A DNA stretch of 64,000 nt, from NCBI RefSeq assembly GCF_013403245.1, contig NZ_JACBNQ010000011.1:1-64000 (forward strand), given 5' to 3'. The notes below the pieces were generated by a model. The model had not been told where the DNA came from. It searched no databases and worked only from the letters and a program-made list of their open reading frames with translations. The position numbers were made by a program, and so were the translations under genes. The DNA comes from Sedimentibacter hydroxybenzoicus DSM 7310. Its GTDB lineage: Bacteria; Bacillota; Clostridia; Tissierellales; Sedimentibacteraceae. This document shows, in pieces, positions 1 through 64,000 of this stretch. Within the stretch, counting starts at the first letter, position 1, and each line of letters begins with the position of its first letter.

Positions 1-40
1 AGATTGATTTTTCATGTGTCTTTCCTTAATTATTATGAAA

Positions 41-63
41 ACCCGCTAATTTTTAGCGGGTTT
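41..63. terminator. Hairpin terminator at left edge
   Basis: Perfect 8-bp arms (ACCCGCTA at 41-48 and TAGCGGGT at 54-61) with an AAA lead and a short T run. It probably ends a gene lying to the left of the window. Confidence 0.65.
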
Positions 64-75
64 GTCAATAACCTG

Positions 76-98
76 AGCCGCTTAAAAGCGGCTTTTTT
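76..98 (+). terminator. Intrinsic terminator
   Basis: AGCCGCTT (76-83) pairs with AAGCGGCT (86-93) and is followed by six T. It stands in tandem with the hairpin at 41-63, so upstream transcription from the left is strongly closed off before the next gene. Confidence 0.75.
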
Positions 99-111
99 AA
101 TTCAATTTTCC

Positions 112-140
112 TTGAATTTTTAAAATAATGCTGTTAAAAT
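112..140 (+). promoter_or_regulatory. Probable sigma-A promoter of the SEC-C gene
   Basis: TTGAAT (112-117) and TAAAAT (135-140) are separated by 17 bp, placed 24 bp before the ribosome binding site. Match by eye only. Confidence 0.5.
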
Positions 141-175
141 ACAGTTAGAGGCTATTAAATTTAATGGAGGATTTT

Positions 176-673
176 ATGAGTTTATATACAGAATGGACTG
201 AAAATTTAGAGAATATTAAAACTCAACAAGAATATAATGATTTTTTCAAGGATTATATGGGAAAAGAGGCTGAATGCTATAAAAATATTCTTGGAAATAA
301 AAACCCTGTTGTTGAAGGGATAATTAAGGATTTAGCAGAAAAGAATGATATGACTGCAGTTCAATTTATCGGTTTTCTCGATGGAGCTAACAACAGCTTT
401 AAAGAATTACTGGTATTGGAGGATTTAACTGAAGACTCGGAAATTAAAGCAGAACTTGATTTTGAAAAACTATTATGGAACATGCATGATGCAAAAGCTG
501 AATGGCTTTATGGAATGGATGAATGGAACAATATTTTTGACGAAGAAAAAAGAAAGCAGATTAAGAAAGATTATAACAGATCAAAAATAGTTATAAATGA
601 AAATAAAATTGGAAGAAATGACCCATGTCCATGCGGTTCAGGTAAAAAATATAAAAAATGCTGTGGTAAATAA
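176..673 (+). CDS. SEC-C metal-binding motif protein
   Basis: A 165-residue, acidic, mostly helical protein ending in a SEC-C zinc-binding tail ([14 protein letters not shown]). This tail is known from the C-terminus of SecA, where it binds zinc and SecB or ribosomes, and it also occurs on many small uncharacterised proteins. The body matches nothing I recognise. The start at 176 is preferred over an in-frame ATG at 164 because GGAGG (166-170) lies five bases before it. It has its own promoter, and an EamA permease gene follows 23 bp downstream, so the two may be cotranscribed. The function is unknown beyond probable zinc binding. Confidence 0.8.
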
Positions 674-696
674 CCACAAAATTGAGGGATAAATGA

Positions 697-1569
697 ATGA
701 ACAGAACAAAGGGCATATTTTTTGGAATAATGGCAGCTTTTATTTATGGATTTACGCCGATTCTCGGCAAAATGTCATATATGGAAGGAAGCAATTCTTT
801 ATCCCTTACCTTTTATAGAAACTTCCTTTCTATTCCCCTTCTTTTTTTTATGCTGAAATTCAATAACATTTCTGTAAAAATAAACAAGGTAGAAACAAAA
901 AAATTAGCAGTTTTAAGCTCTCTAGGCCCTACATTGACAGCACTTACCCTTTACGGCTCATTCAACTATATATCGGTTGGCATGTCTACCACCATTCATT
1001 ATATTTATCCTGTGCTGGTTACTGCCGCATGCATTATGATATTTAAGGAGAAAGTCAGTAAAGAAATAATTATTGCATTAATCCTTTCAACTATAGGAGT
1101 AATGATGTTTTTAGAAGGAAATTTCAGCTTGCTTGGTGTATTCCTTTCATTTGCTTCAGGTGTAATATTTGCAGCACATTTGATTTATATCGATAAAAGC
1201 GGATTAAATTCTATGTATCCCTTTAAAATAACCTTTTATCTGTCCATATTTTCATCTGTTTATTTATTTTTATTCGGCATATTAAGTAAGACATTAGTAT
1301 TTGATATAACCCCTGTAGGTTGGTTATTTACACTATCAGTTGCTTTTTTTGCATCGTTCTTAGCAAATTCCTTCATACTAATCGGCGTAAAACACGCAGG
1401 ACCCACTATTACATCCATAGTAGGTATGTTTGAGCCCATAACAAGCATTATACTTGGAATTATATTTTTAAAAGAGCCATTAACCACTCGGAATATAATA
1501 GCATGTATATTGATATTAGCGGGAGTATTGATTGTATCAATAGTTAAGGATAAAAAAATCGAGAATTAA
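697..1569 (+). CDS. EamA/DMT-family permease
   Basis: A 290-residue membrane protein with about ten hydrophobic segments arranged as two repeated five-helix halves, the standard drug/metabolite transporter (EamA) architecture. The second half carries the usual GP-T pattern (HAGPTITSIVGMFEPITS) followed by an ILG-I-L-EP motif near the end. Members export or import amino acids, nucleotides or other small metabolites, and the substrate cannot be told from sequence. The start at 697 has a GAGGG ribosome site and avoids an overlapping out-of-frame ATG at 693. It lies 23 bp after the SEC-C gene and ends in a strong bidirectional terminator. Confidence 0.85.
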   Translation: MNRTKGIFFGIMAAFIYGFTPILGKMSYMEGSNSLSLTFYRNFLSIPLLFFMLKFNNISVKINKVETKKLAVLSSLGPTLTALTLYGSFNYISVGMSTTIHYIYPVLVTAACIMIFKEKVSKEIIIALILSTIGVMMFLEGNFSLLGVFLSFASGVIFAAHLIYIDKSGLNSMYPFKITFYLSIFSSVYLFLFGILSKTLVFDITPVGWLFTLSVAFFASFLANSFILIGVKHAGPTITSIVGMFEPITSIILGIIFLKEPLTTRNIIACILILAGVLIVSIVKDKKIEN

Positions 1570-1600
1570 AGGTTTCAGGTGTTTAACATCTGAAACCTTT
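1568..1600. terminator. Bidirectional terminator
   Basis: AAAGGTTTCAG (1568-1578) pairs with CTGAAACCTTT (1590-1600). The stem begins at the stop codon of the permease gene and lies just beyond the stop of the convergent flavin reductase gene, so it can serve both. Confidence 0.8.
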
Positions 1601-1604
1601 ATAT

Positions 1605-3413
1605 TTATTTTGCTGAAGCTGCGGCAGCTTTTCCAGCTTGAATACCCATAGTGGCACTCATTTGAATTGCCGAACCTGAGCATGGATATCGTCTATAAAA
1701 TAATTCACCGTTCGCAACCTCTCCTGCTGCATACAAGCCAGGTATTAAATCACCTTCAGTTGAAACTACTTCACCGTCTATAGTTGTTTTAGGTCCTCCG
1801 AACGTTCCTGTTACACCATTTGTAGAGAATATTACCGCATAGTACGGAGCCTGATCTATCGAATTCAGTAAATTTACTTCTTTTAAATTAGCCATTCTGC
1901 TGCCGACTTTTCCAACTGCAGGCTTACCAAAATCTGTATCAATCTGGACATCGCATATTTCATTGTAACGAGATACTGTATCTGCAAGTACATTTGGTTC
2001 CATTCCCAACATCTCGGCAAGTTCCTCTATAGTATCTGCCTTGAATGCTGTTCTATTTTTTATCGCCTCTTCAAATCCTTCATTTTCAATTTTGGAGTCC
2101 ATTATACCATAATAGTAATTTACTTCTTCATTAAAATACAAATCAGCTGATCTTTTAAACCAGTATTCATTTTCATTTCCAAATCTCTTGCCTGATGGCG
2201 TTACATTCAGAAACACTCCTCCTGCATCGGCAAAACTTGTAGCTCCCATATCCATGGGATTAGCAATTGCTCCACCCCCTGCAACAATTTCAGCCCCTGC
2301 GTCTCTTGCCATAATTAAACCGTCGCCCTGATGAGCTTCTCCAAGAAATGTACCATAAGCATTAATGGCCGGACTATACTGCTTCATAAGCTCTTCATTA
2401 TTTGCATAACCGCCTGTTGCAAGTATAGTGCTTTCTGCATTTACGATCACTTTTCTTCCTTTGTTTTCCGCAATAACACCTTTAATAACTCCATTTTCAT
2501 TAATCAAAGATATAGCAGGAGTTTCAAGCCTGACATCTACACCGTTTTTTTGAGCGGTTTCATACAATGGTAAAATGAAGTCTGTTCCTGATTCGCTGGC
2601 AGTTGAATGGTTCCTGTAAGGATCCTGTGCCGGATAATTATATGAAAATGTAACATCACCAAATGTTACTCCTCTATCCTTCAGCCACTCTACCGTGTTA
2701 CTGCTGTTATCAGCAATATATCCTACTATTTCTTCATTTATCTTCCCTTCTCCTACTTCAAACCAATATTGTTTTAAAGCTTCAGAAGAATCCTTGATAC
2801 CTTGGCTTTCCTGCATTTCAGTTCCTGCTGCAAGTATTTCGCCTCCACAAACTATAGATGCACCGCCGACATTTCCCATTTTTTCTAAAAGAACAACCTT
2901 TGCTCCTTCTTCAGAAGCAGTTACAGCTGCAGAAAGACCAGCTATTCCTGCACCTATTACAACGACATCCGCATCGATAATCTCATCATTCAATACAACT
3001 GCTTCTATTCCTTTTTGCTTAAGCTCTTCAATATTCGCTCCTGCCTGCTGCAAGCAATCTGTTGCTGCAGCAATTATAGCGTTACTTGTAATAGTTGCAC
3101 CTGATATCACATCAATTTTTAAGCCCTGTGCACTTAATATATCTGTCGGTATTTTTTCAATAGCCGGATCAGATATACCTGCCGTTTCATTATGGCCTAA
3201 CACTCTTATAGATTCAATCAATTCATTACTAACCACAACTTCAACTTCTACATCCCCATTCATACCTTTTGATTTTGCGGTATAGATTCCTGCCTCGAAG
3301 ATTCCTTCTTTATCTACTGTTGCAGGTGGTGAAGTGTTGCTGCTGCAGCCGGCAAGACTGAGTACGAATACAGCAATAAGCACAAGCGAAATAATTTTCT
3401 TTAATTTTTTCAT
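1605..3413 (-). CDS. Exported FMN/FAD-dependent reductase lipoprotein (fumarate/urocanate reductase family)
   Basis: A 602-residue protein. Residues 1-23 form a lipoprotein signal ending in LSLAGC, with Cys23 the likely lipidated residue. Residues ~38-125 are an FMN-binding domain with the ApbE flavinylation motif SGATITS (104-110). From ~148 on comes a flavocytochrome-type FAD domain starting VVVIGAGIAGLSAA and ending with a GLYAAGEV segment. Family members reduce fumarate, urocanate or related enoates at the outer face of the membrane, receiving electrons through the covalent FMN. The substrate is not determinable here. ATG at 3413 is chosen over upstream codons because it has a GGGAG ribosome site and gives a clean signal peptide. 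It is the second gene of a unit with the TetR gene, and an apbE gene lies at 62-63 kb. Confidence 0.88.
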   Translation of the reverse strand: MKKLKKIISLVLIAVFVLSLAGCSSNTSPPATVDKEGIFEAGIYTAKSKGMNGDVEVEVVVSNELIESIRVLGHNETAGISDPAIEKIPTDILSAQGLKIDVISGATITSNAIIAAATDCLQQAGANIEELKQKGIEAVVLNDEIIDADVVVIGAGIAGLSAAVTASEEGAKVVLLEKMGNVGGASIVCGGEILAAGTEMQESQGIKDSSEALKQYWFEVGEGKINEEIVGYIADNSSNTVEWLKDRGVTFGDVTFSYNYPAQDPYRNHSTASESGTDFILPLYETAQKNGVDVRLETPAISLINENGVIKGVIAENKGRKVIVNAESTILATGGYANNEELMKQYSPAINAYGTFLGEAHQGDGLIMARDAGAEIVAGGGAIANPMDMGATSFADAGGVFLNVTPSGKRFGNENEYWFKRSADLYFNEEVNYYYGIMDSKIENEGFEEAIKNRTAFKADTIEELAEMLGMEPNVLADTVSRYNEICDVQIDTDFGKPAVGKVGSRMANLKEVNLLNSIDQAPYYAVIFSTNGVTGTFGGPKTTIDGEVVSTEGDLIPGLYAAGEVANGELFYRRYPCSGSAIQMSATMGIQAGKAAAASAK

Positions 3414-3463
3414 ATCTTTCTCCCTTTTAATATTTTTATATAAGCAGGCAAAGCCCATTCTTA

Positions 3464-4051
3464 TCAATGATTTTTAATACCGTCAATAACTGTTTCAATC
3501 AATTGGTTTAATAAATCCTCATCGTACAAAGCATCGGAATTTTGCTTTATGTATGTTGAAATTCCTTCCACAGAGCTGAAAACTATTTTACATAAAAACT
3601 CTATAGGAAGATTTTTAAATTCTCCATTTTTCATACCGGCTTCAATATAAGCTCTATTTATTTCATAAGATTTAGAAAATAATCCGTCCTCTGTGTCGGA
3701 ATAATTAACTGGTGTGTAAAAAGAACGTATAATGGAGGATTCTTTAGGAAATTCTGCATTCCACATTAATATGTTCTTAATTCTTTTCTTTAACTTCTCA
3801 GTAAAGCATTTTTCATCATCAACATCCTTAACGGAGGCTTTCAGATGAAGATCAAAGCAATAATCAAAAATATATTTTTCAAGTTCTTCCCTGCCTTTAA
3901 AATACAAATACACTGTTCCCTTTGCAATACCCGCATTCTTAGCAATTTGCTGCATAGTGGTATTTTCGACTCCTTGTCCAAAAAATAACAAAATTGCAGA
4001 ATCTCTTATTTTAATATACTTCTCAGGGTCTAACGCTGAATATCTTGCCAT
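3464..4051 (-). CDS. TetR/AcrR-family repressor
   Basis: A 195-residue regulator with an N-terminal TetR helix-turn-helix (residues ~10-56: IRDSAILLFFGQGVENTTMQ, then IAKNAGIAKGTVYLYFKGREEL) and a helical ligand-binding C-terminal half. ATG at 4051 has a perfect AGGAGG site; the longer open frame to 4096 would begin inside the operator. A perfect 24-bp dyad immediately upstream (4067-4090) is the likely autoregulatory operator. The reductase gene starts 50 bp after the stop in the same direction, so the TetR protein most likely controls that reductase in response to its substrate, as is common for UrdA-like cassettes. The ligand is unknown. Confidence 0.88.
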   Translation of the reverse strand: MARYSALDPEKYIKIRDSAILLFFGQGVENTTMQQIAKNAGIAKGTVYLYFKGREELEKYIFDYCFDLHLKASVKDVDDEKCFTEKLKKRIKNILMWNAEFPKESSIIRSFYTPVNYSDTEDGLFSKSYEINRAYIEAGMKNGEFKNLPIEFLCKIVFSSVEGISTYIKQNSDALYDEDLLNQLIETVIDGIKNH

Positions 4052-4066
4052 TCTAACCTCCTGTAA

Positions 4067-4090
4067 ATTAATGACCACACGGTCATTAAT
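4067..4090. promoter_or_regulatory. TetR operator dyad
   Basis: ATTAATGACC (4067-4076), ACAC spacer, GGTCATTAAT (4081-4090): perfect 10-bp arms lying 16 bp before the TetR start codon. It overlaps a candidate minus-strand -10 box (TATTAA, 4091-4086) that has TTGCTT (4115-4110) 18 bp away as -35. Size, symmetry and placement fit autorepression. Confidence 0.8.
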
Positions 4091-4206
4091 AGTCATTAAA
4101 AAAATTCATAAGCAACCTTTTTAAAAATCCTTAGAACTTTGATAATAATATAACATATAAATTTGCTGTTGTAAATAGTTTTCTAATAGGTAATTATATG
4201 TAAAAA

Positions 4207-4364
4207 AATTTGCTTCGCAAATTCCGCTAAGGGGACCTATGTCCCCCTTCGGCGTAAAATGCGAGCATTTTACTGAGCCCCCCCCTTAACGGCAAGGACG
4301 TCCCGTCCTTTGCAATCCTCGTTTTTTATGCATATAGGAAAAACTTTCCTATATGCATAAAAAA
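4207..4364. repeat. Array of five stacked hairpins in the tetR-fdhD gap
   Basis: This 347-bp gap (4097-4443) holds no gene. It contains consecutive inverted repeats: AATTTGC/GCAAATT (4207-4223), GGGGAC/GTCCCC (4231-4246), GTAAAATGC/GCATTTTAC (4254-4273), AAGGACG/CGTCCTT (4294-4310) and a 20-bp perfect stem at 4322-4341/4345-4364. CCGCTAAGGGG (4224-4234) can also pair with CCCCTTAACGG (4282-4292) with one mismatch, closing hairpins 2 and 3 into a multibranch fold. Base composition is locally GC-rich against the AT-rich surroundings. It may be a small structured RNA or a mobile palindromic element. The last stem, with T runs on both sides, would also terminate transcription. Confidence 0.7.
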
Positions 4365-4389
4365 ATCGGTCATACATTGAGACCGACTT
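4363..4389 (-). terminator. Terminator of the fdhD transcript
   Basis: On the minus strand AAGTCGGTC (4389-4381) pairs with GACCGATTT (4371-4363, one G-T pair) and runs into a T tract. It lies 55 bp after the fdhD stop. Confidence 0.7.
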
Positions 4390-4443
4390 CTGTTTTAAAA
4401 TGATACTGAAATAAGTGTGTAATAATCAGAATCAGATAAGATT

Positions 4444-5223
4444 TTAATTTATGCTTTGAAAGCATGTATAGACATTCATTTTTTCTCCTCTTGCAAAGCC
4501 AATCAATAATATATTCAGCTCTTTGGCCATATCAATAGCCAGGCTGGTTGGAGCCGACCGTGAAATAATAGTAGATATTCCTCTCTTTGCCGTTTTTATA
4601 AGCATCTCAGAGGATATTCTTCCGCTTGTTATTACAATTTTATCTGACAAATCGATTCCCTCAATTAAGCTGATTCCTAAAATTTTGTCCAATGCATTGT
4701 GTCTTCCTATATCCTCTTCAAAATACAGTATTTTCTCATTATCACACAGTCCGCAGCTATGAACTCCTCCCGTGTTCAGGAAAAGCTCCGACTTCTGATT
4801 GAATAATTTGCTTAATTGTATTACCGTACCTTTGCTGATATTTACCGTTTTCTCAATCTTCCTACATTTTATGGAATCAATAACATTATAAAATACCGTT
4901 CCCTTCCCGCATCCGGAGGTTATGGCCCGCTTACCTGACAGATTTTCATTTAGCATTTTTCTGTATTTTAAATATACGTATGCCCTTCCCTTTTCTTCAT
5001 TAAGCAGAACCTTTTCTACCGCATCCAAGGAGTTAATATATCCTTCAGAATATAAAAATCCTACAGCAAGCTCCTCTAAGGACTTAGGAGTGCACAAGAG
5101 CGTAATTATTTCTTCATCATCTATAAATATGGTAAAGGGGTATTCAATTATTACCTCATCATCAAATTTATCTGAAATATCACCTTTAATTTTTATTATT
5201 TCATATTTCTTTGTTGTATCCAT
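4444..5223 (-). CDS. fdhD: Formate dehydrogenase accessory sulfurtransferase FdhD
   Basis: 259 residues, matching FdhD, which transfers sulfur from a cysteine desulfurase to the molybdenum/tungsten bis-MGD cofactor of formate dehydrogenase and is required for its activity. Visible family segments are SGCGKG in the first half, TGGVHSCGLC with the conserved C-x-x-C pair, the EDIGRHNALDK segment and SGRISSEML. Its ATG at 5223 overlaps the mobA stop by one base (TGATG), showing translational coupling. It is the last gene of the formate dehydrogenase operon and is followed by a terminator. Family assignment is firm. Confidence 0.93.
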   Translation of the reverse strand: MDTTKKYEIIKIKGDISDKFDDEVIIEYPFTIFIDDEEIITLLCTPKSLEELAVGFLYSEGYINSLDAVEKVLLNEEKGRAYVYLKYRKMLNENLSGKRAITSGCGKGTVFYNVIDSIKCRKIEKTVNISKGTVIQLSKLFNQKSELFLNTGGVHSCGLCDNEKILYFEEDIGRHNALDKILGISLIEGIDLSDKIVITSGRISSEMLIKTAKRGISTIISRSAPTSLAIDMAKELNILLIGFARGEKMNVYTCFQSIN

Positions 5224-5831
5224 CAGTTACTCCAACCACCTGCATTTAACAGGAATTTGTTTAAATCCTCTCTCGTGTTTAAATTAAGAAACATATCCCA
5301 GTTAGGACTGAACTTACGTGCATCTTTTTCTTCTATATAAGATATATTAACATCCTTAATTAATCCATGAACAGATCGTCTTCCGGATTCAAGGTATTTC
5401 CCAATGTTTTTTATAAGCTCAACCGAATAGAAGCTGCAGAACGGTTCAATCCAATCTCCGAATTTAGTAACACAGCCAAGGGAATTATTATCATTCAACC
5501 TATCCTTCAAATAGCGTACATATTCCATATTTATATTTGGCATATCACATGCAGCTACAAAGGCAAGACTACTTGAAGAATGGCTTAACCCCGCATGTAT
5601 ACCTCCGAGAGCTCCCATGTCCTTAAGTATATCCTTTGTAATTTTGTGTGATAAACCGATATATAACTCCGGTTTATTGGTCACAATTATTATTTCCTCA
5701 AACTCACGGCTCAGCTTTTGAATCATCCTATCCATCAGGCTTCTTTCATTTATTTTAAGAAGCTGCTTGTCAAAGCCCATTCTGGAGCTTTTACCTCCGG
5801 CCAATATAATTGCTGTTCCGAATTTTTTCAT
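5223..5831 (-). CDS. mobA: Molybdenum cofactor guanylyltransferase MobA
   Basis: About 202 residues. The N-terminus carries the nucleotidyltransferase signature LAGGKSSRMGFDK with the downstream lysine, followed by GALGGIHAGL and AACDMPN, all typical of MobA. The enzyme joins GTP to Mo-molybdopterin to make the guanine dinucleotide form that formate dehydrogenase uses as bis-MGD. ATG 5831 is preferred; a GTG at 5840 is an alternative because AAGGA lies just before it. It sits between the dehydrogenase gene and fdhD, a clear cofactor-maturation context. Confidence 0.9.
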   Translation of the reverse strand: MKKFGTAIILAGGKSSRMGFDKQLLKINERSLMDRMIQKLSREFEEIIIVTNKPELYIGLSHKITKDILKDMGALGGIHAGLSHSSSSLAFVAACDMPNINMEYVRYLKDRLNDNNSLGCVTKFGDWIEPFCSFYSVELIKNIGKYLESGRRSVHGLIKDVNISYIEEKDARKFSPNWDMFLNLNTREDLNKFLLNAGGWSN

Positions 5832-5867
5832 TTTAATCACCGTTCCTTAAGCATTCAACTGTGTTAA

Positions 5868-8537
5868 TTACTTTGCCTTCTCTATTCTGACTGCCGCTAC
5901 CTTCAGCTCTGAAATCTTTGCTATGGGGTCGGTTGCGGAATTAGTAAGATAATTGGCGGCTCCATCCGCAAAATGGAATGGCATAAACAATACATTTTCA
6001 TCGATTATTTCAGAAATTTTTGCAGTGGTTTCAATCTGTCCTCTTCTTGAAGTTAACTTAACTCTGTCACCATTTCTAATCCCAAGCTTATTGGCATTCA
6101 CTTCATTTATTTCAACATAGGATGAAGGAGCAATTTCATTTATTCCCTCAACCCTCCCTGTCATAGTTCTTGTATGGTAGTGATATAGAATCCTTCCTGT
6201 AGTAAATATATACGGATATTCACTGTCCGGCATTTCCGCACTTTCGACATATTCGGCAGGCATGAACAATCCTCTTCCTCTTGCCATCATTCCCTTATGC
6301 AGATACTTTGTTCCGGGATGATGCTTATCAGGACAAGGCCATTGAATTCCGCCATTATTTATCCGATCATAGGTAATTCCGCCATAGGAGGGAGTTAATG
6401 AGCTTATTTCTTCCATTATCTTTTCCGGATGTAAATATTTCTTTTCAAATCCTAGATAATTCATTAATTCCATAAGAATCTGCCAATCCGGCTTCGATTC
6501 TCCAACGGGTTGAATTGCCTTTCTCACTCTTTGTACCCTTCTTTCTGTATTTGAAAAGGTTCCGTCCTTTTCTGCGAAGGATGCTGCAGGAAGTACTACA
6601 TCTGCATATTCCGCCGTCTCCGTCATAAATATATCCTGGACTACAAGAAAGTCCACATGCTCCAAGACTTCCTTTACATGATTTATATCCGGGTCGGAAA
6701 CCATCGGGTTTTCCCCCATAATATACAAGAACTTTATTGAGCCGTCATGAACACCGTTAAATATTTCCGGTATAGTCAGCCCCGGTTTTGGTGAAAGCTT
6801 CACTCTCCAGGCATTTTCAAATTTCTCTATTACCTCCGGCTTGAAAACCTTCTGGTATCCCGGTAAATCTGCCGGCAGTCCGCCCATATCACAGGCACCC
6901 TGCACATTGTTTTGCCCTCTCAGGGGATTTACTCCTGCACTTTCCTTACCGATATTTCCGCACAACATTGCTAAATTGGAAATACTCATAACCGCATTTG
7001 TTCCCGTAGTGTGCTGAGTTACACCCATTGTATAATAAATGCCGGCTTTATCCGCTTCTCCGTAAATTGTCGCTGCTTTTATTATATCTTCTGATTTGAC
7101 ACCACAAATTTCTGCTGCTCTTTCAGGTGTGTATTCCTTAATTATATTGACTAATTCATCAAAGTTTTCACATCGTTCATCTATATACTTCTTATCATAC
7201 AATCCATTCTCAAGTATTACATTCATCATACCATTTAACAAAGCAATATTTGTTCCGGGCTTAAGCTGTAAATATACATCTGCATAATCAGCAAGCTCAA
7301 TCCTTCTCGGATCAGCTACTATGAGCTTAGAGCCGTTTCTTACAGCCTGCTTCATTCTTGCGCCGATGATGGGATGATTTTCTGTAGTGTTCGAGCCGAT
7401 TACAAACATGGCATCAGTATCTGTTATTTCCTCTATACTGTTCGTCATGGCACCACTGCCTAATGTAGTTGCAAGACCTGCAACTGTAGAGGAATGTCAG
7501 AGGCGTGCGCAGTGATCAACATTATTTGTACCTATAACTGCTCTGAACAGCTTTTGAAATAAATAATTTTCTTCATTGGTACATCTCGCCGAGGTCAGTC
7601 CTGCAAAGCTATCAGCTCCATATTCCGGCTTAAGCTCGTTTACCTTTTTTCTGATATACCTATATGCCTCATCCCATGTAGCTTCTTCAAACCTGCCGTT
7701 TATCTTTATAAGAGGTGTCTTCAACCTGTCGGGATGATTAATAAATTTATATGCAAATTTACCCTTTACACAAAGAAGTCCGTTATTCAACGCATCCTTT
7801 GCAGGCTCAACGTCAACTACTTTATCTCCCTTTACGACTAAATCCATCTGACAGCCGACACCGCAGTAGGAGCAGGTAGTTCTTATCTTCTTGTTCTCCC
7901 AATATCTGTATTTCTGTCTCTTGGGACTTAATGCTCCCACAGGACAAACCGATACACAATTTCCGCAGGAAACACACTTTGAATTAATCAGACCTTCATT
8001 ATAGGGAGTGGTAACAACCGCATCGAATCCTCTGTTTTCTATTCCGATGGCTGCAGTTCCCTGTAATTCGTCACAAACTCTTACACAAAGTCCGCAAAGT
8101 ATACACTTTCTTGCATCATAATCATAAAATGGATTGGATGTATCTGTCTTTGGTGTTCTCTTTGCTCCCTTAAAGGTCCCTTCAGCAACACCGTATTCGT
8201 AGCTGTAGTCCTGAAGCTTGCAATTTCCGGATTTATCGCAGGTTAAGCACTCCATCGGATGATTTGATATTATTAAATTAAGCACATCTTTTCTTGCTTT
8301 TATAACATCCTTAGATTTTGTATTCACTACCATGTTATCCCTTACCATGGTACTGCATGAGGTAACCGGATTCTTAGTTCCCTCCACTTCAACTAAACAT
8401 AATCTACACGATGAGGAAGGATTAAGTCTTTCATCATGACACAAAGTAGGAATGTTTATGCCGGCATCCTTACATGCTTGTAAAATTGTAGTATTCTTTT
8501 TTATCTCATACTGAATGCCGTCTATAGTAATATTCAC
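5868..8537 (-). CDS. fdhF: Selenocysteine-containing formate dehydrogenase catalytic subunit
   Basis: One gene of 889 residues interrupted by an in-frame UGA (7499-7497) at residue 347, in the context ARL-U-HSSTVAG, exactly where formate dehydrogenases carry catalytic Sec. The upstream and downstream frames are the same frame. Order: N-terminal [2Fe-2S] domain (~1-80), His-Cys [4Fe-4S] loop (~85-120), two ferredoxin clusters (~140-200), the [4Fe-4S]/MGD entry domain (CSYCGVGCQM), the molybdopterin oxidoreductase core and a C-terminal dinucleotide-binding domain. The start is GTG 8537, with AAGGAG upstream, rather than the longer frame to 8573. A hairpin typical of bacterial SECIS elements follows the UGA. 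With the three Nuo-like genes it forms an NAD(P)/ferredoxin-linked CO2/formate enzyme. Confidence 0.95.
7464..7488 (-). promoter_or_regulatory. Bacterial SECIS element
   Basis: Beginning 8 nt after the UGA, GTTGC (7484-7480) and GCAAC (7472-7468) form a stem around the loop AGGTCTT, with extra pairs outside. The GGU in the apical loop is the feature that SelB recognises, and loop sequence and spacing resemble the E. coli fdhF element. Confidence 0.85.
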
Positions 8538-8541
8538 TCTA

Positions 8542-9495
8542 TCACTCCTTCCCTTCTCTTTCCTTTTCTGCATTTATTTTATCAATTCTTTCTAATATAT
8601 CTTCGATACCCAGCATCTTCGTCCAATTAGTTTCGATAAATTGTCCGTTTATCTTTCTGTACGGAGCTTCCGGTTTATCAACATATAAAAGCTCAGTCGT
8701 AAGACGACCCTTTAAGCATAGCGGACGACCATTGGCAGGGGGCTTGGCCACAACAGCCACATTCACTGTTCCTTTTGATTTTATTTCAAATTCGCAGCCA
8801 TACTGACAGGATTTACATTTTATTACTTTTGATGCTCCGTCCCATGCTCTTATTTTTCCCATGGCTCTCTTATCAACTAATGCACCTACAGGACATACCG
8901 TGACGCATCTGTTGCAGGATACACAGCTTGATTCTTCAAGTGTCTGGTCAAAATCTGCAATTATTTTGGTACTATATCCCCTCTCAGAGAAGGATAGAAC
9001 CATTCTGTCGCTCACCTGGGAACAGGTCCTTACGCATTTACCGCACAGGATGCATTTCGCATTATCCTTAAGAATGTACGGACTTGAAGTATCCAACAGC
9101 TGCGGTCGCATAGAACCACTATGGTCTCTGAATTTCAGTCCATATTCATAAGCGTATTTTTGTAAATAGCAATCTCCCGCCTTCTGGCATGTAAGACAAT
9201 CGTTCGGATGGCTGTCCAATAATAACTGTAATATATCCTTTCTTGTCTTTACAACCAAATCACTTTTAGTATGAATTACCATTCCATCTCTGACTCTTGT
9301 AGAACAGGATGTTTCAAGCTTATTGCTGCCTTCTATTTCAACAACACACAGGCGGCAGGCAGCCACCACATCAAGGTTGGGATCATAACAAAGAGCGGGT
9401 ATTTCAATATCAAGCTTTTTTGCAGCTTCCAATATAGAAATATTATTAGGTACCGTAATCTTTTGACCATCTATTATAATTTTAACATTTGCCAT
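8542..9495 (-). CDS. NuoG-like iron-sulfur subunit of the formate dehydrogenase complex
   Basis: 317 residues. It has a [2Fe-2S] domain (CYDPNLDVVAACRLC, ~36-50 and C64), a C-x2-C-x5-C His-Cys cluster site near 100, two ferredoxin motifs (CILCGKCVRTC and CVSCNRCVTVCPVG), then CKSCQYGCEF and CLKG, which is the start of a molybdopterin-oxidoreductase [4Fe-4S] domain, after which it stops. It therefore resembles the first third of the catalytic subunit encoded next to it and probably acts only in electron transfer. It lies 8 bp after the NuoF-like gene, and its stop is 4 bp before the GTG of fdhF. No catalytic domain is present. Confidence 0.85.
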   Translation of the reverse strand: MANVKIIIDGQKITVPNNISILEAAKKLDIEIPALCYDPNLDVVAACRLCVVEIEGSNKLETSCSTRVRDGMVIHTKSDLVVKTRKDILQLLLDSHPNDCLTCQKAGDCYLQKYAYEYGLKFRDHSGSMRPQLLDTSSPYILKDNAKCILCGKCVRTCSQVSDRMVLSFSERGYSTKIIADFDQTLEESSCVSCNRCVTVCPVGALVDKRAMGKIRAWDGASKVIKCKSCQYGCEFEIKSKGTVNVAVVAKPPANGRPLCLKGRLTTELLYVDKPEAPYRKINGQFIETNWTKMLGIEDILERIDKINAEKEREGKE

Positions 9496-9503
9496 CTCAA
9501 TAC

Positions 9504-11099
9504 CTATCCTTTCACCACTGCCTTTACCGGCTTAACAGGACATACCTCATAGCAGGTACCACACTTAATACAGACATCTTGATTTATCACGTGTCTTTCC
9601 TTTACCTTTCCCGTAATGCAAGAATCAACAGGGCAGCTTTTAGCACATCTGGTACACCCTATACAAGCCTCTGTTATGAAATATTTTATCAAAGGCCGGC
9701 AAGAGCCGGAAGGACATTTTTTCTCATTAATGTGCGCCTCATATTCATCTCTGAAATATTTTATTGTAGTAACTACCGGATTAGATGCGGTCTGTCCAAG
9801 CCCGCACAATGATGCTTTGCTTATCGTCTCGGAAAGGTCTTCCATCAGCTCAATATCTCCGTCTTCACCATGACCCGATACTATTCTCTCGAGAATTTCA
9901 AGCATTCTCTTTGTACCCTCTCTGCATGGTACGCATTTCCCACAAGACTCGTCAACCGTAAATTCCAAGAAAAATCTTGCTACATCTACCATGCAGGTAT
10001 CTTCATCCATAACTACCATACCGCCTGAACCCATGATGGAGCCTATTTTCCCCAGGGATTCAAAATCAACAGGTGTATCAATCAGATGTGCAGGTATGCA
10101 TCCTCCTGAAGGACCTCCTGTCTGAACTGCCTTAAAGCCTTTTCCGTCCTGTACTCCACCACCGATATCATAAACAATTTCCCTGAGGGGTGTACCCATT
10201 GGAACCTCAACAAGCCCTGCATTCTGAACCTTTCCCACTAAGGAAAACACCTTTGTTCCGGGAGATTTTTCAGTCCCTATACTTCTGAACCAGTCAACAC
10301 CCTTTTGAAATATTACAGGCACATTTGCATAGGTTTCAACATTATTTATTATAGTAGGCTTCTGCCACAAACCCTTATGTGCTGTTCTGTGAATCTTGGT
10401 TCTCGGCATACCTCTTTTACCTTCAATAGATTCTATAAGAGCCGTACCTTCTCCACAAACAAAGGCACCAGAGCCAAGGCGCAACTCTATATCAAAGCTG
10501 AAGCCTGTTCCTAAAATGTTGTTACCGAGTATTCCAAGCTCTTTCGCTTGCTCTATTGCAGTCCTGAGCCTTTTTACAGCTATGGGATACTCTGCTCGTA
10601 CATATATAAAGCCTTTATCAGCACCGACAGCATAGCCTCCTATCGCCATTCCCTCCAGCACTGAATGAGGGTCATTCTCCAAAATAGACCTGTCCATAAA
10701 TGCACCGGGGTCGCCCTCGTCTGCATTGCAAATCATGAACTTTTGATCAGCATCATATTTAAAGGCCTCATTCCATTTTCTGCCCGTCGGAAATCCTGCA
10801 CCGCCCCTGCCTCTGAGATTTGAAGCCATCATATCATCTATAATTTCACCGCTGCTTTTATTAAATAATATATTTGCCAGTGCCGAATAACCGTCTACTG
10901 CTATATAATCCTCAATCATCAAAGGATTTATAATCCCGCAGTTCTTAAGTGCAATTCTTACCTGTTTTTTATAATAATCTCCGTTTAAAACGATAGAGCC
11001 ATCCTCATTTATGTCTGCATTTCCTGCCTCGCCGACGCGTGCTTCAAGGATTGGTCTATGCTCCTTACGTATTTGCTGCAATCTTTCAAGTGTTAGCAC
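9504..11099 (-). CDS. NuoF-like flavoprotein subunit (NAD(P)H- and FMN-binding)
   Basis: 531 residues. It carries the NADH/FMN-binding core (LRGRGGAGFPTGRKW and CNADEGDPGAFMDR), an SLBB domain, the C-terminal [4Fe-4S] site (SCGKCVPCREGTKRM) and an added 2x[4Fe-4S] ferredoxin tail (CIGCTRCAKSCPV and CIKCGTCYEVCPV). This form, as in HydB/HylB/NfnB-type subunits of bifurcating hydrogenases and formate dehydrogenases, exchanges electrons with NAD(P)H. GTG 11099 is chosen because GGGGTG (11111-11106) is seven bases upstream; ATG 11114, overlapping the previous stop, is the alternative. The extra ferredoxin tail suggests contact with soluble ferredoxin, so electron bifurcation is plausible but not shown. 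Confidence 0.9.
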   Translation of the reverse strand: MLTLERLQQIRKEHRPILEARVGEAGNADINEDGSIVLNGDYYKKQVRIALKNCGIINPLMIEDYIAVDGYSALANILFNKSSGEIIDDMMASNLRGRGGAGFPTGRKWNEAFKYDADQKFMICNADEGDPGAFMDRSILENDPHSVLEGMAIGGYAVGADKGFIYVRAEYPIAVKRLRTAIEQAKELGILGNNILGTGFSFDIELRLGSGAFVCGEGTALIESIEGKRGMPRTKIHRTAHKGLWQKPTIINNVETYANVPVIFQKGVDWFRSIGTEKSPGTKVFSLVGKVQNAGLVEVPMGTPLREIVYDIGGGVQDGKGFKAVQTGGPSGGCIPAHLIDTPVDFESLGKIGSIMGSGGMVVMDEDTCMVDVARFFLEFTVDESCGKCVPCREGTKRMLEILERIVSGHGEDGDIELMEDLSETISKASLCGLGQTASNPVVTTIKYFRDEYEAHINEKKCPSGSCRPLIKYFITEACIGCTRCAKSCPVDSCITGKVKERHVINQDVCIKCGTCYEVCPVKPVKAVVKG

Positions 11100-11103
11100 T
11101 TTT

Positions 11104-11598
11104 CTACACCCCATTTCTATACTTTTCAATCAATTCTTTTACCTTATTCTTCGTAACCTTAGCGTATACGTCATCATTGATGACTATAACAGGTGCGAGG
11201 CTGCAGTCACCGACACATCTCGTAGAATCAATTGAAAATTTCAGATCGAGTGTAGTACTTCCTGCCTTTATACCGAGGATCGTTTCAATCTCCTCCAATA
11301 TAGCTTGTGCACCCTTTACATAGCAAGCTGTACCAAGACATACGCTTATAATGTTTTTTCCTTTAGGTATAAAAGAAAATTGTGAATAGAATGTAGCAAC
11401 TCCATAAATTTCAGCCATTGGAATTTTTAAAGTTCTTGATATTAATTGCATGATTTCTCTAGGCAAATAACCAAAAAGCTCCTGTGCCTCCTGCAATACC
11501 GGCATAAGCGCTCCGGGGATTTCCCTATGATCTTGTATGAACATTTTGAAGCTTTCAATTTTTTCTTTGTTTTTTTCTTTGTCAAATACAAACTCCAT
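11104..11598 (-). CDS. NuoE-like [2Fe-2S] thioredoxin-fold subunit
   Basis: 164 residues with the NuoE/HydC fold. An N-terminal helical domain (~1-75) is followed by the thioredoxin-like domain with four cluster cysteines in CLGTACYVKG and CVGDCSLAPV. ATG 11598 has an AAGGAG site. First gene of the electron-transfer set; its stop lies just before the NuoF-like start. It partners the NuoF-like subunit in electron transfer between NAD(P)H and the iron-sulfur chain. Confidence 0.9.
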   Translation of the reverse strand: MEFVFDKEKNKEKIESFKMFIQDHREIPGALMPVLQEAQELFGYLPREIMQLISRTLKIPMAEIYGVATFYSQFSFIPKGKNIISVCLGTACYVKGAQAILEEIETILGIKAGSTTLDLKFSIDSTRCVGDCSLAPVIVINDDVYAKVTKNKVKELIEKYRNGV

Positions 11599-11622
11599 CC
11601 TTGTTCTCCTTATTGAAATGAG

Positions 11623-11653
11623 ACAGCCGACACAATTATTTAGTGTCGGCTGT
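11623..11653. terminator. Hairpin between fhs and the formate dehydrogenase genes
   Basis: Perfect 11-bp arms ACAGCCGACAC (11623-11633) and GTGTCGGCTGT (11643-11653), but no clear T tract on either side. It may be a weak terminator or processing site allowing fhs to be expressed at a different level from the genes downstream. Confidence 0.55.
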
Positions 11654-11681
11654 ATTCAGATGTTTGAATAATAAATACTGT

Positions 11682-13367
11682 CTAAAACAGTCCCTTTATC
11701 TTTCCGTCTACATCAACATCTATGGTTTCTGCTGCAGGAACCTTAGGAAGTCCCGGCATTTTCATTATATCTCCTGTAAGTGCTACCAAAAATCCTGCTC
11801 CTGCAGATATTGTAATATCTCTTATTGTAATTTTAAAATTAGTCGGTCTTCCCAATACTTTAGGATCATCAGTCAATGAATACTGATTTTTAGCCATACA
11901 TATTGGCATATTACTAAATCCAAGCTTTTCAATATTTGCTATTTCCTTATTTGCTTTCGGAGCAAATTCTACATCATATGCACCGTAAAGCTTAGTTGCT
12001 ATTGATTTAATTTTTTCTTTTACAGATAGATTTAAGTCATATGCAAATTCTAACTCACCCGGCTTTTCAGTTAATCTTATAACCTCATTAGCAAGCTCCT
12101 GACCGCCCTTGCTTCCCTTGCCCCAAACCTCGGACAATGCAACATTTACACCTAATTCCTTGCATTTTTCTTTAATTAAGTTAAGTTCTTCATCTGTATC
12201 TGTCGGGAATTTATTTATAGCGACAACCGCAGGAAGCTTAAATACCTGAGTAATATTTTCAACATGCTTCAGTAAATTTGGAAGTCCTTTTTCTAATGCA
12301 GCTAAATTTTCCGCACCTAAATCCGCTTTTGCAACTCCACCATTATATTTCAAAGCTTTTACTGTAGCAACGATAACTACGGCACTTGGTTTTAAACCTG
12401 TTTTACGGCATTTTATATCTATAAATTTTTCGGCTCCCAAATCCGCTCCAAAGCCTGCCTCAGTAACTACATAATCAGCAATTTTACTTGCCATTTTTGT
12501 AGCAATAACACTGTTACAGCCGTGAGCTATATTTGCAAAGGGTCCTCCGTGTATAAATGCGGCAGTACCTTCCAATGTCTGAACTAAATTTGGTTTTAAT
12601 GCATCCTTCAGTAGTGCAGCCATAGCACCCTCTGCCTTTAACTGACCTGCTGTAACTGCTTCACCGCTTCTGCTGTATGCAACAACTATTTTTGATAAAT
12701 TTTCTTTTAATTCCAGTATATCATTAGATAAGCAGAAAATGGCCATTACTTCAGAGGCAACGGTAATATCAAATCCATCCTCTCTTACTACTCCCTCTGT
12801 TTTTCCGCCAAGGCCGTCAACTATTCTTCTCAGCTGTCTGTCATTCATATCAACAGCTCTTCTCCATACAATTCTTCTTGTATCTATATCCAGCTCATTG
12901 CCTTGATGGATATGGTTATCAATCATTGCCGCAAGAAGATTGTTTGCCGCACCTATTGCATGGAAATCACCTGTAAAGTGAAGGTTAATATCTTCCATAG
13001 GAACGACCTGAGCATATCCTCCGCCTGCTGCTCCGCCTTTGACACCGAATACAGGTCCTAAGGATGGTTCACGAAGTGCTATTATTGTTTTTTGTCCTAA
13101 ACTTGAAAGTGAGTCCCCCAAACCGATGGTTGTTGTTGTTTTACCTTCGCCTGCAGGAGTGGGATTAATGGCTGAAACTAATATAAGCTTAGCATCTTCG
13201 TTATCTTTTAATTCGTTTTGTAAATATCTAAAGTCTATTTTAGCTTTATATTTACCGTAATTTTCTACATACTGATCGGGTATACCTATTTTTTCAGCTA
13301 TGTTGTTAATTACCTGCATAGTTGCTTGCTGTGCAATTTCAATATCACTTAAAAATTTATCTGGCAT
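11682..13367 (-). CDS. fhs: Formate-tetrahydrofolate ligase
   Basis: 561 residues, the usual length for the monofunctional bacterial enzyme, which makes 10-formyl-THF from formate, ATP and THF. Seen: the ATP loop [14 protein letters not shown], the [14 protein letters not shown] segment, [15 protein letters not shown] and a C-terminal [20 protein letters not shown] typical of the family. ATG 13367 has an AGGAGG site. It is transcribed toward the formate dehydrogenase genes 83 bp away, linking production or use of formate with entry into the folate C1 pool (Wood-Ljungdahl methyl branch, or purine and amino-acid degradation). No other folate-branch genes are in the window. Confidence 0.97.
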
Positions 13368-13471
13368 TGCTCCTCCTAAAAAATGTTATCGTTTTTATAA
13401 TATTTATAAAAAATATATTTGTATTATATTATAAAGTATGATAGTATAAAATACAATTTATTTAATATTTA

Positions 13472-13562
13472 ACAGAGTAGGCAAGGTGCGTTAAGTGTTA
13501 GGGGATGGGATGTCGCCCTTAAACGAAAGCTTTACGCTGCGGTATCTTGTCGCTTCCGCTGT
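13472..13562 (+). ncRNA. Tetrahydrofolate (THF) riboswitch
   Basis: The conserved blocks of the folE/folT-type THF aptamer occur in order: GAGTAG (13475-13480), GCGTTAAGTG (13488-13497), GGGATGTC (13507-13514), ACGAA (13523-13527), GCGGT (13539-13543) and TCCGCT (13555-13560). The two flanks pair to close the aptamer. It sits 70 bp before the folate transporter start codon, the usual genetic context of this riboswitch class. Confidence 0.9.
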
Positions 13563-13566
13563 ATTT

Positions 13567-13631
13567 GAGGATAATTACAGTGTTATCCTCCTATATTGTG
13601 CGGAGGTATTATTGCTCAAGAAGGAGGATAA
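13567..13631 (+). promoter_or_regulatory. Expression platform: Shine-Dalgarno / anti-Shine-Dalgarno switch
   Basis: TTATCCTCCT (13583-13592) is perfectly complementary over 10 nt to the folT ribosome site AGGAGGATAA (13622-13631), and its first 8 nt are also complementary to GAGGATAA (13567-13574) just after the aptamer. The three segments are mutually exclusive partners, so ligand binding could decide whether the ribosome site is hidden. A further CCTCC/GGAGG pair (13587-13606) is possible. Confidence 0.75.
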
Positions 13632-13632
13632 T

Positions 13633-14376
13633 ATGAGAAATAATACAGCACAAAAATTCACATCATTAAAGATTGTGAGAGCCGGGCTTTTTATAGCCAT
13701 GAGCTTAGTTCTTAAGGTTATGTTTGAGGTTTATATACCACTTGGGGGAATTCCGGCGCTGCGTATAAACTTCGCATCTATACCCTTAATGTTATCAGGA
13801 ATAGTGTTAGGTCCGGCAACCGGATTCCTGGCAGGTGCGTCAGCAGACTTGATTAATTTTATGGTTAAACCCGGCGGTCCGTTTTTCCCCGGTTTTACAT
13901 TAGCCAGCGGTTTAACCGGATTATTGCCCGGCTTGATTTATAAGTATACAAAAAAAGATATAAATTATAATTTTTTAAATACAATTTTTATATCGCTTTT
14001 ATCTGTTAGCTTCGTATCAATATTCATTTATCAAGGTCTGTTAACCTTTGATAACGGTATAATGTATAACGGAAACTCTTTGAATCCTATTTATATAGCA
14101 GGATTTTTTGCTTTAGTGTTAATTTATTTAATTATTCCCATAAAAATAACATCCAAGCACAGTGATTACAATATGAATAAAATTGTTTTTACTGTCAGTG
14201 TTACACAATTGATAACCTCAATTATATTGAATACTTACTTTTTAACTATTTTATACGGAAAGGGAATAATGGCATGGCTGCCGGCAAGAGTGTTAACAAA
14301 CTTCTTTATGATACCTTTGTATTCAATAATAATAGTGGCAATATTGAATGCATTTAAAAAGTTAGAGAAATCCTAA
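13633..14376 (+). CDS. folT: Folate-specific ECF transporter S component
   Basis: 247 residues with about six membrane segments; the N-terminal half (SLKIVRAGLFIAMSLVLKVM and GIPALRINFASIPLMLSGI, then GPATGFLAGASADLI) is the FolT/ECF S-component pattern. Such proteins bind folate and work with a shared energising module encoded elsewhere. ATG 13633 has an AAGGAGG site. A longer open frame back to 13495 would run through the riboswitch and is rejected. Control by the THF riboswitch supports the folate assignment. The 3' end overlaps the convergent flavoprotein gene by 4 bp. Confidence 0.9.
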   Translation: MRNNTAQKFTSLKIVRAGLFIAMSLVLKVMFEVYIPLGGIPALRINFASIPLMLSGIVLGPATGFLAGASADLINFMVKPGGPFFPGFTLASGLTGLLPGLIYKYTKKDINYNFLNTIFISLLSVSFVSIFIYQGLLTFDNGIMYNGNSLNPIYIAGFFALVLIYLIIPIKITSKHSDYNMNKIVFTVSVTQLITSIILNTYFLTILYGKGIMAWLPARVLTNFFMIPLYSIIIVAILNAFKKLEKS

Positions 14377-15596
14377 CCCAAATTTTTATTAATTGCATCC
14401 GCCGCCAATTTTGCTGTTGAAAATGCTGCCTGAATGTTAAAACCACCCGTATCACCGTCGTAATCAATTACCTCACCTGCAAAATAAAGGTGGGGTATTA
14501 TTTTTGACTCCATGGTTTTCGTATTAATTTCTTCTGTTGATACTCCACCCTTTGTAACCATGGATACATGGAAACCGCCTAACTTTTCAATCTTGAAAGG
14601 GTAATTTGAAATCAGCTCGATTAATTTCTTTCTTTTGTTTTTATCTAACTGGCTGCATTTTATTTCTTCATCAGCATTTACCAGCCCCATAATCTTTTCA
14701 ATGAAACGTTTTGGTAAATCATATTTTCTTAAAGCAGTTTTAATATTAATTTTACCTGACGCTAAAATTAAATTCTCAAAATCCTTTTTAAATTCTTCAC
14801 TGTTTTTAAAGGTCGTAAAATTAATTTTCAATATATCTCCCTTTTCCATATACCTTGAATTATTCAAAATAACAGGACCTGATATGCTCACGTGGGTAAA
14901 CAGAAAATCGCCTCTGAATTCATTTATTTTTTTATTGTTTCTCCATAATGTCACACTTATATTTTTGAATGAAATTCCCGGTATATCCTTAAAACCATAG
15001 TTGTCCGTGTAAACAGGAGTCAAGCTTTCCGTCGGCTTTTCAATTTTATGACCCAAGTTTTGAGCGAGCTTATATCCGTCACCTGTTGAACCGGTGTTTG
15101 GATATGACTTCCCTCCTGTGGCAATTATTACATTATGACCGCTAAAGGAAGATTTTGAAGTTTTCACAGTGAAAAATTTATTTTCATGATACATTACGTT
15201 TTCTACGGTTGAATCATATATAAATTCCACGCCGCTTTTTCTGCAGCAAAAAATTAATGTGTTTAATATATCCTCAGCTTTTAATGATTCCGGAAATACC
15301 TTTTCGTCTTCTCTTATGAAGCTTTTAACACCATGCTTATCAAAAAATTCTATCGTGTCAATATTCGACAAGTTAAAAAGAGCAGATTTTAAAAACCTGC
15401 CCCTATTGCCATATCTTTTTAAAAACTCGTCCAAATTACAATTATTTGTATAGTTGCACTGACCTGCACCCGATATGAGAAGCTTTTGACCCGGTGCAGT
15501 ATTTTTTTCAATTAATAAAACTTTTTTGAATTTAACAGAAAGTGCGCTGAATAATCCTGCCGCTCCTGCTCCTATTATTATTACATCGTATATCAT
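14373..15596 (-). CDS. NAD(P)/FAD-dependent oxidoreductase, HI0933/YhiN family
   Basis: 407 residues. The N-terminus is a Rossmann dinucleotide site (VIIIGAGAAGLFSAL), followed by GQKLLISGAGQCNYTN, which is characteristic of HI0933-like flavoproteins, and the C-terminus has FAGEVIDYDGDTGGFNIQAA. Members include YhiN, BaiN-type enzymes and aminoacetone oxidases, and the physiological reaction is generally unsettled. The ATG overlaps the stop of the S-layer-homology gene (ATGA), so the two are translationally coupled. The protein has no export signal, so it acts in the cytoplasm. Confidence 0.88.
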   Translation of the reverse strand: MIYDVIIIGAGAAGLFSALSVKFKKVLLIEKNTAPGQKLLISGAGQCNYTNNCNLDEFLKRYGNRGRFLKSALFNLSNIDTIEFFDKHGVKSFIREDEKVFPESLKAEDILNTLIFCCRKSGVEFIYDSTVENVMYHENKFFTVKTSKSSFSGHNVIIATGGKSYPNTGSTGDGYKLAQNLGHKIEKPTESLTPVYTDNYGFKDIPGISFKNISVTLWRNNKKINEFRGDFLFTHVSISGPVILNNSRYMEKGDILKINFTTFKNSEEFKKDFENLILASGKINIKTALRKYDLPKRFIEKIMGLVNADEEIKCSQLDKNKRKKLIELISNYPFKIEKLGGFHVSMVTKGGVSTEEINTKTMESKIIPHLYFAGEVIDYDGDTGGFNIQAAFSTAKLAADAINKNLG

Positions 15597-17431
15597 TCTG
15601 ATATTATTATGGTTACAGCCACATATTCTCCGTTCTGAGAAGTAGCGGTGCTGGATATATATTGTCCTTCCTCTAGGTTTCTTAAATACCTTGTATTGCC
15701 TGATATATTAATTATTTTCGTGCTGTCTGTTACATTTAAATATACGAGTTCAGGTTGACCGCTTCCTGTACTTGTATTTTGCATCATTATTATTTTATCT
15801 TTTGTATTAACAAAAATTACCTTACCGGAAAAATTCGTTACAGACTGAAGCTCTGATGCCTCAATTGTAACAATTTCACCTCCGGAGGTATTGATATTGA
15901 CATCGTATCCTACTCTCAGATCATTAATGGATGCAGTTTTATTTCCAAGTGTTACAATAACATTTTTGCTTATGGAGTATTGTTCAACATCTCCATCCTC
16001 GTCGGTAATTTTCAATTTGCTTTCCGAGCCTAATATAATCTCTTTTATGATTCCGCTCATTTCAGCTTCCTTGGCAACAGTGTTAATTTCAATCATATCA
16101 TCATACTCAGTCGTAACGATGACTTCATCCCCAACCCTTACCTGATCGAAGCTTGATGCTTTATCATTCCTCGTAACTTCTACATCACTGTTAAATTTAA
16201 ATGTTTTTACTTCATCCTTCTCCATCTTTACAGAAATCGTAATAGGATACTTAGAATAATCTATTTTGGAAATTACGCCTTCATATTCTTTAATGCGGCT
16301 GACAGCATTAACCTGATAAACCTTTCCATCATCCAGCAGAAGTGTAACTTCATCATTCTTATTTAGTTTTCGCAGTTCAACCTCTTTGCCGTCAAGATAA
16401 ACCTTAGCATCCGAAGGTATTCTATATTGCAGCTTATCCTTATCATCATCAATTATTGTCAAGGATGCAGGTGATGCATAGGCAACTATGGATATTCTGC
16501 CGATTTTAACCTCTTTCGAGTTATCTACCTCAATGCTTATAGCTAATCTGTCCTCGTCTATCTTGCAGTTTACAATCATGTCTTTTTTTAAATCAGAAAA
16601 GTCTCTTGATCTCTTATTTATGGTTATCTTTGTATCGTCATCTATTCTTACAATATTTTCTTTTCCGCTTTCATTTTTGATATATATGTATGTTTCATTT
16701 TTAGATGATGAAAGCTGAGAGATTATGCCGCTTTCGACCGTTGTTTTTGCAAAATTCTCAAATTCGGGATACACGTCATTATCCTGTAAATAATCGTAGG
16801 CTTTATCTATAACGGTTGCTACCTCAGCCCTTGTTATTTTGTTGGTAGGATTAACATTCTTTTTATCGTCTCCCTGCATTATTTCTTTATCATACATTAC
16901 GTATACATACGGTCTTGCTGAAGCAGATATTTTGGCCGCATCGGTAAATGGAAGAGAATACACCTTCAAATCCTGCGCTTCTTTTCCTAATAGCATTGCT
17001 TTAGTTAAAAGTACAGCTATTTCTTCTCTCGATGCATCCTGAAAAATTGTTTTTTTAGAGAACATATCTTCAATACCTTTTTCAGAAACAACTCCCAATT
17101 CAATTATTATCGATAAATATTCGAATGACCAATCATAACCTTTCGTATTAAGCATACGATCAAAGCTTGATTCATATTCTTCAATTATTTGTTCTCTTAA
17201 ATCCTCCTCAATGTCATATAATCTTGACATCATTATCAATGCTTCTAAAACCGTAACATTGTTATCCGGTTTAAATGTTTTATCATCATAACCGGCAACC
17301 AAACCGTTGTTTGCAACTCTCTCTATGTATCCTTTAGCCCAATGATTTGAAATGTCTGTGAATGTTACCGCATTTACTGTCATTGAAAGGACTAAAGAAA
17401 GAACAATTACCAGCAATATAACCTTTTTCAT
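15593..17431 (-). CDS. S-layer-homology (SLH) domain cell-surface protein
   Basis: 612 residues. A signal peptide (MKKVILLVIVLSLVLSM) precedes an SLH domain (~25-75, FTDISNHWAKGYIERVANNG, GYDDKTFKPDN), a degenerate middle SLH (~85-150) and a third (~160-225, GDDKKNVNPTNKITRAEVA). SLH domains anchor proteins to pyruvylated wall polymers. The remaining ~380 residues are rich in Asp, Glu, Lys and Val and look like repeated small beta domains (segments such as GRISIVAYASPASL, GVISKIDYSKYPITI and GIIKEIILGSESKL, each near an R/K-G-D-E-V motif), with no enzyme signature. ATG 17431 has AGGAGG; the upstream extension to 17476 is not a signal sequence. It is coupled to the flavoprotein gene by a 4-bp overlap. 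Confidence 0.87.
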   Translation of the reverse strand: MKKVILLVIVLSLVLSMTVNAVTFTDISNHWAKGYIERVANNGLVAGYDDKTFKPDNNVTVLEALIMMSRLYDIEEDLREQIIEEYESSFDRMLNTKGYDWSFEYLSIIIELGVVSEKGIEDMFSKKTIFQDASREEIAVLLTKAMLLGKEAQDLKVYSLPFTDAAKISASARPYVYVMYDKEIMQGDDKKNVNPTNKITRAEVATVIDKAYDYLQDNDVYPEFENFAKTTVESGIISQLSSSKNETYIYIKNESGKENIVRIDDDTKITINKRSRDFSDLKKDMIVNCKIDEDRLAISIEVDNSKEVKIGRISIVAYASPASLTIIDDDKDKLQYRIPSDAKVYLDGKEVELRKLNKNDEVTLLLDDGKVYQVNAVSRIKEYEGVISKIDYSKYPITISVKMEKDEVKTFKFNSDVEVTRNDKASSFDQVRVGDEVIVTTEYDDMIEINTVAKEAEMSGIIKEIILGSESKLKITDEDGDVEQYSISKNVIVTLGNKTASINDLRVGYDVNINTSGGEIVTIEASELQSVTNFSGKVIFVNTKDKIIMMQNTSTGSGQPELVYLNVTDSTKIINISGNTRYLRNLEEGQYISSTATSQNGEYVAVTIIISE

Positions 17432-17459
17432 AGTGCCTCCTATACCCATATTTTTAAAA

Positions 17460-17494
17460 ATTATATCACAAAACAATCATTCCCGCAATTAATT
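17460..17494 (-). promoter_or_regulatory. Possible promoter of the SLH gene
   Basis: A consensus -10 TATAAT (17465-17460) lies about 29 bp before the start codon; the -35 region 17 bp away (TTGCGG) is poor. Weak evidence. Confidence 0.35.
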
Positions 17495-17520
17495 CTTAAT
17501 TCGACAATTCAATTTTACTA

Positions 17521-17548
17521 TTGACATATCATTAATTTATGATAAATT
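17521..17548 (+). promoter_or_regulatory. Promoter of the aro operon with an overlapping dyad
   Basis: TTGACA at 17521-17526 with TAAATT (17543-17548) 16 bp away. The perfect 15-nt dyad AATTTAT-G-ATAAATT (17534-17548) covers the -10 region and could be a repressor site. No T-box or leader peptide fits in this short upstream region. Confidence 0.5.
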
Positions 17549-17577
17549 TTAATCATGACAAATAATTGGAGTGCCAT

Positions 17578-18591
17578 ATGCTTTTAATTTTAAATAAAAA
17601 TGCTGATAATAAAGAGATATCTATAATAAAAGGTAAAATAAATAAATTAGGGTTAGAGGTTAACGAAATCAAGGAATTAAACTATCACATACTTGGTTTA
17701 ATCGGCGATGTCAGCAAACTTGATCCCGGTATTTTTGAAGCTTATAAAGCTATTGACAAGGTAATATTTGTTCAGGAGCCGTATAAAAAAGCAAATCGTC
17801 TGCTGCACCCCAACAATACTGAAATTAAAGTTAACAATGAAATCATCGGCGGAAATAAAATAAATATAATAGCAGGCCCCTGTTCCGTAGAAAATCAGAA
17901 GCAAATATTAAGTATTGCCGATGATGTTAAAAAATACGGTGCTAAATTCTTAAGGGGAGGAGCATTCAAGCCAAGGACATCTCCATACAGCTTTCAAGGG
18001 TTAAAACTTGAGGGATTAGAACTTTTAAAGCTTGCCAAACAATATACAGGACTTCCCATAGTAACTGAATTAACATCCTTGGATTTCTTGGATGAATATG
18101 TTGATAGTGTGGATATTATACAAGTTGGCGCACGTAACATGCAAAACTATGAAATGTTAAAACAACTTGGAAAAATTAACAAGCCCATATTATTAAAAAG
18201 GGGACCGTCCTCGACGGTTGAAGAACTGTTAATGTCAGCAGAGTACATACTGCTTGGTGGAAACGAAAATGTTATATTGTGTGAAAGAGGAATAAGGACG
18301 TTTGAAAGCTATACGAGAAATACTTTAGACCTAAGCGCGATTCCCGTAATAAAAAAATTAAGCCACCTTCCTGTTATAGTTGACCCCAGCCACGCAACGG
18401 GCAGATGGTGGATGGTAGAACCAATGGCACTTGCTTCTATCGCGGCAGGAGCCGATGGTTTAATAATTGAGGTCCATAACGATCCTGAAAATGCACTGTG
18501 TGACGGGAATCAATCGATAAAACCGGATAAATTAAAGCAGCTTATGGAAAAATTAAAACTTATTGCAAAAGCAGTGGGAAGAGATATATGA
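17578..18591 (+). CDS. aroF: 3-deoxy-7-phosphoheptulonate synthase (type I-beta)
   Basis: About 337 residues. It condenses phosphoenolpyruvate and erythrose-4-phosphate, the first step of the shikimate pathway. Residues ~1-70 are a ferredoxin-like regulatory domain found in the Thermotoga-type I-beta enzymes; the TIM barrel follows with IAGPCSVE, GGAFKPRTSPYSFQG, LLKRGPSSTVEE and VDPSHATGRW. ATG 17578 has GGAG nine bases upstream; the TTG at 17566 overlaps that site and is rejected. The regulatory domain suggests feedback inhibition by an aromatic amino acid. The stop overlaps the aroB start (ATGA). Confidence 0.95.
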   Translation: MLLILNKNADNKEISIIKGKINKLGLEVNEIKELNYHILGLIGDVSKLDPGIFEAYKAIDKVIFVQEPYKKANRLLHPNNTEIKVNNEIIGGNKINIIAGPCSVENQKQILSIADDVKKYGAKFLRGGAFKPRTSPYSFQGLKLEGLELLKLAKQYTGLPIVTELTSLDFLDEYVDSVDIIQVGARNMQNYEMLKQLGKINKPILLKRGPSSTVEELLMSAEYILLGGNENVILCERGIRTFESYTRNTLDLSAIPVIKKLSHLPVIVDPSHATGRWWMVEPMALASIAAGADGLIIEVHNDPENALCDGNQSIKPDKLKQLMEKLKLIAKAVGRDI

Positions 18592-19652
18592 AATTAGATA
18601 TTTATATAGAAAAAAACACGATGAAGTACGAAGTAATAATAAAAAATGCTTTAATTCAAAATCTGTCAGAGGAAATTAGAAATGTTTATACCGGCAAAAA
18701 GATAGCTGTCCTAACAGATGAAAATATATTTGAACTGTACGGAAGCAAATTGGAAAGCAGTTTACACGAGCAGTTTTATATCAGCTTTATTGTAATAAAG
18801 CCGGGTGAAAACAGTAAGACACTCAATGTTTTAGAATTTGTTTATGCGAAACTTTCAGAATATAATATTCAAAGAAGCGATTTGATAATTGCATTTGGCG
18901 GAGGTGTTGTAGGTGATTTAACCGGATTTGCGGCTTCCACATATTTAAGAGGCATAGATTATATACAAATACCCACATCGCTTATTGCCCAAACAGATTC
19001 ATGTATCGGAGGTAAGACGGCAGTTAATTTAACACAGGGAAAGAATTTGGCCGGAAGCTTCTACCACCCAAAAGCAGTATTGATTGATACTGATTTTTTA
19101 TTAACCTTAAGTGATAAGCATATAAAAGACGGTATGGGTGAAATTATAAAATATGCCTGTATAAAAGATTTATCATTGTTTCAAATTTTAATGAATATTA
19201 AATCAAAACAGGATCTTTTTGAGGATATAGAAGAAATCGTGCACACATGCTTAAGCATAAAAAAACAGTTGATTGAATCTGATGAAAAGGATAACGGTAT
19301 GAGAATGCTCTTAAACTTCGGTCATACAATAGGTCATGCCATTGAAAAATATTCAGGCTTCCAAATAGCTCACGGAGAAGCAGTATCCGCTGGCATGCTG
19401 ATAATAACAAAAAATAGTGAAAGAATAGGATATACGGAAATCGGAACATACGAAAAACTAAAAGCTGTATTGGATAATTTTAATATTCAATACAATTTAG
19501 ACGATTATAATAAAGAGGAAATTAAAAAATATATTTTATCCGATAAAAAAAATTTGAATAATAATATAAATTTAATCTTACTGAAGAAAATTGGCGAAAG
19601 CTTTGTACGCAATGTACCAATTAATTTAATTGATGAATTCATAACCCCGTAA
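18588..19652 (+). CDS. aroB: 3-dehydroquinate synthase
   Basis: 354 residues, the family length. Seen are the NAD-binding region (AFGGGVVGDLTGFAAS), the PTSLIAQTDSCIGGKTAVN segment, and metal-ligand segments GMGEIIKYA and NFGHTIGHAIEK with HGEAVSAGM. It converts the aroF product DAHP to dehydroquinate. The start codon overlaps the end of aroF by 4 bp, so the two are translated in series. Confidence 0.97.
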   Translation: MKLDIYIEKNTMKYEVIIKNALIQNLSEEIRNVYTGKKIAVLTDENIFELYGSKLESSLHEQFYISFIVIKPGENSKTLNVLEFVYAKLSEYNIQRSDLIIAFGGGVVGDLTGFAASTYLRGIDYIQIPTSLIAQTDSCIGGKTAVNLTQGKNLAGSFYHPKAVLIDTDFLLTLSDKHIKDGMGEIIKYACIKDLSLFQILMNIKSKQDLFEDIEEIVHTCLSIKKQLIESDEKDNGMRMLLNFGHTIGHAIEKYSGFQIAHGEAVSAGMLIITKNSERIGYTEIGTYEKLKAVLDNFNIQYNLDDYNKEEIKKYILSDKKNLNNNINLILLKKIGESFVRNVPINLIDEFITP

Positions 19653-19678
19653 TGACATGAGACAGGAGACAAGAAATT

Positions 19679-20869
19679 ATGGATATTTTAATTAAGCCGA
19701 CAAAGCTCAAAGGAAAATTAAATATACCTCCTTCAAAAAGCTTAAGCCACAGGGCTGTTATCTGCGCTTCTTTATGCAAAGGTGGAGAAAGCATAATCAA
19801 GAATCTCATTTTATCCGAAGACATAAAAGCAACAGTGGAAGGCATGAAACGGCTAATCGACAAGCATATTCATAATCTGGTGATTGATTGTAAGGAATCC
19901 GGCTCAACTCTCAGATTTTTAATTCCCATTTCCATTGTCTTAAACAATCAATGCAGATTTAAAGGAAGCCCAAGGTTGTTTGAGCGACCCTTGGATATAT
20001 ATTTCGATATTTTTAATGAGCAGAATATTACTTATAAAACATCTAAGGATGTCCCATTATATGTTAAAGGAAATTTGAAAGCTGGTACATATAAAATATC
20101 AGGTAAAATCAGCTCCCAGTTTATTTCAGGTTTATTCTTTGCCCTTCCTCTTCTATCCGGTGATTCTAATATCATAATTTCGGACAGCTTGGAATCTAGA
20201 AGCTATGTAAATATGACAATTGATGTAATGGAGAAATTTGGAGTTATAATAAAACAAATGAATGCAAATGAATTTTATATCAGGGGTAATCAGAATTATA
20301 TAAGCAGCTCTTATACTATAGAAGCCGACTATTCTCAGGCAAGCTTCTTTTTAGCGGCAAATGAATTAGGAAATAATATTGATTGTTTAGGATTAAATGA
20401 TACTTCTTTACAGGGTGATAAGGAAATAGTCGATATAATAAAAAGATACAAAAGCGCAGAAAGAGAAATTGTAATTGATGCATCCCAAATACCTGACTTA
20501 GTTCCGATAATATCTGTGCTTGCATCTTTAAAAAATGGCTTAACAACTAAAATAATAAATGCCGGACGCCTTCGTATAAAGGAATCGGACAGATTAAAAG
20601 CAATTTCAACAGAAATGAAAAAAATCGGCGCTGATATTAATGAAACTGAGGACGGATTAATTATCAACGGAGTAGAAAAATTATCGGGCGGAACCAAAGT
20701 AAGCAGCTGGAATGACCATCGTATAGCAATGTCATTAGCTATTGCCGCAACAAACTGTGAAAAAGAAATAATACTTGAAAATTGCCAAGCGGTTAATAAA
20801 TCTTATCCCACCTTTTGGGACGATTATAAATATTTAGGAGGTGAAATCAATGAGCTCAATAATAGGTAA
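19679..20869 (+). CDS. aroA: 3-phosphoshikimate 1-carboxyvinyltransferase (EPSP synthase)
   Basis: 396 residues, a little shorter than the E. coli enzyme. Visible motifs are PPSKSLSHRAVI (phosphate-binding lysine), ESGSTLRFLIP, GRLRIKESDRL and WNDHRIAMSLAIAA, all active-site segments of the family. It transfers enolpyruvyl from PEP to shikimate-3-phosphate. A ribosome site AGGAG lies upstream of ATG 19679, 26 bp after aroB. The last 20 bp overlap the aroC reading frame. Confidence 0.96.
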   Translation: MDILIKPTKLKGKLNIPPSKSLSHRAVICASLCKGGESIIKNLILSEDIKATVEGMKRLIDKHIHNLVIDCKESGSTLRFLIPISIVLNNQCRFKGSPRLFERPLDIYFDIFNEQNITYKTSKDVPLYVKGNLKAGTYKISGKISSQFISGLFFALPLLSGDSNIIISDSLESRSYVNMTIDVMEKFGVIIKQMNANEFYIRGNQNYISSSYTIEADYSQASFFLAANELGNNIDCLGLNDTSLQGDKEIVDIIKRYKSAEREIVIDASQIPDLVPIISVLASLKNGLTTKIINAGRLRIKESDRLKAISTEMKKIGADINETEDGLIINGVEKLSGGTKVSSWNDHRIAMSLAIAATNCEKEIILENCQAVNKSYPTFWDDYKYLGGEINELNNR

Positions 20870-21941
20870 TAAATTGAAAATAAGTTTATTTGGTGAATCA
20901 CATGGTGAGGCGACAGGAATAGTAATTGACGGTTTGCCCCCTGGAGTAGAGTTGAATTTAGAATATATAGACGAGCATATGAAAAAAAGATCACCCGGAC
21001 AAAGCGTATTATCAACTCCTCGCATAGAAAAAGATAAATACGACATAGTAAGCGGTTATTTCCAGGGAAAAACTACAGGTACCCCACTTTGTGCTCTAAT
21101 CAGGAATGAAAATATAAAACCTGGGGATTACAGCGAAATAAAATCAAAAATACGCCCCGGTCATGGAGATTATACCGGATTTGTTAAATACAAGGGATTC
21201 AATGACTACAGAGGAGGCGGTCATTTCTCGGGCAGATTGACGGCCCCCTTAACCTTCGCCGGTGCCATTGCCATGCAAATACTTCAAAGCAAAAATATAC
21301 ATATAGTAAGCAGAATAAAAAGTATAAAAGATATAACAGACGATATTGAAATAAATTTACAGGAAAATGAAATTGACAGATTATCAAAAATGAATTTCCC
21401 CGTACTTTCTCCGGATAAACTGAGCCTGATGCAGGAGAAAATAACAGAAGCAAAAGAAAACAACAATTCAGTCGGAGGGATAATTGAAACTTATATAGTA
21501 AACGTACCTGCCGGTTATGGAGAGCCGTTTTTTGATTCGGTTGAAAGTAAATTATCTCATATGATGTTTTCAATACCTGCGGTTAAGGGCATAGAATTTG
21601 GTGCTGGATTTAATATAACTACACTTGCAGGCTGCAATGCAAATGATGAATTCATTATAACCGAAAATAAAGTAATGACAAAGACAAATAATAACGGCGG
21701 AATATTAGGCGGAATAACTAACGGCATGCCCATTGTTTTCAGATCTGCCATAAAACCAACCTCCTCAATAGGTATATCTCAGCGTACAGTAGATTTACAT
21801 GAAATGAAGGAAACCGAAATTAATGTTACCGGACGACACGACCCGTGCATAGTTCCGAGGGTTATACCCGTGATAAATGGTGCTTCTGCATTAGTGATTC
21901 TTGATTTGATTTTAGAAAGAGACGGTGAACTATGGATTTAA
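20850..21941 (+). CDS. aroC: Chorismate synthase
   Basis: 363 residues. Family signatures are GESHGEATGIVIDGLPPG near the N-terminus, RPGHGDYTGFVKY and DYRGGGHFSGRLTA in the flavin pocket, and RHDPCIVPRVIPV toward the end. It eliminates phosphate from EPSP using reduced FMN. ATG 20850 follows AGGAGGTG (20837-20844), which lies inside the end of aroA; the GTG at 20841 overlaps that site and is rejected. Confidence 0.96.
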   Translation: MSSIIGNKLKISLFGESHGEATGIVIDGLPPGVELNLEYIDEHMKKRSPGQSVLSTPRIEKDKYDIVSGYFQGKTTGTPLCALIRNENIKPGDYSEIKSKIRPGHGDYTGFVKYKGFNDYRGGGHFSGRLTAPLTFAGAIAMQILQSKNIHIVSRIKSIKDITDDIEINLQENEIDRLSKMNFPVLSPDKLSLMQEKITEAKENNNSVGGIIETYIVNVPAGYGEPFFDSVESKLSHMMFSIPAVKGIEFGAGFNITTLAGCNANDEFIITENKVMTKTNNNGGILGGITNGMPIVFRSAIKPTSSIGISQRTVDLHEMKETEINVTGRHDPCIVPRVIPVINGASALVILDLILERDGELWI

Positions 21942-22186
21942 ATTCTGTAAGAATTGAAATAAATAAAATAGACAAAGAAATAGTTGCCTGTATGGAAAAA
22001 AGATTTAATTTAGCCGTAGAAATAGGCAAATATAAAAAAGAAAACAATCTGCCTGTATATGATGAAGTCAGAGAAAAAAAGGTAATAGAAAGCTGCATAG
22101 GTTATTTAAACAATAAGAATTATGCCAGTCATATAGAATATATATATATGCAGATTATGAACTCAAGTAAGGAATTACAGCTATGA
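21932..22186 (+). CDS. Monofunctional chorismate mutase, AroQ class
   Basis: 84 residues, all-helical AroQ fold. It begins with the usual LNSVRIEINKIDKEIVACMEKR pattern in pieces (R-x3-I-x-D-x2-I and an ER-F motif), then KYKKENNLPVYDEVREKKV with the conserved catalytic lysine and arginine. It rearranges chorismate to prephenate, committing flux to phenylalanine and tyrosine. It overlaps aroC by 10 bp and aroK by 4 bp. No prephenate dehydratase domain is attached. Confidence 0.9.
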   Translation: MDLNSVRIEINKIDKEIVACMEKRFNLAVEIGKYKKENNLPVYDEVREKKVIESCIGYLNNKNYASHIEYIYMQIMNSSKELQL

Positions 22187-22683
22187 GAAAAAACATCGTA
22201 TTAATAGGAATGCCAGGCAGCGGTAAGACTGCAATAGGAAAAGAACTAGCCAAAAAGTTAAATATGAGTTTTGTCGATATGGATGAAATGATCGAAGCAA
22301 AAGAAGGTAAAAGTATTACGGAAATATTTAAAATTGGAGAAAAATATTTCAGAAACTTAGAAACCGACTGTGCAGAAGAATTAAGACATAAAAACTCCTT
22401 AGTTATTTCTGCGGGCGGAGGAATCGTTAAAAGGAAAGAAAATATTGATTATTTAAAAAATAATTCTATTGTGGTTTTTATAAACAGGCATCCTGATAAC
22501 ATTGTAAACGATGTTGATATTCAAAAGCGACCTTTACTGTGTAATGATATCAACAATGTATATAAGCTTTATGATGAAAGAATAACTTTATATAAAAAAT
22601 ATTGTGATATTGAAATAATTAATGATAGAGAATTTATTGATATTGCAGAAAAAATTATACAAGAGCTCATAAAAACATCCTGA
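22183..22683 (+). CDS. aroK: Shikimate kinase
   Basis: 166 residues. P-loop GMPGSGKTAIGK, the shikimate-binding D-M-D-E-M segment (FVDMDEMIE), SAGGGIVKRKEN and a lid region with RPLL are all present. It phosphorylates shikimate, the step before EPSP synthase. It is the last gene of the operon, overlapping the chorismate mutase gene by 4 bp; 3-dehydroquinase and shikimate dehydrogenase genes are not in the window. Confidence 0.95.
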   Translation: MRKNIVLIGMPGSGKTAIGKELAKKLNMSFVDMDEMIEAKEGKSITEIFKIGEKYFRNLETDCAEELRHKNSLVISAGGGIVKRKENIDYLKNNSIVVFINRHPDNIVNDVDIQKRPLLCNDINNVYKLYDERITLYKKYCDIEIINDREFIDIAEKIIQELIKTS

Positions 22684-22702
22684 GGGCTGATTATTAGCCC
22701 TC
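22682..22702. terminator. Hairpin at the shared 3' ends of aroK and the GGDEF gene
   Basis: GAGGGCT (22682-22688) and AGCCCTC (22696-22702), starting at the aroK stop codon. The T tract is weak, so termination is likely but not certain. Confidence 0.55.
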
Positions 22703-25221
22703 TATTGCAGAATTTTAATAAATAGGCATACAATACTCGGCTCAAATTGTGTTCCCGCATTTCTTTGCAGCTCGCAAACAGCATCTTCACTGCTCATAGC
22801 ATTTCTATATACCCTGTCACTGGTCATAGCATCGTATGCGTCAGCCACCGCAAGAATACGACATGAAAGGGGAATTTCCGTTCCTTTTAACTCTCGTGGA
22901 TATCCACTGCCGTCCCAGCGCTCGTGGTGTGACAATATCAAATCCGCCACAACAGCAAGCTCCGGTGTTGCCTGAGCAATACGATAACCGATTTGAGGAT
23001 GCTGTTTCATCTCTTCCCATTCTTCAGGAGTAAGAGATCCAGGTTTTTGCAGAATATTCGGATCAATGCTGACCTTTCCGATATCATGCAGAAGAGCCAG
23101 CAGGGAGAGCTCGTCCATTTCCTTGGATGAAAGCTGAAGCTCTCTTCCTATGGCGTGACAGTATGTTTCAATCCGTTTTGAATGTTCCTCTGTTTCGTTG
23201 CTTTTTTCATAAAGGGTGGCAAGCAGTGTACTTATAATAGCATTCCTATAGCTCTTTCCATCCAACAGCTTTTGTTGATACATATATTTTTCTGCTTGTT
23301 GAATTGCTTGCTGGATACTGTTTTCTCCCGTATGCTTACATGCGCATCCAAGTGACAAGCTAAGAGATAAACTACTGCCTTCTATTGCAATATGGACGTC
23401 CTTAATTTTTTGGATAACCTCTTCTGCCGATTCAAGCGGTTTCCCGGTCATGATTATAACAAATTCATCTCCACCCCAACGAGCAATCAAATCATCTTCT
23501 TTACAGAACTTTTGCATAATCTCGGCTACATTTTTAAGTAAAGTGTCTCCGGCCTTATGTCCGAATACATCATTTGTTATTTTGAGACCATTAACATCTG
23601 CCATAATCACTGAAATAGGCAAGTGCTCATCTTTATCCAATACAGATATTTTTTCCTCAATGTAACGACGGTTATATAGACCGGTCAAATGATCGCGGTA
23701 GCTTAAAAACTCAATTTGTTTTCTATGGTTCTTTTCGTCACTGACATCACGGAATACCATCACAACACCGAAGGTTCGTCCGCCTTCAGTTTTGATGGGC
23801 GCCGCACTGTCTGCAATTGGTATATACCTTCCCTGGCGCGTTACCAATTCGGTATGATTTGCAAGTCCTACAATCCGCCCGGTTTCCAAAACCTTTAGTA
23901 TAGGATTTTCCACTAATTGTCCGGTTTCTTCATTCTGAAGAACAAACACTTCAGTAAAATATCTTCCCACCGCAGTATTCTTATCCCAGCCTGTCAGATT
24001 TTCAGCAACACTGTTCAAGCCGGTAATTATACCGTTATTATCTGTTGTAACCACACCATCGCCTATAGATTGCAACGTCGTGAGCAGTATTTCCTTTTCC
24101 ATATAAAGTTCTTTCTTATAATCTTCCCGATCCGTGACGTCAAAAATAATAGAATAAAGCAATGTGTTTTTTCCATCCGAGATAGGACAGGAATAGACAT
24201 CCACTATCCTGATATCCCCGCTTTTCAAACGATGGGGAAAAATAAAGAAGCGCTGCTTTTTTTTATACGTCATCAGACGATATTTTTCCACTTCATCAGG
24301 CGGCAGCATGTTGATGTCGCGGATTAAAAGACTTTGAAGCTCCTCCTTAGAATAACCGTAAAACTCGCAAGCCGCAGGGTTTGCATCAACAATTCTTCCT
24401 GAAATCGGCTCAATTATCAACATAACAGCGTCATGATAATCAAACATTGACTGTAGTCTCTGAGCCAGCACCTCATTTTCATCCTGGGCTTCTTTAAGCT
24501 CTGAAACATCCTTGCTGGAACATAGGAGATAGCGTATCCCATCCTTCCCAAATACCGGAGTTACTTCTGTCTGCCAAACCCGCTTTCCCGGTGCAAAGTT
24601 GAAATTCTGTTCATAGCTGATGGGACGGCCTGTCCGCATGCATTCCTCATAGTATTCCTGCAGCTTTGAACCCACCTCATAACCAAGAAGTTGGATGGGT
24701 GCCATTCCATTAATATTGCTGAAACCGGTTAATGCCTGATGCACAGCGTTATTGCGGATATATCTGAATCCACCTCTGCTGTATTCAACGAGACTGATCG
24801 CATCATGGGTTTTGTTGAAAACAATATCCAAATCCTCATCATGTCCATGCCATCCTAACTCCCCGTCTGCGTCCCGTACGACCAGCATCAGGGATTCTTT
24901 GCCCAAAGGGACGACTGTAATCATAAAATACCTCTTTAAAGCTTCAAACCATTGCGTCGTTTCCTGAGTCCTTCCCAACCGGGCAACATCTTCATAATAA
25001 GAGAGCCAGAATAGCCCCTCGGACTTTGCAAATCCTGTAAGTCCGGATACTTTTTTATGTAAGATATCCTCTCTGCTCCAGCCTGTCAGCTTTTCAAAAG
25101 CGTAGTTGATGTCAGTGAACATATAATCTACAGCTTTGTTACGTTTATTCAAAAATAGTCTCAGATAGCCGATGCCAAAAGGAGGGTCATCCGGCATATT
25201 TCGAAAATTATCAGCTTTCAT
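22702..25221 (-). CDS. PAS-PAS-PAS-GGDEF-HD-GYP signalling protein
   Basis: 839 residues, no membrane segment. About four PAS-like sensor domains (~20-500; note WSREDI, FYGYSKEEL and LTGWDKNTAVG segments) are followed by a GGDEF domain (~505-660, with intact GGDEF in ARWGGDEFVIIMTG) and an HD-GYP domain (~665-839, HDIGKVSID, LSHHERWDGSGYPR, AVADAYDAMTSDRVYR). An intact GGDEF makes cyclic-di-GMP and HD-GYP degrades it, so the protein may switch between activities on PAS input. ATG 25221 has an AAGGGTGG site; the GTG at 25242 is the alternative. It lies 37 bp after the chemoreceptor gene, in the same direction. The base composition is more GC-rich than the aro genes. Confidence 0.92.
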   Translation of the reverse strand: MKADNFRNMPDDPPFGIGYLRLFLNKRNKAVDYMFTDINYAFEKLTGWSREDILHKKVSGLTGFAKSEGLFWLSYYEDVARLGRTQETTQWFEALKRYFMITVVPLGKESLMLVVRDADGELGWHGHDEDLDIVFNKTHDAISLVEYSRGGFRYIRNNAVHQALTGFSNINGMAPIQLLGYEVGSKLQEYYEECMRTGRPISYEQNFNFAPGKRVWQTEVTPVFGKDGIRYLLCSSKDVSELKEAQDENEVLAQRLQSMFDYHDAVMLIIEPISGRIVDANPAACEFYGYSKEELQSLLIRDINMLPPDEVEKYRLMTYKKKQRFFIFPHRLKSGDIRIVDVYSCPISDGKNTLLYSIIFDVTDREDYKKELYMEKEILLTTLQSIGDGVVTTDNNGIITGLNSVAENLTGWDKNTAVGRYFTEVFVLQNEETGQLVENPILKVLETGRIVGLANHTELVTRQGRYIPIADSAAPIKTEGGRTFGVVMVFRDVSDEKNHRKQIEFLSYRDHLTGLYNRRYIEEKISVLDKDEHLPISVIMADVNGLKITNDVFGHKAGDTLLKNVAEIMQKFCKEDDLIARWGGDEFVIIMTGKPLESAEEVIQKIKDVHIAIEGSSLSLSLSLGCACKHTGENSIQQAIQQAEKYMYQQKLLDGKSYRNAIISTLLATLYEKSNETEEHSKRIETYCHAIGRELQLSSKEMDELSLLALLHDIGKVSIDPNILQKPGSLTPEEWEEMKQHPQIGYRIAQATPELAVVADLILSHHERWDGSGYPRELKGTEIPLSCRILAVADAYDAMTSDRVYRNAMSSEDAVCELQRNAGTQFEPSIVCLFIKILQ

Positions 25222-25258
25222 ACTTACCACCCTTTCCGGCACATGTCTACATGATTGT

Positions 25259-26947
25259 CTACATGTCCTCCTGCATTATTTCCTCACAAAGCTTGAATCT
25301 TCCAACCTCTTCGCGAAGTGCACCCGCCTGTGCAGACATTTCTTCGCTTGTGGCCGAATTTTCTTCAGCCGTAGCAGCATTCGTCTGTACAACATCGGAA
25401 ACCTGCTCAATTCCTTGTTTAATCTGTTCTATAGCCTTGGTTTGTTCATAAGATGCCTGTTCAATCTTAGCAAAGCTTTCGGTAACCTTTAGAGCACTTT
25501 TCCCTACATCCTGCAATACCTGCGCAGTTTGTACGGTTATTTGTGTGCCTTTGGATACGGTATCAACAGAATTATGAATTAAATCTGACGTCTGCTTTGC
25601 AGCCTCCGCAGATTTTGCAGCCAGACTGCGCACCTCATCCGCTACAACCGCAAAGCCCTTGCCCGCAGCCCCTGCACGTGCTGCTTCAATTGCAGCATTC
25701 AATGCAAGTATGTTTGTCTGGAACGCGATGTCCTCAATTACCTTCGTAATATTAGCAATCTGATTGGATGCGGAGCCTATTTCCTCCATAGCCGCTGTGA
25801 GCTGCTTCATATGCTCGTTTCCTGCATCTACCCCTGCACCTGCCTCATCTATATAATGTGCTGCTGATTTGACGTTGGAAGAGTTTTCTGCTGCCTGCTC
25901 TGCAATTTGTGTAACAGAAGCATTCAGCTCCTCAACCGAGGATGCCTGTTCCGCAGAACCTGCCGCAAGTTCCTGCGCCCCGCTTGAAACCTGAGAAGCT
26001 CCGATACTTACCTGTTCGGCTGCGGAATTTATGGTCTGCAGTGTATTGTTCAACGCCGAAGCCGTACTCTGAATTGCCTGCTTGATAGCAGCAAAGTCAC
26101 CAATATAATCCATGTCCACACTAATGCACATATCACCTTTGGATAGCTGACCAAGCTTATCCGATATGTCACGTATATATCCGTTTATGATGCTGATTGC
26201 CTTATTAAGAGCATCCGCCATCTTACCCATTTCATTTTGACTTTCGAGGTCAATCCGGATATTGAGTTCGCCTTTCGCAAGCTTCTCGGCAGCCTTAGTT
26301 ATCTTCATGGTTGGTTTAACGGTAATTCTGATAATAAATAATGCTATAATCACTGACACAATCAATACCATACTTATAATGATGAGTTGTATAATCGAAT
26401 TTGTCTGTAATGTTGAAGCCGATACAGTCATGCTGTAAGCAGCCAATTCATTGCATCTGTCGGCAATGCCGTTAAGGCCGCTGATGATAGTCATTACATT
26501 CGGTAAAATTACACTGTTCAGAAGCTCTTTTGCCGCTGCAGGGTTGGTCTTATTAAGCTCTATAATATCTCCTGCCCGTCCGTGAATTGTATTATGTGGC
26601 TCTATAATGCCTGATATTGCAGATGATATAATCGCATCGTTTTTCAGTTCATCATTTAATGTGTCCATCCATGTACCAAAAGAGCAGGTATGAGGGTCAA
26701 GACTTCCGGTAAAATCCGTACCTTTATCCAAATGATTTCTTAAATTGTCTACCCATAAAATATGTGCGGCTGTTATACTTGAAATCTCCTGGCTCTGTTC
26801 AATCTTATGTTCTACATCGGCTTCACAAGCTCTGTTTTGTAACCATCCGGTTATTAAAACAGTAACAGCGATGGCATTAAATACAAATATGATCGCAAAT
26901 AGAAATAATAACTGTGTTTTAATTGACTTTTTAATCGATTTTATCAT
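25259..26947 (-). CDS. Methyl-accepting chemotaxis protein with CZB-like sensor
   Basis: 562 residues. TM1 ~12-34, an extracytoplasmic sensor of ~150 residues, TM2 ~186-206, a HAMP domain (~207-260), then the signalling coiled coil with the conserved tip ([35 protein letters not shown]). The sensor contains the spaced residues of a chemoreceptor zinc-binding (CZB) domain: His62-x2-Trp65, Cys88-x-FG-x-Trp93, and His118-x3-His122. CZB domains bind zinc and sense zinc or chlorine oxidants, usually in the cytoplasm; here the position between the membrane helices points outside. The C-terminus has no CheR pentapeptide. Good SD (AGAGGAT) before ATG 26947. Confidence 0.92.
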
Positions 26948-27061
26948 TTGATATCCTCTTTTCTTAATATTATTAAAGCGTTACTCACGTCTTATACTCT
27001 GAATTCCTATAGCTAAGATCTGTGAAGCCTATATAAGATTTTTAAGAATAACGTCAATAGC

Positions 27062-27559
27062 TCAGGCCATCGCGCCTAGCATGTCAAGCTCATCGCCTGT
27101 CAGCAGCTTTTGACAATCCAGCAGCAGGTTGATATTTCCGCCTGTCTTCCCGATTCCTTTGATGTACTTGTGTCCGCCTTTGCCCATCTCCGGTAAAGTC
27201 GTGATATCTTCATCATTCATGGTAAGTACCTCTGCTACGCTGTCCACAATCAGTCCGATGGAAGTACCGATGGTGTCAATTACAATAATGCATGTTCTGC
27301 CGTCATATTCTCTGACAGCCTTTTTAAAACGCAGACGTGCGTCCATAACAGGTATTATTTTCCCGCGAAGATTTGTAATGCCTTTTACATATTCAGGCAT
27401 TTCAGGAACTTCCGTAATGGGTTGAATACTGATTATTTCGGTAATATATCGTATCTCCATACCATATAACTCGTTTCCCATAGTAAAGATAAGATATTTT
27501 CCTCTCAATGTGTCCTCATCCTCCATTTCTGCCAGATTTAACAAATTTGTTTCTGTCAC
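27062..27559 (-). CDS. cheW: Chemotaxis coupling protein CheW
   Basis: 165 residues, the usual CheW length. Two intertwined beta domains with YLIFTMGNELYGMEI, ITEVPEMPEYVKGITNLRG-type (conserved V-x2-P-x-F/Y-V-x-G-x-NLRG) and IGLIVDSVAEVL. It couples chemoreceptors to the CheA kinase. The start is GTG 27559, eight bases after AGGAGG. It lies 114 bp upstream of the chemoreceptor gene on the same strand. No CheA or CheY gene is in the window, so this is a satellite receptor cluster. Confidence 0.93.
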   Translation of the reverse strand: MTETNLLNLAEMEDEDTLRGKYLIFTMGNELYGMEIRYITEIISIQPITEVPEMPEYVKGITNLRGKIIPVMDARLRFKKAVREYDGRTCIIVIDTIGTSIGLIVDSVAEVLTMNDEDITTLPEMGKGGHKYIKGIGKTGGNINLLLDCQKLLTGDELDMLGAMA

Positions 27560-27720
27560 TGAATTGTCCTCCTTTAATTTTTATATTTACAACTTAAAAG
27601 CATCTCATTCCTTCAATAAAAAATTCCTTGTGCTTATGATTTTAATAATAAATTGTTAAATAATGAACAAACAATGTTAGCATTACTATAAAGCATTAAA
27701 AATAAAATAAATCCATGTAC

Positions 27721-27765
27721 AAAAAATTATCTGCTATAATATAACCATACAGCAGATAATTTTTT
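27721..27765. terminator. Bidirectional terminator after the LuxR-family gene
   Basis: AAAAAATTATCTGCT (27721-27735) and AGCAGATAATTTTTT (27751-27765), a perfect 15-bp stem with A and T runs on both sides, 38 bp past the stop of the gene. The rest of the 243-bp gap to cheW is AT-rich with nothing else recognised. Confidence 0.8.
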
Positions 27766-27802
27766 ATTCATACCTCAATATGTGGTAAATCGACATTTTT
27801 CG

Positions 27803-30313
27803 TCAAAATTCTTTTAAATACAGTTCCGCTCTTGAATGAATGTCAAGCTTGCTGTATACACTTCTGAGAGTAGCTCTGACAGTCATCTCAGATATATAAA
27901 GCTTGGCAGCAATTTCTTTAGAACTTAAACGCTCCTTTGCAAGCAGGGCAATTTCCCTTTCTCTAGGTGTGAGGGGAGACTTGTATTGAACTATAGCCCT
28001 TCTTATAATGCTTACGCCTCTTTTCTGACGTTTGCAAAGCTCCATTAAGCCGGTAAAACTATTTTTCCCTTGTGTCTTAATGCAATCATAAAAACATACA
28101 CTCAGTTCAGGAAGAAAGTCCGTCATACATCCCTGCTGGGCAAAGGGAAGGTAAATTTGATCCTGCAACGCAATGGTAAGCGCTTCTTTCAGATATTCCT
28201 GTGCTTCAAGATATCTTCCATTGTTTCGTTTTGCCATGGAAAGAAAAATGAGCTGATACACTTGAGGCATTACATATTTTATATTTCCCGTAGAATTACC
28301 GGACATGTTTAAAGCATACTCACATATAGCATAAAATTCATTATAACGCTTTTTCCTTAGAAGAAGCCATAAATGAAGTAATTGTGCGTGAGGAACAACA
28401 GGAGCATATACCGTTTTTTTAATATTCTCCATGTCATAAAACCACGGAGAGACATACTCTTCATCATCCAGAACAAAACTTATAATTGACATACAGTGCT
28501 CAATCATCCGTATTATATAAAGCCTGGAATCTTTACCTGAATAATCTTTGATTCTCTTAATTGAATTGAAATAAGCTTCCACGTCTCCTCGCAGGATAGC
28601 AATACGAGCAAGAATCAGTTCTATACAAAGACAAATATCGGTCTGTTTATAGCTGCGTGCTTCATGCAGAGCCTTGTAGCTTAAAATTTCAGCTTCATTA
28701 TCGTCGCCTCTCATAAGCATCATTTCTGCCTGCATCGTATAATAGGTTCCGGCTCCATGTCCTCTGGCTAATCTATGATATAAAAATTTACCTTCCTGAA
28801 TTTGTTGTAATACGTCTTTTAGCTTGCCTTCTTCGCGCCAAAGCATATTCAGTACGGAAACACTGCCAAATAGCCAAGGTATACTTACTTTAATCATATC
28901 AACGGATGTACCCGAAAGCTTCCGATATTTATTTTGACCCTCTTTCATCTTAGTAATATCATTAAACTTACCTAAACTCTCCAAAAGAGTATATTCAGCC
29001 TCTGCTTTCATCAATTGCTTCTGACTGTAACCTTCTCCGTTTTGAATTACATAACACAAAAGTCTGCACAGCTTTTCATACTCATCATAGTATCCATTCA
29101 TCAGGGTCATATATCCAAATACTATCATGGTAAAAGGGTACTTGCATAATATTTCATTTGGACACTCTTTAATCAGCATTGCGCAAAATCCGGAATAAAA
29201 CTTTTCTTTTTGCTCTTCCAAATGCTCGCGTGTAAAAGGCATAGATAAAATTGCATCAAAATCTTCAATCTTATAATAAAATTCTGCAGCAAGGCAATAT
29301 TTTAAGTCAGCGGCACAGGCCTCTCCCAATTTTCGATATACCTGATTCTGATAATCTTTGGAAGTCTGATTATAAAAACAGCTTCTGAGATAATGCCGTA
29401 AAATGCTGTGAATACTGTATATAAGCTTATCCGGCATATATCTTATGAAGTCATTGTTTTTAAGGAATTTGCGAATTTTGCTTGGCAGAATATTCTTGTT
29501 CATCATAACTGTGGCCTGACGTATTGTAAAGCCATCCAATACCGAAATTGATAGCAAAAATTCTTTTTCTTCCAAATCAAAATGATTCCATATGGCATGT
29601 TCTACCAGATAATCAATATCCGCGGCAAGTGTAAATGAACCGGTTTCTATAAAGCTGATCATTTGTAAACGAATAGCCGCAATCCAGCCTTCCGTGCCAA
29701 TAAACATTCTTTCCGCTTCATCGTCCGTCAGCCTGATACTCTTCATACGAAATAGTTTTTTGATACCTTCTCTATCAAACAGAAAAGCAGATGAGTCAAT
29801 TACATATATATTATCATTACAAATTGAAATTTGTTGTATGTCATCCATCCGCTGAGTAATAAATATCATATGCAATACAGAGTTTCCATGCATAGAAAAA
29901 GCAGTAACTAACTCACGAAAAATATCTAAATCCACAAGCTGATAATTATCGATTACAATATATGTTTCCCTATGACAACAAATATTCTTAAGATAGGATA
30001 TCATATAAAACAATGTATCCTTAGTTGGTATCTTAAGATTTTTTAAATCATCCGCGACCTTTTTATTTAAATTTGATATCACATCGCAAATACCCCTCCA
30101 AAATATAGAAGCTGACTCACCTAAGCAAGTGTACCAGTATTCACATGCACCGTCAGGAAGATTTTCTTTTAAATATTCTCTTACTGCAGTGGTTTTTCCA
30201 AAACCAGACGGTGCAGCAACAACAGTCAAAGGATGATGTGATATTTGAGCAAGCCGTCTTTTAAGCCTGTCCGAAAAATAATATTTTTGCTGTTTGTCTG
30301 ATTTTTTCCGCAT
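27803..30313 (-). CDS. MalT-like (LAL) LuxR-family ATP-dependent transcriptional regulator
   Basis: 836 residues. The N-terminal STAND-type ATPase carries a P-loop (APSGFGKTTAVREYL, ~36-50) and Walker B-like TYIVIDNYQLVD near 120. The middle (~370-750) is helical and TPR-like, and the last ~65 residues are a LuxR helix-turn-helix (LTPREREIALLAKERLSSKE, ISEMTVRATLRSVYSKL). Such regulators oligomerise on ATP and an inducer to activate a few target promoters. Targets here are unknown: its neighbours are cheW on one side and a divergent XRE gene on the other, and no sugar operon is adjacent. GGAGG precedes ATG 30313. Confidence 0.9.
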   Translation of the reverse strand: MRKKSDKQQKYYFSDRLKRRLAQISHHPLTVVAAPSGFGKTTAVREYLKENLPDGACEYWYTCLGESASIFWRGICDVISNLNKKVADDLKNLKIPTKDTLFYMISYLKNICCHRETYIVIDNYQLVDLDIFRELVTAFSMHGNSVLHMIFITQRMDDIQQISICNDNIYVIDSSAFLFDREGIKKLFRMKSIRLTDDEAERMFIGTEGWIAAIRLQMISFIETGSFTLAADIDYLVEHAIWNHFDLEEKEFLLSISVLDGFTIRQATVMMNKNILPSKIRKFLKNNDFIRYMPDKLIYSIHSILRHYLRSCFYNQTSKDYQNQVYRKLGEACAADLKYCLAAEFYYKIEDFDAILSMPFTREHLEEQKEKFYSGFCAMLIKECPNEILCKYPFTMIVFGYMTLMNGYYDEYEKLCRLLCYVIQNGEGYSQKQLMKAEAEYTLLESLGKFNDITKMKEGQNKYRKLSGTSVDMIKVSIPWLFGSVSVLNMLWREEGKLKDVLQQIQEGKFLYHRLARGHGAGTYYTMQAEMMLMRGDDNEAEILSYKALHEARSYKQTDICLCIELILARIAILRGDVEAYFNSIKRIKDYSGKDSRLYIIRMIEHCMSIISFVLDDEEYVSPWFYDMENIKKTVYAPVVPHAQLLHLWLLLRKKRYNEFYAICEYALNMSGNSTGNIKYVMPQVYQLIFLSMAKRNNGRYLEAQEYLKEALTIALQDQIYLPFAQQGCMTDFLPELSVCFYDCIKTQGKNSFTGLMELCKRQKRGVSIIRRAIVQYKSPLTPREREIALLAKERLSSKEIAAKLYISEMTVRATLRSVYSKLDIHSRAELYLKEF

Positions 30314-30477
30314 TAAATTCCTCCATTCCCATGGAAAATCACCATTTTAAAATTTCAATATCTTAATCAGATTATCTTTTTACTAAAAATAAGTTTACCT
30401 TATTATAAATAATAAGTCCAGCTTTTTGTATATTATAAGATAAACTTGTTAAAATATATTAACAGGAGGTATATGAA

Positions 30478-30804
30478 ATGTATAATCTTCGCTTATTGCG
30501 TGAGGAAAGAAAATTGAGTCAGCAAAAGCTGGCAGATGAATTTGATATCGCACAATCACAAATTCAAAATTATGAAACGGGCGGTTACCAACCTAATATT
30601 GAAACACTGCACAAATACGCAGATTATTTTGATGTGTCGGTAGATTTTTTGCTCGGTCGCACCGATATTCGCCATAAGCCGAAGGCGGTAAAAGAATATG
30701 ATCTTAGCTCGGATGAGCAGACGTTAGTGAACCGTTATCGGTGTCTGCGTCCCAACCAATACCGTATCCTTAACCTTTTTCTCGATGCCTTGGAGGATAA
30801 ATAA
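30478..30804 (+). CDS. XRE-family helix-turn-helix regulator
   Basis: 108 residues. Residues ~4-60 are a Cro/CI-type DNA-binding domain (LREERKLSQQKLADEF, IAQSQIQNYETGGYQPNIET, then YADYFDVSVDFLLGRT). The C-terminal ~45 residues are short and helical with no metal or peptidase motif, so it probably acts as a simple dimeric repressor. AGGAGGT lies seven bases before ATG 30478; a nearby out-of-frame ATG at 30473 is not used. It is divergent from the MalT-like gene across 164 bp, which may hold shared control sites. Confidence 0.88.
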   Translation: MYNLRLLREERKLSQQKLADEFDIAQSQIQNYETGGYQPNIETLHKYADYFDVSVDFLLGRTDIRHKPKAVKEYDLSSDEQTLVNRYRCLRPNQYRILNLFLDALEDK

Positions 30805-30818
30805 TTATATAAAAATAA

Positions 30819-30861
30819 CTCTCCTTACGATAGACAGTGCTGCTGTCTACCATGAGGAGAG
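30819..30861. terminator. Hairpin between convergent XRE and putP genes
   Basis: Nested arms CTCTCCT (30819-30825)/AGGAGAG (30855-30861) and TAGACAG (30831-30837)/CTGTCTA (30843-30849). The T-rich stretch exists only on the minus side, so it best serves putP. Confidence 0.55.
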
Positions 30862-30879
30862 CATATCAATTTAATATTC

Positions 30880-32436
30880 CTATTTATTTTTTGCCATTTC
30901 AAATTCTTCTTGAATTTCAGCTGATGGCTCAGCTGTCATTTTTGATATTGCATAAATAAAAATACATGAAATTATAAATGCCGGAAGAAGCTCATAAACC
31001 CCGAATAAACCACCCATGGGCTTAAGTAAAAGCTTCCAGACAAATACTGTAATACCGCCTGCCAGCATACCTGCGATAGCCCCTTCTCTTGTCGTTCTCT
31101 TCCAGAACAAGGAGAATAACATAACAGGACCAAATGTAGCTCCTAATCCTGCCCATGCAAAAGACACTATTGTGAAAATAACACTGTTTTCATTAAGTGC
31201 TACAATAATACCAATTATAGTTATTGTAAAAAGTATTATTCTTGTCATTATCATAACCTGTTTATCTGTAGCTTCTTCTTTGAAAAGTCCTTGATAAATA
31301 TTTTTAGAAAATGCTGATGCTCCTATAAGCAAATATGAGTCGGCAGAACTGATAGTTGCCGCAAGAATACCTGCCATAGCAAGACCCGCAAAAATTGGAT
31401 TGAATAACGTTTGCGCTGTTACTATAAATACAGTTTCAGCTGCTCCGGCAGTTGTTAAAGCCGTTGGGAATAATGCTCTTCCTATAATTCCTATCATAAC
31501 CGCAGCAAATAAAGAAATTACAACCCATACTCCGGCTATTGTAGCAGAAATTCTAACTTCCTTTTCATCTCTTATAGCCATAAATCTTAGCAATACATGT
31601 GGCATTCCAAAATAACCAAGTCCCCATGCTAAGGTTGACAAAATGGTGTAGAACCCATATTTACCTGCTGCACCAAACTGTGGTACTCCGTTTACGACCA
31701 GCTGAGTACCGTCAGAACCTACTGCAGGCGATGCAATGCCGAAGAATTCAAAGAAACCGGGAATTGATTTTGCGTTATTTATAACTTCAGACATGCCTCC
31801 TGCTGCTGATGTACCCACTATTAAAACCGTAGACAATGCTAAAATCATTATACTGGCTTGCATAGTATCAGATGCAGTTTCTGCTAAAAAACCACCAACA
31901 GTTGTGTAGAATAAAACGAATACCGCACCTAAAATCATCATTGAAATGTATGAAAATCCAAATAATGTACTAAAGAGCTTACCAACTGTTACAAAACAGC
32001 TGGCTGCATAAACAACGAAGAATACTAAAATCCATAGTGCAGTAAGAGTTAAAAGTACTTTTTTTGTATCCTTAAAACGATTGCTGAAAAATTCCGGCAA
32101 TGTAATTGAATTACCGGCTATTACAGAATATCTTCGAAGTCTCTTCGCAACCCATATCCAGTTAATAATTGTTCCTGCTGCAAGACCAATAGCTGTCCAG
32201 ACAGCATCACTAAGACCGTACCAATATGCTACGCCTGGAAGCCCCATTAACAGCCATCCACTCATGTCAGAGGACGCAGCGCTTAACGCAGATACCCAAG
32301 GACCTATAGTTCTTCCCCCTAAGAAGAAGTTATCACTGCTTTCATTTGAGCGCTTTGCAAAATACAATCCGATGACGATTACTACTGACATGTAAATTAC
32401 CATGGTTATAAATACTTGTAAGGTTTCTCCACTCAT
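30880..32436 (-). CDS. putP: Sodium/proline symporter
   Basis: 518 residues with about 13 membrane segments, solute:sodium symporter family. The N-terminus contains FFLGGRTIGPWVSALSAASSDMSGWLLMGLPG in pieces, including the SSDMSG element that in PutP binds Na+ and proline, and W-x-GLSDA. The C-terminus has the KRTTREGAIAGMLAGG loop. It imports proline with Na+, fitting the Na+-type ATPase in this window. AGGAGG precedes ATG 32436. Single-gene transcript with its own promoter and a hairpin after the stop. Confidence 0.93.
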   Translation of the reverse strand: MSGETLQVFITMVIYMSVVIVIGLYFAKRSNESSDNFFLGGRTIGPWVSALSAASSDMSGWLLMGLPGVAYWYGLSDAVWTAIGLAAGTIINWIWVAKRLRRYSVIAGNSITLPEFFSNRFKDTKKVLLTLTALWILVFFVVYAASCFVTVGKLFSTLFGFSYISMMILGAVFVLFYTTVGGFLAETASDTMQASIMILALSTVLIVGTSAAGGMSEVINNAKSIPGFFEFFGIASPAVGSDGTQLVVNGVPQFGAAGKYGFYTILSTLAWGLGYFGMPHVLLRFMAIRDEKEVRISATIAGVWVVISLFAAVMIGIIGRALFPTALTTAGAAETVFIVTAQTLFNPIFAGLAMAGILAATISSADSYLLIGASAFSKNIYQGLFKEEATDKQVMIMTRIILFTITIIGIIVALNENSVIFTIVSFAWAGLGATFGPVMLFSLFWKRTTREGAIAGMLAGGITVFVWKLLLKPMGGLFGVYELLPAFIISCIFIYAISKMTAEPSAEIQEEFEMAKNK

Positions 32437-32490
32437 TAACCAACCTCCTTATATATTTTCCAGCCTTTTTTTCGGCAAGATATTTATATA

Positions 32491-32519
32491 AGTATAATTG
32501 CAGAATTACATAAAGTCAA
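32491..32519 (-). promoter_or_regulatory. putP promoter
   Basis: TTGACT (32519-32514), 17 bp, TATACT (32496-32491), 55 bp upstream of the start codon. Confidence 0.7.
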
Positions 32520-32597
32520 GCATAAATAATAGCGATAAATGTAAAAATGTTAACGTTGTCACTTTATTAACAATCTTCAAATTTAAACATTATTCGT

Positions 32598-32639
32598 TAA
32601 TACATATCTGTCTGCAAATAAAAGACAGATATGTATTAA
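32598..32639. repeat. 17-bp perfect inverted repeat between putP and the NMO-like gene
   Basis: TTAATACATATCTGTCT (32598-32614) and AGACAGATATGTATTAA (32623-32639) with an 8-nt loop. It lies 21 bp past the stop of the NMO-like gene and may act as its terminator, although no T tract follows on that strand. Confidence 0.6.
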
Positions 32640-32660
32640 TATACACATCCGTCTTACATT

Positions 32661-33704
32661 TTATCCTATTAAATTGTTAATTACTTCCTTAACTGTTGTT
32701 AACTTATTTACACCTTTTAAGTTAGCACCTGCAAATATCAACCCGTCTCTTCCTTCTACCGCATCTATTAAGCCGGATGATATACAGTAAGGAATGGATG
32801 CGGGATTACATCCCGGTAAACATCTGTAGCACTTACTTGCCTTGTTTCCACTAACCATTGATTCTGTAAGAAAATTTGTCCTGATTGCTCTGGCAGGCAT
32901 TCCCACCGGACTTTTTATAATCATTTCATCATCTTCAGCAGCATTAATATAGGCCAATTTGAATTTGTCATCAGCATCACATTCCACCGTAGGTACAAAC
33001 AGGCTTGCAACTTGAAATCCATCGGCACCTACCTCACTGAGCTCTTTTAAATCTTCTTTTGATCTGATTCCTCCTGCTGCAATCACAGGAATTTTAAAAT
33101 TATATTCCGCTTCAAAGCTTCCGATTAATTCCTTAACTTCCTTTACAATATCCTTCAAAGCCATACACTTATTTTCAAGCATTTCATCCATTTTAAATCC
33201 TAAATGGCCGCCTGCTAACGGTCCCTCAACTACGATAGCGTCAGGTAATCTGTCGTGCTTTAAATAGCTTTTTATTATTACCTTTGCTGCCTTTGCAGAT
33301 GATACTATAGGAACAATTTTAGTTGATGTTCCTTTAACCAATTTAGGCAGTGCCAAAGGAAGTCCTGCCCCGGAAATGATTAAATCTATCTTTTCTTCTA
33401 CTGCTTTTTTTACATAAAGTTCATAATTGGTAATGGCAGCCATTATGTTCATGGCTATAATTCCCTTCGTTTTTTCTCTTGCCTTTCGTATTTCCTTGCC
33501 AATAGCTCTTAAATTTGCATCTAGCGGATTCGTTGCAAAATCCGGTTCTCTGAATCCGATCTGTACTCCTGATATGGTTCCTATACCACCTTCATTAGCT
33601 ACGGCAGATGCTAAGCTTGATAAGGATACACCAATACCCATACCTCCTTGGATAATTGGAATCTTAGCAATTAAATCACCTATTCTTAATTCTTTCAGTT
33701 CCAT
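32661..33704 (-). CDS. Nitronate monooxygenase / FabK-like FMN flavoprotein
   Basis: 347 residues, a TIM-barrel of the 2-nitropropane dioxygenase/FabK superfamily. Seen: IIQGGMGIGVSLSSLASAV at the FMN site, EGPLAGGHLGF with the conserved GGH, PVIAAGGIRSKEDL and GADGFQVASLF. An extra cysteine-rich segment (KCYRCLPGC) is present near residue 300, which FabK of this genome lacks. Family members oxidise nitronates or, in the FabK branch, reduce enoyl-ACP; the sequence alone does not decide. Its promoter carries the same FabT-like operator arrangement as the fatty-acid operon, which points to a lipid-related role. Monocistronic; GGAGA precedes ATG 33704. Confidence 0.82.
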   Translation of the reverse strand: MELKELRIGDLIAKIPIIQGGMGIGVSLSSLASAVANEGGIGTISGVQIGFREPDFATNPLDANLRAIGKEIRKAREKTKGIIAMNIMAAITNYELYVKKAVEEKIDLIISGAGLPLALPKLVKGTSTKIVPIVSSAKAAKVIIKSYLKHDRLPDAIVVEGPLAGGHLGFKMDEMLENKCMALKDIVKEVKELIGSFEAEYNFKIPVIAAGGIRSKEDLKELSEVGADGFQVASLFVPTVECDADDKFKLAYINAAEDDEMIIKSPVGMPARAIRTNFLTESMVSGNKASKCYRCLPGCNPASIPYCISSGLIDAVEGRDGLIFAGANLKGVNKLTTVKEVINNLIG

Positions 33705-33734
33705 TTTTTCTCCAATGCTTTATAAATCAATTTA

Positions 33735-33775
33735 TTTGATATTCAAAGTATATAGATAAGCGTTAAATTTGTCAA
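33735..33775 (-). promoter_or_regulatory. NMO-like gene promoter with FabT-like operator
   Basis: On the minus strand TTGACA (33775-33770), 17 bp, TATACT (33752-33747), followed at once by the dyad TTTGA-ATA-TCAAA (33747-33735). This fits the published FabT consensus ANTTTGATTATCAAATT. The same geometry is found at the acpP promoter. Confidence 0.7.
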
Positions 33776-33793
33776 GCGAAAAATTACTTTGAA

Positions 33794-33830
33794 AATTATT
33801 ATTGACAAATGCATAATAATTTTATATGAT
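33794..33830 (+). promoter_or_regulatory. Promoter of the DUF454-katA-perR operon with flanking dyad
   Basis: TTGACA (33802-33807), 17 bp, TATGAT (33825-33830). The -35 is bracketed by the inverted repeat AATTATTAT (33794-33802)/ATAATAATT (33813-33821). AT-rich inverted repeats of this kind suit a Fur/PerR-type repressor, and a PerR-like gene is in the operon, but the 10-nt spacing differs from the classical PerR box. Confidence 0.6.
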
Positions 33831-33875
33831 ATTCTTATTAGTAATTAATCCTATTATCGATTACGAGGTTGGTAT

Positions 33876-34253
33876 ATGCAAATACGTGTTATTTTACTTA
33901 CAATATTCGGTCTCATGCTTCTGTTGCTTGGATTTATCGGTATATTTCTACCGGTATTGCCCACCACTCCTTTTGTACTGGCAGGCATAGGGTGTTTGTC
34001 CGGTACCCCTAAGCTCAGGGCACAAGTTCTAAAAATACGTGTATTCCGTGAATATTTCGAAAATTACAAAAGTCGACAGGGCTTATCTCGCAAAACTGTT
34101 ATTTCAAGTCTGACCTATTTGTGGAGCATGCTGATTATTTCCATGTTCATAGTAGGAAAGCTCTGGCTTGTGATTTTAGAAACAGTTATAGGCATTTGCG
34201 TGACCTTACATATATTAGCAATATCAAAACCAAAGGGAGATTATAATCCATGA
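33876..34253 (+). CDS. DUF454 (YbaN-like) inner membrane protein
   Basis: 125 residues, three hydrophobic segments. The first ~35 residues (LLLLGFIGIFLPVLPTTPFVL) with the conserved LPTTPF motif define the DUF454/YbaN family, whose function is unknown. A basic loop (KIRVFREYFENYKSRQGL) and two more helices follow. The ATG is preceded by a weak GAGG site. It overlaps the next gene by 4 bp (ATGA) and heads a four-gene unit that includes catalase, so a role under oxidative stress is possible. The arginine codons (CGT, CGC) differ from the AGA-rich neighbours. Confidence 0.8.
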   Translation: MQIRVILLTIFGLMLLLLGFIGIFLPVLPTTPFVLAGIGCLSGTPKLRAQVLKIRVFREYFENYKSRQGLSRKTVISSLTYLWSMLIISMFIVGKLWLVILETVIGICVTLHILAISKPKGDYNP

Positions 34254-34906
34254 AAGAGCGTAAACGTGTCTTTGGTCTGGTAGAGGTGTATTTTGATATT
34301 ATCTACATGTCGTCAGCACTGTCAATAGGCATATATCTTGTCAGTACAGGACACTCTCAGGTGAAATTTCTTACCGGAATTACATCCTTGCTTCTGGTGG
34401 GCGGAGATGCTTTTCATCTTATACCGAGAATAGTTGCCATCCTTACAGCTCAGGAACATAAATTTGTCCGTGCCATGGGAATCGGAAAATTAATAACCTC
34501 TGTTACAATGACAATTTTCTATATTTTGCTTTGGGAAATAGGAATTATACTATTTTCTCCTCATATAAGCCCAATCTGGAAATACGTTATTTACGGACTT
34601 GCAACTACTCGCATACTGCTGTGTCTTTTCCCACAAAATCGCTGGATTTATGAACACCCTCCGGTAATTTGGGGAATTTACAGAAACATCCCATTCCTGA
34701 TGCTCGGTGCTGCAGTTATGATACTTTTTGGCTCAAACGCTGTATCAGTTTCGGTCCTCAGCAATATGTGGCTTGCCATAGCACTGAGCTTTGCATTTTA
34801 TATTCCTGTTGTAATGTGGTCCAATATCAACCCAAAAATCGGAATGCTGATGCTGCCTAAAACATGTGCTTATTTATGGATGCTTATTATGTTTATGAAT
34901 CTATGA
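34250..34906 (+). CDS. Uncharacterised multi-pass membrane protein
   Basis: 218 residues with about six to seven hydrophobic helices and short polar loops. I recognise no family motif; noticeable elements are [11 protein letters not shown] near residue 65, [11 protein letters not shown]-like ([15 protein letters not shown]) near 90 and [12 protein letters not shown] near 137. It is translationally coupled to the DUF454 gene (ATGA overlap) and lies 49 bp before katA. Coupling with DUF454 suggests the two membrane proteins act together. The function is unknown. Confidence 0.7.
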
Positions 34907-34955
34907 ATCATACGCGTTTTCGCGATTGATAATAAAAAACAGAAAGGAGTATATT

Positions 34956-36497
34956 ATGGATCAATACAAAAAATTAACAAATGAAGTCGGTGCTCCTGTT
35001 GCCGACAATGAAAATTCCATAACTGCCGGCCCCAGAGGTCCCGTGGTTATGCAGGATGTGTGGCTGATGGAAAAAATGGCCCACTTCAACCGCGAGGTTA
35101 TTCCCGAACGCAGAATGCATGCCAAGGGCTGGGGAGCTTACGGTAATTTTACTGTAACAGGCGACATTTCAAAATTTACCAAGGCTAAGGTGCTTCAACC
35201 GGGAGCAAAGACAGACACCTTTGTACGTTTTTCAACCGTTGCCGGTGAACGCGGCGCAGCTGACTGTGAGAGAGATATCCGCGGATTTGCGTGCAAATTT
35301 TATACTGAAGAAGGAAACTGGGATTTGGTAGGAAATAATACCCCTACATTTTTCATACGCGATGTACAGAACTTCTCGGACTTAAACAGAGCTGTTAAGC
35401 GTGACCCTCGTACAGGAAGACGCTCCGCACAGAATAACTGGGATTACTGGACATTATTACCTGAATCCTTCCATCAGCGTACCATAACTATGTCAGATCG
35501 CGGAATTCCTGCTTCCTTCCGAAATATGCACGTATACGGCGAGCATACCTTCAGCTTTTACAATGCTAAAAACGAAAGAGTATGGTGTAAATTCCATCTT
35601 CACACTCAGCAGGGAATCAAGTGCCTGACAAATGAAGAAGCGGCAAAAATTAACGGAATGGACAGAGAGCATCACGGAAAAGACCTGTACGAAGCCATCG
35701 AAAGCAAAGATTATCCGCGCTGGACAATGTATGTACAGATAATGACAGAGGAACAGGCTAAAAATCACTATGAAAACCCATTTGACATTACAAAAATATG
35801 GCCTCATAAGGAATTCCCTCTGATCGAAGTAGGTGTTCTTGAACTTAATCGTAATCCTGAAAACTATTTTGCAGAGGTAGAGCAGGCTGCTTTCACTCCT
35901 GCCCACGTTGTTCCGGGCATCGGCTTCTCTCCGGACCGTTTCCTTCAGGGAAGACTGTTTTCTTACGGAGATGCACAGCGTTATCGCCTCGGCGTAAACC
36001 ACAACCACATACCCGTTAACCGTGCGCATGTTAAGGTTAACGAATATCACCGAGACGGAGCTATGCGCACGGACGGAAACTACGGAAGCGCACCGGCATA
36101 TCACCCAAACAGCTACGGCTATTGGACTGCCCAACCCGAGGTATCTGAGCCGCCTTTAGAAATGGATGGTGCTATGTGGAGATACGATCCTAAGGATGAT
36201 CCTACCGACGATAATTTCAGAGCCGGAGGAAATCTATGGAGAATTCTTGCAGAAGATAAAAAGCAGCTGCTTATAGGCAATACTGCGGCAGACATAGCTC
36301 CGGCAACAAAAAATATCAAGTATCGTCATGCCGTTCATTGCTATCTGGCAGACATGGAATACGGACAGCGAATGACAGATGCCCTCGATCTTGATATTGA
36401 AAAGGTTAAAGAGCTTTCAAAGCTTGACAATCGTGGCCTGATTGAAGCTACAATGTCAGAGGATATGGGCGAAGCTGCAATGTCAGAAAACATGTAA
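34956..36497 (+). CDS. katA: Monofunctional heme catalase
   Basis: 513 residues, small-subunit catalase. Distal pocket: [13 protein letters not shown] with the active-site His, then [15 protein letters not shown] and [12 protein letters not shown] with the conserved Asn. Proximal heme ligand region: [19 protein letters not shown] with the Tyr. It removes hydrogen peroxide, useful to an aerotolerant anaerobe. The start at 34956 follows AAAGGAG; the longer frame from 34926 lacks a site. The C-terminus holds a short repeat (TMSEDM/AMSENM). A Fur/PerR-family gene follows 30 bp downstream, so peroxide-responsive control is likely. The codon use is richer in CGN and GC-ending codons than in flanking genes, hinting at transfer. 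Confidence 0.96.
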
Positions 36498-36527
36498 TTT
36501 AAATAATTAAGGAAGGTAGTATTCTTC

Positions 36528-36926
36528 ATGAAGCAATTAAGAAATACAAAGCAAAGACAGACTGTATTGAATGCCGTGTTAGGACGAAAGGACCATCCCA
36601 CCGCAGACAGGCTATATCTGGATTTGAGAGCTGAAAATCCAAAAATAAGCCGCGGAACCGTTTACCGCAACCTGAATATATTGGCAGAAGGAAACGAGAT
36701 TAAGCATCTCAAAACAACCGGAGCCGATCGGTTTGACTGGCGGACCGACCCTCATGACCACATCATGTGTACCAATTGCGGTGCGCTGTGTGATTCACCG
36801 TTACCATATAAGGCTGAGCTGGATAACTTAATAGAAGAGTATACCGGATTTAAAATTGATATTCACCGAACTGTATTTGAGGGACTTTGCCCCGATTGTA
36901 TGCAAAAACTTCAGAAACATGAGTAA
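36528..36926 (+). CDS. perR: Fur-family peroxide regulator (PerR-like)
   Basis: 132 residues. Winged-helix N-terminus (LRNTKQRQTVLNAVLGRK, HPTADRLY, SRGTVYRNLNILAE) and a metal-binding C-terminus with the structural zinc cysteines CTNCG and CPDC. The regulatory-metal residues include the HDHIMC stretch and an Asp-rich wing (DRFDWRTDPHDH). PerR senses peroxide by metal-catalysed His oxidation; Fur senses iron. Position behind katA favours PerR. GGAAGG precedes the ATG. It ends in a strong bidirectional terminator. Confidence 0.88.
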   Translation: MKQLRNTKQRQTVLNAVLGRKDHPTADRLYLDLRAENPKISRGTVYRNLNILAEGNEIKHLKTTGADRFDWRTDPHDHIMCTNCGALCDSPLPYKAELDNLIEEYTGFKIDIHRTVFEGLCPDCMQKLQKHE

Positions 36927-36934
36927 GAACCAAC

Positions 36935-36966
36935 TAAAGCCGCTTTGCAACTGCAAAGCGGCTTTA
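36935..36966. terminator. Bidirectional terminator perR / ATPase operon
   Basis: AAAGCCGCTTTGCA (36936-36949) and TGCAAAGCGGCTTT (36952-36965), a perfect 14-bp stem with a 2-nt loop, plus an outer T-A pair. It separates the convergent perR and ATPase subunit D genes. Confidence 0.85.
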
Positions 36967-36972
36967 TTACTT

Positions 36973-37668
36973 TTAATGATTCTGACTGTACTCATCGAGG
37001 GCGGCATTGGTATTTGCCTGTTTTTCCTCAATGATTTCCTTGAGCATCATGTCCTTGACCTTCATTAATCTCGTCTGATTACCTCTTTCATTTTCGTCAA
37101 GCTTCATTTGAATATACTTGATTGTTTCCTGGAATTGAGGAATCATAACGTATTCGAGGGCATTAACCCTTCTCCTTGTTTTTTCTATCTCTGCCGCAAG
37201 AAGCTGTACTTCCTTTTCCACTGCAGCTAATTTCAACAGTTCAGGAAAAATTTTAAATTGATTTTCAATAGCATTATCAAGCTCAGCTGAAGTATTGGCA
37301 AAACCATAAGGATAAATATTTGAAGCATCATCGGTTGTAGTTTTAAAGTCAAATACCGGAACATCAACGCTCATAACATTTTTGTTTTTTACGTCAATTG
37401 CCACTCCTTGCTTAGGGTACATCAGCGCTTCCTCTAAAACTTCCGTTGACATGACTGCACTTGCAATTACAAAGTTTGAATAAACATTGTTCAAATAAGA
37501 TTCCACCTGTTCACGCAAGCTTTTGTTTTCTCTGGCAAGCTCCAAAAATTGTTTCATAAGCTCATCACGTTTATCCTTAAGCATTTTATGACCCTTGACA
37601 GCCACCTTCAAACGCTTTTTCAGAGAGGTTAATACCATTCTGGTCGGATTTACATTTAACCTTGCCAT
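36973..37668 (-). CDS. atpD: V/A-type ATPase subunit D (central stalk)
   Basis: 231 residues. The N-terminus [20 protein letters not shown] is the standard start of subunit D, and both ends are long helices that form the antiparallel coiled coil of the rotor shaft; [11 protein letters not shown] near 180 is also conserved. It is the last gene of the nine-gene operon, 18 bp after subunit B, with a GGGGTGA ribosome site, and it stops right before the terminator shared with perR. Confidence 0.95.
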
Positions 37669-37686
37669 AACTTTTCACCCCTCGTT

Positions 37687-39063
37687 TTATTCATTTTTGG
37701 GATAGTATTTTTCAAGATATTCGTCTCTTATACGTTTTAATTCGCTCTTTGGTAAAAGCGTCAATAAATCCCAGCCTATAGTCAATGTTTCTTCAATTGA
37801 CCTGTTTGTTTCATAGCCTTGAGAAACATATTTTCTTTCAAATTCGTCAGCAAATTTTGCATAGAATTTATCTGCATCGGAAAGAGCTGCCTCACCAAGT
37901 ATAGCCATAAGTTCTTTTGCTTCTTTACCTCTCGCATATGCCGCAAAAAGCTGGTTTAATACGTCCGAATGATCTTCTCTGGTCTTTCCTCTTCCTATAC
38001 CCTTATCCTTTAAACGTGACAAGGATGGAAGAACATCTATAGGTGGCTTAATATTCTTTCTGTATAATTCACGGGAAAGAATTATCTGACCTTCTGTAAT
38101 GTATCCTGTCAAGTCCGGTATAGGATGTGTTTTATCGTCTTCAGGCATTGTTAAGATAGGAATCATCGTAATTGAACCCTCCGTATCTCTCTTTCTGCCT
38201 GCTCTCTCATACAGTGTCGCCAAGTCAGTATATAAGTAACCCGGGTATCCACGTCTTCCGGGTACTTCTTTACGTGCAGCGGATACCTCACGCAATGCCT
38301 CCGCATAGTTTGTTATATCTGTCAATATAACAAGCACATGCATACCCTTATCAAAGGCAAGATACTCTGCTGCTGTAAGTGCCATACGAGGAGTGGATAT
38401 ACGCTCGATTGCAGGATCATCTGCCAAGTTCATAAACAATACCGTTCTGTCAATAGCGCCTGTTTTTCTGAAATCTGAAATAAAGAAGTCTGCTTCTTCG
38501 TATGTTATACCTATAGCCGCAAATACAACCGCAAACTTGGAGTCAGTACCTAAAACCTTTGACTGACGTGCAATTTGCGCTGCTAAATCGGCATGTGGCA
38601 AACCTGATCCGGAGAATATAGGAAGCTTTTGTCCTCTAACCAATGTGTTTAATCCGTCTATTGCAGATACACCTGTTTGTATAAATTCATCCGGATAGTC
38701 ACGAGCTGACGGATTCATAGGAAGTCCCGCAATATCCAGTCTTTTCTCCGGAATTATAGCAGGACCGTTATCAATAGGTCTTCCAAGACCATCAAATACA
38801 CGTCCTAACATATCGTATGAAACTGCTAATTCCATTCCTCTGCCTAAGAATTTCACCTTGCTTTCCGCAAGGTTTATTCCTGCGGAGCTTTCAAAAAGCT
38901 GTACCAATGCATTGCTGCCGTTAATTTCAAGAACCCTGCAGCTTCTTGTTTCGCCGTTAGGAAGCTCAATAACACCAAGTTCATCGTATGATACATTTTC
39001 AACATTTTTAACAAGCATTAAAGGTCCTGCTACCTCTGATATCGTCTTATACTCTCTTATCAT
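37687..39063 (-). CDS. atpB: V/A-type ATPase subunit B (non-catalytic)
   Basis: 458 residues. It begins [18 protein letters not shown] and contains [18 protein letters not shown], where the catalytic P-loop is replaced by a non-canonical sequence, and the [19 protein letters not shown] region, as expected for the regulatory subunit. ATG 39063 has AGGAGG inside the end of subunit A; the upstream codons to 39087 are not needed. It alternates with subunit A in the hexameric head. Confidence 0.95.
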
Positions 39064-39064
39064 A

Positions 39065-40837
39065 CTATTCAACCTCCTTGCCTGCAATTAAAGCTGAAAC
39101 TTCTGCTTCTATTTGTTTATAAATACTGTCAAAACTTTCTTGAATATCTTTTTCTTCTGTATATTTGAATCTTCCTATTCTTTCTCTTACAGGAAGATCG
39201 GATAATTTTCTAAATTCGGCACCGTCTCCCAATGCATCCATGCCGTCATGGAAATATTTTAAGATTAATGTCAACAATTTGTGCTGTTTTTCAAGGGATG
39301 TATAGGTATCTACATCATGGAACGCATTTTGATGCAGGTAGTCCTCTCTTATGGAACGTGTCGCTTCAAGCTTCAATCTGTCCCCTACCGAAAGAGAATC
39401 TACACCTACAAGCTGAACTATTTCGTTTAATTCGGCTTCTTCCTGCAACAGTCTCATAGTTTCCGAACGCATTGAAGTCCAATCTCTTGCAACTGTTTCA
39501 TCAAACCAGCTTCCCAACCTGTCAACATACAATGAATAACTGCTTAACCAGTTAATTGCCGGGAAGTGACGTCTGTATGCAAGCTGTGCGTCAAGAGCCC
39601 AGAATACCTTTACTATACGAAGTGTTGCCTGAGATACCGGTTCTGAAATATCTCCGCCCGGAGGTGAAACTGCTCCGATAGCAGACAATGCTCCTTCTCT
39701 TCCTTCAGCTCCCAAGCTTATAACTCTTCCTGCTCTTTCATAGAATTGTGCAAGACGAGATGCAAGATATGCGGGATAACCTTCTTCTCCGGGCATTTCC
39801 TCAAGACGTCCGGACATTTCACGGAGTGCCTCTGCCCATCTTGATGTGGAGTCAGCCATTAATGCAACCGAATAACCCATATCTCTAAAATATTCTGCAA
39901 TTGTAATACCTGTATAAATACTTGCCTCACGTGCCGCAACCGGCATATCTGATGTGTTGGCAATTAATACCGTACGCTTCATCAATGATTCGCCTGTTCT
40001 CGGATCCTTTAATTCGGGGAATTCCATCAGAACGTCCGTCATTTCGTTACCGCGTTCACCGCATCCTATATAAACAACTATTTCCGCATCGGCCCACTTA
40101 GCCAGCTGATGCTGAACAACTGTCTTACCGCTTCCGAATGGTCCCGGAACGGCTGCAACACCACCCTTGGAAATAGGGAACATAGTATCTATAACCCTTT
40201 GTCCTGTAACCAAGGGGGTATTTGGAACCAACTTTTCCTTATACGGTCTTCCTCTTCTTACAGGCCATTTCTGCATCATTGTTAAATTAACATTTTCACC
40301 ATTCTCTTTTAAAACGGTGCATACTGTTTCTTCAACCGTAAAGCTTCCTGATTTTATTTCCTGCACAGTTCCGCTTACACCATAGGGAACCATTATTTTC
40401 TGCTGAACAACTATCGTCTCCTGAACTGTTCCGATAATATCTCCTGCCTGAACCTTGTCACCTGCCTTAATAACAGGCACAAATTCCCACTTTTTTTCTC
40501 TGTTAAGTGACGGAACGTTTATACCTCTGGCAATGTTTGGTCCTGCCATTTTTCTTATTTCTTCCAACGGTCTTTGAATTCCGTCATATATGGTTTCTAT
40601 AAGCCCGGGTCCAAGCTCAACCGACAGCTGTGCTCCGGTTGTAGCTACAGGTGCTCCCGGAGCTAATCCTGCTGTTTCCTCATATACCTGAATCGATGCT
40701 CTGTCACCGCGCATCTCTATAATTTCGCCTATAAGTCCCTGCTCGCTGACACGTACAACGTCAAACATGTCTGCATCCTTCATACCTTCAGCTATAACCA
40801 ACGGACCGGATATTTTTACTACTCTTCCTTGGCTCAT
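39065..40837 (-). CDS. atpA: V/A-type ATPase subunit A (catalytic)
   Basis: 590 residues, the size of A-subunits with the ~90-residue non-homologous insert. It has the catalytic P-loop [17 protein letters not shown], the GERGNEM segment and the [17 protein letters not shown] signature of ATP synthase alpha/beta families. ATG 40837 has an AGGTG site nine bases upstream; GTG 40849 overlaps that site. It hydrolyses or makes ATP in the head of the rotary complex. The stop is one base from the subunit B start. Confidence 0.96.
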
Positions 40838-40873
40838 TAAAATAATCACCTGCTTTCATTTTTTATAACAAAA

Positions 40874-41194
40874 TTAATCGTTGTTAAACAATATATCCGC
40901 ACCAACTGCTTTTTCCACAGCCTTTTTAATATTATCAAATCCGATTCCCATTGAACCGTTCATACCCGGTATAGGAATTATTGCCGGCAGGCGTTCTTCG
41001 TTATATTCATATACGGCATCCGTTATTTCGGCATAGAAGTTTTCCGTTATATAAATAATAGCGTAATCATCTTTGGCGATTTTCTGCAATTTATGCTTTG
41101 CATCTTCCTTTGATGTACAATCATATACATCTAACCCAACCGCCTTAAATCCTTGGACACTTTGTTTATCACCGATAACACCTATCTTATACAT
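40874..41194 (-). CDS. atpF: V/A-type ATPase subunit F
   Basis: 106 residues with a Rossmann-like alpha/beta fold (YKIGVIGDKQSVQGFKAVGL, AIIYITENFYAEI and LPAIIPIPG, all family markers). It binds the tip of subunit D in the rotor and modulates ATPase activity. It overlaps the subunit C gene by 8 bp and is separated from subunit A by 36 bp. Confidence 0.93.
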   Translation of the reverse strand: MYKIGVIGDKQSVQGFKAVGLDVYDCTSKEDAKHKLQKIAKDDYAIIYITENFYAEITDAVYEYNEERLPAIIPIPGMNGSMGIGFDNIKKAVEKAVGADILFNND

Positions 41195-42200
41195 ACGTTT
41201 CCCTCAACCTTTCTCTTATAAGTTCAGGAGAGATACCTGCAAGCTTGCCTGCCAGAATTATTCTTGCAATTTTTATCTCATTATCCTTTGCTATCAAATA
41301 TCCCGCAAGAGGTTCTATGCCAAAAGGAATATATTTAGCCGACTTAACATATTCAATCAATTTATTGTCCAGAAGCTTTTCTAAGGTTGTGAATTTACCC
41401 GTTTCGGTCAATTCCTCGGTTCCTTCAAGGAATAAATCCCTGAAGCCGTATGCCGACAGCTGTTCAGCAAACTTTTCGAATGAATCGTCATAATTTTTTA
41501 TGAATATCTGTTCGCTTATATCTCCGCCGCCTATAAAAACCTTGGTAAAAAAGTCCCAGGATTTATCCATTTTCTTCAATCTTACGTAGGTTTTTATATT
41601 GATTACATCAATCTGTAATTTAATATAGTCAATTATAAAATCATTTTTGGTTTCTCTCGCAGCATTTAACATTTCCTCATAGCAATATTTATCAAAGATA
41701 ATATCTATCTGTTGAGGATCATTGGTTTTTGGAAATGTTTCAATTACCTCGTCCAATGCCTTACCCATACTTTCTGTCAGAGATGAAAACTCTCTCTCTT
41801 TAACAGCATATTTAAGTGTTTTTAAATCAATCGAGCCTGTATCAACCAAAATATCAGAAGAATCAAAAGATAAATATTCTGACTTCATAATAACCTTCAA
41901 ATTATGATAATCGTATGGATATAAAAACATATTGAAGTAATCTAACTCAGGTGCGATAGATGATATAAAGTCATATGTTTTTTTATGCTCTTCACTTAAA
42001 AGCTTTTCGTAATTATTCGGATCAATAATTTCATTACCATGTCCGTAATTTATATCATTTAAAACTCTTAAGCTGTCTAATGTGGTCTTTGCATCAATCA
42101 TTTTCTCTGCTCTTTCGCGAGTAAGCATGTATTTTTCAACACTTCTGACTCTTGCAGTGGAAAACAAATAATCTGTATCCTTAATTTTTGCCAAAGCCAT
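41187..42200 (-). CDS. atpC: V/A-type ATPase subunit C
   Basis: 337 residues, an all-helical funnel-shaped protein that links the central stalk to the membrane rotor. It begins LAKIKDTDYLFSTARVRSVEKYML and ends in LAGISPELIRERLRETYV, both typical. The ATG at 42200 has only one base between it and AGGAGG; a TTG two codons later (42194) has a better-spaced site and may be the true start. Overlaps subunit F by 8 bp. Confidence 0.92.
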   Translation of the reverse strand: MALAKIKDTDYLFSTARVRSVEKYMLTRERAEKMIDAKTTLDSLRVLNDINYGHGNEIIDPNNYEKLLSEEHKKTYDFISSIAPELDYFNMFLYPYDYHNLKVIMKSEYLSFDSSDILVDTGSIDLKTLKYAVKEREFSSLTESMGKALDEVIETFPKTNDPQQIDIIFDKYCYEEMLNAARETKNDFIIDYIKLQIDVINIKTYVRLKKMDKSWDFFTKVFIGGGDISEQIFIKNYDDSFEKFAEQLSAYGFRDLFLEGTEELTETGKFTTLEKLLDNKLIEYVKSAKYIPFGIEPLAGYLIAKDNEIKIARIILAGKLAGISPELIRERLRETYV

Positions 42201-42221
42201 TCCTCCTTTCAGGCAGGAAAA

Positions 42222-42803
42222 TTAATTAAAAAGTGCATTTGCAACTTCGGAAGTCAAATCATCCTTTATTGAATTCAGCAATGTTTCAAAGGTATTGTTA
42301 ATTTCTATATTGCCGCTTCTTAACAAAAATCCGCCGCTTGTATTTATGGTTTTATCACTCAATTTATATCTTTGAGTGTTTAATCTTTGATTAACTGCTT
42401 TTATTAATTTTTCGCCTATTTTATCCCTGTCTGCTTGATTTAAGACTATTATTCCTTCATTTACGGAAATTTTGATTATTTCTTCTGTCAAATAGTTTAA
42501 ATACTTATCTTCGGGCATTGATCTTAACTTCTCAAGTGCTAAATCAAAGCTTTTCTGAATAGCTTCCTGCTTTGCGCCAAGAATCATTTTTCTCGCTTGA
42601 AGCTCCGCAGCCGATACCTTTCTACTTTTTAAGCTTTCAGCATCCTTTGTACATCTTTCTGCTGTTTGCTTCATTATTTCTTCAGCTTCTATCTTAGCTT
42701 TGCCTATAATTTCCTCCATTGTTTTCTCCGCATTCTTAACAGAGGTTTCTTCAACTAATTTAGCATCGTTTATAATAGCAGCCGTTATATTTTCAATGCT
42801 CAT
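42222..42803 (-). CDS. atpE: V/A-type ATPase subunit E (peripheral stalk)
   Basis: 193 residues. The first ~100 residues are a long charged helix (AEEIMKQTAERCTKDAESLK) with coiled-coil spacing, followed by a mixed alpha/beta C-terminal domain that binds the head; VSAAELQARKMILGAKQEAI is a family segment. Pairs with the 108-residue subunit to form the stator stalk. GAGG precedes ATG 42803. Confidence 0.92.
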   Translation of the reverse strand: MSIENITAAIINDAKLVEETSVKNAEKTMEEIIGKAKIEAEEIMKQTAERCTKDAESLKSRKVSAAELQARKMILGAKQEAIQKSFDLALEKLRSMPEDKYLNYLTEEIIKISVNEGIIVLNQADRDKIGEKLIKAVNQRLNTQRYKLSDKTINTSGGFLLRSGNIEINNTFETLLNSIKDDLTSEVANALFN

Positions 42804-42838
42804 TTCCTCACATCCTTATTATAATTTTAATATACACG

Positions 42839-43321
<483 letters not shown>

Positions 43322-45304
43322 TTAAATTTCCTCCTTGATAATCTTATTATATTTAGTTTTTTTGGCTAAAGGATTAAAGGATTCTCCTCCGCCTTCATAA
43401 AATTTTCCAAAAAATTCAACATATTGTAACCTTGCTGCATGTACGAATGCTCCGAGAGCATTGATGGCAAAGTTGAAAACATGACCAACTAATAAAACCA
43501 CTACGAAAAGCAAAATTCCGAATATATTTCTGCCTCCCATGCTTCCCAAAATACTTACAACCGAGGATACAACGCTTGTTGCTAATCCAAGTGCAAGCAG
43601 TCTTGAGTACGAAAGAATATCACTTAAGTAACTTGTGATATTGTACAAGCTTAAAACACCGCTTGTCAATTTACCTACTATATTATCCTTGCTTCTGCCC
43701 TGTGTTAAAACTAATCCTACGGCAAAAGCAATAGTCATCCATTTTCCAACCTCAGCAGATCCCGGTATTATAGTATTGCCGAATAACCACAGTGCAATAC
43801 CTATAATAAAGCCGTACCAAAAGCCTATGTCAAATACTGCGGCTTTTGTATCTCCGTCTCTGATCAGCATATATGCCTGTATAGCCATACCCGTAAACAG
43901 ATGGATTACACCGAATATAAATGAAAAGATTAATAACGTCATGGGCTGTTCCATTGGATTAATCCAGGCAGGCTTTATTGTAAAGTCAGAATCAAATATA
44001 AGCTTTGCTGCCGCAGGTATGGCATCACCGAACCAGCTGCCGAACATAACTCCCCAGAATGCTGTGGCCAAACCGCAATAGAAAAACAACTTAATCATTT
44101 TTCCTATTGTACCTTCTAAGCTGAATTTCTTAGTCAGCAGGAAGCAAAGTACAGCCATAACTAAACCATATCCAACATCAGCAAGCATAAGTCCGAAAAA
44201 TATCGCATAAAAAGGAGCCATTACCGCTGTTGGGTCAATATTTGATGATGAAGGCAAGCTGTATAGCTCTGTAATTGCCTCAAAGGGCTGTGAGAAAGAC
44301 TTGTTATCCAATAAAATAGGATATTGTTCTCCGTCCTCCGGCTCTGAAATTTCATACCAGCATTCATATTTCTTTAATATTTGTTCTACCTTATCATTGC
44401 TGACTACCGGATTCCATCCCTGAATATAAAATGTAGTCTCTGTTTTAAGAATATTGCTTAATATTTTATTTTTATCTCTTTCAATTACAAGATAATCATA
44501 ATATATTTGAATTTCCTCTTTGTATGGCAGATAATCTGAAATGCTTTTTTCAATAGCTTCTTTTTTATCTGAAATTTCTTTCAGCTTTTTCTCATATTGT
44601 GTTATATTTTCTGCTGCTGTATCAGTAAGCTCCTTGAAGTTCACAGTATTAAAACCAAATTGCTTTAAGGTTTCATAAACAATATCTTTTTCACTTATCA
44701 AGCAAATTATTGAAAAGTAATGTTGTTCTTTATCACTTTCAATCAAATCTACATAACATTTATCTGTCTTATCCTTCAAATCGTTTTTCAATTTTTCTAT
44801 ATCTATTACATCAGGAAAAACTCCGATAAATATACTTGTATACCTTGTTTCATTAAGTTCAAGGGGAAGTTCATATTTTATCCACGGCTTTAAGCTCACA
44901 ATTGATGCTTCAATTTTATTTTCCTCTGAGCTTAAATCATTGTATGCCTTGTTTAATTCAAGTAATTTTGAAACAACCTCCTCAGTACCTTCCTTATTCA
45001 GCATCTTATCTTCAAATTCATTTAATGTTATTGTACGTCTCGTACTGAATAGTGGTTTTTTACTTTTATCATGGCTTTCCAAGTTTATTAAAACATCATT
45101 AATTTTGGAAATCTTAGCATCATAGTCTAACACTTCATTTTCATTGCCATCTTTTTTGACGATTGAAATCCATTCAGGATCTGTCAGCTTAAATTCCTGT
45201 GAGCTTATTTCCACAACACCTAAGTCCATTATTTCTTTTATAACAGATGGCTTGTGAGCATTCAGACCAATGATGCTGATTTTATTCATCTTAACTATTG
45301 ACAC
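43322..45304 (-). CDS. atpI: V/A-type ATPase subunit I (membrane stator)
   Basis: 660 residues. The N-terminal ~330 are a soluble, coiled-coil-rich arm, and the C-terminal half has about seven to eight membrane helices including SYLSDILSYSRLLALGLATS with the half-channel arginine of the family. It holds the stator and forms the ion path against subunit K. GTG 45304 is preferred over ATG 45289, because homologues start with M-A/S-I-V-x-M. It overlaps the preceding stalk gene by 14 bp. Confidence 0.94.
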   Translation of the reverse strand: MSIVKMNKISIIGLNAHKPSVIKEIMDLGVVEISSQEFKLTDPEWISIVKKDGNENEVLDYDAKISKINDVLINLESHDKSKKPLFSTRRTITLNEFEDKMLNKEGTEEVVSKLLELNKAYNDLSSEENKIEASIVSLKPWIKYELPLELNETRYTSIFIGVFPDVIDIEKLKNDLKDKTDKCYVDLIESDKEQHYFSIICLISEKDIVYETLKQFGFNTVNFKELTDTAAENITQYEKKLKEISDKKEAIEKSISDYLPYKEEIQIYYDYLVIERDKNKILSNILKTETTFYIQGWNPVVSNDKVEQILKKYECWYEISEPEDGEQYPILLDNKSFSQPFEAITELYSLPSSSNIDPTAVMAPFYAIFFGLMLADVGYGLVMAVLCFLLTKKFSLEGTIGKMIKLFFYCGLATAFWGVMFGSWFGDAIPAAAKLIFDSDFTIKPAWINPMEQPMTLLIFSFIFGVIHLFTGMAIQAYMLIRDGDTKAAVFDIGFWYGFIIGIALWLFGNTIIPGSAEVGKWMTIAFAVGLVLTQGRSKDNIVGKLTSGVLSLYNITSYLSDILSYSRLLALGLATSVVSSVVSILGSMGGRNIFGILLFVVVLLVGHVFNFAINALGAFVHAARLQYVEFFGKFYEGGGESFNPLAKKTKYNKIIKEEI

Positions 45305-45617
45305 CGGCGTTCACTATCCTTTCCAGTATTATTGAAGCTGCATTATCCATTTTGCTCCCGGCATCGGAGAGAATGTTTTCACATTCCATTGATGCTTTTT
45401 TTATTATGTTATCATATAAAATCTGTCCTTCAGATTCCGCAGCCTTTGTTGCATCAGAACTTTTCGACTCAGCACTTTTATACGCTTCCTCCAAAATTTG
45501 TGATGCTTTTGCATTAGCATTAGTAATAATTTGTTTGGCCTTCAGAGAAGCTTCTTTCTTAATTCTTTCCGCGTTTTCTTCTGCCTCCTTTATTACCTTA
45601 ATAACCTCAATCGACAC
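45291..45617 (-). CDS. V/A-type ATPase stalk subunit G/H
   Basis: 108 residues, almost entirely a charged coiled-coil helix (EAEENAERIKKEASLKAKQI and further A-rich heptads), the usual partner of subunit E in the peripheral stalk. First gene of the operon. It starts at GTG 45617 with AAGGTGGTGAT upstream. Assignment rests on composition and position; the family is poorly conserved in sequence. Confidence 0.85.
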   Translation of the reverse strand: MSIEVIKVIKEAEENAERIKKEASLKAKQIITNANAKASQILEEAYKSAESKSSDATKAAESEGQILYDNIIKKASMECENILSDAGSKMDNAASIILERIVNAGVNS

Positions 45618-45669
45618 TATATCACCACCTTTTATTGTTTTTCAGGAAAACATATTCACATTACTTACT

Positions 45670-45698
45670 ACTATAAATAATACATGCTAAAATGTCAA
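45670..45698 (-). promoter_or_regulatory. Promoter of the V/A-type ATPase operon
   Basis: TTGACA (45698-45693), 17 bp, TATAGT (45675-45670), 52 bp before the first start codon. The remainder of the 310-bp gap up to 45927 is AT-rich with nothing else I could recognise. Confidence 0.75.
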
Positions 45699-45927
45699 TA
45701 GAATAACTATATCCATATAATTATTTGGCTATTCACGTTTTTTAGTCAGTAATATTTAAATATTCATAATAATAATTTATAAATTCCGTAACATATGTCA
45801 CAGGAAATGTCTGAAAATAAAAAATCTCCCCCATTATAATAATTACTTTAACAGTATAATAATAAGTTATTTTTTTATCAAGAGCGCACTTTTTAGTACT
45901 TTAGTATCAAAAAAGTTACTTAGTATA

Positions 45928-46338
45928 TTATTCCATACTTGTTGCAACATTATCTTGAATTGTATTCTTTTTATATGCATTACTCTCTAAATATTCTGAT
46001 CCAAACCCATGCATCATTTCCAAAATAGGAATAATTTTTTCCCCAAGATCCGTCAGCCCATATTCAACCTTAGGAGGTACAACAGGATATACCTTTCTAA
46101 ATATAAGGTTATCTTCCTCTAAGCTTCTGAGCTGTTGGGTAAGCATTTTTTGAGTTACATCCGGAAGCCTTCTCTTAATATCATTAAATCTTAGTATTTT
46201 TCCGCTCAGATACCATAAAATCAATATCTTTCTTTTACCTGACAACAATTGCTGAACCAAGACCATTGGACAAACCTTGTATCTTATACACTTATCACTC
46301 AAATAACAACTGTTATGGCTTTCTGATTCCCTATACAA
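45928..46338 (-). CDS. HxlR-family transcriptional regulator
   Basis: 136 residues with the HxlR winged helix: CPMVLVQQLLSGKRKILILWYLS, then RFNDIKRRLPDVTQKMLTQQLRSLEEDNLI and VEYGLTDLGEKIIPILE. An N-terminal cysteine group (SCYLSDKCIRYKVC) may sense redox or aldehydes, as in HypR/YodB relatives. The start is TTG 46338 with a GAGGTG site. The regulated gene is not adjacent; the ATPase operon lies downstream on the same strand and the fab operon upstream. A dyad near its own promoter suggests autoregulation. Confidence 0.9.
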   Translation of the reverse strand: MYRESESHNSCYLSDKCIRYKVCPMVLVQQLLSGKRKILILWYLSGKILRFNDIKRRLPDVTQKMLTQQLRSLEEDNLIFRKVYPVVPPKVEYGLTDLGEKIIPILEMMHGFGSEYLESNAYKKNTIQDNVATSME

Positions 46339-46375
46339 AATATCACCTCATTATTTTAAGTATCTAAAATGATGC

Positions 46376-46432
46376 TATACTACTAAATAGTATATATGAT
46401 GTAATTATATCATACAAGCCTTTTAAATACAA
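46376..46432 (-). promoter_or_regulatory. HxlR gene promoter and dyad operator
   Basis: TTGTAT (46432-46427), 17 bp, TATAAT (46409-46404). Just downstream lies TATACTA (46376-46382)/TAGTATA (46388-46394), a 7-bp-arm dyad placed to block transcription. Confidence 0.6.
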
Positions 46433-46608
46433 TAGTCTGTGAAAACATTTCTTTAGTATGTTAATATATTATCACACTCTTGCTTTTTTGGCTATATAAA
46501 AATATATATATATTAAAAGAGTTGGTGTCTGCCCCCACTGATAGAAAGAAAACTTTCAGTTGTATAAAAAAAGCACCATAATTAATGGCGCATTTTTTAA
46601 TATTTCAA

Positions 46609-46708
46609 TTACAGCATAAGCGACTGACACCAAATTAAAATTTGGGTCATCTGCTTTCACTTACAGCATAAGCGACTGACACCAAATTAAAATTTGGGTC
46701 ATCTGCTT
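46609..46708. repeat. Two 48-bp direct repeats with internal hairpin, after fabZ
   Basis: Identical 48-bp units at 46609-46656 and 46661-46708, separated by 4 bp. Each contains an imperfect stem centred on CCAAATTAAAATTTGG. The second ends 2 bp past the fabZ stop, so the pair may terminate the fab operon. A 14-nt part of the unit (GCAGATGACCCAAA) recurs at 63222-63235. The rest of the 372-bp gap 46339-46710 holds the HxlR promoter and a further weak A/T-flanked hairpin at about 46567-46600. Confidence 0.85.
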
Positions 46709-46710
46709 AT

Positions 46711-47136
46711 TTAACCCACAGAAAATATCAGCTCCGCTTCCGCAGCAATTTCATCGTCAACATACGCTATTGCGTTTCCGATACCGAAGCTTCCCTTTAA
46801 CTTTGATATTTCTGTAACTAATTTTAGAGTGTCTCCCGGACATACCTTCCTTTTAAATTTGGCACTTTTAATTCCCCCGAAGTATACTGTCTTACCTTTA
46901 AACTTATCCAACGATAAAATTGCTACTGCACCTGTCTGTGCCAGCGCTTCAATAATAAGAACACCTGGCATCACAGGATTTCCCGGAAAGTGACCTTGAA
47001 AAAATTCCTCGTTAAAGGTTACATTTTTTAGGCCGACCGCCATTTCTCCTTCTGTAAGCTCGATTATTTTGTCAATTAAAAGCATGGGATATCTGTGAGG
47101 TATTATTTTTTGTATATCCTTAGTATCATAAATCAT
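46711..47136 (-). CDS. fabZ: 3-hydroxyacyl-ACP dehydratase FabZ
   Basis: 141 residues, hot-dog fold. IPHRYPMLLIDKI holds the catalytic His and FQGHFPGNPVMPGVLIIEALAQ the catalytic Glu helix. It dehydrates 3-hydroxyacyl-ACP in each elongation round. It is the last gene of the operon, 3 bp after fabF, with an AAGGGAC ribosome site. FabZ, not FabA, is standard in this lineage. Confidence 0.96.
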   Translation of the reverse strand: MIYDTKDIQKIIPHRYPMLLIDKIIELTEGEMAVGLKNVTFNEEFFQGHFPGNPVMPGVLIIEALAQTGAVAILSLDKFKGKTVYFGGIKSAKFKRKVCPGDTLKLVTEISKLKGSFGIGNAIAYVDDEIAAEAELIFSVG

Positions 47137-47139
47137 AGA

Positions 47140-48378
47140 TTACTGTCCCTTGTGTTTTTTCAAAATTAAAGCGGCGTTATGTCCGCCAAAACCAAAGGCA
47201 TTTGACAGAGCATAATCAAATTCTTTTTTAATGCCTTCATTTGGAACAAAGTTCAATCCTAATTCAGGATCAGTCACCTTATGATTAATTGTTGCAGGTA
47301 TAAAACCGTCCTCAAGGGCTTTAGCACATATTATTGCTTCTACCGCACCTGCTGCTCCCAGCAAGTGACCTGTCATTGACTTAGTTGAACTGATCAACAA
47401 TTCATTGGCGCTATCCTTGAATATATTTTTTATTGCCTGTGTTTCAAATTTATCATTATATAAGGTGCTCGTTCCATGAGCATTTATATAGGTTATATCT
47501 TCAGGATTCAATCCAGCATCTTCAATTGCATTTAACATTACGGCAGATTGACCTTCTGAACTGGGATCCGGTGAAGTCATGTGATATGCATCACAGGTAG
47601 CACCATATCCTATTATTTCCGCATATATTTTTGCTCCTCTTTTAACTGCATGCTCATATTCCTCAAGAATCATTATTCCGGCACCTTCTCCCATTACAAA
47701 ACCGTGTCTTTCAGCATCAAAGGGAATAGAGGCCCTGTTAACATCATCTGTAGTTGAAAGTGTAGTCAGAGCTGAGAACCCTGCTATTGAACAAGGTGTT
47801 ATAGCAGCTTCTGAACCTCCTGCTATCATTACATCACAAATTCCGTCCTGAATTCTTTTATATGATTCTCCTATGGCATTTGCTCCCGTAGCACACGCTG
47901 TAACAGGTGAATAGTTAATCGCTTTTGCTTTATACTTGATAGCTACAAGGCCGGATGCCATATTAGATAACATCATTGGAATAAAAAATGTTGAAACTTT
48001 ATTTGGTCCTTTAGTAAGAAGCTTTTCATGCTCTGCTTCTATAGTATGAATACCACCCACTGCGCTTCCTACAACACAACCAAATCTTTTGCTGTCCAAG
48101 CTTTCCACATCAAGTCCCGAACTCTTTACAGCCATATCAGCTGCAGCAAGAGCAAATTGGCTGAATCTGTCCATCCTTTTTGATTCTTTTTTATCCATAT
48201 ATTCTGTCGGGTCAAAATCTTTTATTTCAGCCGCTAATTTAACACTGAAATCTGCTGTATCAAAAGATTCAATCGGACTGATACCGCATTTACCCAACTT
48301 TACATTTTCCCAAAACAAATCACCGGAGCCAATAGGGCTTACAACCCCAATACCGGTTATTACTACTCTCTTTTTCAT
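47140..48378 (-). CDS. fabF: 3-oxoacyl-ACP synthase II
   Basis: 412 residues. The catalytic triad is visible: Cys in SPVTACATGANAIGE, His in INAHGTSTLYND and His in KSMTGHLLGAAGAVEA. It condenses malonyl-ACP with the growing chain. AGGAGG precedes ATG 48378. Located between fabG and fabZ in the operon. No fabH gene, needed for initiation, is present here. Confidence 0.97.
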   Translation of the reverse strand: MKKRVVITGIGVVSPIGSGDLFWENVKLGKCGISPIESFDTADFSVKLAAEIKDFDPTEYMDKKESKRMDRFSQFALAAADMAVKSSGLDVESLDSKRFGCVVGSAVGGIHTIEAEHEKLLTKGPNKVSTFFIPMMLSNMASGLVAIKYKAKAINYSPVTACATGANAIGESYKRIQDGICDVMIAGGSEAAITPCSIAGFSALTTLSTTDDVNRASIPFDAERHGFVMGEGAGIMILEEYEHAVKRGAKIYAEIIGYGATCDAYHMTSPDPSSEGQSAVMLNAIEDAGLNPEDITYINAHGTSTLYNDKFETQAIKNIFKDSANELLISSTKSMTGHLLGAAGAVEAIICAKALEDGFIPATINHKVTDPELGLNFVPNEGIKKEFDYALSNAFGFGGHNAALILKKHKGQ

Positions 48379-48386
48379 AAATCCTC

Positions 48387-49118
48387 CTACATATAAAATC
48401 CGCCGTTAACAGACAATATCTGCCCCGTTATATACGACGCTTTATCAGAAATCAAAAATTCTACCGCATCTGCAATATCATCAGGTTGACCCAGACGTTG
48501 CAGAGGAATGTTTTTCATCATTTCATTTCTTATCTCTTCCGGAATTTTATCCGTCATGTCCGTTTGAATAAATCCGGGCGCTATGGCATTTACAAGTATA
48601 TTTTTTTTCCCCAGCTCTCTTGCCATAGATTTTGTCATACCAATAATACCTGCTTTAGAAGCAGAATAATTTACCTGTCCCGCATTTCCCGCAAGTCCCA
48701 CAACGGATGATATATTAATAATTCTTCCATTTTTTTGTTTGAGCATTCTTTTAGCTATGTGCTTGCAGCAATTAAATGTTCCCTTTAAATTAATGTCGAT
48801 TACCTGATCAAATTCTTCCTCTGACATCAGCGGAAGAATATTATCCTTGGTAATACCTGCATTATTCACTAATACATCTACAGATCCAAAGCTATCATAT
48901 GCTTCATCAATCAATTTTTTTGCATCGTCATAACTGGAAACATCACATTTGACTATAATATTCTCAGTTTCTTTGTTTGCAAAATTATTTACTAACTCTT
49001 CCATGGAGCTCGTATTGCTTCTGTAATTTAAAACCAAGTTATAACCAAGTTCATTTAATCTTGAAGCAATAACTGCACCAATACCTTTAGAAGCACCGGT
49101 AATAATCGCCGTTTTCAT
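48387..49118 (-). CDS. fabG: 3-oxoacyl-ACP reductase FabG
   Basis: 243 residues, short-chain dehydrogenase. NAD(P) site TGASKGIGAVIA, NNAGIT, catalytic Ser in NISSVVGL and Y-x3-K in VNYSASKAG. It reduces 3-oxoacyl-ACP with NADPH. GGAGGAG before the ATG. The gap to fabD upstream is filled by one copy of the hairpin repeat family (49131-49192). Confidence 0.96.
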   Translation of the reverse strand: MKTAIITGASKGIGAVIASRLNELGYNLVLNYRSNTSSMEELVNNFANKETENIIVKCDVSSYDDAKKLIDEAYDSFGSVDVLVNNAGITKDNILPLMSEEEFDQVIDINLKGTFNCCKHIAKRMLKQKNGRIINISSVVGLAGNAGQVNYSASKAGIIGMTKSMARELGKKNILVNAIAPGFIQTDMTDKIPEEIRNEMMKNIPLQRLGQPDDIADAVEFLISDKASYITGQILSVNGGFYM

Positions 49119-49130
49119 ATTTCTCCTCCT

Positions 49131-49192
49131 CTAACGGGGACATTCCTCCTATCCTCAAAGACTTTCCCTGATATAAAGAGATGTGTCCCTTT
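49131..49192. repeat. Hairpin repeat family, copy A (fabD-fabG gap)
   Basis: About 62 bp, sharing with copy B (59719-59780) the core ACGGGGACATTCCTCCTATC exactly and much of the rest. On the minus strand GGGACA at one end can pair with TGTCCC at the other, so it folds into a long hairpin. It fills nearly all of the intercistronic gap, and its minus strand carries an SD-like AGGAGG. Confidence 0.8.
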
Positions 49193-49197
49193 TCATT

Positions 49198-50139
49198 TTA
49201 AGCATAAGTAAGCTGAAGATACTGTTCTAAGGCTGCAATACTGTCTATATTTATTGATTTAACATTTTTATCTATTTTCTTCAAAAAGCTTGATAATGAC
49301 TTTCCCGGTCCTACTTCTACAAATGTGTTAACTCCGTCAGCTATCATTTTTCTGACACAGGCTTCCCATCTTACAGGATTATAAACTTGTTTTTCTAATT
49401 TGTCCGCTATTATTAAATCATCATTGTAATATTCCGTATCCACATTTGAAATAACATTACAAGATGGTTTTTTAAACTTTATCTTTGATAAATCCTCTTT
49501 CAGCTTATTTCCTGCAGAGATAAGCATAGAAGTGTGAAACGGTGCACTAACCTGCAGCTTTACAGCTTTTTTGATGTTAAACTCTGCTGTTTGACCAAGT
49601 GCATTTTCGATTGCTGCACTTTTCCCGCCAACAACTATTTGCCCGGGACAATTAAAGTTTGCCGGCTCCAATAATCCAAACCTCTCTGTAACAGTCTTGC
49701 AAAAACGAATTGCGTCTTCGTCAGTGCATCCCATAAGCGCAAGCATCCCGCCTTCACCTAGAGGAACAGCATTTTGCATGTAATTTCCTCTGTTATAAAC
49801 AAGCTTAACTGCTGTTTCGAAGTCCATTGCGCCTGCCGCTGTCAAAGCAGAGTATTCACCCAAACTTAAGCCGCCCATTACAACAGAATTATTGTTTGAA
49901 TTTTTCTTTATAATTTCATAAATAGCCATACAGACCGTCAGCAAAGCCGGCTGTGTAATTTTAGTTATACTCAAATCTTCATTAGGTCCGTCAAAGCACA
50001 ATTTTGTTATGTCAAAGCCAAGCGCTTCATTTGCTCTTTGGAATATTTCCTTGCTTTCTTTAAAATTATCATAAAAGTCCTTTCCCATTCCTGCGTATTG
50101 AGCGCCTTGTCCCGGGAATACAAAAGCCGTTTTACTCAT
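49198..50139 (-). CDS. fabD: Malonyl-CoA:ACP transacylase
   Basis: 313 residues. FVFPGQGAQYAGMGKDF, the nucleophile motif GLSLGEYSALTA and VSAPFHTSML with the catalytic His. It loads malonyl from CoA onto ACP. AGGAGG is well placed before ATG 50139, and the gene overlaps fabK by 8 bp. Confidence 0.97.
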   Translation of the reverse strand: MSKTAFVFPGQGAQYAGMGKDFYDNFKESKEIFQRANEALGFDITKLCFDGPNEDLSITKITQPALLTVCMAIYEIIKKNSNNNSVVMGGLSLGEYSALTAAGAMDFETAVKLVYNRGNYMQNAVPLGEGGMLALMGCTDEDAIRFCKTVTERFGLLEPANFNCPGQIVVGGKSAAIENALGQTAEFNIKKAVKLQVSAPFHTSMLISAGNKLKEDLSKIKFKKPSCNVISNVDTEYYNDDLIIADKLEKQVYNPVRWEACVRKMIADGVNTFVEVGPGKSLSSFLKKIDKNVKSINIDSIAALEQYLQLTYA

Positions 50140-51094
50140 TTTTGCCTCCTGATATAATTAAACCTATACCTTTCATTATTTTTTCTGCTTCATCAAACAT
50201 CTCTTTAATCATTTCGCTGCAGCTCTGCTCTTTATTAACCAATCCGGCAATTTGCCCTGACATTACAGAACCGTAATCTACGTCTCCCTGAATAGCAGCT
50301 TTATACAACCTGCCTCTGCCAAGCTGTTCCATCTCTTCAACAGTTGCATTGTTTTTTTCTAATTCTTTAAATTGTGTTGAAAGCTTGTTTTTTAAAATTC
50401 TTACAGGATGACCTGTTTTTCTTCCTGTAACTATTGTATCTGTATCATTTGCCTTTTTAACTTTATTTTTATAATTTTGATGTACACTGCATTCATTTGC
50501 TAACAAAAATCTTGTTCCCACCTGTACTCCCTGTGCTCCCAGGCACATAACAGCAGCTATACCTCTTCCGTCTCCTATGCCTCCTGCCGCTATAACCGGA
50601 ATGTTAACCGCATCAACAACCTGAGGTGTTAAACATAGAGTTGTTATTTCACCAACGTGTCCTCCGGCTTCAGTACCTTCACAGATCAAAGCATCGCACC
50701 CGATTTTTTCCAAACGTTTAGCAAATGTAACTGACGGAACAACAGGTATAACCTTTGTTCCTGCTTCTTTCCACATTTTTATATACTTGCCCGGATTTCC
50801 TGCTCCTGTTATTATTACAGGTATTTTTTCATCAACAAGCAGCCTCGCTACTTCCTCCGCATACGGACTTAAAAGCATTACATTTACACCAAATGGTTTA
50901 TCGGTCAGTTGCTTTACCTTATCAATTTGCACTTTCAATGCTTCGGCAGTATTGTTGCCTGCAGCCACAACGCCGAGACCTCCTGCTTCTGAAACTGCCG
51001 CAGCTAATCCTGCGTCTGATATTTGAGCCATTCCGCCTTGAAAAATCGGATACCTTATATTTAACAAGCTGCATATATTTGAATTAATCATCAT
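50132..51094 (-). CDS. fabK: Enoyl-ACP reductase II (FabK)
   Basis: 320 residues, FMN TIM barrel: RYPIFQGGMAQISDAGLAAAV, CEGTEAGGHVGE, PVIAAGGIGDGRGIAA and GAQGVQVGTRFL. In a fab operon this is the last step of each elongation cycle, replacing FabI. AAGGAG precedes ATG 51094. A strong hairpin separates it from acpP. It is paralogous to the NMO-like flavoprotein at 32.7-33.7 kb. Confidence 0.94.
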   Translation of the reverse strand: MMINSNICSLLNIRYPIFQGGMAQISDAGLAAAVSEAGGLGVVAAGNNTAEALKVQIDKVKQLTDKPFGVNVMLLSPYAEEVARLLVDEKIPVIITGAGNPGKYIKMWKEAGTKVIPVVPSVTFAKRLEKIGCDALICEGTEAGGHVGEITTLCLTPQVVDAVNIPVIAAGGIGDGRGIAAVMCLGAQGVQVGTRFLLANECSVHQNYKNKVKKANDTDTIVTGRKTGHPVRILKNKLSTQFKELEKNNATVEEMEQLGRGRLYKAAIQGDVDYGSVMSGQIAGLVNKEQSCSEMIKEMFDEAEKIMKGIGLIISGGKNE

Positions 51095-51131
51095 ATAAGC
51101 TCCTTTATGTATCTTTTTTGATTTATCTTTA

Positions 51132-51157
51132 AAGAAAACGCCGTACGGCGTTTTCTT
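51132..51157. terminator. Intercistronic hairpin acpP-fabK
   Basis: AAGAAAACGCCG (51132-51143) and CGGCGTTTTCTT (51146-51157), perfect 12-bp arms with a 2-nt loop; on the minus strand it is followed by a broken T run. Likely a partial terminator or RNA-end protector that lets acpP be made in excess over the downstream enzymes. Confidence 0.7.
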
Positions 51158-51191
51158 AAGATTATAAGTTATTAAAAAAGTTCATCTGCAA

Positions 51192-51422
51192 TTATTTTTG
51201 TTTTTCTGTAATGTAGTCCACGATATCCTTTACTGTAACAAGCTTGCCATAATCATCTTCTTCAATTGTTACATTTAATTCATCTTCAATTTTGCTTATT
51301 AATTCGAATAAGTCCAGGGAGTCTGCTCCAAGATCATCTTTTATTTTGCTTTCGAGAGTAATTTTATCTTCCTCAACATCTAACTCTTCAATCAATATTT
51401 CTTTAACTTTTTCTAAAATCAT
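51192..51422 (-). CDS. acpP: Acyl carrier protein
   Basis: 76 residues, acidic, four-helix ACP with the phosphopantetheine serine in DDLGADSLDLFELI. The start is ATG 51422 following GGAGG; the TTG at 51434 overlaps that site. First gene of the fatty-acid operon, directly behind a consensus promoter with several FabT-like half-sites. Confidence 0.97.
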   Translation of the reverse strand: MILEKVKEILIEELDVEEDKITLESKIKDDLGADSLDLFELISKIEDELNVTIEEDDYGKLVTVKDIVDYITEKQK

Positions 51423-51463
51423 TATATCCTCCAAAAATATGTTTTAATGTCTGTAATTTCGAT

Positions 51464-51553
51464 TTTGATATTCCAAATATTTTGATATTGATATTTGTTT
51501 GATATCTAATATTTTGATAATCGAAGTATATAATAAAAAAATAAGTTTGTCAA
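51464..51553 (-). promoter_or_regulatory. Fatty-acid operon promoter with FabT-like operators
   Basis: TTGACA (51553-51548), 17 bp, TATACT (51530-51525). On the plus strand TTTGATAATCGAA (51513-51525) abuts the -10; further TTTGAT half-sites start at 51464, 51481 and 51498. TTTGATATTCCAAA at 51464-51477 is a near-dyad. They resemble the FabT consensus. The rest of the 330-bp gap up to 51752 holds the leu terminator. Confidence 0.7.
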
Positions 51554-51689
51554 TATATTTTTAACGAAAAATTGTTATAAAATTAACTTATCTTCTTGAT
51601 TTGTCGATATATGAAATTTATAATAATAAAACATAGCCATCCTTCGAACTTCGCTCTCAATACAATTATATAGAAGCAATAATTTGTTA

Positions 51690-51749
51690 TAAAAAAATCA
51701 GCCCCTTTTTCGTTTGCAGTCTTACATGCAAAATATGAGGGGTCTGATT
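51690..51749 (-). terminator. leu operon terminator
   Basis: AATCAGACCCCT (51749-51738) pairs with AGGGGCTGATT (51707-51697) on the minus strand with one unpaired base, followed by a T run (51697-51691), right after the leuB stop. Confidence 0.75.
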
Positions 51750-51752
51750 AAC

Positions 51753-52808
51753 TCATAGAGACAATGCGATGATGTCTCCCATCTCTTCAGTTGTAGATAC
51801 CTTTTCGTTTTTCATCGCTATATCGGATGTCCTACAGCCCTTTGCAAGAGCTTTTTTAACGGCATTTTCTATATTTTCTGCTTCCTCCGGAAGGTTAAAT
51901 GAATATTTTAACATCATTGCTGAAGAAAGTATAGCAGCAATCGGGTTTGCCTTGCCTTGTCCAGCTATGTCGGGAGCAGAGCCGTGAATTGGTTCATACA
52001 TCCCGTAATTATTTCCCAAGGCTGCTGATGGCAGTAAGCCGATGGAGCCTGTTATCATTGCCGCCTCATCTGAAAGGATATCACCAAACATGTTTTCAGT
52101 TGCTATTACATCAAATTGCTTTGGATTATAAACAAGCTGCATTGCCGCATTGTCCACATACATATGATTTAATGTGACATCTGGATAACCTGGAGAAATT
52201 TCTTCAAAGGTTTTTCGCCATAATCTGGATGTTTCCAATACATTGGCTTTGTCTACGCTTGTAAGGATTCCCTTTCTTTTTTGTGCTGTCTGAAATCCTA
52301 TATGGGCGATTCTTTCTATTTCGTGTCTGCTGTATTCCATGGTATCTTCAGCCTTGTCACTCTCAGTATATTTTTTACCGAAATATATGCCGCCTGTAAG
52401 CTCTCTTATAATTAAGATATCAAGTCCGCCTTCAACTATATCCCCTCTTAAGGGACACGACCTTCTTAATTCATCAAACATTACGGCAGGGCGGAGATTA
52501 GCGTAGAGACCCAATTCCTTGCGGAGCTTAAGAAGCCCCTGCTCCGGTCTGTCCCTGCCGGGCAGATTATCCCATTTTGGACCTCCCACAGCACCGAACA
52601 GCAATGCATCCGTACCTCTGCATATATTTAATGTCTCTTCCGGAAGTGCAGTACCTGTTTTATCTATTGCCGCCCCTCCTGCCAACGCTTCTGTATATTT
52701 AAAATTATGACCGTATTTTTTTCCTATTTTATTTAAAATTTTTATGGTTTCATCAATTATTTCATGACCTATACCGTCACCCTTTATTACTGCTATTTTA
52801 AAATCCAT
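51753..52808 (-). CDS. leuB: 3-isopropylmalate dehydrogenase
   Basis: 351 residues. KGDGIGHEI at the N-terminus, [13 protein letters not shown], the [10 protein letters not shown] substrate loop and [18 protein letters not shown]. It oxidatively decarboxylates 3-isopropylmalate with NAD. ATG 52808 is preferred because AGGAGG is five bases upstream; ATG 52811 is two bases away from the site. Last gene of leuACDB. Confidence 0.97.
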
Positions 52809-52824
52809 CATTACCTCCTAAGAA

Positions 52825-53325
52825 TTAATTATTGACCTTCAGCTTATTTCTTACATATCCTACGAGACCGTCATTTTTTATTATTTGCCGGATAAATTCA
52901 GGGAAGGGCTCAGCTTGATAGCTTTCATTTTTTGTTTTATTAATAATTAATCCTGTTTCAAAATCTACCGAGATTTCATCTCCTGCCGTAATCTTATCGG
53001 CAGCTTCTTCACACTCAAGAATCGGAAGACCTATATTGAAGGAATTCCTGTAGAATATACGCGCGTAGCTTTTTGCTATGACACATGATATTCCGGCAGC
53101 CTTTATTGCTATCGGAGCATGTTCCCTGGAAGAACCGCATCCGAAATTTTTCATGGCAACAATTATATCCCCTTCCTTTACCTGAGCTATAAAGCTTTCG
53201 TCGATATCCTCCATGCAATGCTTTGCCAATTCGTTCGGTTCAGTTGTGTTTAAATAACGTGCCGGAATTATTACATCCGTGTCTATATCATTTCCGTATT
53301 TAAATACTTTTCCTTCTGCCTTCAT
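52825..53325 (-). CDS. leuD: 3-isopropylmalate dehydratase small subunit
   Basis: 166 residues, swivel domain with [18 protein letters not shown] and [12 protein letters not shown]. It works with the large subunit encoded just upstream; the short form is that of the archaeal/clostridial type. GAGGAGG precedes the ATG. 2 bp from leuC and 14 bp before leuB. Confidence 0.96.
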
Positions 53326-53326
53326 T

Positions 53327-54598
53327 TTATGCCTCCTCTTCTATTTTATCGGGATTTGATATTTTTCCTCTGATTGCAGATGCCGCAGCAACTGCAGGAC
53401 TTGCAAGATAAACTTCCGATCCCGGGTGTCCCATACGACCTACAAAATTTCTGTTTGTTGTTGTCACTGCCCTTTCACCGTCTGCAAGTATTCCCATATA
53501 GCCTCCTAAGCACGGACCGCATGTAGGAGTGCTTATAATGGCACCTGCGTCTATGAATATTTCCGCCAATCCTTCACTTATGCACTGCTTGTATACTTTT
53601 TGTGTTGCAGGAATAATGATTGTACGAACATCAGGGTGAACCTTTTTGCCTTTTAATATTGAGGCAGCAATTCTCATATCTTCAATCCTCCCGTTTGTAC
53701 AGGAGCCGATCACAACCTGGTCGATTTTTACATTCCCAACCTTGTCAATAGACCTTGTATTTTCAGGTAAATGAGGAAATGATACGGTAGGTCTTAACTC
53801 ACTTAAATTTATGTCTATTACTTCATCGTAAGCTGCGTCCTCATCAGCTTCATAAGCTGCATATTTTTTGTTGGAGTGCTCTCTCATGTATTCAATTGTT
53901 TTTTCATCTACAGGGAAAATACCGTTTTTCCCGCCTGCTTCAACTGCCATGTTTGCAATTGTAAATCTGTCATCCATGGACAGTTCCTTCACACCTTCAC
54001 CGGTGAATTCCATGGATTTGTAAAGAGCTCCGTCAACGCCTATTTTACCTATTATATAAAGAATAATATCCTTGCCGCTGACCCATTTGTTTAATTTTCC
54101 CTTCAGATTAAACTTTATTGCGGGCGGAACCTTAAGCCACATTTGACCTGTTGCCATTCCTGCAGCCATATCCGTACTGCCTATACCTGTGGAAAATGCT
54201 CCCAAGGCACCGTAGGTGCATGTATGAGAATCTGCTCCGATTACGGTATCTCCCGCAACCACCAATCCTTTTTCAGGTAAGAGTACATGCTCGATACCCA
54301 TTTGACCTACATCAAAGAAATTAATAATATTTTGTTCCTTGGAGAAATTTCTTGATATCTTGCATTGCTCCGCTGATTTTATATCCTTGTTGGGAACAAA
54401 GTGGTCTAACACTATTGCAATTTTTTTCTCATCATAAACCTTTACAGCTCCCATTTTTTTAAATTCCTTGATTGCCACCGGTGTTGTAATATCATTGCCT
54501 AATACCATATCCAGGCTTATTTCTATAAACTGTCCGGCTTTAACTTCCTTTAATCCCGCATGTGCCGCAAGGATTTTCTGTGTCATTGTCATTCCCAT
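53327..54598 (-). CDS. leuC: 3-isopropylmalate dehydratase large subunit
   Basis: 423 residues, aconitase family. The [4Fe-4S] ligands are in [13 protein letters not shown] and [25 protein letters not shown] is also present. Shorter than the E. coli form, as usual for two-subunit clostridial types. GAGGAG nine bases before ATG 54598, inside the end of leuA. Confidence 0.96.
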
Positions 54599-54599
54599 T

Positions 54600-56129
54600 T
54601 TAATTTTCTCCTCTGCTGATTTTTGAGTAAAGCATTTTATTTACTGCATTTATATATGCAATTATACTTGATTCAATTATATCTGTGCTTAATCCTCTGC
54701 CTGTATAAACACGTCCGTCTTCCCTTAATTTAACGACTGCGTCTCCGAGTGCATCTTCACCTTCAGTTACCGAGCTTAAAGAGAAGTCCTCCAATTCCAT
54801 TTCTCTTCCCAATACTTTCTCAATCGCTTTAAACGATGCATATATAGGACCTTCTCCTGTTGCCACCTCTTCAAAAACTTCATTATCCTTTCTTATAGCA
54901 ACTGTAGTTGTTGAAGTAATTATATTTCCGCTGTTTGTTACATACTTTTCAAGCTCGTATATCTGGGGAACATCCATTTTTTGTTTCAGTACCAATGCAT
55001 CTATATCCTTGTCGTATACATCCTTTTTCTTATCTGCCAATTCCTTGAACTTTTTAAATACTTCATCCAGTTCTTCCTGACTCAAATCATCATATCCCAA
55101 ATGGATTAACTTCTCATTAAAGGCGTGACGTCCTGAATGCTTGCCTAAAACTAACTTGTTTGTGTCAAGACCTATTGATTCGGGAGTCATAATTTCATAT
55201 GTTTCTCTGTTGTTTAATACCCCGTGCTGGTGAATTCCCGATTCATGAGAAAACGCATTATCTCCTACAACTGCCTTATTAGGCTGAACCTTAATTCCCG
55301 TAATTCGGCTTAATAGTCTGCTTGTTCTGAATATCTGTTTAGTATCTATTTTGGTATCGGCATTAAGAATATCTTTTCTGACCTTCAATGCCATTACGAT
55401 TTCTTCCAATGCGGCATTTCCGGCTCTTTCACCTATACCGTTTACCGTACATTCAATTTGTGATGCACCGGCCTTAATCGCCGCAATTGAGTTGGCAACT
55501 CCAAGTCCAAGATCATTGTGACAGTGTACCGATATGTCAACTGTTTTTAATGCGGGGCATTTTTCAATGATTGCTGTTATAAAGCTGTAGTACTCATCCG
55601 GAGTCGTATATCCTACTGTATCGGGTATATTGATAGTTGTAGCCCCTGCCTTGATTGCAGTGTCGAAGACTCGTACAATAAAATCAATATTGCTTCTTGT
55701 GGCGTCCTCTGCAGAAAATTCTATGTCTTCACACTTTGATTTAGCATATGCAACCATTTCTCCGGTTGCCTTAACTACTTCCTCCTCTGTCATCTTCAGC
55801 TTGTATTCCATGTGAAGAGGTGAGGTAGCAATAAAAACATGAATCCTCGGATGTACGGCGTATTTCAGGCTTTCCCAAGCCTTGTCTATATCTCCTCTGT
55901 GTGCTCTGGCTAAGCTTGCAACTGTACAGCTTCTTACACTTTTAGAAACCTCCTGTATTGAATGCAGGTCTCCTGGTGAAGCTGCCGCAAAGCCTGCTTC
56001 TATAATATCTACATTCATTCTTTCCAGTTGCTGAGCCATTTCAATTTTTTCTTTTAAGTTCATACTGCATCCCGGCGATTGTTCTCCGTCTCTTAATGTT
56101 GTGTCAAAAATCTTGATAATCTTTTCCAT
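54600..56129 (-). CDS. leuA: 2-isopropylmalate synthase
   Basis: 509 residues. Catalytic barrel with [29 protein letters not shown] and [12 protein letters not shown], then a C-terminal LeuA dimer/allosteric domain (~380-509) that binds leucine. It condenses acetyl-CoA and 2-oxoisovalerate. ATG 56129 has GAGGAG; the open frame continues to 56294 only through the T-box leader and is not coding. First gene of the leu operon; expression is governed by a T-box. Confidence 0.97.
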
Positions 56130-56179
56130 AATAGTATTCTCCTCTTCTATAATTTCGAATCCATCACAGAGTTTTGGGT

Positions 56180-56450
56180 AAAAAAAAACGTCCATGAAGC
56201 ATAGCTTCAGGGACGGATATATCCGCGGTACCACCCATATTGCTTTTTTATATATGAATATATAAAAAAACCATCTCAGTTCAGATTCTAACAAATCTTA
56301 GCCTATAACGCGACATACGTACCTTCCTACTTAATTCAGAAAGTCAGCTCAGGAGCGAGTGTGTTTTCATGACAGTATCGGCTCGCAGCTAATGCCGACT
56401 CTCTGTAACGTGTCATACTGAAAAGTTTTTTCTCCTTCACAGCTTTAACT
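56180..56450 (-). ncRNA. T-box leader of the leu operon
   Basis: The canonical T-box GGGTGGTACCGCGG is at 56236-56223, followed by a terminator (GTCCCTGAAGC 56214-56204 with GCTTCATGGAC 56200-56190) and nine T (56188-56180). Upstream is a ~170-nt stem I region whose base is AGGAG/CTCCT, with the probable specifier CTC (leucine) at 56359-56357. Uncharged leucyl-tRNA would favour read-through into leuA. It accounts for the 378-bp gap 56130-56507. Confidence 0.93.
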
Positions 56451-56460
56451 AATTTTTACG

Positions 56461-56489
56461 ATGATAACATCTCAAAATACTTTTGTCAA
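56461..56489 (-). promoter_or_regulatory. leu operon promoter
   Basis: TTGACA (56489-56484), 17 bp, TATCAT (56466-56461), placed just ahead of the T-box leader. Confidence 0.7.
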
Positions 56490-56507
56490 TAGTAAATTTA
56501 AAAACTT

Positions 56508-57638
56508 TTAGTTTTCTTTCAGCCTCACATTATCCTTTATTATTTTTACAATGTACTCTGCCGCTTTTCCGTCTCCGTACGGATTTACCGCATTTGCCAT
56601 CTTTTTATACTCCAAATCATCATTAAGGAGAATATCTATTTCATTGAATACAGCATCCTTTTCAGTCCCCACAAGCTTTGCGGTTCCTGCTTCTATCCCC
56701 TCAGGACGCTCAGTCTCTCTTCTCACCACAAGGACGGGCTTTCCTAATGAAGGGGCTTCCTCCTGCACTCCTCCGGAATCTGTAACAACCAAGTAACATT
56801 TTGACATTAAATTTGTAAAGGGTAAGTAATCCAAAGGCTCAATTAAATAAACCCCGTTTGTATGTTTAAAAACATCTCTTGCTATTTCTCTTACCTTCGG
56901 ATTCAAATGCATTGGGTAAATTACTTCCGCATCAGGATTTTTTTGCAGCACATCTCTTATAGCGGAAAAAATATTTTCCATTGGCTCGCCTATATTTTCT
57001 CTTCTGTGTGAAGTTAATAAAATTACTTTTTTGTTTTCAAAATCTATGTCGTTGAGTATTTCGTCTTCAAACTTATAATTGCTGTCTATAACCCATTTTA
57101 GAGCATCTATGGAGGTATTGCCTGTTATATAAATTTTTTCTTCATCATATCCTTCCTTCAAAAGATTTTCTTTTGAAGTTACGGTTGGAGCAAAATGAAA
57201 ATCGGTTATTACTCCCGTCAGCTTTCTGTTTGCTTCTTCAGGATAAGGAGAATATAAATTGCCGCTTCTTAGGCCCGCTTCAACATGTCCGATTTTAACC
57301 TGATGGTAAAAGGCAGCAAGAGCTCCTGAGAAAACTGTGCTTGTATCGCCTTGTACAAGAACTATATCAGGTTTAAAATCTTCTATAACTCCCTCCAAAC
57401 CCATAAGTGCTCTGCATGTTATTTCAGTCAATGTCTGGCCGTTTTTAAAAATGTTCAAATCATAATCCGGTCTGATTTCAAATATTCTTAATACCTGATC
57501 GAGCATTTCTCTATGTTGAGCAGTTACACAAATTTTAGTATCAAAACATTCTTCGTTTTTTAAGCTTTTTATTATGGGCGCCATTTTAACAGCTTCAGGG
57601 CGTGTACCAAAAATAACAAGCACCTTAATTTTATTCAT
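56508..57638 (-). CDS. wecB: UDP-N-acetylglucosamine 2-epimerase (non-hydrolysing)
   Basis: 376 residues, GT-B-like fold. FGTRPEAVKMAPII at the start, VQGDTSTVFSGALAAF, HVEAGLRSG, and LVVTDSGGVQEEAPSLGKPVLV with the RRETERPE segment. It makes UDP-ManNAc for wall teichoic or capsular polymers. It is 45 bp after the wecA/tagO gene, a natural pathway partner. AAGGAGGG before ATG. Confidence 0.96.
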   Translation of the reverse strand: MNKIKVLVIFGTRPEAVKMAPIIKSLKNEECFDTKICVTAQHREMLDQVLRIFEIRPDYDLNIFKNGQTLTEITCRALMGLEGVIEDFKPDIVLVQGDTSTVFSGALAAFYHQVKIGHVEAGLRSGNLYSPYPEEANRKLTGVITDFHFAPTVTSKENLLKEGYDEEKIYITGNTSIDALKWVIDSNYKFEDEILNDIDFENKKVILLTSHRRENIGEPMENIFSAIRDVLQKNPDAEVIYPMHLNPKVREIARDVFKHTNGVYLIEPLDYLPFTNLMSKCYLVVTDSGGVQEEAPSLGKPVLVVRRETERPEGIEAGTAKLVGTEKDAVFNEIDILLNDDLEYKKMANAVNPYGDGKAAEYIVKIIKDNVRLKEN

Positions 57639-57683
57639 AAACCCTCCTTGATCTACTGCAAGCCTATTGCAAATCTATTGTCT

Positions 57684-58712
57684 TTATTGTTCTTTCTTTC
57701 TGAATAATCCTGCTTTTTTAGCAAAATAAAATACGACTAATACAGAAATTGTTGCAAGCATGATTCCTCTGAAAGGATCGGCATCAGCTATTATAACTGC
57801 AACAATTCCGAGCATCATACTGATAAAGTACATTGTCAGGACTGTCTGTCTTTGATTAAGTCCGAATTTCATCAGCTTATGATGAAGATGCTCTTTGTCT
57901 GCTTGCATTATTGGTTTTTTGTTTACATATCTTCTGATAATTGCAAATGCCGTATCAAATATTGGTAATCCCAGAGCGAATATAGGAACTGCCAATGCAA
58001 CAGCTGCAACGCTTTTTACCATACCAAGAACAGATGTGACCGCAAGCATATATCCTAACAATAAGGCTCCTGTATCTCCCATAAATATTTTTGCAGGATT
58101 AAAGTTAAAGGGCAAAAACCCCAAGGATGCACCTGCAATAATTGCGCATTGCATTACAATGAAATCATGTCCCAAATTTGCTGCGGTAAATAAAAGTGTT
58201 GTGGCTGCAATGCTTGCAACTCCTGAAGCAAGACCATCCAAACCGTCAATTAAATTTATTGTATTTGTTATTCCAACCAGCCAAAACAATGTTATGGGAT
58301 ACGATAACCAACCCAATAAATAACTCATACCAGTATCAGAAAGAGGATTCGTAATGAAATGAATCCTTACTCCTCCCTGTATGGCAATAATCGCCGCAAC
58401 GATTTGTAATAAAAGCTTAACTTTAGCAGGCATATCGTACATATCATCCACTATCCCTGCCAATACAACAATTGTAGCGCCAGCCATAATTGATATGTTC
58501 GTCCTTGTATGAGGCATGTATACAAACATGCATGCCATAATTGCAATATAAATTGCCAAGCCGCCAAAATAAGGCATCGGCTTACTATGTATTTTTCTTG
58601 AATCCTTTGGTACGTCCAATGCCCCGACCTTAATAGCAAGTCGTCTTGCAGGCGGAGTCATAATAAATGATATTATTACAGCTGAAATAAAAGCTACAAA
58701 ATAATTAGCCAT
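57684..58712 (-). CDS. Undecaprenyl-phosphate N-acetylglucosaminyl 1-phosphate transferase (WecA/TagO family)
   Basis: 342 residues, about ten membrane helices. Conserved loops: HSKPMPYFGGLAIY, the DD motif in GIVDDMYDMPAK, NLIDGLDGLA and FMGDTGALLLGY, and HLHHKLMKFG near the end. It puts the first sugar phosphate on undecaprenyl phosphate for teichoic acid or surface polymer synthesis. It follows rpiB by 1 bp. MraY is excluded by the HIP-like HLHH element. Confidence 0.93.
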   Translation of the reverse strand: MANYFVAFISAVIISFIMTPPARRLAIKVGALDVPKDSRKIHSKPMPYFGGLAIYIAIMACMFVYMPHTRTNISIMAGATIVVLAGIVDDMYDMPAKVKLLLQIVAAIIAIQGGVRIHFITNPLSDTGMSYLLGWLSYPITLFWLVGITNTINLIDGLDGLASGVASIAATTLLFTAANLGHDFIVMQCAIIAGASLGFLPFNFNPAKIFMGDTGALLLGYMLAVTSVLGMVKSVAAVALAVPIFALGLPIFDTAFAIIRRYVNKKPIMQADKEHLHHKLMKFGLNQRQTVLTMYFISMMLGIVAVIIADADPFRGIMLATISVLVVFYFAKKAGLFRKKEQ

Positions 58713-58713
58713 A

Positions 58714-59166
58714 CTATTCCTCTACTCTAAGTTTTTCTATATCCGTTATTTTATTTACTCTATTCTCATGTCTTCCACCTTCAAACTCGGTTGAAAGCCA
58801 TACATCGACTATATCTACTGATAACCCATTGCCTAAAACTCTTGCTCCCAATGCCAGCATGTTGGCATTATTATGCATCCTTGACATTTTGGCCATATAT
58901 TCATTGGTGCAAAGAGCACATCTTATTCCTTTTACTTTGTTTGCAGCTATGGATATACCTATACCTGTTCCACAAATTATAATGCCTCTGTCAGCCTCGT
59001 TATCCGCTACCATCCTTGCTGCTCTTTCTCCAAAATCAGGATAATCAACAGAATCTGTATTGTAAGCTCCTATATCCGTTATATCATACCCGCAATTTAT
59101 CAGATGCTTTTTTATTGCTTCCTTTAACTCAAATCCTCCGTGGTCACAGCCCAGTACTATTTTCAT
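58714..59166 (-). CDS. rpiB: Ribose-5-phosphate isomerase B
   Basis: 150 residues, RpiB/LacAB family. Starts KIVLGCDHGGFELKEAI, with the active-site Cys in GIIICGTGIGISIAANK and KVKGIRCALC. It interconverts ribose-5-P and ribulose-5-P. GAGGAGG precedes ATG 59166. Gene order tsaC-phosphatase-rpiB-wecA-wecB is common in Clostridia. Confidence 0.95.
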   Translation of the reverse strand: MKIVLGCDHGGFELKEAIKKHLINCGYDITDIGAYNTDSVDYPDFGERAARMVADNEADRGIIICGTGIGISIAANKVKGIRCALCTNEYMAKMSRMHNNANMLALGARVLGNGLSVDIVDVWLSTEFEGGRHENRVNKITDIEKLRVEE

Positions 59167-59231
59167 TTAATCCTCCTCATAACGATTGGTCAGAATTGAT
59201 TTGCAATGGATAATCAATTGAAATTTCTGAC

Positions 59232-60854
59232 CTATTGCTTATCTAAAGCCTTAATTATTTTAGATAATTGTTCTTCTATCATATTTTCTGTTTCTTCATA
59301 TGTTTTTATATTCATGCCATATGGATCTTCGATATCTAAGCTTATGTTCTCCGTTCTTTCATTGTTTACTATAAGAGCGTATTCCTTTAAAGTATATACC
59401 TTATCTGAATATTCGGGCAACGCGCTTGTTATAATTTTTTTGTGACCGTCCGTCATAGTTAATATTAAATCAGTATCCTTAATGATTTCTTCAGTTAACT
59501 GTCTTGCCTTATGATTTTTTATATCTATACCTTTATTAATCAATACTTTAATTGCATTTTCATTTGCTTGTTGTCCCTCAAAAGCACTTATTCCCGCCGA
59601 GGAAACATTTATATTTTCAATATTATTTTCTTTTAAGAGAAATTTCAATATTCCCTCTGCCATGCTGCTGCGGCATGTATTACCGGTACAAACAAATAAA
59701 ATATTCATATTCCACCTTCTGACGGGGACATTCCTCCTATCCCACAGAGACTCACCCTGTGTGAGAGGTGTGTCACTCTTCCTTAAAATAATAGTTTGGC
59801 TTGATGCCTTGCTTAATCTGTTCATTATAGCTTTCCCCAAACCACTGTCATCAACTTGTTCAGCAAGTATTAAGTCAATCCCCATATGGTCAAAATCTCT
59901 TAATACCTTAAATAAGTTAGACGAAATTGTAAGGGGTTTTGTTCTGTCCCCAACCATTATTTTTGTTTTTCCTATATAATATGCATCCGTTTGGACAGTG
60001 GACATTATTCCCGCTTTATATCCTTCGGAACTGAATTTTTCATAATCATTGTTTATCTTTTCAATAATTTTTTCGATTGGGCCCTTATATAAAATCACTC
60101 TCGCTTTAGGTGAATAGTGTCTGTATTTTTGACCCGGAGATTTAGGAATTAATTTGTCATCATTTTTTATTATTGAAGGATCATAATCACATTTACCAAG
60201 TACGTTTATTATATCCTCTTTTGTAACCTTGCCGGGCCTTAAAATCATGGGAACTTCACTTGTCATATCAACAACTGTAGATTCAAGCCCTATATCGGTG
60301 CTTCCGCCGTCAATTATCATGTCAACCTTTCCCATCAAATCATCTATTACGTGTCTTGCTTCAGTCGGGCTTGGTTTTCCTGATATATTTGCACTTGGCG
60401 CTGCTATGGGCTTCTTACTTTCTCTTATAAGTGCCCGTGCAATTTTATTTATTGGAAGACGAATTGCTGCCGTTTGAAGACCTGCTGTTATCTTATCAGA
60501 TAAAATATCTTTTTTATTCAATATCATGGTTAACGGTCCAGGCCAGAATTCATCGGCCAAAAGCTTTGCATTTTCCGGAATATCAGAAACTAAATTATAT
60601 AGCTCACTGTAATCAGCTATATGTACAATTAAAGGATTGTCCTGGGGTCTTCCCTTTGACTTGAAAATTTTCTCCACCGCTTCATCGTTTAATGCATCTG
60701 CACCGATACCGTAAACAGTTTCAGTAGGAAAAACAACAACTCCACCCTTATTTATAATTTCAGAAGCTTCTTTTATTATATTATAATCAATATTGTCAGG
60801 ATCCATCTTGACAATATTTGTATTAATTGTTTCATTTTCTTTATTTTTGTTCAT
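59232..60854 (-). CDS. Fused threonylcarbamoyl-AMP synthase (TsaC/Sua5) and low-molecular-weight protein phosphatase
   Basis: 540 residues in one frame. Residues ~20-215 are a YrdC domain (KGGVVVFPTETVYGIGADAL, KGRPQDNPL, SANISGKPSPTEA) and ~220-358 the Sua5 C-terminal domain. They make threonylcarbamoyl-AMP for tRNA t6A. Residues ~359-379 are the in-frame translation of hairpin repeat copy B. Residues 383-540 are a complete low-molecular-weight phosphatase (P-loop VCTGNTCRSS, acid loop DPYGMN), YwlE-like, acting on phospho-arginine or tyrosine. The two are normally separate, adjacent genes. Met383 (59708-59706) has an SD-like AAGG, so a separate phosphatase may also be made. Confidence 0.9.
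   Translation of the reverse strand: MNKNKENETINTNIVKMDPDNIDYNIIKEASEIINKGGVVVFPTETVYGIGADALNDEAVEKIFKSKGRPQDNPLIVHIADYSELYNLVSDIPENAKLLADEFWPGPLTMILNKKDILSDKITAGLQTAAIRLPINKIARALIRESKKPIAAPSANISGKPSPTEARHVIDDLMGKVDMIIDGGSTDIGLESTVVDMTSEVPMILRPGKVTKEDIINVLGKCDYDPSIIKNDDKLIPKSPGQKYRHYSPKARVILYKGPIEKIIEKINNDYEKFSSEGYKAGIMSTVQTDAYYIGKTKIMVGDRTKPLTISSNLFKVLRDFDHMGIDLILAEQVDDSGLGKAIMNRLSKASSQTIILRKSDTPLTQGESLWDRRNVPVRRWNMNILFVCTGNTCRSSMAEGILKFLLKENNIENINVSSAGISAFEGQQANENAIKVLINKGIDIKNHKARQLTEEIIKDTDLILTMTDGHKKIITSALPEYSDKVYTLKEYALIVNNERTENISLDIEDPYGMNIKTYEETENMIEEQLSKIIKALDKQ
59719..59780. repeat. Hairpin repeat family, copy B (inside the tsaC-phosphatase fusion)
   Basis: Same family as 49131-49192, sharing the exact core ACGGGGACATTCCTCCTATC. 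On the minus strand GACA-ca-CCTC can pair with GAGG-aa-TGTC, and CTCAC/GTGAG forms an inner stem. It is read without stops in the tsaC frame. Confidence 0.8.
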
Positions 60855-60953
60855 TTATAATTGTTCTCCATAGTTTCCCTATAGTCTCATGCTATTCTCT
60901 CTTATTGCCTGCTCATTGCAAATCTATAGTTTATCCACTGCCGGTCTACTGAT

Positions 60954-60982
60954 ATTATATACTACATTATCTCCATAAACAA
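60954..60982 (-). promoter_or_regulatory. Promoter of the tsaC-rpiB-wec cluster
   Basis: TTGTTT (60982-60977), 17 bp, TATAAT (60959-60954), 100 bp before the start codon. The 237-bp gap 60855-61091 also contains ATTGCAAATC (60915-60924), which recurs at 57666-57675 and inverted at 59198-59207. Confidence 0.55.
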
Positions 60983-61103
60983 GAATTTACTTCTTAATAT
61001 TTTCAACAAAGGCTTTGACCTCTATTCAATAATTTTACTAAGTTTTATTACTTAAAAGAACAACATGTACATATATATTAATAAATGACAATTGAGGAGG
61101 ATA

Positions 61104-61844
61104 ATGGTGGATATACTATATTATTTTATAATCGGGTTTATTGTTGGTGGTACCGGAACATTTATAGGAGGTTTGTTATCTGTTATGATTCCGAAGCCTA
61201 CTGACAAAACTACGGCTTCAATGCTTATGCTTGCGGCGGGCATAATGCTTTCTGTTATTTCCTTTGACCTCATGCCCCAGGCATACGAAATAGGCGGATT
61301 CTTTATAGTTACATTAGGTCTTGTATTCGGTTTATTTATAGTATTTTTTGCTGAAAAATTAATACCTATGAATAAATTTGATAAATACAAGGGCAAAAAA
61401 TCAAACTATATAAAAATGAGCTTAATTATAATAATAAGCATGAGCTTGCATAATTTCCCTGAAGGTATTGCAGTTGGTTCAAGTGCGGTTTATTCCGAAA
61501 ATTTAGGCATAAAAATAGGAATACTCATTGCTGCTCATGATATTCCCGAAGGCATGAGCGTGGGTATTCCGTTAATTATGGCCGGCGCTTCGCCTCTTTC
61601 AGTCCTGCTTATAACATTGATGACCGGTATGCCGACTGCCTTTGGAGCAGTATTTGGAGCGCTGCTCGGAAACATATCGAAGTATTTCATAGGCTTTTGT
61701 CTTTCTGCAGCAGCAAGCAGTATGCTCTATGTTACATCGAATGAGCTTATACCGGAGGCAAATTTGTTGCACAGGGGAAAAAGTAACGCCGTTTTTATTT
61801 TAATAGGTTTTATTTGTGGCTGCTACCTGTCATTTGCAATGTAA
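61104..61844 (+). CDS. ZIP-family metal transporter
   Basis: 246 residues, about eight membrane helices. The family metal-binding helices are clear: SLHNFPEGIAVGSS and AHDIPEGMSVGIPL. Members (ZupT/GufA type) import zinc, iron or other divalent metals. GAGGAGG ends at 61100; ATG 61104 or, with better spacing, GTG 61107 is the start. Convergent with the DUF3343 gene, one base apart. No metalloregulator or recognisable operator is adjacent. Confidence 0.9.
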   Translation: MVDILYYFIIGFIVGGTGTFIGGLLSVMIPKPTDKTTASMLMLAAGIMLSVISFDLMPQAYEIGGFFIVTLGLVFGLFIVFFAEKLIPMNKFDKYKGKKSNYIKMSLIIIISMSLHNFPEGIAVGSSAVYSENLGIKIGILIAAHDIPEGMSVGIPLIMAGASPLSVLLITLMTGMPTAFGAVFGALLGNISKYFIGFCLSAAASSMLYVTSNELIPEANLLHRGKSNAVFILIGFICGCYLSFAM

Positions 61845-62075
61845 TCAGCAATCAGTGTAAATATTTTCATATTGAAGATTATTATTATTTATGATAGTAA
61901 TTAATTTTTCCATATCCTCTTTATAAAATCTGATACACAATCCGCAGCTCGAACTTATGCTCCTTGGTACAGGAATTATTTTATACCTGAAATCATATTT
62001 TTTTAATGCAGTTTCTACCTTCATTGCATAAGAAACTGATTTAAAAGTCATGTAATTAAATTCATTCATCTTCAT
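61845..62075 (-). CDS. DUF3343 (putative Se/S carrier-like) protein
   Basis: 76 residues. The segment PVPRSISSSCGLCIRF is the DUF3343 hallmark, with C-x2-C and Gly between. The family is described as putative selenium/sulfur carriers and occurs in selenium-using bacteria, but no activity is established. It is translationally coupled to apbE (ATGA overlap). The presence of a selenocysteine enzyme in this genome makes the carrier idea attractive, though coupling to ApbE rather than to selenium genes is unexplained. Confidence 0.8.
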   Translation of the reverse strand: MKMNEFNYMTFKSVSYAMKVETALKKYDFRYKIIPVPRSISSSCGLCIRFYKEDMEKLITIINNNNLQYENIYTDC

Positions 62076-63172
62076 TGAGCTGTGGCACCTGTTGCACCCT
62101 GACTTTTCATTATTTGCTTCATCCCATCAGTTGCCTCTACTGTACCGTCCTTAAAAATCCATAAAGCTTCAACACCATCCATGGACTCTACTAATTCTCT
62201 TCCTTCCTCATATGGCATTAAAAATACTGTTGTAGATAAAAAGTCCGCTTCCCCCGAATCTTCGGTAACTAAAGTAACAGCCCTGAAGTAATCGCCGGGC
62301 ATTAATGTGTCAGGATCGATTAAATGATGCAATACCCTGTCTCCGACAATGTAAAATCTTTCATAATCACCGCTTGCTACTACAGAAGCATCGTTTATAT
62401 AAATGGTATCTAAAAGGCTATTATCAGAAAATCTGAATTTATCAGGATCCTGGATGCCAACGCCCCATCTTTCTCTGATACCATCCATTGGCTTACCGAA
62501 GGTTTTAACGTTACCTCCCGCACTGATTATACCTGATGTGAATCCATCCTTTACAGCCTCGTCAATTGCAAGCTCTGTAGCATAGCCTTTAGCCACCGAA
62601 CCGACATCCAGACTCATTAAAGGGTCATTTAAATAAACCGTACGGTTTTCAATATCCACAATTACATTGTCTAAGTCCATATGCTCACTTGCCTTGATTA
62701 ACTCTTCCATGGGAGGTATTTTGGCATTTGCAGGGTCTGATTCTCCTTCTTCCCTATAATTATGCCAGATTTTAAGAACTGAGCCCATAGCAATATCCGT
62801 TTTATGATTTACTTCCTCATACATCTTTTTAGAAAATAGTATTAAATCAATAATCTCATCATCAACTTCAACCGGCTTCACGCCTGCATTATCATTTATT
62901 GTCTTGATATTATTGATACCTTCATAATCATTATACTTATCATAAAGCTTATGAAGCTCATAGAATCTGTTTTCTATTTTCTTCACATAGTTATTAAACT
63001 CTTCTTCAGATTTTGTATATCCCACAATTTGAGTTAAAGTATCAAAAGCATTTAAAAAAGAATAACTGTATTTTTCATACTCCGGTTCTATATTTGGTTT
63101 TTGTTTTTCACATCCTGCTAAAAAAGCAAAAATTAAAATTCCTGTTAAAAATAAAGGAATTATTTTTTTCAT
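62072..63172 (-). CDS. apbE: FAD:protein FMN transferase (ApbE), lipoprotein
   Basis: 366 residues. Lipoprotein signal ending FLAGC (Cys ~21), then the ApbE fold: MGSVLKIWHNYREEG, the DVGSVAKGYA motif, SAGGNVKTFG and GVTG-like late segments, and HLIDPDT. It moves FMN from FAD onto Thr/Ser of target proteins outside the membrane. Likely targets are the SGATIT protein at 1.6-3.4 kb and perhaps the adjacent repeat protein. ATG 63172 has GGGTGAT upstream. Confidence 0.92.
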   Translation of the reverse strand: MKKIIPLFLTGILIFAFLAGCEKQKPNIEPEYEKYSYSFLNAFDTLTQIVGYTKSEEEFNNYVKKIENRFYELHKLYDKYNDYEGINNIKTINDNAGVKPVEVDDEIIDLILFSKKMYEEVNHKTDIAMGSVLKIWHNYREEGESDPANAKIPPMEELIKASEHMDLDNVIVDIENRTVYLNDPLMSLDVGSVAKGYATELAIDEAVKDGFTSGIISAGGNVKTFGKPMDGIRERWGVGIQDPDKFRFSDNSLLDTIYINDASVVASGDYERFYIVGDRVLHHLIDPDTLMPGDYFRAVTLVTEDSGEADFLSTTVFLMPYEEGRELVESMDGVEALWIFKDGTVEATDGMKQIMKSQGATGATAQ

Positions 63173-63221
63173 ATTTATCACCCTAAAATATTATAACTAA
63201 AAAACTTAATTATATCAATAG

Positions 63222-63235
63222 GCAGATGACCCAAA
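63222..63235. repeat. Fragment of the 48-bp repeat
   Basis: GCAGATGACCCAAA is a 14-nt exact match to the minus strand of the 48-bp direct repeat at 46609-46708. Too short to prove common origin. Confidence 0.4.
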
Positions 63236-63243
63236 GTGCAAAA

Positions 63244-63276
63244 ATTTAACTCCCCCAAATTCTGAGGGAGTTAAAT
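63244..63276 (-). terminator. Terminator of the repeat-protein gene
   Basis: ATTTAACTCCC (63244-63254) and GGGAGTTAAAT (63266-63276) form 11 perfect pairs, and on the minus strand a T run follows. It lies 10 bp after the stop. Confidence 0.8.
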
Positions 63277-63285
63277 ATCATCTAA

Positions 63286-64000
63286 CTATCTTACGTTAGC
63301 TATTGCTTCTTTTATTACTGCCTGATATCCTTCTACAGTTATTGTTACTGTTGATGTTAATTCAGGTACATCTGGAACTGATTTATGATTAGCGTCTCTT
63401 TCTTTAACCTTTAATCCTGTTATTTCATCAGCAGTCTTACCAACCATCCAGTCTTCAAATGCATACATTTGTTCAAACCATTCTTTTCCTATTGATGATG
63501 CGCCTACCATTCCGTAGCCTTCTTTAAGCTCTTTCTTAGTTTGAGGCTCAACTGCTAAATCAGTAGTAAGTGTTCCGTTTTCATCATAGTTAACTTTAAC
63601 CTGAGCAACGTCAACTATTGATTTAACTACTTTACCGTCTTTATCTACTGCAACTGCAGTCATGTAAGTATCCATCTGAGCCATTGGTTTTACGTCAGCT
63701 GTTTTATCTTTTGAGCTTCCTATATGAGTTTCAACTCCTAAACCAACCTTTGCAGCTCCTACAGCATCTTCTGCATTTTCCCAAGCTTCTTTAACAGCCG
63801 CTATATAGCTTTCCACTGTTATAGTTACAGATGATGTCAACTCAGGTACATCAGGTACATTCTTATGAGATTCGTCTCTTTCTTTTACCTTTAAGCCTGC
63901 TATTTCATCAGCTGTCTTACCAATCATCCAGCTTTCGAATGCTGCCATTTGTTCAAACCATTCTTTTCCTATGGATGATGCACCTACCATACCATAGTCA
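63286..64000 (-). CDS. 3' part of a tandem-repeat extracytoplasmic protein of unknown function
   Basis: Partial; the reading frame is open through the right edge, so the start is outside. The visible 238 residues contain a near-duplicate unit twice, about 160 residues apart, each with YGMVGASSIGKEWFEQM, a W-M-x-GKTADEI segment, GLKVKERD, PDVPELTS and a V-T-I-T-VE-Y ending. Between lies a segment with GLGVETHIGSS, AVAVDKDGKVVKSIVD and Q-x-KVNYDENGTL. Similar units occur in clostridial lipoproteins I cannot name. Alignment of the GASS motif with the SGAT flavinylation site is suggestive only. It sits 114 bp upstream of apbE on the same strand, followed by its own terminator. No signal peptide can be seen because the N-terminus is missing. 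Confidence 0.75.
   Translation of the reverse strand, partial: DYGMVGASSIGKEWFEQMAAFESWMIGKTADEIAGLKVKERDESHKNVPDVPELTSSVTITVESYIAAVKEAWENAEDAVGAAKVGLGVETHIGSSKDKTADVKPMAQMDTYMTAVAVDKDGKVVKSIVDVAQVKVNYDENGTLTTDLAVEPQTKKELKEGYGMVGASSIGKEWFEQMYAFEDWMVGKTADEITGLKVKERDANHKSVPDVPELTSTVTITVEGYQAVIKEAIANVR

Follow-up and report, generated by a model that had tools for sequence, protein, structure and literature searches.

The tsaC (sua5) and ywlE genes of Sedimentibacter hydroxybenzoicus DSM 7310 are joined, within the 64,000-nt stretch of DNA analysed here (hereafter, the window), in a single intact frame of 540 codons that runs from ATG to TAG with no internal stops (59232-60854, minus strand) and passes in phase through a copy of a short repeat; that is, the fusion frame is confirmed as real in the assembly. 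Comparison of the locus and of the repeat copies across related genomes suggests that the fusion likely came about by loss of the tsaC stop codon at an element sitting in its usual niche.

A 540-codon frame crossing a repeat copy

Codons 1-357 of the frame (59784-60854, minus) make up the TsaC/Sua5 part, an L-threonylcarbamoyladenylate synthase with both domains complete, as delimited by Pfam, TIGR00057 and the ends of homologs. PF01300 and PF03481 both score above their cut-offs, as does TIGR00057, and the Pfam domains on the 540-codon product are Sua5_yciO_yrdC at 32-208, Sua5_C at 210-352 and LMWPc at 385-532. The 60-nt repeat core follows at codons 358-377 (59724-59783, minus; nhmmer, with a covariance-model match at 59718-59789), and a GTCAGA end, common to several other copies, extends this copy to codon 379. 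The linker between the two enzyme parts comprises 25 codons, the first 20 of which are the repeat copy, while the remainder (codons 378-382; 59709-59723, minus) reads GTC AGA AGG TGG AAT, i.e., the GTCAGA repeat end and then AGGTGGAAT, which holds the Shine-Dalgarno (SD)-like AGGTG of ywlE; the ywlE ATG comes next, as codon 383. An example of a linker-derived peptide of the predicted fusion is SDTPLTQGESLWDR. Codons 383-540 and the stop (59232-59708, minus) encode a YwlE-type low-molecular-weight phosphatase (PF01451, alignment), assigned to this family by its LMWPc domain and by a P-loop, CTGNTCR, that fits the low-molecular-weight phosphatase motif C(X)4CR(S/T) (PMC8001253, excerpt). In the alignment, this P-loop carries Thr at position 5, the sequence criterion for the YwlE type, and a P-loop Thr is reported to steer YwlE toward phosphoarginine (PMC8001253, excerpt).

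An earlier note, made from the letters of the window, had described the frame as leading from TsaC through the repeat into a complete YwlE-like phosphatase, and this description holds, with all domains kept in the intact 540-codon ORF. Its placement of the repeat at residues ~359-379 was correct within two residues, its Met383 start was exact, and its view of the repeat as coding sequence in the linker agrees with the match of codons 358-377 to the repeat family by both nhmmer and the covariance model. Downstream of the fusion lies an ORF (58714-59166, minus; ORF list) that we take to be rpiB-like from sequence likeness.

An assembly or sequencing indel, in which case tsaC would really stop where the repeat begins and two separate proteins would result, needs to be weighed against this frame, since one base would suffice and many other copies of the repeat begin beside TAG, TAA or TGA. 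We consider such an error improbable, however. Mis-joining of copies is unlikely because the best other match, among the 43 matches (E ≤ 1) that BLAST with the window copy gave in the whole genome, is 89% identical; the codon score of the fused frame (0.33) lies inside the 0.09-0.37 range of the ORFs compared; and further examples of a frame that enters a copy are seen elsewhere in this genome and in others (below).

When searched against its own genome, query P0001 matched only the tsaC-ywlE locus and one repeat fragment, and the fused gene therefore appears to be the sole TsaC source of the genome. TsaC is essential in most bacteria. An AlphaFold2 model of the product (26 aligned sequences) had a mean pLDDT of 78.1 and a pTM of 0.52, with the linker (residues 359-380) below pLDDT 50 between folded parts. 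The linker is thus predicted to be loose, although four other stretches also fell below 50 and a low linker pLDDT was to be expected anyway, because the alignment rows lack the linker except for two residues of L040, a fusion from another genus (below). Free YwlE is probably made as well, from the internal start, because the SD-like site and ATG of ywlE survive. The presence of such a start had been anticipated in the earlier note, and the spacing from AGGTG to ATG is close to that of a relative (4 nt in the window vs. 3 nt in L018). A promoter scan returned 18 sites vs. 10.2 expected and was uninformative; its best site (11 of 12; 59824-59851, minus), in the 3' end of tsaC upstream of ywlE, falls in conserved tsaC coding sequence.

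The tsaC-ywlE junction in relatives

Comparison of the locus with close relatives, which the earlier note had proposed as a check, supports its reading. The two genes are separate in 21/21 other Sedimentibacter genomes read (out of 24 in the genus; neither G004 nor G007 yielded a match, and G011 was left out). In the alignment, their tsaC stop falls at codon 358, where the repeat begins, and ywlE starts 1-9 nt after that stop in all 21. Ten of these genomes have a stop that merges into the ywlE SD as TGAGG; codon 358 of the window frame, in their stop's place, is AGG, the first repeat codon. Because the repeat starts where 21/21 relatives have the tsaC stop, a change at this stop is the most plausible history, in line with the insertion at the tsaC stop suggested in the earlier note. 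We infer the pre-insertion state from relatives of the genus, none of them conspecific, whose TsaC is ~70-78% identical to that of the window.

Our wider survey covered 61 genomes. The locus was read in 50, and both genes were present at it in 47; only two of these 47 are fused (this genome and G025, of the same family but another genus), ruling out a conserved ancient fusion. The G025 fusion (L040) has the same two domains in the same order and in a single frame, but the join is direct, with no repeat, and the phosphatase ATG is gone; the covariance model found 0 repeat copies in G025. An apparent fusion in L064 was dropped due to a run of N at the join, and the long open frames of G035, G037 and G038 are not fusions, given that stops are present. 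Fusions were also absent from ten further loci, nine picked from a listing of at least 218 genomes and one re-fetched (L089); two of the ten belong to genomes already read, one of these being L089, which has no adjacent phosphatase. We found no report of a Sua5/YrdC-phosphatase fusion in the open-licence literature.

The independent and direct fusion in G025, with its lost ywlE ATG, together with a P-loop Thr that fits phosphoarginine specificity and one match in the window's own genome to PF00217, the guanido-kinase family of McsB, could be taken to indicate selection for coupling t6A synthesis to protein-arginine dephosphorylation. Against such an adaptive origin, which we regard as unlikely, stand the rarity of the fusion among the 47 genomes and the pTM noted above, which indicates no joint fold; further, tsaC and ywlE are close neighbours in most genomes of the order that were read, so that fusion by chance is possible. 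The fusion is probably near neutral. It also provides a natural case for testing how well TsaC and an arginine-phosphatase-like enzyme function when joined.

The repeat family and where its copies lie

The repeat is ~60 nt long, imperfectly palindromic and dispersed in the genus Sedimentibacter. Copies were gathered by iterative profile search in fetched stretches and then with covariance model R1, which gave at least 88 copies in this genome (E ≤ 0.01), a lower bound since scoring covered only 150 of the 1042 first-look candidates. Under stricter filters, the repeat was present in 21/25 genomes of the genus (six with a single match) and in 0/36 genomes outside it. A 17-base probe (≤3 mismatches) hit two sites in the window vs. 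0.02 expected. The second window copy (49135-49195, minus) lies, as the earlier note had it, in an ordinary gap between recognisable ORFs, 2 nt past the stop of a fabD-like ORF (49198-50139) and 16 nt ahead of the start of a fabG-like ORF (48387-49118), both named by sequence alone. We detected no Rfam 15 match in 58000-62000 of the window at E ≤ 1, no clear target-site duplication in the copy flanks read by eye, and no evident description of the repeat in the open-licence literature. Two other repeats of the window are a tandem pair of a 52-nt unit (46603-46706; 98% identical) just past a fabZ-like ORF, which holds TTTGGGTC, and a 213-nt direct repeat (63305-63517 and 63785-63997; 80% identical) that represents a duplicated protein segment within one ORF.

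The earlier note had called the element a hairpin repeat. Its dispersed nature is clear, and the hairpin fares differently depending on what is compared. The tsaC-ywlE copy folded alone is no stabler than its dinucleotide shuffles (z 0.11), whereas across 30 copies 94.3% of the cells in a 10-pair stem are paired, and 13 stem cells are changed on both sides vs. 3.1 in shuffles. Stem pairs changed on both sides (3 vs. 2.0; 115/500 shuffles) and further pair types (10 vs. 8.9; 150/500 shuffles) were not outstanding, so two of the five measures are not clearly above shuffles, and kinship alone can exceed such shuffles. What points to a stem is therefore the comparison of the 30 copies and not the energy of the window copy.

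With regard to placement, 52 of 83 placed copies lie between co-directional genes, and the 31 others are in divergent (9) or convergent (2) gaps, inside an ORF (4) or without a near gene pair (16). These 83 are nhmmer matches (E ≤ 1e-3) in the fetched stretches, not matched singly to the 88 covariance-model copies, and the counts rest on gene calls from ORFs and codon scores, tRNA genes not being among the calls. Of the 52 copies in co-directional gaps, 47 are in sense orientation; counted per independent gap, the figure is 37/41 (p 1e-7). Among the 37 sense gaps, the upstream stop falls at -28 to +8 nt of the copy in 21, and the copy ends 10-35 nt ahead of the downstream start in 22. The tsaC-ywlE copy is placed like the fabD-fabG copy, minus the upstream stop. 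An array of 12 tRNA genes (L099; G000 contig 70, ~127.1-128.6 kb) also holds 7 repeat matches, two of them weak and partial, that occupy 6/11 gaps on the same strand as the tRNAs.

Orientation set by replication is weakened as an explanation of the sense bias by lagging-strand genes, where the copy follows the gene in 4/4 gaps, the leading strand being inferred from GC skew with a small margin for two of the four (L284 and L294). As a tentative reading, which we hold at well below even confidence, the repeat might be dispersed as an element of the RNA level, entering or being retained in the form of sense RNA at stop/start junctions and between tRNA genes, tracking the gene and not the fork. 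Under this reading, its role may be that of an intercistronic module for processing or for the tuning of translation, or it may spread via a step that recognises mRNA spacers, and its siting at stop codons may recurrently rewrite protein C-termini and occasionally fuse neighbouring genes. The strong sense bias thus opens a testable question, namely whether such repeats are RNA-level modules or passive DNA passengers.

Several genes do end inside a copy. Four are in this genome (an ABC transporter in L112, RsgA in L104, and ORFs in L241 and L246), and at four loci of other genomes, namely L130 (G005; uvrB-like by eye), L174 (G001), L178 (G010) and L191 (G011), the copy supplies the last residues and the stop; the latter come from a scan of 37 loci with 43 copies, almost all of them in other genomes of the genus. 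A prfB-like frame through a copy (L135, G012) was dropped, as the frame contains a run of N ahead of the copy. A second frame of the present genome that crosses a copy encodes a BcsA-like glycosyltransferase with a PilZ domain (L122:1052-3115, G000 contig 34), in which the repeat forms an in-frame insert of 21 residues. This insert is missing from 5/5 aligned homologs (four genomes), two of which, both from one genome, are ~70% identical; two weaker matches (G396 and G499) were left out of the alignment. The gene scores below the codon-score cut-off and, for this reason, its copy is missing from the four counted inside ORFs, while the other three of these (L096, L232 and L234) are close to the 5' end of their ORF and may precede its true start. 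Thus, a graded series is visible in one genome, with the stop ahead of the repeat, within it, or not reached before the next gene.

Given that 32/90 forward frames are open across 30 copies, in-phase read-through is not improbable and selection is not needed to account for it. The events that we propose under the preferred reading, in which an element in its customary place goes along with loss of the stop codon, would be as follows. The commonest site of the repeat is a co-directional gap, in sense orientation, close past the upstream stop and shortly ahead of the downstream ribosome-binding site, and the tsaC-ywlE copy occupies just such a site, with the tsaC stop missing, either replaced at insertion or lost afterwards. 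One stop-free frame of the copy happens to be in phase with ywlE, such that ribosomes on tsaC would translate the element as a 25-residue linker and produce a 540-residue TsaC-YwlE protein, with the surviving SD-like site and ATG providing for some free YwlE. In other words, a concrete path may be traced from spacer repeat to protein linker to two-enzyme fusion, with its stages visible in one genome, and it is the element family that deserves further work more than the fusion itself.

Comparison with known repeats

Among known elements, REP sequences mobilised by a REP-associated tyrosine transposase (RAYT) resemble the Sedimentibacter repeat in being short, high-copy, imperfect palindromes, and the genome has five Y1_Tnp matches. 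The RAYT criterion, described for gammaproteobacteria, is a RAYT gene flanked by two inverted repeat copies (PMC2817692, excerpt). None of the 32 Y1_Tnp loci of the genus (for 41 matches; flanks to ~1.5 kb, some ended by contig ends) showed such flanking copies, however, and the best nhmmer E for a copy near them was 0.57. Further, the repeat lacks the GT(A/G)G head, its consensus beginning AGGAAGGGGGACACACC, and closely spaced copies run head-to-tail and do not form alternating clusters. Mobilisation by a RAYT is weakened by these results, and we consider it very unlikely. The Y1_Tnp genes of L010-L013 (G000) are flanked by other sequences, of GGGGAC type or ACGTCCC type, which are perhaps their own REP families; near the Y1_Tnp gene in L010 there is also a GGGTC stretch similar to that of the 52-nt tandem unit.

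ERIC/IRU and Correia/NEMIS elements are likewise small, structured, intergenic repeats, and the orientation of ERIC is reported to matter for its effect on mRNA (PMC2229807, excerpt). The Sedimentibacter repeat is shorter and strongly sense-biased close past stops; it is set apart from these elements by description, not by sequence. The likeness to Rickettsia palindromic elements (RPEs) is that of a dispersed palindromic repeat of one genus with some copies in frame in proteins, here in the tsaC-ywlE and BcsA-like ORFs. RPEs are ~150 bp and nearly half of them are in ORFs (PMC10969869, excerpt), whereas the Sedimentibacter repeat is ~60 nt and found mostly between cistrons, in sense orientation; its copies in tsaC-ywlE and the BcsA-like gene are read in different frames with no conserved peptide, and the in-frame share is not high (4/83 copies called inside an ORF). 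Finally, in-frame fusions through MITEs and RPEs have already been described (PMC10969869 and PMC2229807, excerpts), and what appears less usual here is the sense, stop-adjacent niche of the element together with the visible series from spacer to linker.
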